Assembly: GCA_013298775.1 (NCBI GenBank) | Contig: JAAFIV010000042.1 | Span: 1 to 38,087 of the forward strand | Direction of reading: 5' to 3' | DNA: 38,087 bases | Origin: Ignavibacteria bacterium | GTDB taxonomy: Bacteria; Bacteroidota; Ignavibacteria; Kapaibacteriales; UBA4661 | Shown: one piece after another, positions 1 to 38,087 of the stretch | Layout: each line of letters starts with the position of its first letter | How positions within the stretch are numbered: the first letter of the stretch is position 1 | Program-made: the position numbers and the translations under genes | The notes under the pieces: model-generated | The model's database searches: none | Seen by the model: the letters and a program-made list of their open reading frames with translations, nothing else | What the model was told of the DNA's origin: nothing

Positions 1-63
1 AATTTTACGAAAACAGACCACCGAAAGACAGGCGGTCAAGGCGAAGATCCGGAGTTGTTTTGA
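1..63 (+). CDS. possible 3' end of a CDS entering from the left (partial)
   Basis: Frame 1 is open from the first base to a TGA at 61-63 and would encode about 20 hydrophilic residues ending GEDPELF. The stretch is too short to identify a family, and an open frame of this length is not significant alone. The next 85 bases up to the DUF4160 start hold nothing I recognise. It could equally be intergenic. Confidence 0.2.
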   Translation, partial: NFTKTDHRKTGGQGEDPELF

Positions 64-148
64 TAGCATAACTCCCTTCAACGTCCCACACCGCCTTTTA
101 TTGCAGACTTCTGCGTAACTTCAGTAAATTTCTCAAGGTTTCTTCGTT

Positions 149-423
149 ATGCCAAAACTTGCCTACATCGGTGCTTTTATCGTGTATATTTTGCCTCTGA
201 TGTCCATGAACGCTTGCACGTTCATGTGTCGGAAGGTAGTCAAACAATGAAACGAGCCGCTAAATTTTGGTTAGAGCCTGATGTAGAGCTGTTTGATGCG
301 GGCTCATTATCGGAGAAAGATATTGTGCGACTTCAAAAGGTTCTTTTGGAAAATCGGGATGCAATTACGACACTCATTCGCAATTTTGCGCTGGGCGTAA
401 AAGTTCAACCACTATCCTTGTAA
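149..423 (+). pseudogene. DUF4160 family protein, broken by a one-base frameshift
   Basis: The ATG at 149 opens MPKLAYIGAFIVYI, a typical DUF4160 N-terminus, but this frame runs out of similarity near 190. The rest of the family signature (ASDVHERLHVHV, then KFWLEPDVELFDAGSLSEKD) continues one frame over, to the stop at 421-423. Adding one T to the T-run at 189-192 would join both parts into about 91 residues, a normal DUF4160 length. A start at the TTG at 214 would lack the first strand of the domain. DUF4160 genes usually sit directly before DUF2442 genes, as here, and the pair is often described as toxin-antitoxin-like. Either the gene is inactive, or the base was lost in sequencing or assembly. 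Confidence 0.75.
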
Positions 424-427
424 CACG

Positions 428-691
428 ATGAATTTGCATAATGCTATCATTTCTAAACTACATTTCGACCGCCCGCAGTATCTTTCTGTTTGCTTGCTGG
501 ATGGGCGTGAAATTGCCGTCCCCCTTGAGTACTTTCCGCTTATCCAAGCACTTTCGCTTGAAGAGCGTGAGCATTGGCAGTTGTTAGACGAGCAAGTTTT
601 TTCGTTTGAAGTCTGTGATGAAGTGTTTCACCTTAGCGAGTTACTTGGAATCAAGCCTATCACGGCACTTCCAGCACTTGAATATGCGTAA
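428..691 (+). CDS. DUF2442 domain protein
   Basis: This 87-residue protein matches the DUF2442 pattern: a short strand-rich domain with LDGREIAVPLEYFPLIQALSLEEREHW, followed by a C-terminal helix. DUF2442 proteins are small, of unproven biochemical function, and typically encoded directly after DUF4160, which is the case here with a gap of only four bases. The pairing suggests a small two-gene accessory module, possibly toxin-antitoxin-like; that role is inference. The gene is intact although its partner upstream appears frameshifted. The downstream nuclease gene starts six bases after the stop, so the three may be co-transcribed. Confidence 0.75.
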   Translation: MNLHNAIISKLHFDRPQYLSVCLLDGREIAVPLEYFPLIQALSLEEREHWQLLDEQVFSFEVCDEVFHLSELLGIKPITALPALEYA

Positions 692-697
692 AAAAAT

Positions 698-1567
698 ATG
701 CAAGCAAAATACGTCAATCCCTTTACCGATTTCGGCTTTAAGAAAATCTTCGGAGAAGAAGCAAGTAAGCCGCTTCTCATGGATTTTCTGAACGCGCTGT
801 TGCCCAAAAAGCACATCACGGATTTGCACTTCAAAAACGTGGAACAGCTTGGCAATGCCGAACAAGACCGCAAAGCCGTGTACGACATTTACTGCGAGAG
901 TGCGAGTGGCGAAAAGTTCATTGTGGAATTACAAAAAGCGAAGCAAAATTACTTCAAAGAGCGAACTGTTTACTACTCAACCTTTCCCATCCAAGAGCAA
1001 GCCGAGAAAGGCGTGTGGAATTACAAACTCCAAGCGGTGTACTGCATTGGCGTTCTTGATTTTACCTTCGATGATTATGCACCAAGCGACCCCAAAGGCG
1101 AAGTTGTGCATACCATCAAGCTCAAAAACCAGCATGGAAACACGTTCTACGAGAAATTGACGTACATATATCTCGAAATGCCGAACTTCACACTGCAAGA
1201 ATCCGAACTACTGACGCGCTTAGATAAATGGCTCTATTTCGTCAAAAATCTCGAAGACTTTCAAACGATTCCACAGATTTTCAACGATGCAATTTTTACC
1301 GAAGCCTTCGAGAAAGCAGAAATAGCACGATTTCAGAAGCAAGAATGGAATGAGTACATTCAAAACCTGAAAGTCTATCGTGATATGAAAAACGTTGTGG
1401 ATACGGCTTTTGATGAGGGTTTTGGTGAAGGTTTTGATAAAGGATTCGACAAAGGTGCGAAAAAGCGTAGCATGGAAATCGCTCAATCCCTGAAGCAAAG
1501 CGGTGTCGCGCCAGAAGTTATTGCCCAAACAACAGGACTTTCCGTTGTAGAAATTGCACAGTTATAG
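698..1567 (+). CDS. Rpn family PD-(D/E)XK nuclease / putative transposase
   Basis: At 289 residues this has the layout of the Rpn (recombination-promoting nuclease) family, often labelled PD-(D/E)XK nuclease family transposase. The N-terminal family motif NPFTDFGFKKIFG is at about residues 7-19. Likely catalytic residues are D63 (in VYDIYC) and E77-x-Q79 (in FIVELQK). The charged C-terminus has a short Gly-Phe-Asp repeat (EGFGEGFDKGFDKG, about 244-257) followed by a helical segment, common in this family. Family members are known DNA endonucleases that raise RecA-independent recombination, and they occur as multiple chromosomal copies. It begins six bases after the DUF2442 gene. No terminal inverted repeats flank it, so it is not a self-contained insertion sequence here. 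Confidence 0.85.
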   Translation: MQAKYVNPFTDFGFKKIFGEEASKPLLMDFLNALLPKKHITDLHFKNVEQLGNAEQDRKAVYDIYCESASGEKFIVELQKAKQNYFKERTVYYSTFPIQEQAEKGVWNYKLQAVYCIGVLDFTFDDYAPSDPKGEVVHTIKLKNQHGNTFYEKLTYIYLEMPNFTLQESELLTRLDKWLYFVKNLEDFQTIPQIFNDAIFTEAFEKAEIARFQKQEWNEYIQNLKVYRDMKNVVDTAFDEGFGEGFDKGFDKGAKKRSMEIAQSLKQSGVAPEVIAQTTGLSVVEIAQL

Positions 1568-1605
1568 CTACAATTCAACACATACAACTTTAACACTCCA
1601 AAAAC

Positions 1606-2526
1606 ATGAACGCACTTGTTTTTTCTGGTCAAGGTTCGCAATATGTAGGAATGATGCGAGATTTGGCAGACAGTTTTCCCGAAGCCGCGCAAATGCTGAA
1701 AGAAGCAGACGGCATCATGGGTGCGAGTCTCAGCAGCATTTGTTTCGATGGTCCCGCCGATACACTCAAGGAAACACGCTACACGCAGCCCGCACTCTTT
1801 GTTCACGAAGCTATTTTGGCAACGCTTTTGCACGACAAGCTCCCCTTTCATGCGGCGGCTGGACATTCGCTTGGTGAGTATTCTGCATTGTTCGCTGCTG
1901 GGGTCGTTGATTTCGCCACAGGCTTGGGATTGGTAAAGTTACGCGGCGAACTCATGTTTCGTGCAGGAGAAGCCTTCCCAGGCACGATGGCGGCGATTGT
2001 AGGACTAGACGATGACAAAGTGAGCGAAATCTGCGCAAGCCTCACCGAAACGGGCAATATGGAAAAAACGGTTGTGGCAGCAAATTTCAATTCGCCCGGA
2101 CAGGTTGTTATTTCTGGGAGCGCGGAATATTTGCGGGCGAAAATGCCAGATTTCAAAGCGGCTGGTGCGAAAATGGTGAAAGAACTTCCCGTGAGCGGTG
2201 CATTTCATTCGCCCTTGCTCCAAAGCGCACAAAATGAACTTGAGAAGGCAATCTATGCAGCAACCATGCAGGATGCAAGCGTGGATGTGTATTCCAATGC
2301 CCTTGCCAAACCGCTTCGCAAAGCAGACGACATTCGCGCTGCGCTCGTACAACAGCTCACCGCGCCCGTTCTCTGGACACAGAGCGTTGTAGCAATGAAA
2401 GCGGCGGGCATTTCTGCCTTTTACGAACTTGGTCCTGGAAACGTGCTGCAAGGCTTGGTCAAGCGCACGGTGAGTGATGTTACCATTGGTGGCTTTGATA
2501 CGGCAGAGCAGGTAAAAGCCGCATAA
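1606..2526 (+). CDS. fabD: malonyl-CoA:ACP transacylase
   Basis: This 306-residue protein transfers malonyl from CoA to acyl carrier protein, supplying extender units for fatty acid synthesis in the cytoplasm. It begins with the family signature ALVFSGQGSQ. The nucleophile is S88 in GHSLGEYSA (86-94), the malonyl-binding arginine is R119, and the catalytic histidine is H201 in SGAFHSP. Length and motif spacing are normal, so the enzyme should be active. It is followed 20 bases later by pgsA on the same strand; fabD, pgsA and pgpA together form a lipid-synthesis cluster. No other fab gene is in the window. Confidence 0.96.
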   Translation: MNALVFSGQGSQYVGMMRDLADSFPEAAQMLKEADGIMGASLSSICFDGPADTLKETRYTQPALFVHEAILATLLHDKLPFHAAAGHSLGEYSALFAAGVVDFATGLGLVKLRGELMFRAGEAFPGTMAAIVGLDDDKVSEICASLTETGNMEKTVVAANFNSPGQVVISGSAEYLRAKMPDFKAAGAKMVKELPVSGAFHSPLLQSAQNELEKAIYAATMQDASVDVYSNALAKPLRKADDIRAALVQQLTAPVLWTQSVVAMKAAGISAFYELGPGNVLQGLVKRTVSDVTIGGFDTAEQVKAA

Positions 2527-2546
2527 ATCACACATAAATCTTTCCC

Positions 2547-3188
2547 ATGAAACTCACCCTACCAAATATCTTTACCATTTCTCGGGCGGTTCTCGCACCG
2601 ATATTTATGGTATTGCTCTTGGCGGGTGGGCGCGGATATACGATTGCTGCGTTGATAATTTTTGTCATCGCTGCCATTACCGATTATTTGGACGGCTGGC
2701 TGGCTCGCAAACGTGGGGAAAGTTCGGCATGGGGAACGCTCGTGGACCCGCTTGCAGACAAGGTTTTGACGGGTGCTGCCTTCATTGCATTCGCACTGTT
2801 GTCTATGGCGGAATGGTGGATGGTTGCAGCCGTAATTTTCCGCGATATTGCCACAACGCTCTTCCGCTCCTTTGCTGATGCTATCGGAAAGCCGCTTGTA
2901 ACCTCGTTTGGTGCAAAAGTAAAGACGTTTGTACAGATGACCTTCATTATCATTGTGCTAGTGCTGCTCGCCATGCAAACCCTTCCCTTACCCGCATGGA
3001 TGCTGCTTTTGCCGCAATACGGCTTGCTGCCTTTTATCCTGTACAGCGTGATGCTCTTTGTTACCTCCATTACCGTCTGGACGGGCGTAGAATATTTCCT
3101 TGAAAACCGCACCGTTGCTCGCCGTTTGTGTCTTTGGAGCATGATTGTTGTTTTGCGGGCATGGGGAAAAATCTTTTCGGGGAAATGA
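2547..3188 (+). CDS. pgsA: CDP-diacylglycerol--glycerol-3-phosphate 3-phosphatidyltransferase
   Basis: A 213-residue integral membrane enzyme that condenses CDP-diacylglycerol with glycerol-3-phosphate to give phosphatidylglycerophosphate, the committed step to phosphatidylglycerol. The complete CDP-alcohol phosphotransferase motif is visible: D46-x2-D49-G50-x2-A53-R54, then G63-x3-D67-x3-D71, which binds the metal ions and CDP. Several hydrophobic segments surround it (about 14-45, 72-98, 127-145, 150-178). The stop lies three bases before the pgpA start, so the next enzyme of the pathway is almost certainly co-translated. Confidence 0.94.
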   Translation: MKLTLPNIFTISRAVLAPIFMVLLLAGGRGYTIAALIIFVIAAITDYLDGWLARKRGESSAWGTLVDPLADKVLTGAAFIAFALLSMAEWWMVAAVIFRDIATTLFRSFADAIGKPLVTSFGAKVKTFVQMTFIIIVLVLLAMQTLPLPAWMLLLPQYGLLPFILYSVMLFVTSITVWTGVEYFLENRTVARRLCLWSMIVVLRAWGKIFSGK

Positions 3189-3191
3189 ATT

Positions 3192-3713
3192 ATGCACACA
3201 CCTTTTTCGCTTCAGATATTACCAAACAATGCCGTTATTCGCGTGAAGGGCATCATTGCTACGCTTGGGGGCATTGGTTTTCTCCCGAAAATGCCTGGCA
3301 CGTTTGGAAGCGCGGCTGTTATTCTTCCGGTACTGCTGTGTTTGGGGGAAACGGCATCCATAGTGCGCGGCGCATTGCTTGGCATTGCGTGTGTGGCGTT
3401 TTTGCTGGGGTTGTGGGCGGTGCCAGCATTGGAAAAACATTGGGGCAGCGACCCTGCGTGTGTGGTCTTGGATGAAGTTGTGGGGATGTCGCTTACACTC
3501 ATTAGCCCGCTTCTGCCGTTTTCGTTTGGGTGGACGGTGCTAGGTTTTGTGCTGTTTCGCGTGTTTGATATTGCAAAACCCTTTCCAATTTCGCGCATCA
3601 ATGCTCGCACGGGTGCTTTTTTTGTGATGTTCGATGATGTTATCGCTTCATTTTACGCCCTTTGTACGCTTCATGGGATTTGGTTGATATATCAATCATT
3701 TGGTTTTCGATGA
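3192..3713 (+). CDS. pgpA: phosphatidylglycerophosphatase A
   Basis: This 173-residue membrane protein belongs to the PgpA family, which dephosphorylates phosphatidylglycerophosphate to phosphatidylglycerol. Family signatures are the N-terminal GGIGFLPKMPGTFGS (26-40), the acidic LDEVVGM (D94, E95), FDIAKPFP (about 125-132) and the C-terminal acidic pair D148-D149. Four hydrophobic segments fit the family topology. It starts three bases after the pgsA stop, so substrate producer and consumer are paired. No terminator is evident after it; about 200 bases separate it from the HU gene. Confidence 0.93.
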   Translation: MHTPFSLQILPNNAVIRVKGIIATLGGIGFLPKMPGTFGSAAVILPVLLCLGETASIVRGALLGIACVAFLLGLWAVPALEKHWGSDPACVVLDEVVGMSLTLISPLLPFSFGWTVLGFVLFRVFDIAKPFPISRINARTGAFFVMFDDVIASFYALCTLHGIWLIYQSFGFR

Positions 3714-3843
3714 ATTGCCGAGAAGCGAGTATTTATCAGGCTTTGAGAGGTGTCGTGTGTGCGCGGCGTTAAGGTTTTCAAGGACTTGAACGAAAAAAAA
3801 ATGAACGTGCCGCATAAAATCTACACTTTTTTGCATTTTTTTC

Positions 3844-3872
3844 TTGCAACGCTTGTAAAATTCACATATCTT
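3844..3872 (+). promoter_or_regulatory. candidate promoter of the HU gene
   Basis: TTGCAA (3844-3849) and TATCTT (3867-3872) are separated by 17 bases and lie about 45 bases before the HU start, in an AT-rich stretch. This fits a primary-sigma promoter, with a predicted start near 3879. The Bacteroidota primary sigma factor can use a different consensus, so the call is tentative. Confidence 0.35.
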
Positions 3873-3916
3873 CGCAGCGAATTCAGTATTTATCAACCTT
3901 CTACTATGGTATTTGT

Positions 3917-4255
3917 ATGAACAAAGGACAGCTTGTTGATGCAATCGCATCCAGCGCAGGACTCACAAAAGTCCAAGCAGAACGCGCACTCAGCGCAACA
4001 ATTGACACCGTTTCTGAATCGCTTGCTAAAGGCGAGAACGTAGCACTCATTGGCTTCGGAACGTTTTCCGTAGCAAAACGTGCTGCTCGTAACGGTAAAA
4101 ACCCACGCACCGGCGCGACAATCAAAATCGCTGCTCGCAAAGTGCCAAAATTCGCTCCAGGCAAAGGTTTGAAAGACCTTGTCAATGGCGTGAAAAAAGC
4201 AGCTCCAGCGAAAAAAGCAGCTCCAGCGAAAAAAGCTCCGGCAAAGAAGAAGTAA
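3917..4255 (+). CDS. hup: HU family DNA-binding protein with Lys/Ala-rich C-terminal tail
   Basis: At 112 residues it is longer than the usual 90-residue HU. Residues 1-91 are a complete HU fold with the DNA-inserting arm RNGKNPRTG (58-66) carrying the intercalating proline P63. Residues 92-112 add a tail of alternating KKAAPA units ending in AKKK, resembling histone H1-like tails found on some bacterial HU proteins, where they increase DNA compaction and non-specific binding. It is monocistronic, with its own candidate promoter upstream and a strong intrinsic terminator 40 bases after the stop. The tail-coding DNA is a near-perfect repeat of agctccagcgaaaaaagc and may vary in length between strains. 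Confidence 0.93.
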
Positions 4256-4295
4256 TTTCTTCCTTGAACGCTCGCTTGGATGCGATACAAGCAAA

Positions 4296-4333
4296 AAAAA
4301 GACCGCTTCAGAATGTACTGATGCGGTCTTTTT
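4296..4333 (+). terminator. intrinsic terminator after the HU gene
   Basis: AAAAAGACCGC (4296-4306) pairs perfectly with GCGGTCTTTTT (4323-4333), and TCAG/CTGA extends the stem across one mismatch. The run of T after the stem completes a strong terminator. The A-run before the stem allows function in both directions. Confidence 0.85.
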
Positions 4334-4372
4334 ATTTATGTTTTCTTAGGTTCACGATAATTTCACTCATTT

Positions 4373-4474
4373 GCCCCCTTGATAAAGGGGGAACGGGGGA
4401 TTTATCGCGTGAAACGATTGATATGGGGTGGTGTCGAACCGTTTAATCCCCCGTTCCCCCTTTATCAAGGGGGC
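4373..4474. repeat. perfect 30-bp inverted repeat element (REP/MITE-like)
   Basis: Positions 4373-4402 and 4445-4474 are exact reverse complements over 30 bases and flank 42 bases. Each arm itself contains a smaller hairpin, CCCCCTT-GATA-AAGGGGG, so the whole can fold as a cross or a long hairpin. I see no flanking target duplication. Similar C-run/G-run palindromes are dispersed in many bacterial genomes as REP-like elements. No coding potential was seen. Confidence 0.8.
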
Positions 4475-4490
4475 GAATTCAACAGCGTTT

Positions 4491-4561
4491 CATACACCTG
4501 AATAATTATCTTTTTAACGCCAAAATGAGACAGGTGTATCATTCTCTCGGTCTCATTTTTT
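4491..4561. terminator. overlapping hairpins, terminator- or attenuator-like
   Basis: AAAATGAGAC (4522-4531) pairs with GTCTCATTTT (4550-4559) and is followed by more T, as in an intrinsic terminator. A second pair, ATACACCTG (4492-4500) and CAGGTGTAT (4531-4539), shares base 4531 and encloses the first arm of the terminator, so the two structures compete. It could end transcription of the minus-strand ORF at 4663-4893, or act on transcripts from the left. Confidence 0.4.
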
Positions 4562-4662
4562 CACGAAACTGTCAGCTTTTATGCGCAGTGTCAGCGATGC
4601 TTGACATTTCATTCTTCGTTTTTTGCCAATATTTCTGACATTCTGACGCGCGTTTGAGTGCG

Positions 4663-4893
4663 TTAGTCCGCCGCTTGTTCGCCTGAAGCGTCTGAATTAT
4701 TACGCTTGGCAAAACAAACCAGCTTTGACGAACCCGATACGCGCAAGGTAAGCGATTTTTTCAGCAATCCAGCAAAAGTGTTGTTTCCTGAACCAGTTTC
4801 ACGTGTCTGCCGAGCCGCAATATTGCTGCTGCCCACGTGATTGTTTGAATATTCAGCAGAAAAATGTGCTGCTTGAAAATTCGGCAAATCCAT
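4663..4893 (-). CDS. hypothetical protein, 76 residues
   Basis: I do not recognise a family. The ORF starts with ATG, preceded at suitable spacing by CGGAG (Shine-Dalgarno-like), and codes for a polar protein (NNTFAGLLKKSLTLRVSGSSKLVCFAKR in its middle) without a signal peptide or membrane segment. It is the only reasonable ORF in a 900-base gap between HU and cdd, and it points away from cdd. A terminator-like hairpin lies about 100 bases beyond its stop. It may be real, or a chance ORF in non-coding DNA. Confidence 0.4.
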   Translation of the reverse strand: MDLPNFQAAHFSAEYSNNHVGSSNIAARQTRETGSGNNTFAGLLKKSLTLRVSGSSKLVCFAKRNNSDASGEQAAD

Positions 4894-5171
4894 ACAATAT
4901 TCTCCGAAAAAGGTGTGATGAGCGCATTTCTAAAGAGAGCGACGGACAGGAAAAAAAGTTACATCCCAAAATATCCGCTCGAATTGTTGCTCTCGTTTAC
5001 GCGCTTTCGTTGGTGTCCCGCCACAGAATTTTTCCATTCCAAGAACAAGACAAAAAGAGTATTTTACAAATAGCGTGCCGAAATACAAAAGCAGGGCAAA
5101 TGTGCTTCATCGCATTGTTACACATTGTTCCAATCGCACCAATTTTCTCACAATTTGAACTCGACCGAATC
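4894..5171. other. non-coding gap before cdd
   Basis: The cdd frame is open without a stop far upstream (to 4803), but the translation before 5172 is Cys-rich and resembles no part of a cytidine deaminase, so I treat it as untranslated. I see no clear promoter, repeat or RNA in it. Confidence 0.5.
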
Positions 5172-5768
5172 ATGACTACGCCACAACATTTTCTCCACCA
5201 CGCCGAACTCTTCCAAGCCAGCAACGACCAGCTTTTTGCGGGATTGTATGCGGAATCTGCACACTGGGCGGCTTCCCAGCACGGCAGCTACCACGCCGAG
5301 ACCCACAGCGACACGCTTGCGGGCGTACAAAGCCTCAGCAATCAGCTTGCAAAGCCGCTTCCCTACTATACGCAGTTTGTCGCCGAAGCAAAGCAACGTG
5401 CGTTGGAAACCCGCAAACGCGCTCACGCGCCCTTTTCCAACTTCCTTGTTGGTGCGACGCTCATTGCGGAGGATGAATCCTTGTTTATTGGGTGCAATGT
5501 GGAATGTAGCAGTTATGGTTTGACGATTTGCGCAGAACGGACTGCGCTCGTCTCAGGCGTGGCACAAGGGAAGAAGCGGTATGCAGGGGTAATTGTTGCG
5601 GCGGATACGGACGAACTCACGCCGCCATGCGGTGCGTGCCGGCAACTGCTGTACGATTTCGCGCCCGATGCCGTCGTGGTGCTGGTGAACCTTCGTGGCA
5701 CGGAAAAACGCTTTACCATGAAAGAACTCTTGCCAGAAGCCTTTTCGGTGGCATTTTTGGAGAAATAA
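5172..5768 (+). CDS. cdd: cytidine deaminase with N-terminal extension
   Basis: Cytidine deaminase hydrolyses cytidine and deoxycytidine to uridine and deoxyuridine for pyrimidine salvage. The zinc and catalytic residues are intact: C120-A-E122 in TICAERTAL, and C153/C156 in PPCGACRQ. Substrate-binding N109 and E111 lie in CNVECSSYG. From ATG 5172 the protein has 198 residues, against about 130 for the usual tetrameric enzyme. The additional 65 N-terminal residues (HFLHHAELFQASNDQLFAGLYAES and on) look helical and are not familiar to me. A shorter start inside is possible, but no suitable ATG lies just before the conserved domain. It converges on the helicase gene downstream. Confidence 0.9.
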   Translation: MTTPQHFLHHAELFQASNDQLFAGLYAESAHWAASQHGSYHAETHSDTLAGVQSLSNQLAKPLPYYTQFVAEAKQRALETRKRAHAPFSNFLVGATLIAEDESLFIGCNVECSSYGLTICAERTALVSGVAQGKKRYAGVIVAADTDELTPPCGACRQLLYDFAPDAVVVLVNLRGTEKRFTMKELLPEAFSVAFLEK

Positions 5769-5792
5769 GAATTGTGGGTATCCGTAATTTCA

Positions 5793-5888
5793 GTAGTGGC
5801 ACAGACATTCTTGTCTGTGAGTATTCATGCGGGTTGTAGGCGGGAAACACAGACAAGCTGAGGGAAGCCCTCAGGTCTGTGCCACTAT
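5793..5888. repeat. composite palindromic repeat (ACAGACA family), between convergent genes
   Basis: The outer arms TAGTGGCACAGAC and GTCTGTGCCACTA are inverted copies. Inside the left half is a complete short palindrome, CACAGACA-TTCT-TGTCTGTG (5800-5819). The right half holds CACAGAC-AAG-CTGAGGG-AAG-CCCTCAG-GTCTGTG. It lies between the 3' ends of cdd and the helicase gene, so it may also act as a two-way terminator. Confidence 0.7.
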
Positions 5889-5930
5889 TGAAAAAGTATT
5901 GCCATGCACCAAAATTACACACGCAATTCC

Positions 5931-7853
5931 CTACACCAAACGCCCCAGAACAATAGATTTTTGTAGCCATTCACGCTTTTGCAAAAGCTCTGGAATGCTC
6001 ATCTGTTCTTGGTTCTTGGAGAATTTGCGAATTGCTGCGCCATGCACACGGCTCATTCCGGCTGGGTCGGTGGGAGCAATGATTTTTCCTAAGCGCACCG
6101 CCAGTAGCGAGCATTCCTGCCTGAGTTCACGCTCGCGCTCGGCAATGTTCAAGCCACTGAGTGCTTGCTGTGCGGCATCAGCCTCTGCGCTCAGAGCATC
6201 TTCTTGTGCGCCTTGTGGGTTTTTCTTTGCAGACCGCTTCACAACGGGTGTTGGGCGCATATAGCCATCGAACAGCACCAAACTATGCGTTTCGATGGAT
6301 TGCTGTTGCACGTCGGCTAATTGCCAGAGTTCACCTTGTGGCGTAGTATTGGTGCGGGTTATGGCGGTGTCGGCGTTGCGCTTTTGTCGTATTTGTACGC
6401 CGATTTGCTCTTCATTGGTAATCCATTCCAAAATCTGCACAAGCTCTGCATCGTTGGAGGCGTAAATATCGCACACATTCGCTTCTTCCCCAAACCCCGC
6501 ATAATATCTCATTCCGCGAAAGACTTGCTGCATTGTTTTCGATAAGGCTCGCACTAAATCTGCCTTCACAATCACCGAAATTGGCTTAATATCTGTGCCT
6601 TCGCCAATCATATCTACCTGCACCATCACATCCAAACGTCCTTCGCGGTAGTCCTGCAAGAGGCGTAAACGCTCGTCTTCTGGCACATCTTGTCCAATCC
6701 GCCCCGACTTCACCTCCGGAAAATGCTGCCGAATATACTCCAGCATTGCCGCCGCATGAAGATTGCTCATCGCAATCACCAACATTTGGTGTTGGCGCGT
6801 GTCCGTGCTTGGTTTGCTCTGTGCCGTGCCTTGTTTCATGCGCTCCAAACCCCGCTCCAGACCTCGTTCTAAATTTAGCATACGGCGTTTTTCGGAAAAT
6901 CGCTCAAAGGCTGGGCGCAAGAGCGCGTCGAGATACACTTCGTGGAAACGCAGCTTTTTCCGCGCAAGGAAGGCATCCACTTCGGCGGCATTATTCGCCT
7001 CGCCGCGCAATTTATCCAGCGCAAGCTCAACGATTTCGCCGGTTGTGGTGTTTTTCAATTTCACCGTGTAATCTATCACGTGCATTGCCACGCGCTTCAA
7101 AATGTTACCTTCGGCATGGGCATCGCGCAGAAGCGTCTCGTGGAGCGGCTTGTAAAATTGCGTTGGTCGTCCGTCCAGCCCCGTGCGCACTTCGCTTGGT
7201 ACGCCGAAGAGCGTTTTGTTGTCGGAGCGCATCGGCGTTCCCGAAAGCGCGATACTACACGCGAAGGGGAATTTTGCAATGCTTCCTGCCCACGAGCCAT
7301 CTTCCGACAAGTGATGCACTTCGTCCAACACAAACATACACCGCGCCGTTTCACAAAACTTGCGGAGCGCATCGTTACCCGCTTTGCCGCTTGCGTATTG
7401 GTAGGTGGTGATGATAATATCGGTTTGCAAATTTTTCAAGAAAACCCGCTCAGAATCTGCCACGCAGAAGGTAAAGGCTGGTGCGCCGATATTCCGAAAC
7501 ACCGACGCAAGTTCGCGGGCATCGGCGTATTGGTCGCGCAAATTGCCACGCGGCACAAAGACCACGAGCTTTTGTGCAATGCCCAGCGCACGCGCCACCG
7601 AAAACGAGGAGAGCGCGGTAATTGTTTTGCCATACCCCGGCACAAACACGCCTAAATGTGAGGTTTCGCCGTGCTGCAATTCCCCCGCGAGCTTACGCAA
7701 AAAGGCTTCCTGTCCCACGCGAAGACGAAAGCCATTCTGCAAGGCAATTCCTGGAATCTCGCTCGCAAAGCTCGTATTGAAGCTGAGTTCAGGGGATAGC
7801 AATGCGGGTGGCACGGAAGGAGAAGTGGGAGTATCTGACGAAAAAAGATTCAT
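5931..7853 (-). CDS. SF2 DEAD/DEAH-box helicase (XPB/UvsW/type III restriction-like)
   Basis: A 640-residue superfamily 2 helicase. Visible motifs are a Q-like region RLRVGQEAF (43-51), Walker A VPGYGKT (71-77), motif Ia FVPRGNLRDQY (99-109), Walker B DEVHH (177-181), motif III SGTP (204-207), motif V IGEGTDI and motif VI QQVFRGMRY. ATP-driven DNA translocation or unwinding is therefore well supported. The nearest recognisable architecture is the ResIII/UvsW type. The C-terminal 150 residues (from about 490) are not familiar and may hold a specificity domain. No methyltransferase, nuclease or other defence gene is beside it, so I would not call a restriction system. It lies downstream of dusB-lptC on the same strand with a 121-base gap. 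Confidence 0.85.
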   Translation of the reverse strand: MNLFSSDTPTSPSVPPALLSPELSFNTSFASEIPGIALQNGFRLRVGQEAFLRKLAGELQHGETSHLGVFVPGYGKTITALSSFSVARALGIAQKLVVFVPRGNLRDQYADARELASVFRNIGAPAFTFCVADSERVFLKNLQTDIIITTYQYASGKAGNDALRKFCETARCMFVLDEVHHLSEDGSWAGSIAKFPFACSIALSGTPMRSDNKTLFGVPSEVRTGLDGRPTQFYKPLHETLLRDAHAEGNILKRVAMHVIDYTVKLKNTTTGEIVELALDKLRGEANNAAEVDAFLARKKLRFHEVYLDALLRPAFERFSEKRRMLNLERGLERGLERMKQGTAQSKPSTDTRQHQMLVIAMSNLHAAAMLEYIRQHFPEVKSGRIGQDVPEDERLRLLQDYREGRLDVMVQVDMIGEGTDIKPISVIVKADLVRALSKTMQQVFRGMRYYAGFGEEANVCDIYASNDAELVQILEWITNEEQIGVQIRQKRNADTAITRTNTTPQGELWQLADVQQQSIETHSLVLFDGYMRPTPVVKRSAKKNPQGAQEDALSAEADAAQQALSGLNIAERERELRQECSLLAVRLGKIIAPTDPAGMSRVHGAAIRKFSKNQEQMSIPELLQKREWLQKSIVLGRLV

Positions 7854-7912
7854 ACAGTGCTTGGGTGCTTAGAAATGCTAATGAAACAAGTCATCCTTTG
7901 GGCTTCGGTAAT

Positions 7913-7930
7913 GCAGACACTCTTGTCTGC
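7913..7930. repeat. GCAGACA-N4-TGTCTGC palindrome
   Basis: GCAGACA (7913-7919), CTCT, TGTCTGC (7924-7930), followed by a run of eight T. It lies between lptC and the helicase gene. On the plus strand the T-run would make it terminator-like, though no plus-strand gene precedes it. Confidence 0.75.
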
Positions 7931-7974
7931 GCTTTTTTTTGCATACAATGGCGCAGCCAGAAGAACTATTCACA

Positions 7975-8619
7975 TCACTGACTGCGCGTGGCGGTACTGC
8001 TGGAAACCGTCGCGCTTGTACCCATGCCGCTCACAGCCGTTCCGCTTGTGGTAGAAATTGGCTCACCATTTGGCGAAAGAAAGGTTTGTCCTGTTACTTT
8101 GAAAATCGTGTAATGGCGCAAACTTGCATCGGACTCGAAACCATATCCTTGCAACATTTCGTAGGGCGAGCGAATATCCACAAAGGCGGGTGAATGCAAG
8201 ACGTGGCGGGTGCTATCCCAATGAATAACCGATGTTTTCACCGTCGTCATGCTGCCATTTGCGACCACCACCACATTCCCCGAAGCCGTCATATTCTTGG
8301 TTTTATCGTCCACTCGTGCGCTGTCGGCGGTGAGAATGCTGGCGAGGGCGCGTTCAGGTTTTGTGAAAAATTCCACCTGCACACCATCACCAAGCAAGGT
8401 TTCAGCGCGTTTGTCGTAAATTTTCGCCCAGCCCGCACGAATTCTCGCTCGCATATAGCTTGAATCCATGAACTGAATAACGGGATTGTAACTCGTGTGT
8501 GTAGCGGAATCGCTGGTTTCGAGAACAATCAAACCTGCGGAGGATTCGCGCTCGCAGGATGAAGTACAAAAAATAAGTGTAATTACTGCAAACCAGTATT
8601 TAAGCGGCTTCCAGTTCAT
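7975..8619 (-). CDS. lptC: LptC-like LPS export lipoprotein
   Basis: At 214 residues with an N-terminal hydrophobic segment ending FCTSSC, it looks like a lipoprotein or anchored periplasmic protein. The body matches the LptC/OstA-like fold, a run of strands around IKVKSGWAKIYD-type segments (here [20 protein letters not shown]), then [32 protein letters not shown] and [13 protein letters not shown]. LptC receives LPS from LptBFG and hands it to LptA across the periplasm. The ATG at 8619 lies inside the end of dusB (20-base overlap), so the two are translationally coupled. An alternative ATG at 8637 would add six residues. The Ser/Thr-rich C-terminus (from about 185) is low complexity. Family assignment is from pattern, not alignment. 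Confidence 0.72.
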
Positions 8620-9652
8620 ATTCTGCTGATTGAGCATGATGTAATTGTCCGTGAACTGATTCTGTACCATTTTCTGCCCCGCGCTCCTGCAAAAAAGCGT
8701 GAAACTGCCACAAACGCTCTTCCACCTGCGCAAATTCCGTGAACGGCATAATATCGCGGCGCACTTCGGAAGCATTGTACAAACCTTTCAAATACCCGCT
8801 ATAAAACTTACGGAACTCCCGCACCGCCAAGCCTTCGCCCTTGAACGCTACCGAATGACGCAAATGCGTCAGGCAAAGGTCAATACGCTCGTAAACGCTT
8901 GGTTCCGCCTCGTGTGTGCCTGTGCGCAAATAAGTTTTTGCTTGGCGAAAAACGAAGGGATTGGTAATCGCAGCGCGTCCAATCATCACGGCATCGCAGC
9001 CTGTTTCGTCGAAGGCTTGTTTGCAATCTTCTGCCGTTTCTACATCGCCATTCAAAATAATGGGAATAGAAACCACTTCCTTTACCTTACGAACCCAGTG
9101 CCAATCAGCGTTTCCATCGTGTCCCATGTCGCGGGTACGGCAGTGAATGGCGAGTGCAGCGATACCCGCTTCCTGCTCCAAACGCTTGGCAAGCTCGGTG
9201 ATGATGATGGAATTTTTATCCCAGCCAAGCCGTGTTTTCACGGTTACAGGCAATTTTACTGTATCAACGAGTGTTTTTGCCATTTTTACCATCGTATCTG
9301 GCTCGCGGAGCAAGGCTGCACCTGCGCTGCGGGCAACAACATTCTTTACCCAGCATCCGCAGTTAATATCCAGAAAATCGGGATTGGATGATTCAGCAAT
9401 AAGGGCTGCTTCCCGCATCACATCTATATCGCCGCCGAAAATTTGAATCGCAACGGGGCGTTCGCCTTCGTCCAGCGTGAGTTTTTGCAAGGAACGCCGT
9501 GCGTCCCGCACCAAACCTTCGCTAGAGACAAATTCAGTATAGACAATATCCGCACCTAAACTGCGGCAAACCACGCGAAAAGGTAAATCGCTAACATCCT
9601 CCATTGGGGCAAGCAATACGCCTTGTTCAACTTCAACTGTGCCGATTTTCAT
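8600..9652 (-). CDS. dusB: tRNA-dihydrouridine synthase
   Basis: This 350-residue FMN enzyme reduces specific uridines in tRNA D-loops. It has the TIM-barrel N-terminus [14 protein letters not shown] (13-26), the catalytic cysteine C100 in DINCGC, K139 and R141 in TVKTRLGW, the IHCRTRD segment (H170) and the phosphate-binding stretch [14 protein letters not shown]. One oddity is W101 directly after the catalytic cysteine, where the family usually has proline (NxGCP). The gene overlaps lptC by 20 bases at its 3' end. Its 5' end is 165 bases from a miniature element at 9817. Confidence 0.93.
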
Positions 9653-9683
9653 TGGAAACCGTTCTTCAAAAAAATGGGAAAAT

Positions 9684-9701
9684 ACAGACAGCCGTGTCTG
9701 C
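9684..9701. repeat. ACAGACA-N4-TGTCTGC palindrome (variant)
   Basis: ACAGACA (9684-9690), GCCG, TGTCTGC (9695-9701): an imperfect member of the dispersed GCAGACA palindrome family, 31 bases upstream of the dusB start. Confidence 0.55.
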
Positions 9702-9816
9702 GTGGTGAAAGCCGCTTGGGGCTTGATTTGACCTTGATTTCAGACGACAAATCTACGGAATTTTTACGACAAAAAGAAGAACCGCCGCAACGCTCATGCA
9801 ATGAGATTTGACAAAC

Positions 9817-9959
9817 GTAACTGGTCAGGGCATTCGTCAAGGAACGCGGATGAAGCCCAGACTCTCAGGATTCTGAGGACTTTTTCTCTTGTTTTTCTAT
9901 CCTCAACATCCTCTCACGTCCCCAAATCCGCGTTCTCATAGTAAGACCTGACCAGTTAC
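9817..9959. mobile_element. miniature inverted-repeat element, IS66-like ends, interior type B
   Basis: The 143-bp element has perfect 13-bp terminal inverted repeats, GTAACTGGTCAGG and CCTGACCAGTTAC. It is flanked by a perfect 8-bp direct repeat TGACAAAC at 9809-9816 and 9960-9967, the mark of transposition. The interior has an inner inverted pair (GGAACGCGGAT at 9841-9851, ATCCGCGTTC at 9926-9935) and no coding potential. GTAA at the tips with 8-bp duplications fits the IS66 family. It lies between dusB and the terminator of the BON-domain gene. Confidence 0.88.
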
Positions 9960-9969
9960 TGACAAACAA

Positions 9970-10021
9970 AAAAACTCGCAGAACACAAGCATTGATGCGC
10001 TTTGTAGCTCTACGAGTTTTT
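9970..10021 (-). terminator. intrinsic terminator of the BON-domain gene
   Basis: AAAAACTCG (9970-9978) pairs with CGAGTTTTT (10013-10021), with further inner pairing (ACAAGC/GCTTTGT). On the minus strand the stem is followed by a long T-run. It lies 30 bases after the stop of the BON gene, directly beside the miniature element's right duplication. Confidence 0.8.
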
Positions 10022-10051
10022 ATGCTTCTCAAGAAAAAGAATTGCTGCTAT

Positions 10052-10630
10052 TTATTTTCCGATACCTTTTTCTGCAACAATTTGATTATCCACTTGCTTC
10101 ACACCAGCAATGCTTTTTGCTGCTCTTGTTGCCACACCTTTGATGCCAGCTGCTTTTACATTGCCTGTCAGCGTTGCAACGCCGCCCTTTACAACCACGT
10201 CAATTTTAGCATCTTTCAAGGACGGCAACGAAGCCAATTTTGCTTTCACTGCCGATGCAATACCAGCGTCGTCCATTGCTGCTGCTGGCGTGGTTGCTTT
10301 GCCTGCGGCTTTATCGGCAGCTTTTTCAGCGCGTTCAGTTTTTGCTTCTGCTTTCAAGACAGCTTTATCGGCTTGCATTTGTGCTTTGTCCGCTTTTTGC
10401 TCTGCTTTGTCTGCTTGCTTCTCTAATTTTTCTGCTTTTTTCTCAGCTTTTTTTGATTTTGTTGTATCTGCTGCACTTGCTTTTACCGTTGTTGTGGCGG
10501 TTTTTGCTGGGTTCATCGTCGGTGAAGACGACATCATACCCGCACCTTGAGCAAAAAGGCTCGTGGACGTAAGTGCTAAAGCGAAAAGGACAATAAGACC
10601 AATCGCGAGAAAAGAACGTGTTAAACGCAT
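10052..10630 (-). CDS. BON domain protein with Lys/Ala coiled-coil region, secreted
   Basis: A 192-residue envelope protein. A signal peptide (residues 1-28, ending TSLFAQ) is followed by a Ser/Thr-rich linker and then a highly charged Ala/Lys/Glu heptad region (about 58-115, repeats of EKQADKAEQKADKAQ), likely a coiled coil. A C-terminal BON domain follows (about 122-190: DDAGIASAVKAKL, VVVKGGVATLTGNV, VKQVDNQI). BON domains bind membranes or phospholipid and occur in osmotic-stress proteins such as OsmY. The ATG at 10630 is preceded by AGGAT. It has its own terminator downstream. The role is probably stress-related envelope maintenance (inference). Confidence 0.85.
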   Translation of the reverse strand: MRLTRSFLAIGLIVLFALALTSTSLFAQGAGMMSSSPTMNPAKTATTTVKASAADTTKSKKAEKKAEKLEKQADKAEQKADKAQMQADKAVLKAEAKTERAEKAADKAAGKATTPAAAMDDAGIASAVKAKLASLPSLKDAKIDVVVKGGVATLTGNVKAAGIKGVATRAAKSIAGVKQVDNQIVAEKGIGK

Positions 10631-10836
10631 GATAATCCTACAAATTATGAAAAATAAAAAATGAGTTTTGTTTGACAGAGTTTGGCTCAAACATTCTTCG
10701 GCAAAATTAACCACGAAAAAATGAATTTCCCGTGAATTTGCCCTGACGTGTTGTTCATACAAATCCTACAAAACCGTCATCCATGGACAATGCTTGTACA
10801 GCGAATCGCGAGTAAACCACCGAACTGCAAATAAAA

Positions 10837-10899
10837 AAAACCGCTCCACATCCCCAGTAAATATTTAATGAAACGGCTTCTCTGTTCAGGAGGTTTGTA
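10837..10899 (-). terminator. duplicated terminator-like repeat, copy 1
   Basis: This 63-base sequence is almost the same as 10968-11029. On the minus strand CCGTTTCA pairs (with wobbles) with TGGAGCGG and is followed by TTTTTTTT, so it reads as an intrinsic terminator. It is the second of two in a row for transcription coming from the ORF at 11245-11445. Confidence 0.6.
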
Positions 10900-10967
10900 A
10901 GTGTTTACCTATTGTATTTCTTTTTATGTATTTCTTTTTTGCGAATAGAACCCAACACACCGTAAAT

Positions 10968-11029
10968 AAAACCGCTCCACATCCCCAATAAAAATCAATG
11001 AAGCGGCTTCTCTGTTCAGGAGGTTTGTA
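10968..11029 (-). terminator. duplicated terminator-like repeat, copy 2
   Basis: On the minus strand CCGCTTCA pairs with TGGAGCGG (one wobble) and is followed by TTTTAT. The flank shared with copy 1 extends well beyond the stem (TCTGTTCAGGAGGTTTGTA on plus), which shows that the two copies arose by duplication rather than by chance. Confidence 0.6.
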
Positions 11030-11244
11030 GGTTTTCGCCGATTGTCATCTGTTATCGTTTTCTTCCCGTTTGGAAGAATTGTTCGTTACGTTTTTGCGTG
11101 AACCGAAGCAGTGCTACGTGAGCAATGTGCTTGGCAAATGATATTTTCATTCCGAATTTCGTCGTCCGCGCTATTGTTAGCCGTTTTTGTTCTTGCTTTC
11201 GTTGTGGCAGCCGCGTTATTGCTTGCTTGTAGCTTATTGCTTGC

Positions 11245-11445
11245 TTACATCGCGTACAACACGCGGCTGAGGCTTTCGTTGGGTGATGAAGGTGAGCGCA
11301 TATCCACGACGATTCCTTGTGAATCGCTGCTTGAACGGAGCAGATGCGCTTTCAAATCGTTACGGAGGCGCACTAATGCTTCGCTTGTGAGAGGTTCGCT
11401 AAGAGTGAGTTTCAAGCCGTAGTTTTTTTGTTCAAGCGCGTACAT
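11245..11445 (-). CDS. small STAS-like protein fragment, 66 residues
   Basis: The sequence (YGLKLTLSEPLTSEALVRLRNDLKAHL, then GIVVDMRSP) resembles the first half of a STAS domain, where a strand-helix-strand unit ends in a V-D-x-R loop. STAS domains bind nucleotides or partner proteins in anti-sigma antagonists. A full STAS domain has about 100 residues, so this is short. The same frame continues after the TAA at 11245 for 50 more codons, to a TAA near 11084, so a premature stop is possible. Two terminator-like repeats follow on the same strand, which supports transcription here. The assignment is tentative. Confidence 0.4.
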   Translation of the reverse strand: MYALEQKNYGLKLTLSEPLTSEALVRLRNDLKAHLLRSSSDSQGIVVDMRSPSSPNESLSRVLYAM

Positions 11446-11945
11446 GGCGATACTCCGATGTGCAATGTGAATGTATTGATAATAAGTTCCGACTTAACAA
11501 CGACTTACATTCAACCTTGTGCCGAATTGCGCTGTCTGATGAGTATATTTAGCAAAACCGTGCCAAGTTTTTAATTGCCATTTTTTAACCAAAAACGTTA
11601 TTTTTTATATTAACTCTCATTTTGCTTTGAGAAAAAACTCTCATTTTGAGAGCTTTTGCGATAAGTTGAGAGCTTTTTCCCTGTATCATCTACAAGAGTT
11701 TGAGTGTCTGCTTGTATTTCAGTTTCCCCGCCCGATTCCGCACAGGATTGCCCGAAATCGAACACCTTCGCCAAACCTCCCTCCCTGCAACATCGCATAA
11801 AACCTCACTCCGTTTTTTGGCACACTTTCTGGAAAGAAGGAAATGCACAAGAAGGAAATACACAGGAAGGAAATACACAGAAAAGAACTTCCTCACACAT
11901 TTCAGCCCTCATACTTCAGATTTCACCCTTTCTTCAAGGCTTCGT
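11446..11945. other. AT-rich leader region of the exporter operon
   Basis: This 500-base stretch before the adaptor gene holds a cluster of short repeats at 11609-11674 (CTCTCATTTTG twice, GAGAGCTTTT twice), three tandem 15-bp units at 11837-11881, and a dispersed repeat at 11901-11925. The adaptor frame is open back to 11700, but that translation is Arg/Thr-rich and driven by the tandem repeats, so I do not include it in the gene. Confidence 0.55.
11837..11881. repeat. three tandem 15-bp units
   Basis: AAGGAAATGCACAAG, AAGGAAATACACAGG and AAGGAAATACACAGA follow each other directly, 65 bases upstream of the adaptor start. Each unit contains an AAGGAAA stretch. Copy number may vary between strains. 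Confidence 0.8.
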
Positions 11946-13208
11946 ATGGACAGAGAATTTTCCCCCGAGCAGCAACGCAGCAATAGGCTCCGTTCTGTGC
12001 TAAAATTCGTTGTGCCGCTTGTGCTGGTGGGCGCGGCTGTGGTCTATGGTGCGGGTTTGATTGCGCCCTCGCTCGACAAAACAGCCATTCGCACCGCAAG
12101 CGTGGAGCAAGGCGCGGTTGAAGCCGTGATAGAAGCAAGTGGCGTGGTGGTGCCAGAAATTGACCGTGTGCTGACAAGCCCGATAGATGCTCGTGTTCTG
12201 CGCATTCTGAAGCGAGCGGGCGACAGCGTTTCCAAAGGCGAGGCGATTGTTACGCTCGACCTTGGCGCATCAACGCTGGCGTTGGAGAAGCTCTCGGACA
12301 ATATTGCTCGCAAGGCAAATCAGCAAGCGCAACTCGCCGCTACGCTCGAAGGACGCTTGATTAAACTCGACAATCAGATTCGCTTAAAACGCCGCGATGT
12401 TACGCTGGATAGCATCAAGTTTCTCCAAAACCGCGCTCTTTTTGATAAAACCTACATTTCGCAGCAAGAACTCAACCAATTCGATACGCAACTCCAAAAA
12501 TCCCGCGACGAATTGGACGCATTCCTGAAAGAATACGCTAACGCCAAAGCCTCATCAAAACTGGAACAAGAAGGCGTTGCACTCGAAATTGCTTCGCTGC
12601 GCAAGGACGAAAACCAATCCCGCCGTGAACTCGACCAAGCCGCAGCCCGCGCCGAATCAAGCGGTATTCTCACGTGGGTCGTGCAGACCGAAGGCATGAA
12701 CGTAGGGCGTGGAACGATGCTGGCTCGCATTGCGGATTTGTCCTCGTACCGCATAGATGCGAGCGTTTCGGATATTCATCGTGAACGCCTCAGCGTCGGC
12801 TTGCCCGCGAAGGTGCGTGTAGGCGAAACCTCGCTGGAAGGCATGATTTCAAGCGTGTTGCCGACGATTGATAATGGCGTATTGAAATTCACGATTACTC
12901 TCGGCGGACAGACAAACGCTGTGTTGCGTCCGAATCTTCAAGCAGATGTTTTTATTCAAACAGCAAGGAATGGTGCGACGCTCAGGGTGAAAAAAGGAGC
13001 ATTTGTGCGCGGTGCGGGCGAACAGGTTGTGTTTGTCATGCAGCGAAGTGGCAATGGCAATAGCCTGAAGGCGGAACGCCGCACCGTGCGCATCGGTCTT
13101 ATCGGCGCGGACACGTGCGAGATTCTGAGCGGCTTGCAGGCGGGCGAGGAAATTATTATCTCGAACATGAGTGAATATCAGCATTTGACGAGCATTGCGA
13201 TTAAGTAA
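11946..13208 (+). CDS. MacA/HlyD-like periplasmic adaptor of an ABC exporter
   Basis: A 420-residue membrane fusion protein. A single transmembrane anchor (about 18-41) follows a short cytoplasmic N-terminus. A biotinyl-lipoyl-like half (VLTSPIDARVLRILKRAGDSVSKGEAIVTLD, about 76-106) leads into a long coiled-coil hairpin (about 110-235), the second lipoyl half (SGILTWVVQTEGMNVGRGTMLARIADLS), a beta-barrel and a membrane-proximal domain. These proteins bridge an inner-membrane pump and an outer-membrane channel. I chose ATG 11946 because upstream codons derive from tandem repeats and the anchor then lies at the usual position. It is the first gene of the exporter cluster. No TolC-like gene is present in the window. 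The DNA just after its stop carries an inserted inverted-repeat element. Confidence 0.86.
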   Translation: MDREFSPEQQRSNRLRSVLKFVVPLVLVGAAVVYGAGLIAPSLDKTAIRTASVEQGAVEAVIEASGVVVPEIDRVLTSPIDARVLRILKRAGDSVSKGEAIVTLDLGASTLALEKLSDNIARKANQQAQLAATLEGRLIKLDNQIRLKRRDVTLDSIKFLQNRALFDKTYISQQELNQFDTQLQKSRDELDAFLKEYANAKASSKLEQEGVALEIASLRKDENQSRRELDQAAARAESSGILTWVVQTEGMNVGRGTMLARIADLSSYRIDASVSDIHRERLSVGLPAKVRVGETSLEGMISSVLPTIDNGVLKFTITLGGQTNAVLRPNLQADVFIQTARNGATLRVKKGAFVRGAGEQVVFVMQRSGNGNSLKAERRTVRIGLIGADTCEILSGLQAGEEIIISNMSEYQHLTSIAIK

Positions 13209-13209
13209 A

Positions 13210-13353
13210 ACTCATCTTACGCACACCCGCCCTCACCCAACCCTCTCCCAGAGGGAGAGGGCTTCAGAACTAGCTCCCATCAACCCTCGCCCTCTGGGAG
13301 AGGGTCTCGCGCAGCGAGGGGTGAGGGCGGCGTGAAGGTGTGCGTAAGGTGAA
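13210..13353. mobile_element. inverted-repeat element with 8-bp flanking direct repeat (MITE-like)
   Basis: The ends TCATCTTACGCACACC (13212-13227) and GGTGTGCGTAAGGTGA (13337-13352) are inverted copies with one mismatch. The interior has GCCCTCACCC / GGGGTGAGGGC pairing and two CCTCTCCC-AGAGGGAGAGG-type hairpins. An identical 8-bp direct repeat TAAGTAAA lies at 13202-13209 and 13354-13361, consistent with target duplication. The insertion separates the adaptor and ATPase genes, and the left duplicate includes the adaptor's stop codon. Confidence 0.7.
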
Positions 13354-13391
13354 TAAGTAAATTTTACCAAGTATAATTTTCAGGAAAAACC

Positions 13392-14099
13392 ATGACACTA
13401 CAACACGCACACACCCTCACCAAAGCAGCAGTTTTGGAGCTTTCGGGAATTGAAAAAATCTATCGCACCGATTCGCTGGAAACGGTTGCATTGGCGAATA
13501 TCAACATTGCGATTGAGCAAGGGGAATTTGTTTCGATTATGGGACCGTCGGGGTCAGGAAAATCCACGCTTCTGAACGTGTTGGGCTTGCTGGACGCTCC
13601 CAGCAAAGGCGTGATGCGGCTTCACGGCATGGACGTAACCAAACTCAAGGAAAATGCGATTGCGCAGGTGCGGAATCAGGAAATTGGCTTCATTTTTCAA
13701 TCCTTTCATCTGGTCAATGATTTGCGGGTGCTGGATAATGTCGAGATTCCGCTTCTCTATCGCAAGGGTTTAAGCGGCTCCGAGCGGAAACAGCTTGCCT
13801 TGGAGGCAGTGCAGCAAGTCGGTCTTTCTTCGCGCACGAAGCATTTCCCTTCGCAGCTCTCCGGCGGACAGCAACAGCGCGTCGCCATTGCCCGCGCCAT
13901 TGTCGGCAAACCCAAGCTACTCCTTGCCGATGAGCCAACAGGAAACCTTGACAGCGCAATGGGTGATGAAATTATGAACATCCTCCACACGCTGAACCGC
14001 GAACACGGCACCACGATTGCGATGGTAACGCACGATGAACGCTTGGCGGCACAGACCGACCGTGTTATCAGGATTTTCGATGGGCAGCAGGTGGCGTGA
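13392..14099 (+). CDS. MacB/LolD-type ABC transporter ATP-binding protein
   Basis: A 235-residue ATPase with all ABC motifs: Walker A GPSGSGKS (51-58), Q-loop Q103, signature LSGGQQQRVAIARA (156-169), Walker B LLLADEPTGNLD (176-187) and the switch histidine in VTHD. The sequence style (IYRTDSLETVALANI, GFIFQSFHLVNDLRVLDNVEIPL) is that of the MacB/LolD/FtsE group, which power mechanotransmission exporters rather than importers. It would pair with the two MacB/FtsX permeases at 15386-17897 and the adaptor upstream. A 180-base gap with an inserted element separates it from the adaptor gene. Confidence 0.93.
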   Translation: MTLQHAHTLTKAAVLELSGIEKIYRTDSLETVALANINIAIEQGEFVSIMGPSGSGKSTLLNVLGLLDAPSKGVMRLHGMDVTKLKENAIAQVRNQEIGFIFQSFHLVNDLRVLDNVEIPLLYRKGLSGSERKQLALEAVQQVGLSSRTKHFPSQLSGGQQQRVAIARAIVGKPKLLLADEPTGNLDSAMGDEIMNILHTLNREHGTTIAMVTHDERLAAQTDRVIRIFDGQQVA

Positions 14100-14269
14100 G
14101 AAGAAAAGGAGGAAGTTTGAGGGCTGAGGGATGAGGGATGAAAAGGAAGGAATCAAGCGGGTTCTGTGGAAAGTAACTTTATATTCGCTCACGGCTTTTT
14201 TTGTATGAAAATACGGGAAACGCGCATGAGTGCGGCTTTCCACTTCTTTATACGCTTTTGGGAAAAATT

Positions 14270-15271
14270 ATGTACCGCATTGTTGCTATCTTTTTGTGTG
14301 CTTTGCTGCTGGGTTTGCAAGGCTGTTTTTATTTGAATGAGCTTTTGGGCGCACGGCAGGTCGCACCAGACCCCGCAAAAGCTCTGCTTGTAACGAGCGA
14401 TATTGATAACTTCTGGGCTGCCTACGACGTTGCCCGCAAACACTACCAAAAAGGCGATACACAGAGCGTCATCAAAGCATTTGAAGATGGCTATTTTGCA
14501 AAGGGTTCGGCGGGTTTGAATGATTATGCTTTTTTGAAAATCAAAAAGGAAAATTATTGGCGGTCGGTGATGAATGCGCAAACCATTTACGACACCATTC
14601 GCCCGCAAACACTGGCGTTGAAGAGTTTGGATGCGGAACTGAGAAAGCCTTTTTACGAACTCAAAAAAATCTATCCCGATGCAATTTTTCCCAATGTGTA
14701 TTTCGTTATCGGGATGTTTACTTCGGGCGGAACAGCCACTAAAACAGGCTTGCACATTGGTACGGAGATGAATTCGCTGCCAGAAAATATTGATAAATCG
14801 AAGCTCTTCCGAAGCCTATGGCTGAGGCAAGTGGCGCAATCCAGCAGCAAACTTCCGCTTATTGTTGCACACGAACTCATCCACTTCCAACAGCCGCCAA
14901 ACGGCGTATCACCAACGCTTTTGGAGAAAAGTTTGCGCGAAGGAAGCGCGGATTTTGTCGGAGAACTGATTAGCGGCGGCACGATAAACGATTGGCTACG
15001 CCCCTACGCAGAAGCGCGTGAAAAGACACTTTGGAAAGAATTTGCAGCAGAAATGAACGGCGCAGACCAAAGTAAATGGCTCGGAAATGGTGGAAACTCA
15101 AGCGACCGCCCTGCTGATTTAGGCTACTGGATTGGCTTGCGCATTTGCAAAATGTATTACGAAAAAGCTGCCGACAAACAACAAGCAATCAAAGATATTC
15201 TCACAATGACCGATGCAAAAGCCTTCCTGAAAGCGAGTGGTTATGCGGAGGAGATGGCGAAAATGCCGTAG
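14270..15271 (+). CDS. lipoprotein, DUF2268/GldB-like putative zinc metalloprotease
   Basis: A 333-residue lipoprotein with a hydrophobic N-terminus and lipobox LQGC (lipidated C19). It contains H201-E-L-I-H205 in VAHELIHFQQ and a downstream E224 in REGSADFVGEL, together the HExxH plus EGxAD pattern of DUF2268-type peptidases, also seen in the gliding lipoprotein GldB. Zinc-dependent proteolysis is plausible but untested for this branch. The frame is open back to 14201, but ATG 14270 puts the lipobox at the usual distance. It is inserted between the ATPase and permease genes of the exporter, suggesting a linked envelope role or simple co-expression. Confidence 0.72.
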   Translation: MYRIVAIFLCALLLGLQGCFYLNELLGARQVAPDPAKALLVTSDIDNFWAAYDVARKHYQKGDTQSVIKAFEDGYFAKGSAGLNDYAFLKIKKENYWRSVMNAQTIYDTIRPQTLALKSLDAELRKPFYELKKIYPDAIFPNVYFVIGMFTSGGTATKTGLHIGTEMNSLPENIDKSKLFRSLWLRQVAQSSSKLPLIVAHELIHFQQPPNGVSPTLLEKSLREGSADFVGELISGGTINDWLRPYAEAREKTLWKEFAAEMNGADQSKWLGNGGNSSDRPADLGYWIGLRICKMYYEKAADKQQAIKDILTMTDAKAFLKASGYAEEMAKMP

Positions 15272-15337
15272 TGAGGAATGACTTCCGACCGTAATAATTA
15301 CTCAAGCGAGCAGTGAAGTATATCAGTTCAGGAAAAT

Positions 15338-15372
15338 AACCAACAAACCAAGTAACCAAGCACCAAGTAACC
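15338..15372. repeat. short tandem repeat ACCAAGTAACCAAGC
   Basis: Two 15-base units, ACCAAGTAACCAAGC and ACCAAGTAACCAATC, with a partial third before them, just upstream of the first permease. A piece of the same sequence (AAGTAACCAAGCACCA) recurs at about 28649-28664, so it is dispersed. Confidence 0.6.
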
Positions 15373-15385
15373 AATCCCAAAAACT

Positions 15386-16651
15386 ATGCTCCGCAACTAT
15401 CTCCTTCTCGCATGGAAAGTTCTGCTTCGGCGGAAATTTTTCACCTTTATTTCGCTCGTCGGAATTAGCCTCACGCTCGCAACCATCCTTGTTGTAACGG
15501 CAATTATAGATTACCACGCCAATCCGCCACGCCCCTATACCAAGCAAGCGCGTATGCTGTTTGTGAAATCGGTCATGGGCAAAAGTAAGAACTTTACGAC
15601 GGTAAATGAAGCACACTACGGCTTCCACGACAAGTATGTACGCTCATTGCCAAGCGTTGATAAATTCAGCATTCAAACCGAATCAACGTTTATCACCTAT
15701 CCAAACGGGCAGAAGACCACGCTCACGGCGAAAATCGTCGATGGCGCGTTTTGGGATATGTTTGATTTTGAATTTTTGGAAGGCGCACCCTTTACCGAAG
15801 ACGACAACCAGCAACGCCGTATGGTTGCTGTGGTTTCGGAGAAAACACGCCAACGGTATTTTGGCGACGCGCCCGCACTTGGCAAATCTATCACGCTTGG
15901 CAGCAAAACTTATCGCATCGTCGGTGTGGCGCGGGATGTCGCTTCCAGCCTCAGCGTGAGCGGCGATGTATGGTATCCTGTCAGCATTGACCTCACGCCC
16001 AAAGACCGCACGGGCGTTTTGGACGAAGGTGCAGGCGGCTTTACGTCCGTGATATTGGCGAACAATGCGAGCGATTTGCCCAGTATTCAAGCGGCGTTTC
16101 AGGCAATGTTGCCAACGGTGAAATTTGCTAGCAGCCATATTCAATATATGCAGGCGGCGGCAGAGACGAACTTTGGCGTACAGGCGCAGATGTTTTTTGG
16201 ATTCGATTCGGAAGATAAAGAGTACGGCAAACGCGACAATGCAACACGCCTCATTGCGCTTCTCATGGCACTCGCGCTTGGTTTTATGGCACTTCCCGCC
16301 ATCAATCTCGTGAATGTGAACGTAAGCCGCATTCTCGAACGCGCTTCCGAAATTGGTGTGCGCAAAGCCTTCGGCGCGAGTGGTACTGCGCTTGTTGGTC
16401 AGTTTATTGTGGAAAATCTTGTACTGACAATTATCGGCGGCGCAATCGGCGTACTCTTCGCCGAACTCGTGCTAGTCTGGATTACCAGCGCGGGGATATT
16501 TCCCAATGCCGTCTTCCACGTGAATGCCCGCGTAGCCCTGTACGCGCTTGGGATGTCGGCGGTTTTTGGTTTGTTATCGGGCGTGTTGCCCGCGTGGAAA
16601 ATGGCACGTTTACCCATCGTTCAATCCCTCAAAGGAGGCATCAATGCTTGA
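15386..16651 (+). CDS. MacB/FtsX-family ABC transporter permease (first)
   Basis: A 421-residue permease of the four-helix MacB/FtsX type: an N-terminal transmembrane helix (about 20-42, FFTFISLVGISLTLATILVV), a large MacB periplasmic core domain (about 43-285), then three C-terminal helices (about 290-312, 343-370, 385-405). The loop ILERASEIGVRKAFGAS before the second helix is the conserved coupling segment that contacts the ATPase. It overlaps the next permease gene by eight bases, whose Shine-Dalgarno AAAGGAGG lies inside its final codons, so the two permeases are translationally coupled and probably form a heterodimer. Confidence 0.9.
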   Translation: MLRNYLLLAWKVLLRRKFFTFISLVGISLTLATILVVTAIIDYHANPPRPYTKQARMLFVKSVMGKSKNFTTVNEAHYGFHDKYVRSLPSVDKFSIQTESTFITYPNGQKTTLTAKIVDGAFWDMFDFEFLEGAPFTEDDNQQRRMVAVVSEKTRQRYFGDAPALGKSITLGSKTYRIVGVARDVASSLSVSGDVWYPVSIDLTPKDRTGVLDEGAGGFTSVILANNASDLPSIQAAFQAMLPTVKFASSHIQYMQAAAETNFGVQAQMFFGFDSEDKEYGKRDNATRLIALLMALALGFMALPAINLVNVNVSRILERASEIGVRKAFGASGTALVGQFIVENLVLTIIGGAIGVLFAELVLVWITSAGIFPNAVFHVNARVALYALGMSAVFGLLSGVLPAWKMARLPIVQSLKGGINA

Positions 16652-17897
16652 TTTTTCAAAAAATTCTTCACAAATAGCGCAGCTTTTTAAGCTCGTGTGG
16701 AATCGCAAACGCTCGAACGCACTGATGGTAGCGGAACTCGTTGCCGCGTTTATAGTGCTGTTTTTCGTGTGCTTGGCGGTGATTCACTTCGCGATCACGT
16801 ACCGCTTACCGCTTGGCTATGAGTACGAAAATGTCTGGAACATTCAGGCATATCGCAAACAATCTCCCGAAAGCGAAAGCACTACCATCACCCGCCAGAG
16901 CGCACAGCGTCTTGTTTCGGTGCTGCGCGAATTGCCAAGTGTCGAATCGGTGAGCTTTGTAAGCGCACCTCCGTTTGGCACTTCACACTGGGTAACAGAT
17001 TTTAATCGCGGCAAAGAATATCGGACAGAACAATGCACCGTAACCGATGAATTTGCCAAAACGATGAATCTCACACTCACACAAGGACGCTGGTTTAACG
17101 CGAGCGATGACGCATATAACGGTACAACATCATCCGTGAAAGTGATTGTGCTTAACGAAGTTGCCGCCGCAACATTTTTTGGGAAGGAAAATCCCATCGG
17201 ACGTGATATTACCTTCCTTCCAGGTCCTGGTATCAGCAAAGATTTGGAACGCAAACGGCACCGCGTGATTGGCGTTATCAGTAGCTTTCGCAAGGGCAGC
17301 GAATACGAGCAGGCAGGAAATTTCATGTTCCAACGCACAAACATTCTTGATACAACATCATATTTGCCATCGCAAATTTTGGTAAAAATGAAGCCTGGTA
17401 CGGCTGCCAGCTACGAAGAAGAGATGTTAAAAAAACTTGAGCAAACCGCGCCCAACTGGTCCTTTCAAATTACGACGCTCGCAGCAGACCGCCAAAAAGC
17501 ACATAAGATGCTGTATTTCGCTCTTATTCCTGGACTCACCATCGCAGCATTTTTGCTTATCACCGTCGGTCTTGGTTTGGTGGGTGTTGTGTGGCAGTCC
17601 GTTACCCGCAGAATGCGCGAACTTGGCGTGCGACGCGCCTTTGGAGCAACGCAGCAGGATATTTACTTCTTTGTGATTGGCGAACTTATTGCGCTGACTA
17701 CGTTTGCAGTGGTATTCGGGTTGTTTTTGGTTGCGCAAGTGCCGCTTATTCCGTTTTATGCAGTTCCGACAGCAACCTACGCGCTCAGTATTGGTGCGGC
17801 TGTTGTGGGGATGTATATTCTGACAACGCTCTGCGCCTTGTATCCAAGCCGTTTAGCGGGAACGGTGCAGCCCTCGGACGCGCTGCGATATGAGTAG
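16644..17897 (+). CDS. MacB/FtsX-family ABC transporter permease (second)
   Basis: A 417-residue paralogue of the preceding permease with the same layout: N-terminal helix (ALMVAELVAAFIVLFFVCLAV, about 25-46), periplasmic core, and three C-terminal helices beginning near LIPGLTIAAFLLITVGLGLVG. The coupling motif RRMRELGVRRAFGAT is present. The ATG at 16644 is preceded by a perfect AAAGGAGG (16631-16638), the strongest ribosome binding site in the window, and overlaps the end of the first permease by eight bases. The frame is open further upstream, but those codons overlap the first permease. The substrate of the exporter is unknown. Confidence 0.9.
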   Translation: MLDFSKNSSQIAQLFKLVWNRKRSNALMVAELVAAFIVLFFVCLAVIHFAITYRLPLGYEYENVWNIQAYRKQSPESESTTITRQSAQRLVSVLRELPSVESVSFVSAPPFGTSHWVTDFNRGKEYRTEQCTVTDEFAKTMNLTLTQGRWFNASDDAYNGTTSSVKVIVLNEVAAATFFGKENPIGRDITFLPGPGISKDLERKRHRVIGVISSFRKGSEYEQAGNFMFQRTNILDTTSYLPSQILVKMKPGTAASYEEEMLKKLEQTAPNWSFQITTLAADRQKAHKMLYFALIPGLTIAAFLLITVGLGLVGVVWQSVTRRMRELGVRRAFGATQQDIYFFVIGELIALTTFAVVFGLFLVAQVPLIPFYAVPTATYALSIGAAVVGMYILTTLCALYPSRLAGTVQPSDALRYE

Positions 17898-17910
17898 GAG
17901 CGTGAAAACG

Positions 17911-18153
17911 TTACTCAAAAAGCTCTCGAAGAATATCCTCTTTCGAGCGTTGCTGATGGAGGGCAATATCGCTACAAATAGCCGAGAGCGTCCCAATTCT
18001 GAGGGGATTATGGCGAGGAATCGTGATGTGATGCTGTTCAGGAGTGTTGGTGGTCAGGCGGATATGACTGCCTGTTTGCCGCACAACAGCATAGCCGTAG
18101 CGTTCGACTAATTGAGCTAATTCTATACCCGTAATATTGCGTGGAAGCCTCAT
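17911..18153 (-). CDS. hicA: HicA-like toxin (mRNA interferase)
   Basis: An 80-residue protein with the HicA/YcfA layout, a small double-stranded-RNA-binding-like fold. The start RLPRNITGIELAQLVERYGYAVVRQTGSHIRL carries the catalytic histidine in the G-S-H motif, followed by HHITIPRHNPLRIGTL and a C-terminal helix. HicA cleaves mRNA when free of HicB. It is downstream of hicB with an 11-base gap, in the antitoxin-first order, so the two are co-transcribed. It converges on the end of the exporter operon. Confidence 0.88.
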   Translation of the reverse strand: MRLPRNITGIELAQLVERYGYAVVRQTGSHIRLTTNTPEQHHITIPRHNPLRIGTLSAICSDIALHQQRSKEDILRELFE

Positions 18154-18164
18154 GGAAACAGGAG

Positions 18165-18377
18165 TTAGGCGATTTCTAGTAGTTCTTGATGAACGACTCG
18201 TAGGCGCACAAATTTTGGGTACTGTTCCGGCTCAAAATGACACTCAACAGCATCTTTAATCGCAAGACGCAATTCCTCTAATGTCTCGGCTTCGGTAAAG
18301 ATACTTTCTTCCAGCGCACGTGCTGTATAGCCGCCTTCAGGGTCGGCTTCAACGAGGAATGTAAGTTCGTGATTCAT
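18165..18377 (-). CDS. hicB: HicB-like antitoxin
   Basis: A 70-residue protein with a partial RNase-H-like HicB fold: LTFLVEADPEGGYTARALEESIFTEAETLEELRLAIKDAVECHF. No C-terminal DNA-binding domain is present, so operon repression would need another factor or the short C-terminus. The frame continues upstream to 18497, but the extra 40 residues resemble nothing in the family, and MNHELTF is the normal HicB start. A candidate promoter lies just upstream. It neutralises the HicA toxin encoded immediately after it. Confidence 0.85.
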   Translation of the reverse strand: MNHELTFLVEADPEGGYTARALEESIFTEAETLEELRLAIKDAVECHFEPEQYPKFVRLRVVHQELLEIA

Positions 18378-18386
18378 AGCAAAACT

Positions 18387-18415
18387 GTTATAGAAGTACC
18401 GTAGAAATGAGTAAA
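18387..18415 (-). promoter_or_regulatory. candidate promoter of hicBA
   Basis: On the minus strand, TTTACT (plus coordinates 18410-18415) and TATAAC (18387-18392) are spaced by exactly 17 bases and lie 10 bases upstream of the hicB ATG. This would give an almost leaderless transcript. Confidence 0.4.
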
Positions 18416-18587
18416 CCGTGCAAAGGAAATTAGCATTTTCTGCAACCAGATACAACCGATAAGAAACCGCTACTATCATTCTGACAACGAATAACACCTG
18501 ATATATGCTATCCGCGAGACTTTATACGCTCTGTCCGCTTCTTTTTGGAAAATATTTTTTGACTCATTATCATTTTTTAGAGCTACG

Positions 18588-21383
18588 ATGAATACTACAC
18601 AAAAAATCCTCTCCATGCTTGTATTGACCGTGCTTCTCGGCATATCAAGCAATGCGCATCTTCTTGCGCAAGTCGTCAATATTCCCGTTACGTTTCGCCT
18701 CGTTGATTCCGCCAAAACCTACGTGCGAGCGTTTGTGGCGGGGGATTTCAATAACTTCGGACCATCTTCTGGTATGCGCATCCTTGCTGGTGCGCCGTCC
18801 GAAATGCAGTACGACAGCATTGCTCGTGCATGGACGAAAACTATTCTACTCCAACGCGGCACAGCGTACAAGTACATTTTCCATATTCATAAAAACGCTG
18901 ACGGCACCGACTACGACTGGATTGCTGACCCGCTCAATCCACCAACTGAAGGTCTTGGTACGGGCAATCGCACCTCGACGATTGTTGTTACAAGTCTTGC
19001 GTTTGCGCAAATGCGTTTGGATTCTGCACAAGGAATGGTGCGCGGTGTAAGCGGCAGACTGGACGGAAGCGGTACAATCACACAGCTTCTGCTTCTTATT
19101 GAACGCAACACTAGTCTCAATGCGCCCTTCGATACCATTTCGCTCATGCGGAATCTGAATGGGCAAACACGCACATTTCAAGCCACATTGCCGCAAGCAA
19201 TTCCTACAAACCGCACCGTGCGCCTTTTTGTGCGGGATGCAGACGGTAATAGTTCTACTTTTCGTTTCATGCAAATTCAGCCTTCCGTACCCGAATGGGC
19301 AAAAACTGCCGTGTGGTATCAAATTTTCCCCGAGCGTTTTCGCAATGGCGATACATCCAACGACCCCACGCGAGCCAGCCTGGAAGCGGGTAATGGGGTT
19401 TCCGATAAATGGCGTACCACCGAGTGGGGCAGCGATTGGTTTGCCCGCGACGAATGGGAAAAGGAGTTTGGAAGCGGCGTTGGCGGCTTTTATACCAACG
19501 CGCTCCAGCAGCGTCGCTACGGCGGCGACTTACAAGGCGTGTTGGACAGATTGGACTATTTGCAAAGTTTAGGAATTACGGCAATCTATTTCAATCCGAT
19601 ATTTTTTGCCGCAAGTATGCACAAATACGACGGTTACGCGCATCATCACATTGACCCGTATTTCGGACCGAATCCGAAAGCAGACTTAGAGCAAATTGCC
19701 CGTGAAAATGCCAGTGCAGACCCCTACAATCCCAAAACGTGGGCGTGGACAAGCGCGGATTCGCTCTTTTTGAAAGTTCTCCGCGAGGCAAAACGCCGCA
19801 ATATCCGTATTATTTTGGATGGCGTGTTTAATCACACAGGGCGTGGCACGGCGGCGTATCAAGACCTTGTGAAAAATCAGGCTGCATCTCGCTTCAAGGA
19901 TTGGTACATCGTGCAAGCCTTCGATAATCCCGCAACGCCAGAGAATGAATTTCGTACCAAGGGTTGGAGCGGCTTTGCTGGATTGCCCGAAATTGCTCGT
20001 AGCCCTGATGGAGCAACGCTTGCCGACGCGCCGAAACAATACTTTTTCGATGTTGCAAAGCGTTGGATGGATCCCAACAACGACGGAAACCCCGCAGACG
20101 GCATAGATGGCTGGCGTTTGGACGTTGTGCCGGACGCACCGATTGGCTTTTGGAATGAGTGGAATATTGTTATTCGCCGCATCAATCCTGAGGCGTACAC
20201 GAGCGCAGAAATCTGGGACGCGAACACGCCAAGTGTTGTTCAAAATGGCAATTTTTCAGGCGCAATGAACTACTGGACGTTTATGCAGCCTGTCATCGGC
20301 TACTTCACGCTCGACCACAATATAACGCCCGATATGTTTAATTCGATGGTGGAATCGCGCTGGAGGATGTTCCCGCCGAGTGTTCAAGCTGCTATGCAAA
20401 ATCTTGTGGAGTCGCATGATACCGAGCGCATCAGTTCATTTATTTTGAATCCGAATACGCAGCAGCAGTTCAGTTTCACGCGCAATGCGTGGGGCAATCG
20501 TGCTTACGATGTGCGCCGTCCGCGAGGAGATGAACGCGAGAAACACAAACTGATTTCAATGTATCAAATGGCTTCCAAAGGCGCACCAATGCTGTACTAC
20601 GGAACAGAATCCGGCATTTGGGGCGGACACGACCCCGATGACCGCAGCCCGATGAACTGGGCAGATATTCGCTTCGCGCCACAAGCTCTCTCGCCCTCGC
20701 TCATGCGCACGGAGGACGACATGAATTTTGACAGTACGCTTTTTCGGCATTATCAAGCCATCATTCGCGCTCGAAACAGCACTGCATCATGGGTTTCGCA
20801 AATAAAAGGTGCGGGACAACTCATGGTAATTCAGCGTACAGGCAGCACCAATGCTCAGGTTTCGGTCATTGATTCTCTGCCAACGGCATCGAAGCGGTTT
20901 CAGATTACCGTGTTGAACCGCACGAAAGATACCGTTACACAAACCATTACCGATAGTCAGTTTGCCAATGCTGCTGCATTCGCACCGCTCTACTACACAC
21001 GCGGCAGCGCAGCATCGGTGCGCTTTCGGAACGAATCGCGTGGCTTTACCATCACGCTTCCGCCTTTTAGCGGAGCGATTATTGCGGGGAATAATCAAGC
21101 ATTGGTGAGCGTTCGCCAAAGCACGGAATCAGTGCAAGCGAAAGCGTACCCACAACCCTTTACAAGCGAAACCACGCTTCAATACACGCTTCCCAGCGCG
21201 AGTACCGTTTCAATAAAAGTCATTGATGTTTTGGGACGCGAGTTATGGAGCCGCGACGCGGGTACAATGCCCGCAGGAGCGTATGACATCTCTCTTTCTG
21301 GTGATGGCTTGCCGCAAGGAACATATTTTTGCCTTGTCAGTACGCAGTTTGGTGTAGAGCGTGTACGCTTGCTCAAGCAGTAA
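18588..21383 (+). CDS. secreted GH13 alpha-amylase with T9SS C-terminal sorting domain
   Basis: A 931-residue glycoside hydrolase. Order: signal peptide (1-28, ending HLLAQ); a CBM48/AMPK-like starch-binding region (about 33-135: VAGDFNNFG, YKYIFHIH); a second small beta domain (about 147-232); the GH13 barrel (about 238-730); a beta-sandwich; and a type IX secretion sorting domain (about 850-931: YPQPFTSETTLQYTLP, IKVIDVLGRE, GTYFCLV). Catalytic motifs are DGVFNH (D411), GWRLD (R510, nucleophile D512), E541 in SAEIWD, and SHD (H610, D611), so it should be active. The overall style is neopullulanase/cyclomaltodextrinase-like. It is probably exported and attached to the cell surface or released, degrading starch or glycogen outside. 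A 16-base leader (18567-18582) is repeated before the next gene. Confidence 0.93.
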   Translation: MNTTQKILSMLVLTVLLGISSNAHLLAQVVNIPVTFRLVDSAKTYVRAFVAGDFNNFGPSSGMRILAGAPSEMQYDSIARAWTKTILLQRGTAYKYIFHIHKNADGTDYDWIADPLNPPTEGLGTGNRTSTIVVTSLAFAQMRLDSAQGMVRGVSGRLDGSGTITQLLLLIERNTSLNAPFDTISLMRNLNGQTRTFQATLPQAIPTNRTVRLFVRDADGNSSTFRFMQIQPSVPEWAKTAVWYQIFPERFRNGDTSNDPTRASLEAGNGVSDKWRTTEWGSDWFARDEWEKEFGSGVGGFYTNALQQRRYGGDLQGVLDRLDYLQSLGITAIYFNPIFFAASMHKYDGYAHHHIDPYFGPNPKADLEQIARENASADPYNPKTWAWTSADSLFLKVLREAKRRNIRIILDGVFNHTGRGTAAYQDLVKNQAASRFKDWYIVQAFDNPATPENEFRTKGWSGFAGLPEIARSPDGATLADAPKQYFFDVAKRWMDPNNDGNPADGIDGWRLDVVPDAPIGFWNEWNIVIRRINPEAYTSAEIWDANTPSVVQNGNFSGAMNYWTFMQPVIGYFTLDHNITPDMFNSMVESRWRMFPPSVQAAMQNLVESHDTERISSFILNPNTQQQFSFTRNAWGNRAYDVRRPRGDEREKHKLISMYQMASKGAPMLYYGTESGIWGGHDPDDRSPMNWADIRFAPQALSPSLMRTEDDMNFDSTLFRHYQAIIRARNSTASWVSQIKGAGQLMVIQRTGSTNAQVSVIDSLPTASKRFQITVLNRTKDTVTQTITDSQFANAAAFAPLYYTRGSAASVRFRNESRGFTITLPPFSGAIIAGNNQALVSVRQSTESVQAKAYPQPFTSETTLQYTLPSASTVSIKVIDVLGRELWSRDAGTMPAGAYDISLSGDGLPQGTYFCLVSTQFGVERVRLLKQ

Positions 21384-21439
21384 ACATCCTTAAAAACGAG
21401 TAATGATGAAGTGTACAGCCTCATTTGCTATAATTTCTT

Positions 21440-21585
21440 ATAACTAGTCAGGTATATCCCCGTCAGGCGGCTGAAGAGTGCGTAAACGCTGCCTTACGAC
21501 GGGTGCGTCGCTTGAACACCACTCGCCGGACGGCTACTGCACTTGTGATAACAGCCGCCCGACGAGATAGTACCTGACCAGTTAC
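21440..21585. mobile_element. miniature inverted-repeat element, IS66-like ends, interior type A (copy 1)
   Basis: The 146-bp element has ends ATAACTAGTCAGGTA and TACCTGACCAGTTAC (two mismatches over 15) and a perfect 8-bp flanking direct repeat AATTTCTT at 21432-21439 and 21586-21593. The interior pairs GTCAGGCGGCTG with CAGCCGCCCGAC and can fold into nested hairpins. It is closely similar along its length to 32498-32641. It sits ten bases upstream of the leader shared by the amylase gene and the gene at 21617, so it interrupts that gene's promoter region. Confidence 0.88.
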
Positions 21586-21616
21586 AATTTCTTTTTATCA
21601 TTTTTTAGAGAATGTT

Positions 21617-22123
21617 ATGAAAAACTTTCTCAAAGCCGTTCTATTCCTTGCGTTCACAGGCACAGCAGGAATAGCATCACAAACAACTTTGCTTGCACAA
21701 CCAGCTTCCGCGAAAACAGCATTTATTGAGCCAAAACTGGATGCTGTTCGGAATGATATGATTGGTGGTGTTTCTGGTGCAATCGGTGGAACAGCAGCAA
21801 TTACGCACTTGGAGGTCATCAGCAAGACTGACAGCAAGAGCGATACGCTTTCCATTCTTTCCGCCTTCGACCCCGAAACACGCACCTTCCGCGCACTTCT
21901 ACCCAAGCGTATTTCTTTGAAGAGCGCACTGTTCCTTGTTGCGACGGATGCTTCAGGGAATATGATTTCGTATCAATACACAATTCAGCAGCCAAGTATT
22001 TCTGAGGAATGGGCAAGTGCAAACCATTGGGACAAGCAATTTTCCGACCGTGTTTGGAAAGAATCAAGCCCCGCGCAGGAATGGAAAAATATCAAACAAT
22101 GGGAAAAGTCATTTTTTAAATGA
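21617..22123 (+). CDS. secreted protein, paralogue of the amylase N-terminal region without the catalytic domain
   Basis: This 168-residue protein has a signal peptide (1-28, ending TLLAQ). Residues about 52-137 align with amylase residues 147-247: MIGGVSGAIGGTAAITHL matches MVRGVSGRLDGSGTITQL, TRTFRALLPKRI matches TRTFQATLPQAI, and QQPSISEEWA matches IQPSVPEWAK. The match continues a few residues into the start of the barrel (HWDKQF against VWYQIF) and then stops. There is no catalytic barrel and no T9SS domain. A 16-base leader identical to that of the amylase gene (21595-21610) lies directly before it. It is probably a partial duplicate of the amylase gene; a carbohydrate-binding role is a guess. 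Confidence 0.72.
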   Translation: MKNFLKAVLFLAFTGTAGIASQTTLLAQPASAKTAFIEPKLDAVRNDMIGGVSGAIGGTAAITHLEVISKTDSKSDTLSILSAFDPETRTFRALLPKRISLKSALFLVATDASGNMISYQYTIQQPSISEEWASANHWDKQFSDRVWKESSPAQEWKNIKQWEKSFFK

Positions 22124-22167
22124 CGTTGCAGGTCAGCACAGAAGCAGCACGAATTGACGATTGTTCT

Positions 22168-22225
22168 ATGCGCAAAGATTTCGTAGTTTACACAGGTAAA
22201 CACGACGTTTTTGCGCATTTTTTTT
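22168..22225 (+). terminator. hairpin with T-run between the amylase paralogue and the toxin-antitoxin pair
   Basis: ATGCGCAAA (22168-22176) pairs with TTTGCGCAT (about 22211-22219), which is followed by a run of T. A second hairpin, GTTTAC-ACAG-GTAAAC, sits inside the loop. It can serve as a terminator for the 21617 gene; the T-run ends just at the antitoxin start. Confidence 0.55.
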
Positions 22226-22466
22226 GAATGATATGAGTCCCTTCGACACCGCACTGGAACTCGTTTCCACGCTTCCCCGCGAAGCGCAAAATGAATTAGA
22301 AGAAATCCTCCGCCAGCGTCGCCTTGAAGCGCGGCGTGAGGAAATTGCTGCGAATGTCCGCGAGGCAAACGCCGAAGATGATGCAGGAAAACTGCGCTCA
22401 GAAACGGCATCAGAGCTTATTCTCCGCCTTCGCACGTTGGTAAAAAATGGCGAGGCGGCAGAATGA
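22224..22466 (+). CDS. antitoxin of a RelE/YafQ-type pair
   Basis: An 80-residue, highly charged and helical protein (STLPREAQNELEEILRQRRLEARREEIAANVREANAE) with no clear DNA-binding domain. An internal ATG at 22233 would give 77 residues (MSPFDTAL) and is an equally good start. Size, charge, position and a four-base ATGA overlap with the following RelE-like gene identify it as the antitoxin by context; the family itself is not certain. Such proteins usually wrap the toxin with a C-terminal helix. Confidence 0.7.
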   Translation: MNDMSPFDTALELVSTLPREAQNELEEILRQRRLEARREEIAANVREANAEDDAGKLRSETASELILRLRTLVKNGEAAE

Positions 22467-22750
22467 CGCGGGCATTGCGCACATCAAGCAAATTCGACCG
22501 AAAATATGTGAAGTTTGTCCGCAACAATCCGCGCTTGCAGCAAAGTATTGAAGCCGCGTTGCAGCTTTTGGAGGAAGACTCCACCCATCCAAAGCTGGGC
22601 GTTCACGCGCTGAAAGGCTCGCTTGCGGGCGTAGTTTCTTGTTCGTGTGGGTATGATTGCCGTATTTTATTTCAAATTCGCAGCGATGAAGCCACAAACG
22701 AAGAATACATCCTGCTTGTGGACATCGGTTCGCACGACGACGTATATTAG
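22463..22750 (+). CDS. RelE/YafQ-like toxin
   Basis: A 95-residue basic protein of the RelE/ParE superfamily, near the YafQ/HigB type: KFDRKYVKFVRNNPRLQQSIEAALQLLEEDSTHPKLGVHALKGSLAGVVSCSCGYDCRILFQI ending in LVDIGSHDDVY. The H-x-L-K-G-x2-A-G segment, the CRILFQI strand and the terminal G-S-H-D-x-V-Y are characteristic. These toxins cut mRNA, usually on the ribosome. It overlaps its antitoxin by four bases and is followed by a strong two-way terminator. Confidence 0.85.
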   Translation: MTRALRTSSKFDRKYVKFVRNNPRLQQSIEAALQLLEEDSTHPKLGVHALKGSLAGVVSCSCGYDCRILFQIRSDEATNEEYILLVDIGSHDDVY

Positions 22751-22782
22751 CGAGGCAGCTTTTAAGCCAATTTCCAAAAAGA

Positions 22783-22817
22783 AAAGCCGCATAAAAAACG
22801 TGTTTTTATGCGGCTTT
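22783..22817. terminator. bidirectional intrinsic terminator between relE-like and Rrf2 genes
   Basis: AAAGCCGCATAAAAA (22783-22797) pairs perfectly with TTTTTATGCGGCTTT (22803-22817) over 15 bases with a five-base loop. On the minus strand it is followed by TTCTTTTTGG, a good T-tract for the Rrf2 gene; on the plus strand the stem end supplies three T. Confidence 0.85.
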
Positions 22818-22859
22818 CCGATATTTTCATCCCTCATATTTCAGACTTCATTTTTCTCT

Positions 22860-23363
22860 TCAAGCTGGCGCGTTTTCGGTTGTGCCGTTATGGTTACGAG
22901 CAAGCGCAGCCAAGCCAGAAATGCCCATCGGCGCGTTGGCAAGGCGCACGTTCAGTTGGTTTGCTCGCTCGCCGAGTTCCGAGAGCGTCAGGCTTTTACA
23001 CAGCTGATGTAGGCGAATACGCATTCCCGTCCAGTTTTCATGCGCTGGACACGGGTCGGCATGACCGCAGCCAGGCAAGCCAAACAAACATTCATGGAAA
23101 ATATCCGAACCATCTATCGCGTCAATAATATCCGCCAACGTAATCGAAGAAGCGGGACGCGCTAACGCAATACCGCCATTCGGACCGCGATACGAAACCA
23201 TTATCCCTACTTGCGTGAGGTTTTGCAACACCTTTGTAAGAAAATGGAACGAAATATTCAGTTTTGTAGCGATTTGTTGAATCGAAACATATTCGTTTTT
23301 GGGGAGCGAAGCCACATAAATTGCGGCTTGCACACCATACACACAGCTTTTTGACAACAGCAT
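22860..23363 (-). CDS. Rrf2 family transcriptional regulator with three-cysteine cluster
   Basis: A 167-residue Rrf2/NsrR/IscR-family repressor. The N-terminal winged helix-turn-helix (SKSCVYGVQAAIYVASL, VSIQQIATKLNISFHFLTKVLQNL, GIMVSYRGPNGGIALARP) is complete. Three cysteines, C92, C99 and C105, occur in ECLFGLPGCGHADPCPAH, matching the iron-sulfur ligand region. It therefore probably senses redox state, nitric oxide or cluster supply. AGGA lies eight bases before the ATG. It is divergent from the NtrC-type gene, so it could regulate the shared 290-base region and itself. Confidence 0.92.
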   Translation of the reverse strand: MLLSKSCVYGVQAAIYVASLPKNEYVSIQQIATKLNISFHFLTKVLQNLTQVGIMVSYRGPNGGIALARPASSITLADIIDAIDGSDIFHECLFGLPGCGHADPCPAHENWTGMRIRLHQLCKSLTLSELGERANQLNVRLANAPMGISGLAALARNHNGTTENAPA

Positions 23364-23652
23364 AACTCAGTCCTATCAAGTAATGATATGGGATAACGTA
23401 ATGATTTCAATGCGAATGGTATAAATCTTTAATCTTTGAACAATGTACACAAAACGATTGGCAATGTTCTGTATTGTTTTTGACGAATGCCATTTATCGT
23501 TATTGTACCTTTTTATCCGCAAAGTATATTTTTCTGACATTTTTTGGGATTCCCTTGCGAAATCGCTAGATTGGCACTGGCTTTGAGCCGATTTCTCTTC
23601 CCACATTTGTACAAATGATGTTCGCCATCCGTTCCACTTCTCTCTTCTTTCC
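23364..23652. promoter_or_regulatory. divergent regulatory region with sigma-54-like promoter and palindrome
   Basis: On the plus strand, TGGCAC-N5-TTGAG at 23572-23587 resembles a sigma-54 promoter (consensus TGGCAC-N5-TTGCW) with GA instead of GC at -12. A perfect 14-base palindrome, CATTTGTACAAATG, lies at 23604-23617, between it and the start of the response regulator. An imperfect pair GAACAATG / CAATGTTC lies around 23448-23468 and could be an Rrf2 site. Confidence 0.4.
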
Positions 23653-25095
23653 ATGACCATTCTTATCATTGACGACGACGAAGCCGTGTGTGCCTCGCTC
23701 CGCCTTGCTCTGAAACAGGCTGGCTATTCAAGTGCAGCCGCCTACAACCCGCGCGAAGCCTTGCAGATTCTGAAACAAGAGAACGAACACATCGGATTGG
23801 TCATTCAAGACATGAATTTTGGGAAAAACAGCGATACAAGCGGCACGGACGGTATCACGCTTTTGCAGGAAATCAAGGCTCTGAAGCCGAATTTGCCTGT
23901 CATCCTGATGACCGCGTGGGCTTCGCTGGATATTGCCGTGCGCGGGATGCGCTTGGGTGCGGCGGATTTCCTCACAAAACCTTGGACAAATGAGCAAATT
24001 CTTCTTAGCGTGGAGACCGCATTACAGCTTGCTCCAGAACATTCTACCGTACAACATTCTTCTCCAAACACTGCACAAAATAATGCTCCTTCGCGTACCG
24101 AATTGGACGCGCAGCACGATTTCTCGAACATCATTGGTAATGACCCCGCTATCGTGAAGATGCTCGCACTCATTGCACGTATCGCCCCAACGCAAGCATC
24201 CGTGCTGATTACAGGCGAGAGCGGTACAGGCAAAGAATGCGTCGCCGATGCCATCCACCGCAACAGCACACGCCGCGCTGCGCCCTTTGTGAAGGTGAAC
24301 GTCGGCAGCATTACGCCAAGTTTATTTGAAAGCGAAATGTTCGGACACGTCAAGGGCGCGTTTACCGATGCGAAATTTGACCGCGAAGGTAGATTTGAAG
24401 CCGCTCACACAGGAACACTGTTTTTGGATGAAATTGGCGATATGCCGCTCGATGCGCAAGTAAAACTCCTGCGCGTCCTGCAAGACCGCACCTTTCAAGC
24501 CGTTGGTAGCAGCAAAACGAAAACGGCGGATGTCCGCGTGGTTTCTGCCACGAACCGCAACTTGGCAACGATGATTCAGCACAGCAGTTTTCGTGAGGAT
24601 TTGTTTTATCGCTTGAATCTCATCACGCTGCATTTGCCGCCACTGCGAGAGCGCAAGGGCGATATTCCGGTGCTTGCCGAGTATTTCCTTCGCGCAAACG
24701 CGCAGTTGTACAATCGTCCTGAAATGAGCCTCAGCCGAAATGCGCGGGAGTGGCTGCAAGGACAGCATTTTGCGGGGAATATTCGTGAATTAAAGCACCT
24801 TATCGAGCGTACCGTGCTTATGGCGGACGCAAACACGCTTGCGGCGGATGATTTCCGTGCTGCGCTGAATTTGCAAGAAGGCGAGAAAAACAATGCACAG
24901 GGCGCAGAAACTCTTACTTCCAATCAAGAATCCTTGCCACGCGTGGGTTCGATGTCGTTGGATGAGATTGAACGTGCTATGATTTTGAAAGCGATTGAGG
25001 CGTATCCGCGCAATATTACGCAAATCGCAGAAGCTCTGGGAATAAGTCGCAATGCGCTGTACAGACGTTTGGAGAAATATAATATTCAGGTGTAA
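23653..25095 (+). CDS. NtrC-family sigma-54-dependent response regulator
   Basis: A 480-residue activator in three parts. A receiver domain (1-125) carries the acidic pocket IIDDDEA (D7-D9), phosphoacceptor D53 and K109. An AAA+ domain (about 158-395) has Walker A GESGTGKE (188-195), the sigma-54-contacting loop GAFTDA (235-240; most relatives have GAFTGA), Walker B TLFLDEIGD (255-263), and the R-finger region FREDLFYRLN. A Fis-type helix-turn-helix (about 440-478: NITQIAEALGISRNALYRRLEKY) completes it. It activates sigma-54 promoters after phosphorylation. No histidine kinase is adjacent, so its partner lies elsewhere. It is divergent from the Rrf2 gene. Confidence 0.95.
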   Translation: MTILIIDDDEAVCASLRLALKQAGYSSAAAYNPREALQILKQENEHIGLVIQDMNFGKNSDTSGTDGITLLQEIKALKPNLPVILMTAWASLDIAVRGMRLGAADFLTKPWTNEQILLSVETALQLAPEHSTVQHSSPNTAQNNAPSRTELDAQHDFSNIIGNDPAIVKMLALIARIAPTQASVLITGESGTGKECVADAIHRNSTRRAAPFVKVNVGSITPSLFESEMFGHVKGAFTDAKFDREGRFEAAHTGTLFLDEIGDMPLDAQVKLLRVLQDRTFQAVGSSKTKTADVRVVSATNRNLATMIQHSSFREDLFYRLNLITLHLPPLRERKGDIPVLAEYFLRANAQLYNRPEMSLSRNAREWLQGQHFAGNIRELKHLIERTVLMADANTLAADDFRAALNLQEGEKNNAQGAETLTSNQESLPRVGSMSLDEIERAMILKAIEAYPRNITQIAEALGISRNALYRRLEKYNIQV

Positions 25096-25175
25096 TATTC
25101 AAGTAATGCTGGCAGCATGTTTCAACATATTCAAGCAATGACAATCCTTTATCCACGAATCACCGCAAAAGCCGC

Positions 25176-26504
25176 ATGAAAACTCCCCTTTCAGCACCAC
25201 ATCGCTCGCTTGCTTTTCCTTTTTTTGTTGCGCGGCGGTATTTGCGCTCCAAGCACACGCTCAATTTTATTTCTGTCATTTCTGGTATTTCGATAGTCGG
25301 CATCACGCTCGGTGTGGCGGCGTTGGTGATTGTCATGTCGCTCTTCAACGGCTTTCAAGCACTCATTGAACGCTTTCTCGTCGGCTTCGACCCGCATATC
25401 CGCATCACACCTGCGATTGTGGCTTCTTCTACCAATGCTTCTCCTAAAAATGAAGAACGCCTACTCATGCAAGATTCCCTCCAACGCCGCATTACATCTC
25501 TGCTCCAGCCCTTTTCGGCAAATTTGCCTGTGGCACTAGCACCTGTGGTAACGGGAAAAATCGTCTGTGTGAATGCCCGCTCTATGCAAGCCTTTCAGCT
25601 TGTGGGCATGGAAAGTGAGAAAGTACGCGTTGTTTCGGGTATTGCCTCAACGGTAGCGGTGGGAAATTTTCGCTTAGAATCTGACACGCCGAACCTCGTG
25701 CATCTCGTCATGGGCGCAGCATTGGCAGATAAACTCCGCATTGTAAGCGGCGACACGGTACAACTGCTATCGCCCTACGCGCTGGAAGGCGCAATTACAC
25801 AAGGCACGATTCCACGCACCGTGCGAGCGGCGGTGGTAGGAATTTTTCAATCGAACAACAAAGAGTACGACGCAACACAAGCCTATACCTCGCTTGCAAG
25901 CGCACAAACCTTGCTACGTTTGCCGCGCGATGTGGCACAATCGCTGGACATCCGCTTAGAATCTGCCAGCGAAAGCGAGAACGCAGCAGCAGCATTGCGA
26001 GCAAATCTCCCACCAACCCTGCTTGTACAAACCTGGTTCGACCTCCATCGGGATTTATACTTCGTTATGCGCTTCGAGCGGCTTGCAGCCTTTTGTGTGT
26101 TGCTGATTATCGTGCTAGTGGCAGTCTTCAATATCTTTGCGTCGCTTTCGATGACGGTAACGGAAAAGCGGGCAGAAATTGGCATGTTGAAAGCAATGGG
26201 CGCAAATGCTCGCACGATTACGATGGTCTTTTTTGCACAGAGTGTTTTGGTGGGATGTATTGGCACGGTGCTAGGCGCAATGCTCGGTTCTGCGCTGTGT
26301 TGGGGGCAAATGCAGTTTGGCTGGATTGCGCTCGACACCAGCCGCTACATAGTTCCGGCACTCCCAATGATTCTCGACTGGCGCGATGTCATCACTATTT
26401 GCGCTCTTTCGCTGTTGCTCTCTCTGGCATCGGGCATCATTCCTGCACGAAAAGCGGGCGAAGTGCGCTCGGCAATGGCACTCTTGCGTAAAGAGCGGGT
26501 GTAG
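25176..26504 (+). CDS. LolC/LolE-like lipoprotein-releasing ABC permease
   Basis: A 442-residue permease. The N-terminus SLAFPFFVARRYLRSKHTLNFISVISGISIVGITLGVAALVIVMSLFNGFQ is the LolC/LolE signature (YLRSKxxxxFISxIsxxSxxGIxxGVxxLIxVMSVMNGF). A periplasmic domain (about 65-300) and three C-terminal helices follow, with the coupling motif EKRAEIGMLKAMGAN before the second. LolCDE extracts lipoproteins from the inner membrane for delivery to LolA. A single LolC/E protein, probably acting as a homodimer, is usual in Bacteroidota. No lolD is adjacent; the MacB-like ATPase at 13392 is far away and probably belongs to the other exporter. Confidence 0.88.
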   Translation: MKTPLSAPHRSLAFPFFVARRYLRSKHTLNFISVISGISIVGITLGVAALVIVMSLFNGFQALIERFLVGFDPHIRITPAIVASSTNASPKNEERLLMQDSLQRRITSLLQPFSANLPVALAPVVTGKIVCVNARSMQAFQLVGMESEKVRVVSGIASTVAVGNFRLESDTPNLVHLVMGAALADKLRIVSGDTVQLLSPYALEGAITQGTIPRTVRAAVVGIFQSNNKEYDATQAYTSLASAQTLLRLPRDVAQSLDIRLESASESENAAAALRANLPPTLLVQTWFDLHRDLYFVMRFERLAAFCVLLIIVLVAVFNIFASLSMTVTEKRAEIGMLKAMGANARTITMVFFAQSVLVGCIGTVLGAMLGSALCWGQMQFGWIALDTSRYIVPALPMILDWRDVITICALSLLLSLASGIIPARKAGEVRSAMALLRKERV

Positions 26505-26532
26505 CACGATACCAGCTTCAAAGAGAACTCTT

Positions 26533-27237
26533 TCACTTATACTCAAGTTGTGAACTAAGATTCAGTTTGAAAGAAATAACAAGTAGTGTTGTGCCTTCGC
26601 CCTGAGCTGTTATTACTGCGGGAACAAACACAGTACGAAAATTCGTATAATCAAGGTGTATTCTCACGTTGCCGGAAACACCCTCGGCGGGTTTTGTAGA
26701 TTCAATATCGCATGAAAGAATATCGTCCGATTGCGTAGAAAAAGTGTAACGAACCGTTGTAACTTCAGGTGGTGCGGAAGGTTTCGGCTTTCCCACAATA
26801 CTTACCGTTCCAGTTTTTGAGCTATGCGCAAACGACCAGTGAAAATTACGTGGTTCAACGTCTATGCCTATTGTGCCGCTCTCGGAACTGTTTTTCGATG
26901 CGCTAGAACGCTTGCTTTCATCCTGCGCTTTACCGTCTAGCACCGATGAAACCAATACTCCATTCTGATAGCGACGAATGGAATACGATTCTTTATCGTG
27001 GTTCGTTCCTGCAACCTCAAGTTTGGTGCGGCTTTTCATTGATACTTCGTAATTAAGTAATTGCTTGCGCCTCACAGAATTGCTATTGATGCGTTCCAGA
27101 AGCTCTTCTACACTTACTTTTGAGGCAGCAACGCTAGAATCTACATGGTTTGGCGATAACAGGGGCAGTACCGTAGAAAAAGCGGGCGAATGAAGAACAA
27201 ACAGGCATCCGCAGAGGATAGCAATAACACCTTGCAT
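26533..27237 (-). CDS. secreted hypothetical protein
   Basis: A 234-residue protein with a signal peptide (MQGVIAILCGCLFVLHSPAFS, about 1-21). The body (SVEELLERINSNSVRRKQLLNYEVSMKSRTKLEV, then strand-rich VRYTFSTQSDDILSCDIESTKP) recalls outer-membrane lipoprotein carrier-like or DUF folds, but I do not recognise a family. It starts 20 bases after the chorismate mutase stop on the same strand and converges on the LolC/E-like permease; only a small palindrome AAAGAGAACTCTTT separates the latter two. Confidence 0.65.
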   Translation of the reverse strand: MQGVIAILCGCLFVLHSPAFSTVLPLLSPNHVDSSVAASKVSVEELLERINSNSVRRKQLLNYEVSMKSRTKLEVAGTNHDKESYSIRRYQNGVLVSSVLDGKAQDESKRSSASKNSSESGTIGIDVEPRNFHWSFAHSSKTGTVSIVGKPKPSAPPEVTTVRYTFSTQSDDILSCDIESTKPAEGVSGNVRIHLDYTNFRTVFVPAVITAQGEGTTLLVISFKLNLSSQLEYK

Positions 27238-27256
27238 AGCTCATTACTCCTTGGCT

Positions 27257-27556
27257 CTATTCCTTTGTTGCTTTCCAATCGTTCAGTTCTTCTTCGATAA
27301 AAAAGTTTAGCAAATCGCGGTACATTTTTTCGATAAGTTCCGCATCTAAGCCTTCTTCCACCGCCCATGTACGGCGGTCTTGCAGGAGGCTGCGCACACG
27401 CTCTACCGCACGAACACTGGCTTCGCTGGTTTTGAATTGCGATGCTGCTCGCACATAGCCTAAGCGTTCTCCCAGAAGAGCAATGATTTGGCGGTCGCGG
27501 CGGTCAATTTCGGTGCGGATTTCGCTGATATTTTCGCATTGTTCGGGTGTTTTCAT
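27257..27556 (-). CDS. PchB-like chorismate mutase / isochorismate-pyruvate lyase
   Basis: A 99-residue AroQ-type helical protein closely resembling PchB over its whole length: MKTPEQC, IRTEIDRRDRQIIALLGERLGYVRAASQFKTSE, ERVRSLLQDRRTWAVEEGLDAELIEKMYRDLLNFFI. The active-site residues R14, R31, K42 and R53 lie at the same positions as in PchB as I recall it. Position 90 is Glu where PchB has Gln, which is closer to some pure chorismate mutases. The reaction is chorismate to prephenate, possibly with weak isochorismate lyase activity. No salicylate or siderophore gene is nearby, so a chorismate mutase role is more likely. Confidence 0.85.
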   Translation of the reverse strand: MKTPEQCENISEIRTEIDRRDRQIIALLGERLGYVRAASQFKTSEASVRAVERVRSLLQDRRTWAVEEGLDAELIEKMYRDLLNFFIEEELNDWKATKE

Positions 27557-27632
27557 AACGTATTGCGCGTGAAAAATAGAGATGAATAGTTTGGAGAGTT
27601 TTTGACAGCAGCATTATACAAAAAACAGCGCA

Positions 27633-27679
27633 CAAAAAAAAGCTGCATAGAAGCCCGAAAGCAACTATGCAGCCTTTTT
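27633..27679. terminator. intrinsic terminator between DUF2807 and chorismate mutase genes
   Basis: GCTGCATAG (27642-27650) pairs with CTATGCAGC (27665-27673), with an A-run before and CTTTTT after. On the minus strand the A-run becomes a T-tract, so it ends the DUF2807 transcript. Confidence 0.8.
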
Positions 27680-27724
27680 CATGGAGGAGTTTTGATGAAA
27701 CGTTGTTCGCGTTTTTTTTCTGTC

Positions 27725-28465
27725 TTAATCTTTTTTGTGAATCGAACCAGCACCAGAAATATCTTTGTTAATGATTTTCGGACTGCCCGAATAGCGCACA
27801 TCACCTGCGCCAGAGACGCTTACGTCGAGTTCGTTGTTGGCATGAACGCTCACGTCGCCTGCGCCAGAAACGTCCACGCGTACTTTGTCGGCGGTAAGTT
27901 CGCTGGCATCAATATCGGCAGCACCGCTTGTTTCGACGGATAGTGTTTTTGCTGCGCCGCTTACCTGAACATCGCCCGCACCGCTTGTTTCAATGCGCAC
28001 ATCATTTGCTTTGATTGCCCCGCGAACACTGCCCGCGCCGCTTGTTTCCAGCTCAAAGCGTTCATTGCTGATGTTATTCAACACAACGTCGCTCGCGCCA
28101 GAACTGTTCACGCTCGAAAGCATTTCCGCACTAATGCGAAGGTGCAATTTTGCTTTTGGCGAGATTGATTTTTTCGTGGTAATGTGCAAAACACCGCCAC
28201 TTACCTCTGTTTCGATGTATTCCAGCAAATTATCATCGCCAGAGATTTCAATGCTATGCTCTTTCGCGCCAGCAGTAATTTCCACATCGAATGCACCACC
28301 AACTTCCACACCTTTGAAGGAGCGCAGTTCGCGTGTTTCTGTGCGTTCTACGCCGCTTCCGCGCACGCCCGAACCCCACCAACCATCGAATTTACCATTG
28401 CCACGAAAAGCGTATAAAATGACTGCCGAAATAAACAGTCCGAGAAAAAGGAAACGACGAATCAT
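27725..28465 (-). CDS. DUF2807 (head GIN domain) envelope protein
   Basis: A 246-residue protein with an N-terminal signal or anchor segment (MIRRFLFLGLFISAVILYAF). The rest is a right-handed beta-helix of the DUF2807 type: FKGVEVGGAFDVEITAG, then repeated turns of the pattern ETSGAGDV / DVSGAGDVSV / SVSGAGDVRY. In Bacteroidota these are common envelope proteins of unproven function, sometimes labelled auto-transporter adhesin. I chose ATG 28465, preceded by GGCAGGTG; a start at 28504 adds 13 unlikely residues. It is monocistronic with a terminator downstream. The repeated codons could allow length variation. Confidence 0.88.
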   Translation of the reverse strand: MIRRFLFLGLFISAVILYAFRGNGKFDGWWGSGVRGSGVERTETRELRSFKGVEVGGAFDVEITAGAKEHSIEISGDDNLLEYIETEVSGGVLHITTKKSISPKAKLHLRISAEMLSSVNSSGASDVVLNNISNERFELETSGAGSVRGAIKANDVRIETSGAGDVQVSGAAKTLSVETSGAADIDASELTADKVRVDVSGAGDVSVHANNELDVSVSGAGDVRYSGSPKIINKDISGAGSIHKKD

Positions 28466-28762
28466 GTTGCACCTGCCAAACGAAAAAAGATTGTGAGATA
28501 CCAATTTCTTTCACTTACGCGCTCACGCTGGAAAAGTTTCATTGGCGTAGCAGTACCGCTTCACTACTTGAGTTTTCCACACAACAAGGTGCATAAACTC
28601 GTATATGCCACAAGTAAAAATTTCGCTAACTTTGCAGCCCGCGAATAAAGTAACCAAGCACCACACAACGAAGGAATACTCCTCTTGGTAGCGCAGACAC
28701 TCTTGTTACGCGCTACTATCAGATTTAGATTTTATGCGATTTCCAGTCCTTGATTTCCACCA
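28466..28762. other. intergenic region with two dispersed repeats
   Basis: This region holds an AAGTAACCAAGCACCA copy (28649-28664) and a degenerate GCAGACA-family palindrome (28688-28716). The promoter of the DUF2807 gene should be in its left part; I see no clear one. Confidence 0.5.
28688..28716. repeat. degenerate GCAGACA-family palindrome with GTAGCG/CGCTAC arms
   Basis: GTAGCG (28688-28693) pairs with CGCTAC (28711-28716). The core GCAGACACTCTTGT matches the family but the right inner arm is altered (TACG for CTGC). Confidence 0.55.
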
Positions 28763-29587
28763 TTACCCCTGCGGCGGTGTCCAGTTTGCGCGTTTCCAGC
28801 GCACGAGGTTGATATCTACTTTGCCAACGAGAACTTTCATTTTTGCGCGAATTGGAATTCGTGCATCGTCGTCGCTGAACCAACCTTCAAAATTTCCTTC
28901 CAAACCGTAGATTCCACGCCACTTTGCTTCTCCCTTGAAATACACTGTCCGAATCGGTGTTTTCGATGCTGGTACGGTGATTGCCTCGCGCTGCACGTCG
29001 CGGAAATTGATGAGTGTGCGCGAAGTATCGCTCATAATTGCCGTCGGGACGTTCACAAAACGACCACTTTTCACAAACTCGCGGGCAAAGAAAAACAGCG
29101 ACAAACCGTCACTCCAACGCTTTTGCGTGACAATATCTAGTTCCTTGGCTTTGGCTTGTTTTGTACCTTCTTCGATGTGGATTTTCGTTTGAGGATACAA
29201 GAAGTCGTAGCGTGTGTATTCCCACGTGTTATCGGGTTTGCGGCTGCTCGCAACAAATTGGTGCGAATGCTGGGCGGAAGCATCCATCCAGGTTTCAAAA
29301 ATGGAATGAAATTCTACAAACGGGATGCCAGGCGCGGTGTCAATGTTTGCCTTCGCTTTCACAATGTTATTACCGCGCAAAGTATCGGTTTTATCCACCG
29401 ACATTTTGATTGTTCCCAGCAAAATTCCCAAATACGAAACCTCGTACTCAAGCACTTCACCTGGCTGAAACATCTGTGCGGCAGCCCTGTTCGGCAATGC
29501 AAACACGACCAACGCCAAAAGCGCGGCAAGAAGAGTGCGAGAAATAGTCAATAATCGCTCGGAAGCGTGCAATGATGGGGTTTTCAT
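28763..29587 (-). CDS. DUF3108 domain secreted protein
   Basis: A 274-residue protein with a signal peptide (about 1-38, ending NRAAAQ) and a DUF3108 body: FQPGEVLEYEVSYLGILLGTIKMSV, then SIFETWMDASAQHSHQF, SDGLSLFFFAREF, AKWRGIYGLEGNFEGWFSDDDARIPIRAKMKVLVGKVDINL. DUF3108 proteins are periplasmic beta-rich proteins of unknown function, often close to lipid or envelope genes. I chose ATG 29587 because the preceding 50 codons contain no sensible leader. The stop lies within a repeat-containing gap, with no strong terminator. Confidence 0.85.
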   Translation of the reverse strand: MKTPSLHASERLLTISRTLLAALLALVVFALPNRAAAQMFQPGEVLEYEVSYLGILLGTIKMSVDKTDTLRGNNIVKAKANIDTAPGIPFVEFHSIFETWMDASAQHSHQFVASSRKPDNTWEYTRYDFLYPQTKIHIEEGTKQAKAKELDIVTQKRWSDGLSLFFFAREFVKSGRFVNVPTAIMSDTSRTLINFRDVQREAITVPASKTPIRTVYFKGEAKWRGIYGLEGNFEGWFSDDDARIPIRAKMKVLVGKVDINLVRWKRANWTPPQG

Positions 29588-29727
29588 GGAATAATTGGAA
29601 TAAAGAACAAACAATGACAAAAATGGAATTATGAAAACGCGAAACAATCTGAATTCCTTATTTTGATGCGTTTTTGAGCGGGAATGTTTAATCACATTTT
29701 GACAAACAGTACACACCGAAAATAACA

Positions 29728-29769
29728 ATGGGAACAAGCCTGTGCAAACAGCACAGTGCTTATTCCCAT
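29728..29769 (-). terminator. intrinsic terminator after rpmF
   Basis: ATGGGAACAAGC (29728-29739) pairs with GCTTATTCCCAT (29758-29769) with one mismatch, and GTGC/GCAC extends it inside. On the minus strand it is followed by TGTTATTTTCG. Confidence 0.7.
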
Positions 29770-29823
29770 GAAATTATACTTTTTTGCGATACTACGCGAC
29801 GCAAAAGCGTGTGTACAGCAAAA

Positions 29824-30018
29824 TTATTCTGCTGCGCTGTCAGAATTAACGCGCATTACGCTACGACCATTGTAGTAGCCGCAAGCGGGACAAGCTGCGT
29901 GAGAAAGTTTTGCTTCGCCGCAATTCGGGCATTCAACAAGCGTTGAAGGAACTGCTTTGTAGTGTGTGCGACGCTTCGCGCTACGAGATTTCGAGTGGCG
30001 GCGTTTGGGATTTGGCAT
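29824..30018 (-). CDS. rpmF: 50S ribosomal protein L32
   Basis: A 64-residue basic protein starting with MPNPKRRHSKSRSAKRRTHY, the L32 signature, and carrying two CxxC pairs (ECPNCGEA and ACPACGYY) that bind zinc, the cysteine-containing form of L32. Zinc-binding forms are used when zinc is sufficient. It follows the yceD-like gene by 86 bases on the same strand, the classic yceD-rpmF arrangement, and ends at a good terminator. Confidence 0.97.
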   Translation of the reverse strand: MPNPKRRHSKSRSAKRRTHYKAVPSTLVECPNCGEAKLSHAACPACGYYNGRSVMRVNSDSAAE

Positions 30019-30104
30019 TATCGTATCCTTAAAACAAATGAAACTGTATGTTGTTGTGTCGTATGGTGTTCGGCGTAATGTTTAATAGTCATTGCAGCCG
30101 AAAT

Positions 30105-30665
30105 TTATCCGTCAAATTTAATGCTTTTCAAAGCTGCCCAGCGTGGGTCGAGTGCTGGCTCGTCATCGGCTGCAGATGAAATTTCGTCCGTTGTTTGCGC
30201 TGCAAATTCGGGAAAAACTTCGTCAAATTCTTTGTCGCGGTATGCGGGAGAAATACGCTTCAGAGGCAGCATCACGGCGAGTTCTTGGCGAATTTCTTCA
30301 GTAATATCAATGCTCGTATTGTCATCGCGGATGTAGAATGGCGGCTCTCGGTCGTTGCTGGAATCTTCCTGCATGAGCGCGAGATGGGTATCGGCGATGT
30401 ACTCAAGCGAGCAGTGAGCGGTAATTTGTTCTTCAAAATCTTCACCGCTCATGTCGCACAGCAGATGCGCTGTTGCTGTTGCCGTGAGGTCGAAGAGATA
30501 GCGTTTGCCGTACTTACGGAGCGTTCCTGTTGCCTGAAGTTCGCCGCGAAACTCTGGAAAAATATCCTGAATTCGTTCTGCTATCGCGTTCACTTCTACG
30601 GGATATTTCCCGTCGGTTATGCCCTTGATAGAAACTATCAGGCTGTCGTAATCCAGCTTTTTCAT
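30105..30665 (-). CDS. YceD/DUF177 family protein
   Basis: A 186-residue DUF177 protein. The central region TLRKYGKRYLFDLTATATAHLLCDMSGEDFEEQITAHCSLEY holds the family C-D-x-n-C pattern, and the C-terminus has the acidic D-x-x-E-I-R-x-E-L segment (ITEEIRQELAVMLPLK) and the ending DPRWAALKSI, also typical (DPRWAKL). YceD is linked to 23S rRNA accumulation and is encoded next to rpmF in most bacteria, as here. I chose ATG 30665 (MKKLDYDSL); an upstream in-frame ATG at 30686 is less likely. Confidence 0.87.
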   Translation of the reverse strand: MKKLDYDSLIVSIKGITDGKYPVEVNAIAERIQDIFPEFRGELQATGTLRKYGKRYLFDLTATATAHLLCDMSGEDFEEQITAHCSLEYIADTHLALMQEDSSNDREPPFYIRDDNTSIDITEEIRQELAVMLPLKRISPAYRDKEFDEVFPEFAAQTTDEISSAADDEPALDPRWAALKSIKFDG

Positions 30666-30865
30666 GGACGAGCAATGTTTGTGCAAATGTCGTTACAAAG
30701 CAGCAAAGCAAACAAAAGATAAAGACTGCAAATATATGGCTTTGTATGATATTCGCCAAAATTTTTTTATGCTTTGATTTTAATCTTTGCCAGCAAAGCC
30801 CGTAAATAGAGAGGTTTTAGAGAGGTTTCTGTTGCTAAAAATTTATTCGTTTTTGATATGCCGAA

Positions 30866-31029
30866 GTAATTGCTACGGTCTTGATGAAGGAACGAATGAA
30901 GGAACGAATGAAGGAACGCGGATTTTGAGGATGAAGAGGATTTTGAGGATTCAAGGATTCTTTAATGTGCCAGAGTCCTGACCAATCCTCAAACATCCTC
31001 TCAATCCGCGTTCCTCGACGAATAATTAC
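30866..31029. repeat. diverged inverted-repeat element related to interior type B
   Basis: The arms AGGAACGCGGATT (left, about 30910-30922) and AATCCGCGTTCCT (right, about 31004-31016) are a perfect inverted pair. The right flank CGACGAAT matches the ATTCGTC sequence of the element at 9817, in reverse orientation. The tips GTAATT and AATTAC are inverted, but I see no flanking direct repeat. The left part has tandem GAAGGAACGAAT units (from 30886) and the middle has AGGATT-type repeats. The right tip supplies the rsmE stop codon. Confidence 0.6.
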
Positions 31030-31739
31030 GAATCGCCATGACAACACAGCACTGCTGCCAAACACGTAAGCGCAGCTGTTTCCGCCCGCAAACGGCGTGG
31101 CGCAAGATTCCATGCGGCACAGCGCGGGTCGTTCTTTAACAAATGTAATTCCCGCTCCGAAAAACCACCTTCTGCGCCAGCAACAACACAGATTGGCTGC
31201 ACATCTGATATTTTCTGGGCTTTCGAGCCATTAACATCAGCCAGAATAATATGCGATTGCTGCGAAAAATTCTGCAAAAACTCTTCAACACCGTATGGCG
31301 CGTGGATTTTTGGCAATGTGGCGCGGTGCGATTGTTCCATTGCTGCGAGTGCTTTTGCGGCTAAACGCTCAGGTTTGATGCGGTTTGCAGCAAAGCGTTC
31401 GCCATTGTCCGTCAAAAGTGGGAAAATCTCGGTAACGCCTAATTCTACTGCCTTTTCGATAGCAAACTCCATACGGTCGCGGTTGTCGAGGATGCCGAGT
31501 GCGAGGGCGAAGGGAAAAGATAATTCGCCATGTTGCGGTAAAAAGCTCTGTACAGCGCATAGAATCTCATTCTTACCAACTTTTTGGATACTCGTTTCTG
31601 CACATAATCCTCGCCCATTGGAAAGCAATAATGCCTCGCCTTCGCGCAGACGCAGTACCTGTGCGTGTTTCAAGCTATCACCCTCCAAGGCAAGCAGTGA
31701 AGAGCTTTCCAGCAGATGTTCGTGATAAAGACATTCCAT
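31026..31739 (-). CDS. rsmE: 16S rRNA m3U1498 methyltransferase
   Basis: RsmE methylates U1498 of 16S rRNA with SAM. The protein (237 residues from ATG 31739) has the PUA-like N-terminus (DSLKHAQVLRLREGEALLLSNGRG) and the SPOUT methyltransferase domain: KAVELGVTEIFPLLTDNGE, AMEQSHRATLPKIHAP, then the knot VVAGAEGGFSERELHLL and APRRLRAETAALTCLAAVL. GxEGG and LRxETA are the SAM and RNA signatures, so it should be active. A second ATG at 31748 would add three residues; neither has a clear ribosome site. The TAA at its 3' end coincides with the tip of an inverted-repeat element. Confidence 0.93.
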   Translation of the reverse strand: MECLYHEHLLESSSLLALEGDSLKHAQVLRLREGEALLLSNGRGLCAETSIQKVGKNEILCAVQSFLPQHGELSFPFALALGILDNRDRMEFAIEKAVELGVTEIFPLLTDNGERFAANRIKPERLAAKALAAMEQSHRATLPKIHAPYGVEEFLQNFSQQSHIILADVNGSKAQKISDVQPICVVAGAEGGFSERELHLLKNDPRCAAWNLAPRRLRAETAALTCLAAVLCCHGDS

Positions 31740-31929
31740 AAAAAGCATGGTGTGTGGATGAATGAGCAAGCAAATTACACGCAAAAACAACGTCCCGCAA
31801 TTTTTCTATAACTTTTCTGTGACTTTTTCTTTGTGTGCGTCTCTTCCTGAATAACTGCCGCAAAGCAGGTTTTATGCTTGTCGCAGACGTATTCACCATT
31901 CACCACTCTTAATATTTTGGAGTAAAGCT

Positions 31930-32397
31930 ATGAAGCGCATTTGGAAAACCCCTGCCTTGAAAATCAGTATTTGTGCGGTATGTGCGGCTGTTGTGCTTGG
32001 CATAACAGCATGTTCCGAGTGGAATCCTGCTGGCGGCGGCGAAGGCAGCTCGGATTTGTCAATGATTGAAACCGTTTGGGTGTATTCGCCCAAAAACAAC
32101 CTTGCCGATACCAAAGGCATGATATACGAACCGTCCATCAATGGCTTGAAACCTTTGGAGCATGGCGGTTTTCAGCTCAAGAGTAACGGCGAGTATATCA
32201 GTTTTGCGAGTGTCGGTTTTTGTGGCACACCGCCAGTTATCTATGGTGAATACAAAGGCGGAAGCTGGAACATGCTTGCAAATAACCGTCTTGCCGTCAA
32301 AGCGACGTACTGGCAACAGGGACAGTTTTTGTACGATACGCTGGAAGTTGTGTCGCATTCCTCGAACCAACTTGTACTGCGGAGCATTCGCCAATAA
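31930..32397 (+). CDS. lipoprotein of unknown function
   Basis: A 155-residue protein with a basic N-terminus, hydrophobic stretch and lipobox GITAC (lipidated C28), followed by a Gly/Ser linker (NPAGGGEGSSD) that often precedes outer-membrane lipoproteins. The folded part (about 45-155) is strand-rich with YSPKNNLADTKGMIYEP, a pattern of a lipocalin-like or small beta domain. I do not recognise a family. It is monocistronic and divergent from rsmE, with a hairpin terminator soon after the stop. Confidence 0.75.
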   Translation: MKRIWKTPALKISICAVCAAVVLGITACSEWNPAGGGEGSSDLSMIETVWVYSPKNNLADTKGMIYEPSINGLKPLEHGGFQLKSNGEYISFASVGFCGTPPVIYGEYKGGSWNMLANNRLAVKATYWQQGQFLYDTLEVVSHSSNQLVLRSIRQ

Positions 32398-32423
32398 AGC
32401 GAGAGAATGTCGTGTTTCAAGCC

Positions 32424-32462
32424 GCATCGCCGAGAGATTTTTTGTGAATCTTTCGGCGATGC
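32424..32462 (+). terminator. hairpin terminator after the lipoprotein gene
   Basis: GCATCGCCGAGAGATT (32424-32439) pairs with AATCTTTCGGCGATGC (32447-32462), with one mismatch. Only a weak T-tract (GTTTTA) follows. Confidence 0.65.
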
Positions 32463-32497
32463 ACGTTTTAAATCGAAATGTTCTGTAAAAATTTTCG

Positions 32498-32641
32498 GTA
32501 GCTGGTCAGGTCTTCCCGTCGGGCGGCTGAGGAGCGCAAAAACGCTGCCGTCCGGCGGGTGTACGCTTGCACACAACCTGCCGGACGGCTACTGTGCTTG
32601 TGATAACAGCCGCTTGGGCAGGAAGATACCTGACCAGTTAC
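32498..32641. mobile_element. miniature inverted-repeat element, IS66-like ends, interior type A (copy 2)
   Basis: The 144-bp element has ends GTAGCTGGTCAGGT and ACCTGACCAGTTAC (one mismatch with a G-T) and a perfect 8-bp flanking direct repeat AATTTTCG at 32490-32497 and 32642-32649. The interior holds CCGTCCGGC / GCCGGACGG and CGGGCGGCTG / CAGCCGCTTG pairs. It matches the copy at 21440-21585 through its whole length, with differences spread evenly, so both derive from one ancestor. Confidence 0.88.
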
Positions 32642-32784
32642 AATTTTCGCAGGAATTTTACTGATTGACAAAGAAAAATACTTGTCTGCAAAGCATGGCT
32701 TTAGTAGATTACGAACTTGTCCGAAACGTGCTGAAAAAGCATCGTTTTCCAAAAAGTTTATTATTCTTGAGACTTTCGCAAATG

Positions 32785-32806
32785 GCGCAGACAGGAGTGT
32801 CTGCGC
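32785..32806. repeat. GCGCAGACA-N4-TGTCTGCGC palindrome
   Basis: GCGCAGACA (32785-32793), GGAG, TGTCTGCGC (32798-32806): a perfect nine-base stem of the dispersed family. Confidence 0.75.
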
Positions 32807-32842
32807 TGCCATCTGAACAAGACTTCATGCGACTTCGGTAGA

Positions 32843-32860
32843 ACAGACACTTTTGTCTAT
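32843..32860. repeat. ACAGACA-N4-TGTCTAT palindrome (variant)
   Basis: ACAGACA (32843-32849), CTTT, TGTCTAT (32854-32860): an imperfect family member 36 bases after the previous one. Confidence 0.6.
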
Positions 32861-32955
32861 TTCCATACAACTGAGCATTTTGCGAACATCTTACTCTTAC
32901 TTTGCGTGACAATTTCACATCTTTTCTTTAACAATTTTTCTAGGAGTTGCTCTCA

Positions 32956-34035
32956 ATGATACGTTCAACGACACGTTCATTTCGCACCGTGATTTTCCCT
33001 GCGCTGCTGGGTAAAACGCTCAAAACAACTGTTCTCGCTGCCAGCGCGGTTCTTGCTATCGCGGGATGCTCAAAAAAAGTCGAAGTACCGCCAATTGCTG
33101 GCTTGGAGACATATGATGATAAAACCGCAAACTTTAGCCTCCAATATCCGAAAAATTGGAAAGCAACGCCCGAAGCTGGAAAATCCGTTACCTACTACTC
33201 CAATGAGCAGATTATGGAGCGGTTCAATGGCAACAATGCGTATGGCGAAATGGAACTTGCCGGCGCGAAAATTGGCGTAACGGTTACCAAACTTGAAGGT
33301 CCGATTAACTTGGACAGCGTCATCAATAGCGGTAAAATCTTTGAAGACCCCACTATTTATCAGCCGTTGCAGGATATTCAGTTCGACGGCGTAAAAGGCA
33401 GACGCTTGAGTTACTCGGTAAAATATGAAGATGGCGAATTCAAAGGCGAGAAATACTATGCAATGAAAGACAGCACCGCCCTCACCATTCTTGAGTTTGA
33501 GGCATTTGGTGGCTCCTTCGATGCCTTACATCCGAAGTTTGAAGAGATTTTCAAATCAACCAAACTTGCGTACTTCAAGCCTGTAAGCCGTGATACGGCT
33601 GGTGGCAAACCCGCAGAAACCTTCAAAGCCTCAGAAACACTCGCTTCGTATGATGGCTCTGGCTTTAGCATCAATTACCCGAATAACTTCTCGGCGAAAA
33701 ATGTTGGTGGCGGTACGCAATTCCAAGGTATTGGTGGTCCGTCGGATTGTATTATCAACATTTCGGTTGCAGATGCTTCCAAGCAAGGGAATTTGACCTC
33801 TATCATTGCTCAAAACAAAAAGCTCTATAAAGCAGAGTCTTCCAGCACAACCAAACTTGATGGCAACGACGCTGCGTACATCGAAGATACGCCCGTGAAA
33901 GATGTGCGCCGTCGCACGTACTTTAGCGTGAAGGGTGGAAAGCTCTACAAGGTTACCTTGCAATGGTTCAAGCCTGAGCAAGAGTTTTTCCTTCCCGTCT
34001 TTGAAAAATCACTCGCTTCCTTCAAGTTTAAATAA
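32956..34035 (+). CDS. lipoprotein with two tandem PsbP-like domains
   Basis: A 359-residue lipoprotein: lipobox AIAGC (lipidated C38), then two copies of a similar strand-rich unit. The first runs about 50-205 (YDDKTANFSLQYPKNWKATPEAGKSVTYYS) and the second about 228-359 (YDGSGFSINYPNNFSAKNVGGGTQFQG). Both begin with a F-S-[LI]-x-Y-P-x-[NK]-[WF] motif, as in PsbP/DcrB-like domains. Function in this group is unknown; the location is probably the periplasmic face of a membrane. ATG 32956 is preceded by TAGGAG at good spacing, so I prefer it to the TTG at 32947. A strong terminator follows. Confidence 0.8.
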   Translation: MIRSTTRSFRTVIFPALLGKTLKTTVLAASAVLAIAGCSKKVEVPPIAGLETYDDKTANFSLQYPKNWKATPEAGKSVTYYSNEQIMERFNGNNAYGEMELAGAKIGVTVTKLEGPINLDSVINSGKIFEDPTIYQPLQDIQFDGVKGRRLSYSVKYEDGEFKGEKYYAMKDSTALTILEFEAFGGSFDALHPKFEEIFKSTKLAYFKPVSRDTAGGKPAETFKASETLASYDGSGFSINYPNNFSAKNVGGGTQFQGIGGPSDCIINISVADASKQGNLTSIIAQNKKLYKAESSSTTKLDGNDAAYIEDTPVKDVRRRTYFSVKGGKLYKVTLQWFKPEQEFFLPVFEKSLASFKFK

Positions 34036-34099
34036 TGAAGTGATAAATAGGGCATGGGATATTGACCTAATGTTTTGTAAGTTATTGAAAAAACGTATA

Positions 34100-34129
34100 A
34101 AAGGAGTCTCTAAGAGGCTCCTTTTTTTA
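34100..34129 (+). terminator. intrinsic terminator after the PsbP-like lipoprotein
   Basis: AAAGGAG-TCTC (34100-34110) pairs with GAGG-CTCCTTT (34114-34124) around a three-base loop and is followed by seven or more T. Confidence 0.85.
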
Positions 34130-34191
34130 TGAATTTACCATGAAAGCCGCATGAATATCCTGTGAAAAAGCGCGTCGGTGAAATTTTTTTT

Positions 34192-34280
34192 TGGTTGGAG
34201 TTCTGGAAATTTGGTATAATTGTAATGTTGTTATGCTTGTCATGGGTGGCCGTACTACCGAAAAATCGGGGTGCGGCTAT
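34192..34280 (+). ncRNA. candidate short transcript: promoter plus terminator-like hairpin
   Basis: A TATAAT box lies at 34215-34220, with TTGGTT about 18 bases upstream. About 30 bases later GCCGTAC...CCGA (34249-34261) pairs with TCGG...GTGCGGC (34266-34277), followed by a run of eight T. Promoter and terminator alone would produce an RNA of roughly 55 bases. A 27-codon ORF starts at 34242 inside the hairpin. It could be a small RNA, or an attenuator in a long mreB leader. Sequence pattern only. Confidence 0.35.
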
Positions 34281-34511
34281 TTTTTTTGCGTAAAATCGGC
34301 TTCACATCGCTCGCAAACCCCATAAAAACTTGTAGATAGAGCATAACAACCGTATCGAACAAGAGAAATGGGGCAGAGTATTTGGGTAAAGTCAAAAGTA
34401 CAGTGATGAAAAAAGTCTTGAAAAATTTCAATACTTTATGCAATTTGTAGGCTTGCTTTTTTGAGCTATACTCTTTCCAAAATCTCTGCTGGAATCTCCT
34501 CCGAAGCAGAT

Positions 34512-34538
34512 TTGACAAGCATTTTTAGCGCATATTCA
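34512..34538 (+). promoter_or_regulatory. candidate mreB promoter
   Basis: TTGACA (34512-34517) and TATTCA (34533-34538) are spaced by 15 bases, ending 20 bases before the mreB ATG. The -35 is perfect but the spacing is short, so the call is weak. Confidence 0.35.
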
Positions 34539-34557
34539 TCCGTAAAACCGTTATCTT

Positions 34558-35580
34558 ATGGCAATCGGTATTTTCTCGAACGACATTGCAATAGACTTAG
34601 GCACAGCAAATACGCTTATTTGGGTAAAGGGCAAAGGCGTTGTCCTGAATGAGCCGTCGGTGGTCGCTTTCGACCGTGTGAGCAAACGCATTGTTGCTAT
34701 CGGACACGAAGCCCGCTCTATGGTGGGCAAAACACACCGCGATATTCATACTATTCGCCCACTCCAAGACGGCGTAATTGCTGACTTCGAGATTACCGAA
34801 GGAATGCTCCGCGCTTTTATTCGGAAAATTTCTCCGCAGTGGCAGCCCGCACGCCGCGTCGTTATTTGCGTTCCATCGGGAATTACCGAAGTGGAAAAAC
34901 GCGCCGTCCGCGATAGTGCTGAACACGCTGGCGCGAAAGAAGTGTATCTTATTTCCGAGCCAATGGCGGCGGCAATCGGCATCAATTTGAACGTTGCCGA
35001 GCCAGTTGGAAATCTTATCGTGGATATTGGCGGCGGAACGACCGAAATCGCGCTTATTTCCTTGTCTGGCATCGTGGGACATGAATCCATACGCATTGCA
35101 GGCGATGAAATGACGGATTCGGTCGTGCAATACTTCAAGAAAAATTACAATATCCTCATTGGCGAGCGTACAGCAGAGCTTATCAAATGCCAAGTCGGTT
35201 CGGCAGTTCCCTTCAAAGAAGAAGTGGAAATCGAAGTAAAAGGGCGCGATTTGGTTGCTGGTATTCCGCGCATGATTCGCGTCAGTTCGGTAGATATTCG
35301 CCAAGCCCTGAACGAGCCTGTAACCGCTATGGTCGAGGCAATTCGCACACTTTTGGAGCGTATGCCACCCGAACTTTCGGCAGATATTTTCGATAGAGGC
35401 ATCATGCTCACAGGCGGCGGCGCACTCTTGAAAGGATTGGATGAGCGCATTCGCCTTGAGACCAATCTTCCCGTTCACGTCGCCGAAGACCCGCTTACTG
35501 CCGTCGTGCGTGGCACGGGCAAGGTTCTGGAGAATTTGAACGACTATTCGGCGGTCTTGATTAAGAATCGTAGATATTAA
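34558..35580 (+). CDS. mreB: rod shape-determining actin-like protein MreB
   Basis: A 340-residue actin homologue that forms membrane-bound filaments guiding lateral wall synthesis. Motifs: phosphate 1 IAIDLGTANTLIW (11-23), connector 1, phosphate 2 LIVDIGGGTTEIA, adenosine region IMLTGGGALLKGLDERI. The N-terminal GIFSNDIAID lacks a long amphipathic helix but is normal for MreB. Length is standard. No mreC, mreD, mrdA or rodA follows; lepA is next after a 190-base gap, so mreB is separated from its usual operon partners. There is no clear ribosome site. Confidence 0.97.
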   Translation: MAIGIFSNDIAIDLGTANTLIWVKGKGVVLNEPSVVAFDRVSKRIVAIGHEARSMVGKTHRDIHTIRPLQDGVIADFEITEGMLRAFIRKISPQWQPARRVVICVPSGITEVEKRAVRDSAEHAGAKEVYLISEPMAAAIGINLNVAEPVGNLIVDIGGGTTEIALISLSGIVGHESIRIAGDEMTDSVVQYFKKNYNILIGERTAELIKCQVGSAVPFKEEVEIEVKGRDLVAGIPRMIRVSSVDIRQALNEPVTAMVEAIRTLLERMPPELSADIFDRGIMLTGGGALLKGLDERIRLETNLPVHVAEDPLTAVVRGTGKVLENLNDYSAVLIKNRRY

Positions 35581-35590
35581 GCATCTTTTG

Positions 35591-35612
35591 GCGCAGACAA
35601 GAGTGTCTGCGC
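35591..35612. repeat. GCGCAGACA-N4-TGTCTGCGC palindrome, first of a head-on pair
   Basis: GCGCAGACA (35591-35599), AGAG, TGTCTGCGC (35604-35612), a perfect nine-base stem just after mreB. Its AGAG loop is the reverse complement of the CTCT loop in the next copy, so the pair is inverted. Confidence 0.75.
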
Positions 35613-35630
35613 TACTAGTAAAATAAGTAG

Positions 35631-35650
35631 AGCAGACACTCTTGTCTGCT
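35631..35650. repeat. AGCAGACA-N4-TGTCTGCT palindrome, second of the pair
   Basis: AGCAGACA (35631-35638), CTCT, TGTCTGCT (35643-35650). Together with the previous copy and the TACT/AGTA linker it can form one long hairpin across 35591-35650. Confidence 0.75.
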
Positions 35651-35670
35651 CATTCAAGGAAAGCAATAAA

Positions 35671-35709
35671 GCGGCGTGGGATGCGTGCAAGAACACGTTC
35701 TCACGCCGC
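35671..35709. terminator. GC-rich hairpin between mreB and lepA
   Basis: GCGGCGTG (35671-35678) pairs with CACGCCGC (35702-35709), with GCGTG/CACG pairing inside. No T-run follows, so it may be an RNA stability structure or a rho-type site rather than an intrinsic terminator. Confidence 0.4.
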
Positions 35710-35769
35710 ACTGCTAATCGCCTGTTTGCAAGGCATTCACCCCCGCATCATACACCACCAATTCTCACC

Positions 35770-37575
35770 ATGAAGCAATATCGCAATTTCTGTATCATCG
35801 CCCACATTGACCATGGAAAATCCACGCTGGCAGACCGCCTCTTGGAATATACCGGAACGCTCCAAAAGCGCGAAATGACGATGAACCAAATGCTGGACTC
35901 GAATCCCCTAGAGCAGGAACGCGGCATCACGATTAAGCTCCATGCAATTCAAATGCGCTACACCGCGCTGAACCAAGAAAACTACATCCTGAATCTCATC
36001 GACACGCCCGGACACGTGGATTTTTCCTACGAGGTTTCGCGCTCGCTTGCCGCGTGCGAAGGCGCGTTGCTCGTCGTGGATGCGACGCAGGGCGTGGAAG
36101 CGCAGACCATTAGCAACCTATACCTCGCTATTGAAGCGGGGTTGGAGATTATTCCCGTCATCAACAAAATTGACCTTCCCAGTGCCGTTACCACGATTGA
36201 TTCTGTGAAACAGCAAGTTATGGATTTGATTGGCTGCAAAGAAGAAGATATGATTTTGGCTTCGGGCAAGTCTGGGATTGGTATTCAGGATATTTTGGAA
36301 GCCGTCGTCAAGCGCATTCCCGCGCCGAAAGGTAATCCCGAAGCACCGCTCCGCGCCCTCATTTACGATTCGCACTTCGACCCATATTTGGGCGTTGTCG
36401 TGAATGCTCGCGTGATTGACGGGCGTATCCGCGAGAAAGATAAAATCTACTTCTACGCGACGGATAAAGTTTATGAAGTGGAAGAATGTGGGTATATGAA
36501 AATGAGCCGCGTCCGCACGGGCGAAATTTCGGCGGGCGATGTAGGCTACATTACGGCGAGCATCAAAAATTTGCACGATACCAAAGTTGGCGATACTGTT
36601 ACGCACAACGAGCCGCGTGGTCCGCGCATTGAGGGCTTCAAGGAAGTAAAACCGATGGTCTTTAGCGGGATTTACCCTGCCGATAGCGATGATTTCGAGA
36701 ACCTCCGTGAAGCATTGCAAAAACTTTCGCTGAACGATTCGGCAATTAGTTTCGAGCCAGAAAGCTCGGTCGCGCTTGGATTCGGCTTCCGATGCGGCTT
36801 CTTGGGCTTGTTGCATATGGAAATCGTGCAGGAACGCCTTGAGCGCGAATTTGCACAAACGATTGTTACCACCGTCCCAACGGTGCGCTATCGCTTGGAA
36901 TTGACCAATGGCACGGAAAGCTGGATTGAATCGCCCGCGCAAATGCCCGACAACGTGAGTTCTATCAACGAAATCTACGAACCCTTCATCAAAGCGCAGA
37001 TTATCACGCCATCCGAATATATTGGCGTAATTATGAAGCTCTGCATGGACCGGCGTGGTATTTTCTTGGCGACGAATTACATCACCGAAACCCGCGTAGA
37101 AATGATGTTTGAATTGCCCCTCAGCGAAGTGATTTTTGACTTTTTCGACAAACTCAAATCTGGTACACGCGGCTACGCCTCGCTCGACTACGAGCCAATA
37201 GATATGCGCCCTGGCGACCTCATCAAGCTCGATATTCTCCTGAACGGAGAGCCTGTTGATGCGCTTTCCAGCATCGTTCACCGCCAAAAAGCATACGATT
37301 GGGGACGCAAACTGTGCAGTAAACTCAAAGAGCTTATTCCGCGTCAGATGTTTGAAGTGGCAATACAAGCCGCTATCGGCGCGAAAATTGTTGCCCGCGA
37401 CAACATCAGCGCGATTCGCAAAAACGTTCTTGCCAAGTGCTACGGCGGCGATATTTCCCGTAAACGCAAGCTCCTCGACAAACAAAAAGAAGGCAAAAAG
37501 CGCATGAAGCAAATTGGGCGCGTGGAAGTGCCGCAGGAAGCCTTCCTTGCTGTGTTGAGCATTGATGACGACTAG
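35770..37575 (+). CDS. lepA: elongation factor 4 (LepA) GTPase
   Basis: A 601-residue translational GTPase, full length for LepA. G motifs are AHIDHGKST (11-19), DTPGHVDF and NKIDLP; the effector region [11 protein letters not shown] is intact. LepA-specific parts are the domain with [23 protein letters not shown] and the C-terminal domain [32 protein letters not shown]. It acts on ribosomes during initiation and under ionic stress. The gene has a 464-codon open antisense frame, a shadow of its codon usage. It is followed 120 bases later by the MNT gene. Confidence 0.98.
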
Positions 37576-37697
37576 AGGAAAGGATGAAGTCTGAGGGCTG
37601 AATGCTGAAGGTTTTATGCGTGATTCGAGGCGTGAATCTTTGTTGTGTGCTGTGCGTAAAAATATCTTTAGTGATACGATTTTCTTGTAAATTTTCT

Positions 37698-37967
37698 ATG
37701 ACAACGCTGCCTATAATTCTTTCACAGCTTCACGAAGCAAAACCGCATTTGCAAGAGAAATATCCGCTTGCGATGATTGGTATTTTCGGTTCGTATTCGC
37801 GTGGCGAAGCTCTTCCCGATAGCGACGTGGATATTTTGGTGGAGTTTTCGCGCCCTGTCGGATTTGAAATTGCCGATTTAGCAATCGAATTAGAAGAAAT
37901 TTTAGGTGAGCGCGTTGATATTGCCAGCAAAAAAGGTATTTCATCGCAAATGATGCCTTTTATCTGA
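37698..37967 (+). CDS. MNT-type nucleotidyltransferase, probably frameshifted near its end
   Basis: From ATG 37698 the protein is 89 residues with the minimal nucleotidyltransferase fold: GIFGSYSRGEALPDSDVDILVEF holds GSYSRG (31-36) and D43/D45; the third acidic residue is D74 in RVDIAS. MNT proteins act as antitoxins of HEPN toxins by adenylylation. The C-terminus stops at MMPFI, earlier than usual. Removing one T at about 37965 gives PFIENYGNAYICFILEKIR with a stop overlapping the next ATG (38013) by ATGA, giving about 105 residues, the usual length. The stop at 37967 may thus come from a one-base insertion. Confidence 0.8.
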   Translation: MTTLPIILSQLHEAKPHLQEKYPLAMIGIFGSYSRGEALPDSDVDILVEFSRPVGFEIADLAIELEEILGERVDIASKKGISSQMMPFI

Positions 37968-38012
37968 AAACTACGGAAATGCTTACATTTGCTTTATTTT
38001 GGAGAAAATCAG

Positions 38013-38087
38013 ATGACAATTCTTGATTATATGCAGAGTGTTGGCACCTGGCTTGGCTGCCCTCATGCAAAAAAAAACTCTTTCAGA
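38013..38087 (+). CDS. start of a CDS running off the right end (partial)
   Basis: An ATG at 38013 is preceded by GGAG at 10 bases and opens MTILDYMQSVGTWLGCPH, which remains open to the window end. Its position after an MNT gene suggests a HEPN partner, but the 25 residues do not resemble a HEPN start, so I leave it unnamed. Confidence 0.4.
   Translation, partial: MTILDYMQSVGTWLGCPHAKKNSFR

Follow-up and report, generated by a model that had tools for sequence, protein, structure and literature searches.

A small gene beside a T9SS amylase gene in an Ignavibacteria bacterium, possibly a retained partial duplicate of its neighbor

The window, that is, the whole 38,087-nucleotide stretch of Ignavibacteria DNA analyzed here, carries on its plus strand an amylase open reading frame of 931 amino acids (18588 to 21383), followed by a small open reading frame of 168 amino acids (21617 to 22123). 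According to the sequence inspected by eye and the AF2 model, the small protein consists of a signal peptide, an Ig-like domain (residues 34 to 127), and a Trp-rich tail (residues 128 to 168). The same 16-base leader, TTATCATTTTTTAGAG, precedes both genes on the plus strand as an exact match (18567 to 18582 and 21595 to 21610), as an earlier note on this DNA had reported, and no third exact copy exists in the 5.19-Mb genome. The leader is not supported as a general genome motif, since matches with up to two mismatches number 8 in the whole genome versus 11 for the reversed control pattern. Inspection by eye did not reveal the leader within 120 bases upstream of any of the other seven amylases of the family. 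Between the two genes lies a 146-bp MITE-like interspersed repeat with inverted ends (21440 to 21585), which is flanked by the 8-bp repeats AATTTCTT at 21432 to 21439 and 21586 to 21593; at least 40 copies of this transposon-like element are present across the genome, and its ends and 8-bp flanks were compared in 10 copies.

The larger gene is assigned to GH13 on the basis of its match to PF00128 (E 4.8e-43), its predicted fold, and the motifs DGWRLDV, AEIWD, and ESHDTER, which begin at residues 507, 540, and 608 and which we take to carry the catalytic Asp, Glu, Asp triad. Its layout comprises a signal peptide, a CBM48-like domain (about 29 to 127), an Ig-like domain (about 137 to 231), the GH13 barrel, and a T9SS type A tail. 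The label CBM48-like is our presumption from position and look, and this domain has no Pfam match; it contains two Trp and five Tyr residues, and the Ig-like domain contains neither. The AF2 model of the amylase is closest to the neopullulanase/cyclomaltodextrinase/maltogenic amylase group, with Z scores of about 40 for TVA I (5z0u; Z 40.5, rmsd 2.5, 468 residues) and TVA II (1jib; Z 40.1, rmsd 2.1, 452 residues), from which it differs by its T9SS tail and by the lack of a Pfam CBM match. The C-terminal sorting domain (TIGR04183, 31.9 bits with a cut-off of 23) and the single SprA_N match in the genome (117.9 bits) identify the amylase as a predicted T9SS type A cargo. TIGR04183 matches at least 100 places in the genome, none of them at the small gene among the matches listed, and the small protein itself shows no type A tail in either the protein or the listed genome matches, in agreement with the earlier note. 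Compared by eye, the two proteins have similar signal peptides, both ending in LLAQ. The small protein is expected to be exported by Sec and to remain in the periplasm.

The homology of the small protein to the amylase is well above background. BLASTP aligns small-protein residues 35 to 166 (21719 to 22114, plus strand) with amylase residues 138 to 294 (18999 to 19469, plus strand) at 45 of 159 identical positions (65.9 bits, E 4e-17), so that the range of 147 to 247 originally proposed was too short although the relationship itself holds. The local score is 167, whereas 1,000 shuffles averaged 36 and reached at most 59 (66 for the mature part), and the homology stays in a single reading frame through every gap. 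The shared stretch corresponds to the Ig-like domain preceding the barrel plus the first 60 or so residues of the catalytic domain, minus one 23-residue deletion; W147, W156, and W162 of the small protein are spaced by 9 and 6 residues, as are W275, W284, and W290 of the amylase. The small protein, which had been described as equal to the non-catalytic domain, therefore represents only one of the two N-terminal domains, together with a modified fragment of the catalytic region, and is missing the CBM48-like domain, the catalytic residues, and the T9SS tail. It cannot be an amylase, since the homology stops some 60 residues into the catalytic domain, at the counterpart of amylase residue 294, whereas the first of the motifs lies at 507. 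No amylase homology was found downstream of its stop codon up to position 22860, apart from one match at chance level (E 5.2), and the small gene was consequently rejected as the start of a longer pseudogene.

In the AF2 models, the small protein and the corresponding amylase region both show the same succession of seven strands and a single short helix. The models are partly dependent on each other, since the alignment behind the small-protein model (A2) includes eight amylase slices; alignment A3 took in slices from 12 of 17 outside loci. The seven strands of the small protein (residues 35 to 121) are modeled with pLDDT values of 80 to 97 in blocks of ten, versus 49 to 59 for the blocks covering residues 121 to 168. 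The first barrel strand of the amylase is included in the alignment, as claimed, but its sequence is altered from WYQIFPERF to WDKQFSDRV, and its equivalent in the small protein is predicted, at low confidence, as a helix. Foldseek returned no match for the small domain at E ≤0.001. VIA-align retrieved sandwich chains of the FnIII/Ig-like and other types (the best being 8dek_B, with Z 8.8 and rmsd 2.3 over 84 residues), which may reflect a common arrangement and no more; no CBM34 entry is present among the 50 matches listed, which excludes nothing.

An unrooted tree built with 23 of 26 amylase loci (the motif rule yielded no frame for L043, L048, and L035, and L042 stands for G008) groups the small protein with the window's amylase with support of 99/98. 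Together with a leader confined to these two genes and the same strand order, this supports the partial duplication of the window's amylase that had been proposed. The end branch of the small protein is nine-fold longer than that of the amylase (1.79 versus 0.19 changes per column). A search for the stand-alone domain in related genomes, suggested in the earlier note, found none: among 40 relatives, the four matches lie inside amylase-length frames of 931 to 963 amino acids, and among 394 other genomes of the phylum, a set that overlaps the former, the eight matches all lie inside frames of at least 510 amino acids. No stand-alone homologue was detected in genome_contigs, a method for close relatives, and in the 80 named amylase loci (80 of 576 kept) the sole match was a weak one, at E 0.57, within the amylase of UBA4661 itself. 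A fast-evolving orthologue could have been missed by these searches.

We regard it as roughly an even chance that the small gene arose from the amylase gene by partial duplication and has been retained as a lineage-specific copy, which probably encodes a periplasmic non-enzyme derived from the N-domain and perhaps docking on the enzyme. The alternative that it is a decaying remnant, a functionless truncated duplicate whose frame is open by chance, is deemed unlikely, although it would fit the long end branch, the absence of any relative of the small protein in the genomes and loci searched, and the lower GC3 (0.42 versus 0.53 in the amylase gene). Moreover, a fragment at a contig start in genome G002 (L137:2-199) matches the N-terminal part of the window's amylase, and the formation of fragments of this kind may thus be a recurrent event. 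Against decay, the frame is open for all 168 codons from ATG to stop, the homology is confined to a single frame, and the signal-peptide-like start is preserved along with an unchanged leader. Neutral simulations left the frame open in 35 of 4,000 runs at 0.5 changes per site and in 18 of 4,000 at 0.7, with 112 and 360 of 4,000 at the lower divergences of 0.35 and 0.2, and the open frame becomes less surprising if much of the divergence sits on the amylase side. A codon model on 131 codons, the substitution-rate test envisaged earlier, rejects omega = 1 on the small branch by 5.5 lnL units relative to a free omega, although synonymous sites are saturated in this single sequence and the free model stops at the branch-length bound; an omega equal to that of the amylases is not rejected (1.6 lnL units). 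The result was reproduced with other starts, where omega = 1 is 4.7 lnL units worse than omega 0.1; with each part taken separately, 2ΔlnL between omega 0.1 and 1 comes to about 5 (Ig-like part) and about 4 (tail). Differences between the two genes at the three codon positions amount to 74, 51, and 84 of 131, and five of six Trp codons (TGG) are kept. The small gene therefore looks kept rather than decaying, and the open frame, Trp retention, and the codon model all speak against simple decay, within the limit that saturation sets on the test.

If the gene is kept, its product might be a periplasmic glucan-binding protein in which the Ig-like domain or the Trp-rich tail retains maltodextrins that are to be taken up or hydrolyzed, close to the starch-binding partner of the earlier note. 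PMC9781549 describes archaeal GH13_20 enzymes with CBM48 and then CBM34 ahead of the barrel, a plan seemingly present in the window's amylase, and the Ig-like domain occupies the position of the starch-binding CBM34. The tail, with five Trp and three Phe in 41 residues, would also suit such a role. However, the Ig-like domain has no Trp and two Tyr in the small protein and none of either in the amylase, the aromatic-richer CBM48-like domain was dropped, no Pfam CBM match appears in nine members up to E 10, and the tail Trp residues correspond to those of the amylase catalytic domain and are thus inherited, not gained. The profile of the nine members does match neopullulanases (best E 2.6e-9), over a short stretch only, the best rows covering 37 of 150 positions. 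We consider glucan binding doubtful. Still less probable is a decoy or competitive modulator that would block dimerization or export of the amylase, the negative form of the docking reading: origin from the same amylase and the common leader make co-expression plausible, but the strong predicted RNA folding of the intergenic stretch (z -4.3) may separate the two transcripts, and nothing shows an interaction with the amylase. At gathering scores, Rfam matched nothing in the window.

For a retained duplicate acting by protein contact, which is the less certain step, a precedent comes from the dimers of the neopullulanase/maltogenic-amylase group, in which the N-domain ahead of the barrel lies over part of the barrel of the other subunit, as PMC3777949 describes for a maltogenic amylase. 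By analogy, a free copy of this domain could dock on the amylase. By its sequence, the partial copy has the leader, a signal-peptide-like start, and the Ig-like domain but not the CBM48-like domain. Docking would take place during the periplasmic passage of the amylase, which might be held or modulated until T9SS export. A lasting complex is not obvious, since export should carry the amylase out of the periplasm; that this T9SS amylase dimerizes is an assumption based on distant relatives. The conserved Trp/Phe pattern of the tail may be part of the docking interface; its amphipathic moment is unremarkable, being equaled or exceeded in 324 of 5,000 shuffles. The fullest version, in which an inter-subunit domain was copied, freed, and specialized as a periplasmic protein that escorts or regulates an amylase exported by T9SS, with a common leader for co-expression, is tentative and in our view rather improbable.

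Truncated paralogues kept after partial gene duplication are a common evolutionary product, and the small gene resembles them as a shortened, faster-evolving copy beside its parent, differing in being bacterial and T9SS related. The Ig-like sandwich, which in the amylase sits directly ahead of the barrel, resembles in this placement the CBM34-type N-domain of whole enzymes (the amylase model aligns with 8jnx from residue 136; Z 36.7, rmsd 5.5, 528 residues). In the small protein, by contrast, it stands free behind a signal-peptide-like start of its own, matches no family, and has no Trp; unlike the neopullulanase group, the small protein lacks the barrel and catalytic residues. No free secreted copy of a GH13 N-domain is described in the titles and abstract openings of the literature matches listed. 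Should the small protein act on the amylase from which it derives, partial duplication would be shown to give a secreted enzyme its own partner, and the pair would be a simple test case for periplasmic factors handling individual T9SS cargos; a late remnant would be an ordinary case.

Upstream of the amylase, on the minus strand, a toxin gene and an adjacent open reading frame (17911 to 18497) form part of the same extra segment. The frame at 18165 to 18497 has no Pfam match and is labeled HicB by position only, while its neighbor at 17911 to 18153 matches HicA (PF07927, E 2e-11).

The gene at 18588 to 21383 (forward strand) encodes an enzyme of family GH13 that carries a T9SS type A tail, in a 5.19-Mb genome (99% complete) of which the window is one complete contig (C37; 38,087 bases). 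An SprA_N protein is present in this genome, and 100 listed places in it match the T9SS type A tail at an E value of 0.001 or better. The open reading frame downstream (21617 to 22123) gave no match in a Pfam search and only insignificant NCBIfam matches (E values of 0.025 and 0.11). Judged from its sequence, its 168-residue product is not an amylase, since every catalytic residue is absent. The earlier note had taken this small protein for a partial duplicate of the amylase, aligned with residues 147 to 247. The homology is borne out and extends further, as BLASTP matched small-protein residues 35 to 166 with amylase residues 138 to 294 (45/159 identities, E value of 4e-17), and the local score was 167, against no more than 59 in any of 1,000 shuffles. 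Over the 131 codon pairs aligned in the family alignment, identity amounts to 30/91 residues in the Ig-like part and 14/40 in the tail, where the alignment spans a 23-residue gap and is thus less certain than in the domain. With eight family amylases as reference, the small protein keeps 12 of 26 invariant columns (2 of 4 in the Ig-like domain, 10 of 22 in the tail), five of the 12 being Trp, and the spacing of its last three Trp residues is that of the amylase.

Structure prediction, proposed earlier as a check, gave the two regions the same order of strands. The AlphaFold2 model of the small protein, for which eight amylase slices served as alignment input, has seven strands at residues 35 to 121 (pLDDT block means of 80 to 97) and a tail that is helical at low confidence (49 to 59). 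The whole-amylase model, built with 18 relatives, has seven strands at 137 to 226 at moderate confidence (59 to 88), with the same strand order and short-helix place. FnIII/Ig-like domains resemble the small-protein model (best Z of 8.8, root mean square deviation of 2.3, 84 residues). The amylase model is similar to TVA I and TVA II (Z of about 40), and chain 8jnx aligns with it from residue 136 on (Z of 36.7, root mean square deviation of 5.5, 528 residues); therefore, the modeled Ig-like domain occupies the N-domain position of the TVA I/II group. Pfam recognized neither of the two N-terminal domains of the amylase, the plan of which seemingly matches that of archaeal GH13_20 enzymes, described in PMC9781549 as carrying CBM48 and then CBM34.

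The unrooted tree built from the shared region joins the small protein to the amylase of the window at one branch (99/98), a grouping seen in all of 200 bootstrap trees. Their end branches measure 1.79 and 0.19 changes per column, respectively, and a tree that is unrooted and has so long a branch is, alone, also compatible with the small gene having separated earlier than the divergence among the amylases of the family. Origin from the window's own amylase is what adjacency and the 16-base leader (18567 to 18582 and 21595 to 21610) point to, the exact leader occurring only upstream of these two genes. Synonymous sites are near saturation: third-position identity is 36%, with 25% expected for unrelated bases, and 24 of the 44 identical residues have identical codons, with 20 expected. 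Because the 16-mer is unchanged nonetheless, the sequences suggest that the leader itself is under constraint. The observation behind the duplication reading is confirmed and extended, and its interpretation is partly supported; we consider the small gene to be quite probably a retained partial duplicate.

Of the fates offered for it earlier, decay into a remnant is disfavored, short of proof of present function, by the neutral simulations, omega tests, and codon-position differences together. Under a neutral nucleotide model, 35/4,000 frames (0.9%) were open at 0.5 changes per site and 18/4,000 (0.45%) at 0.7, with neutral amino acid identities of 36% and 26%; the observed identity is 34% (44/131). 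Open frames rose to 112/4,000 at 0.35 and 360/4,000 at 0.2 changes per site, figures that are relevant if some of the divergence is the amylase's own. A branch model of GY94 type, programmed for the present analysis, lost 5.5 lnL units relative to a free omega when the small-gene branch was held at an omega of 1; imposing the amylases' own omega there cost 1.6 units and was not rejected. The free model lay at the bound of its branch length and so yields no value of omega. From other starts, an omega of 0.1 was better than 1 by 4.7 lnL units for the whole region, with margins of 2.6 and 2.0 when the Ig-like part and the tail, respectively, were taken separately. Differences by codon position are 74, 51, and 84 of 131, a signal coming partly from the amylase branch. 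As to a starch-binding partner, the amylase domain richer in aromatic residues is missing from the small protein and its Ig-like domain contains no Trp, which speak against a classical starch-binding module. According to PMC3777949, the N-domain of one maltogenic amylase chain was modeled as partly covering the barrel of the other chain, and N-terminal truncation abolished dimerization. By analogy, a free N-domain copy might, within the periplasm, dock on the amylase; among the mechanisms offered, we judge docking the most likely, although in itself doubtful. The kind of event is ordinary, whereas a protein that arose from its client enzyme and became its partner would be an unusual possibility, as yet unproven.

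The 233 bases between the two genes, which as a whole show strong predicted RNA folding (z of −4.3; 0/200 shuffles as good), reduce to 79 without a 146-bp repeat (21440 to 21585) and one flank. This repeat, which has inverted ends and AATTTCTT flanking both sides, looks like a MITE and has at least 40 matching places in the genome. Pattern matching found both ends in 8 of 10 copies examined, and the flanking 8-mers of those eight were identical in five (the window's included), one base different in two, and unclear in one. IS66 elements make 8-bp duplications and have ends starting with GTAA, and we presume a possible link with them. Among nine other family genomes, a single match was detected, in G005, and none in the remaining eight at an E value of 1e-10. 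Another copy (C10:91605-91746) lies just upstream of the other amylase gene of the window's genome, some 40 bases from the probable ATG.

The genome encodes a second amylase (C10:88782-91496), 53% identical, which groups with the copies of family genomes G002 and G007; the amylase of the window forms a long branch of its own within the family. In G006 and G007, the genes for FtsX, a YafQ-type toxin, and an NtrC-type protein are consecutive, interrupted by neither hicA nor an amylase or small gene; the segment missing between FtsX and the toxin corresponds to 17911 to 22123 (hicA, a neighboring ORF, the amylase, and the small gene). Since the segment is absent from both, and G007 is closer and G006 outside in the amylase tree, the simplest reading is that the lineage of the window's genome acquired about 17.9 to 22.2 kb, hicA and the amylase arriving together or separately. 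No amylase match was found between FtsX and NtrC in G009, and the G001 stretch, stopping 1.3 kb past FtsX, is uninformative. G005, nearest by FtsX (87%), has a different gene after FtsX and yielded no amylase match at an E value of 1e-20. The window also has an Rrf2-type regulator gene (22860 to 23363) between the toxin and NtrC-type genes, which adjoin in G006 and G007 with no Rrf2 match. At the start of a G002 contig (C641:2-199), a fragment matching amylase residues 32 to 99, cut by the contig end and about 3.6 kb before the full amylase of G002, has the look of a further partial copy. A 1,001-residue frame from a different family of the phylum matches the Ig-like domain of the small protein (G245:C36:29740-29976; E value of 2.4e-4).
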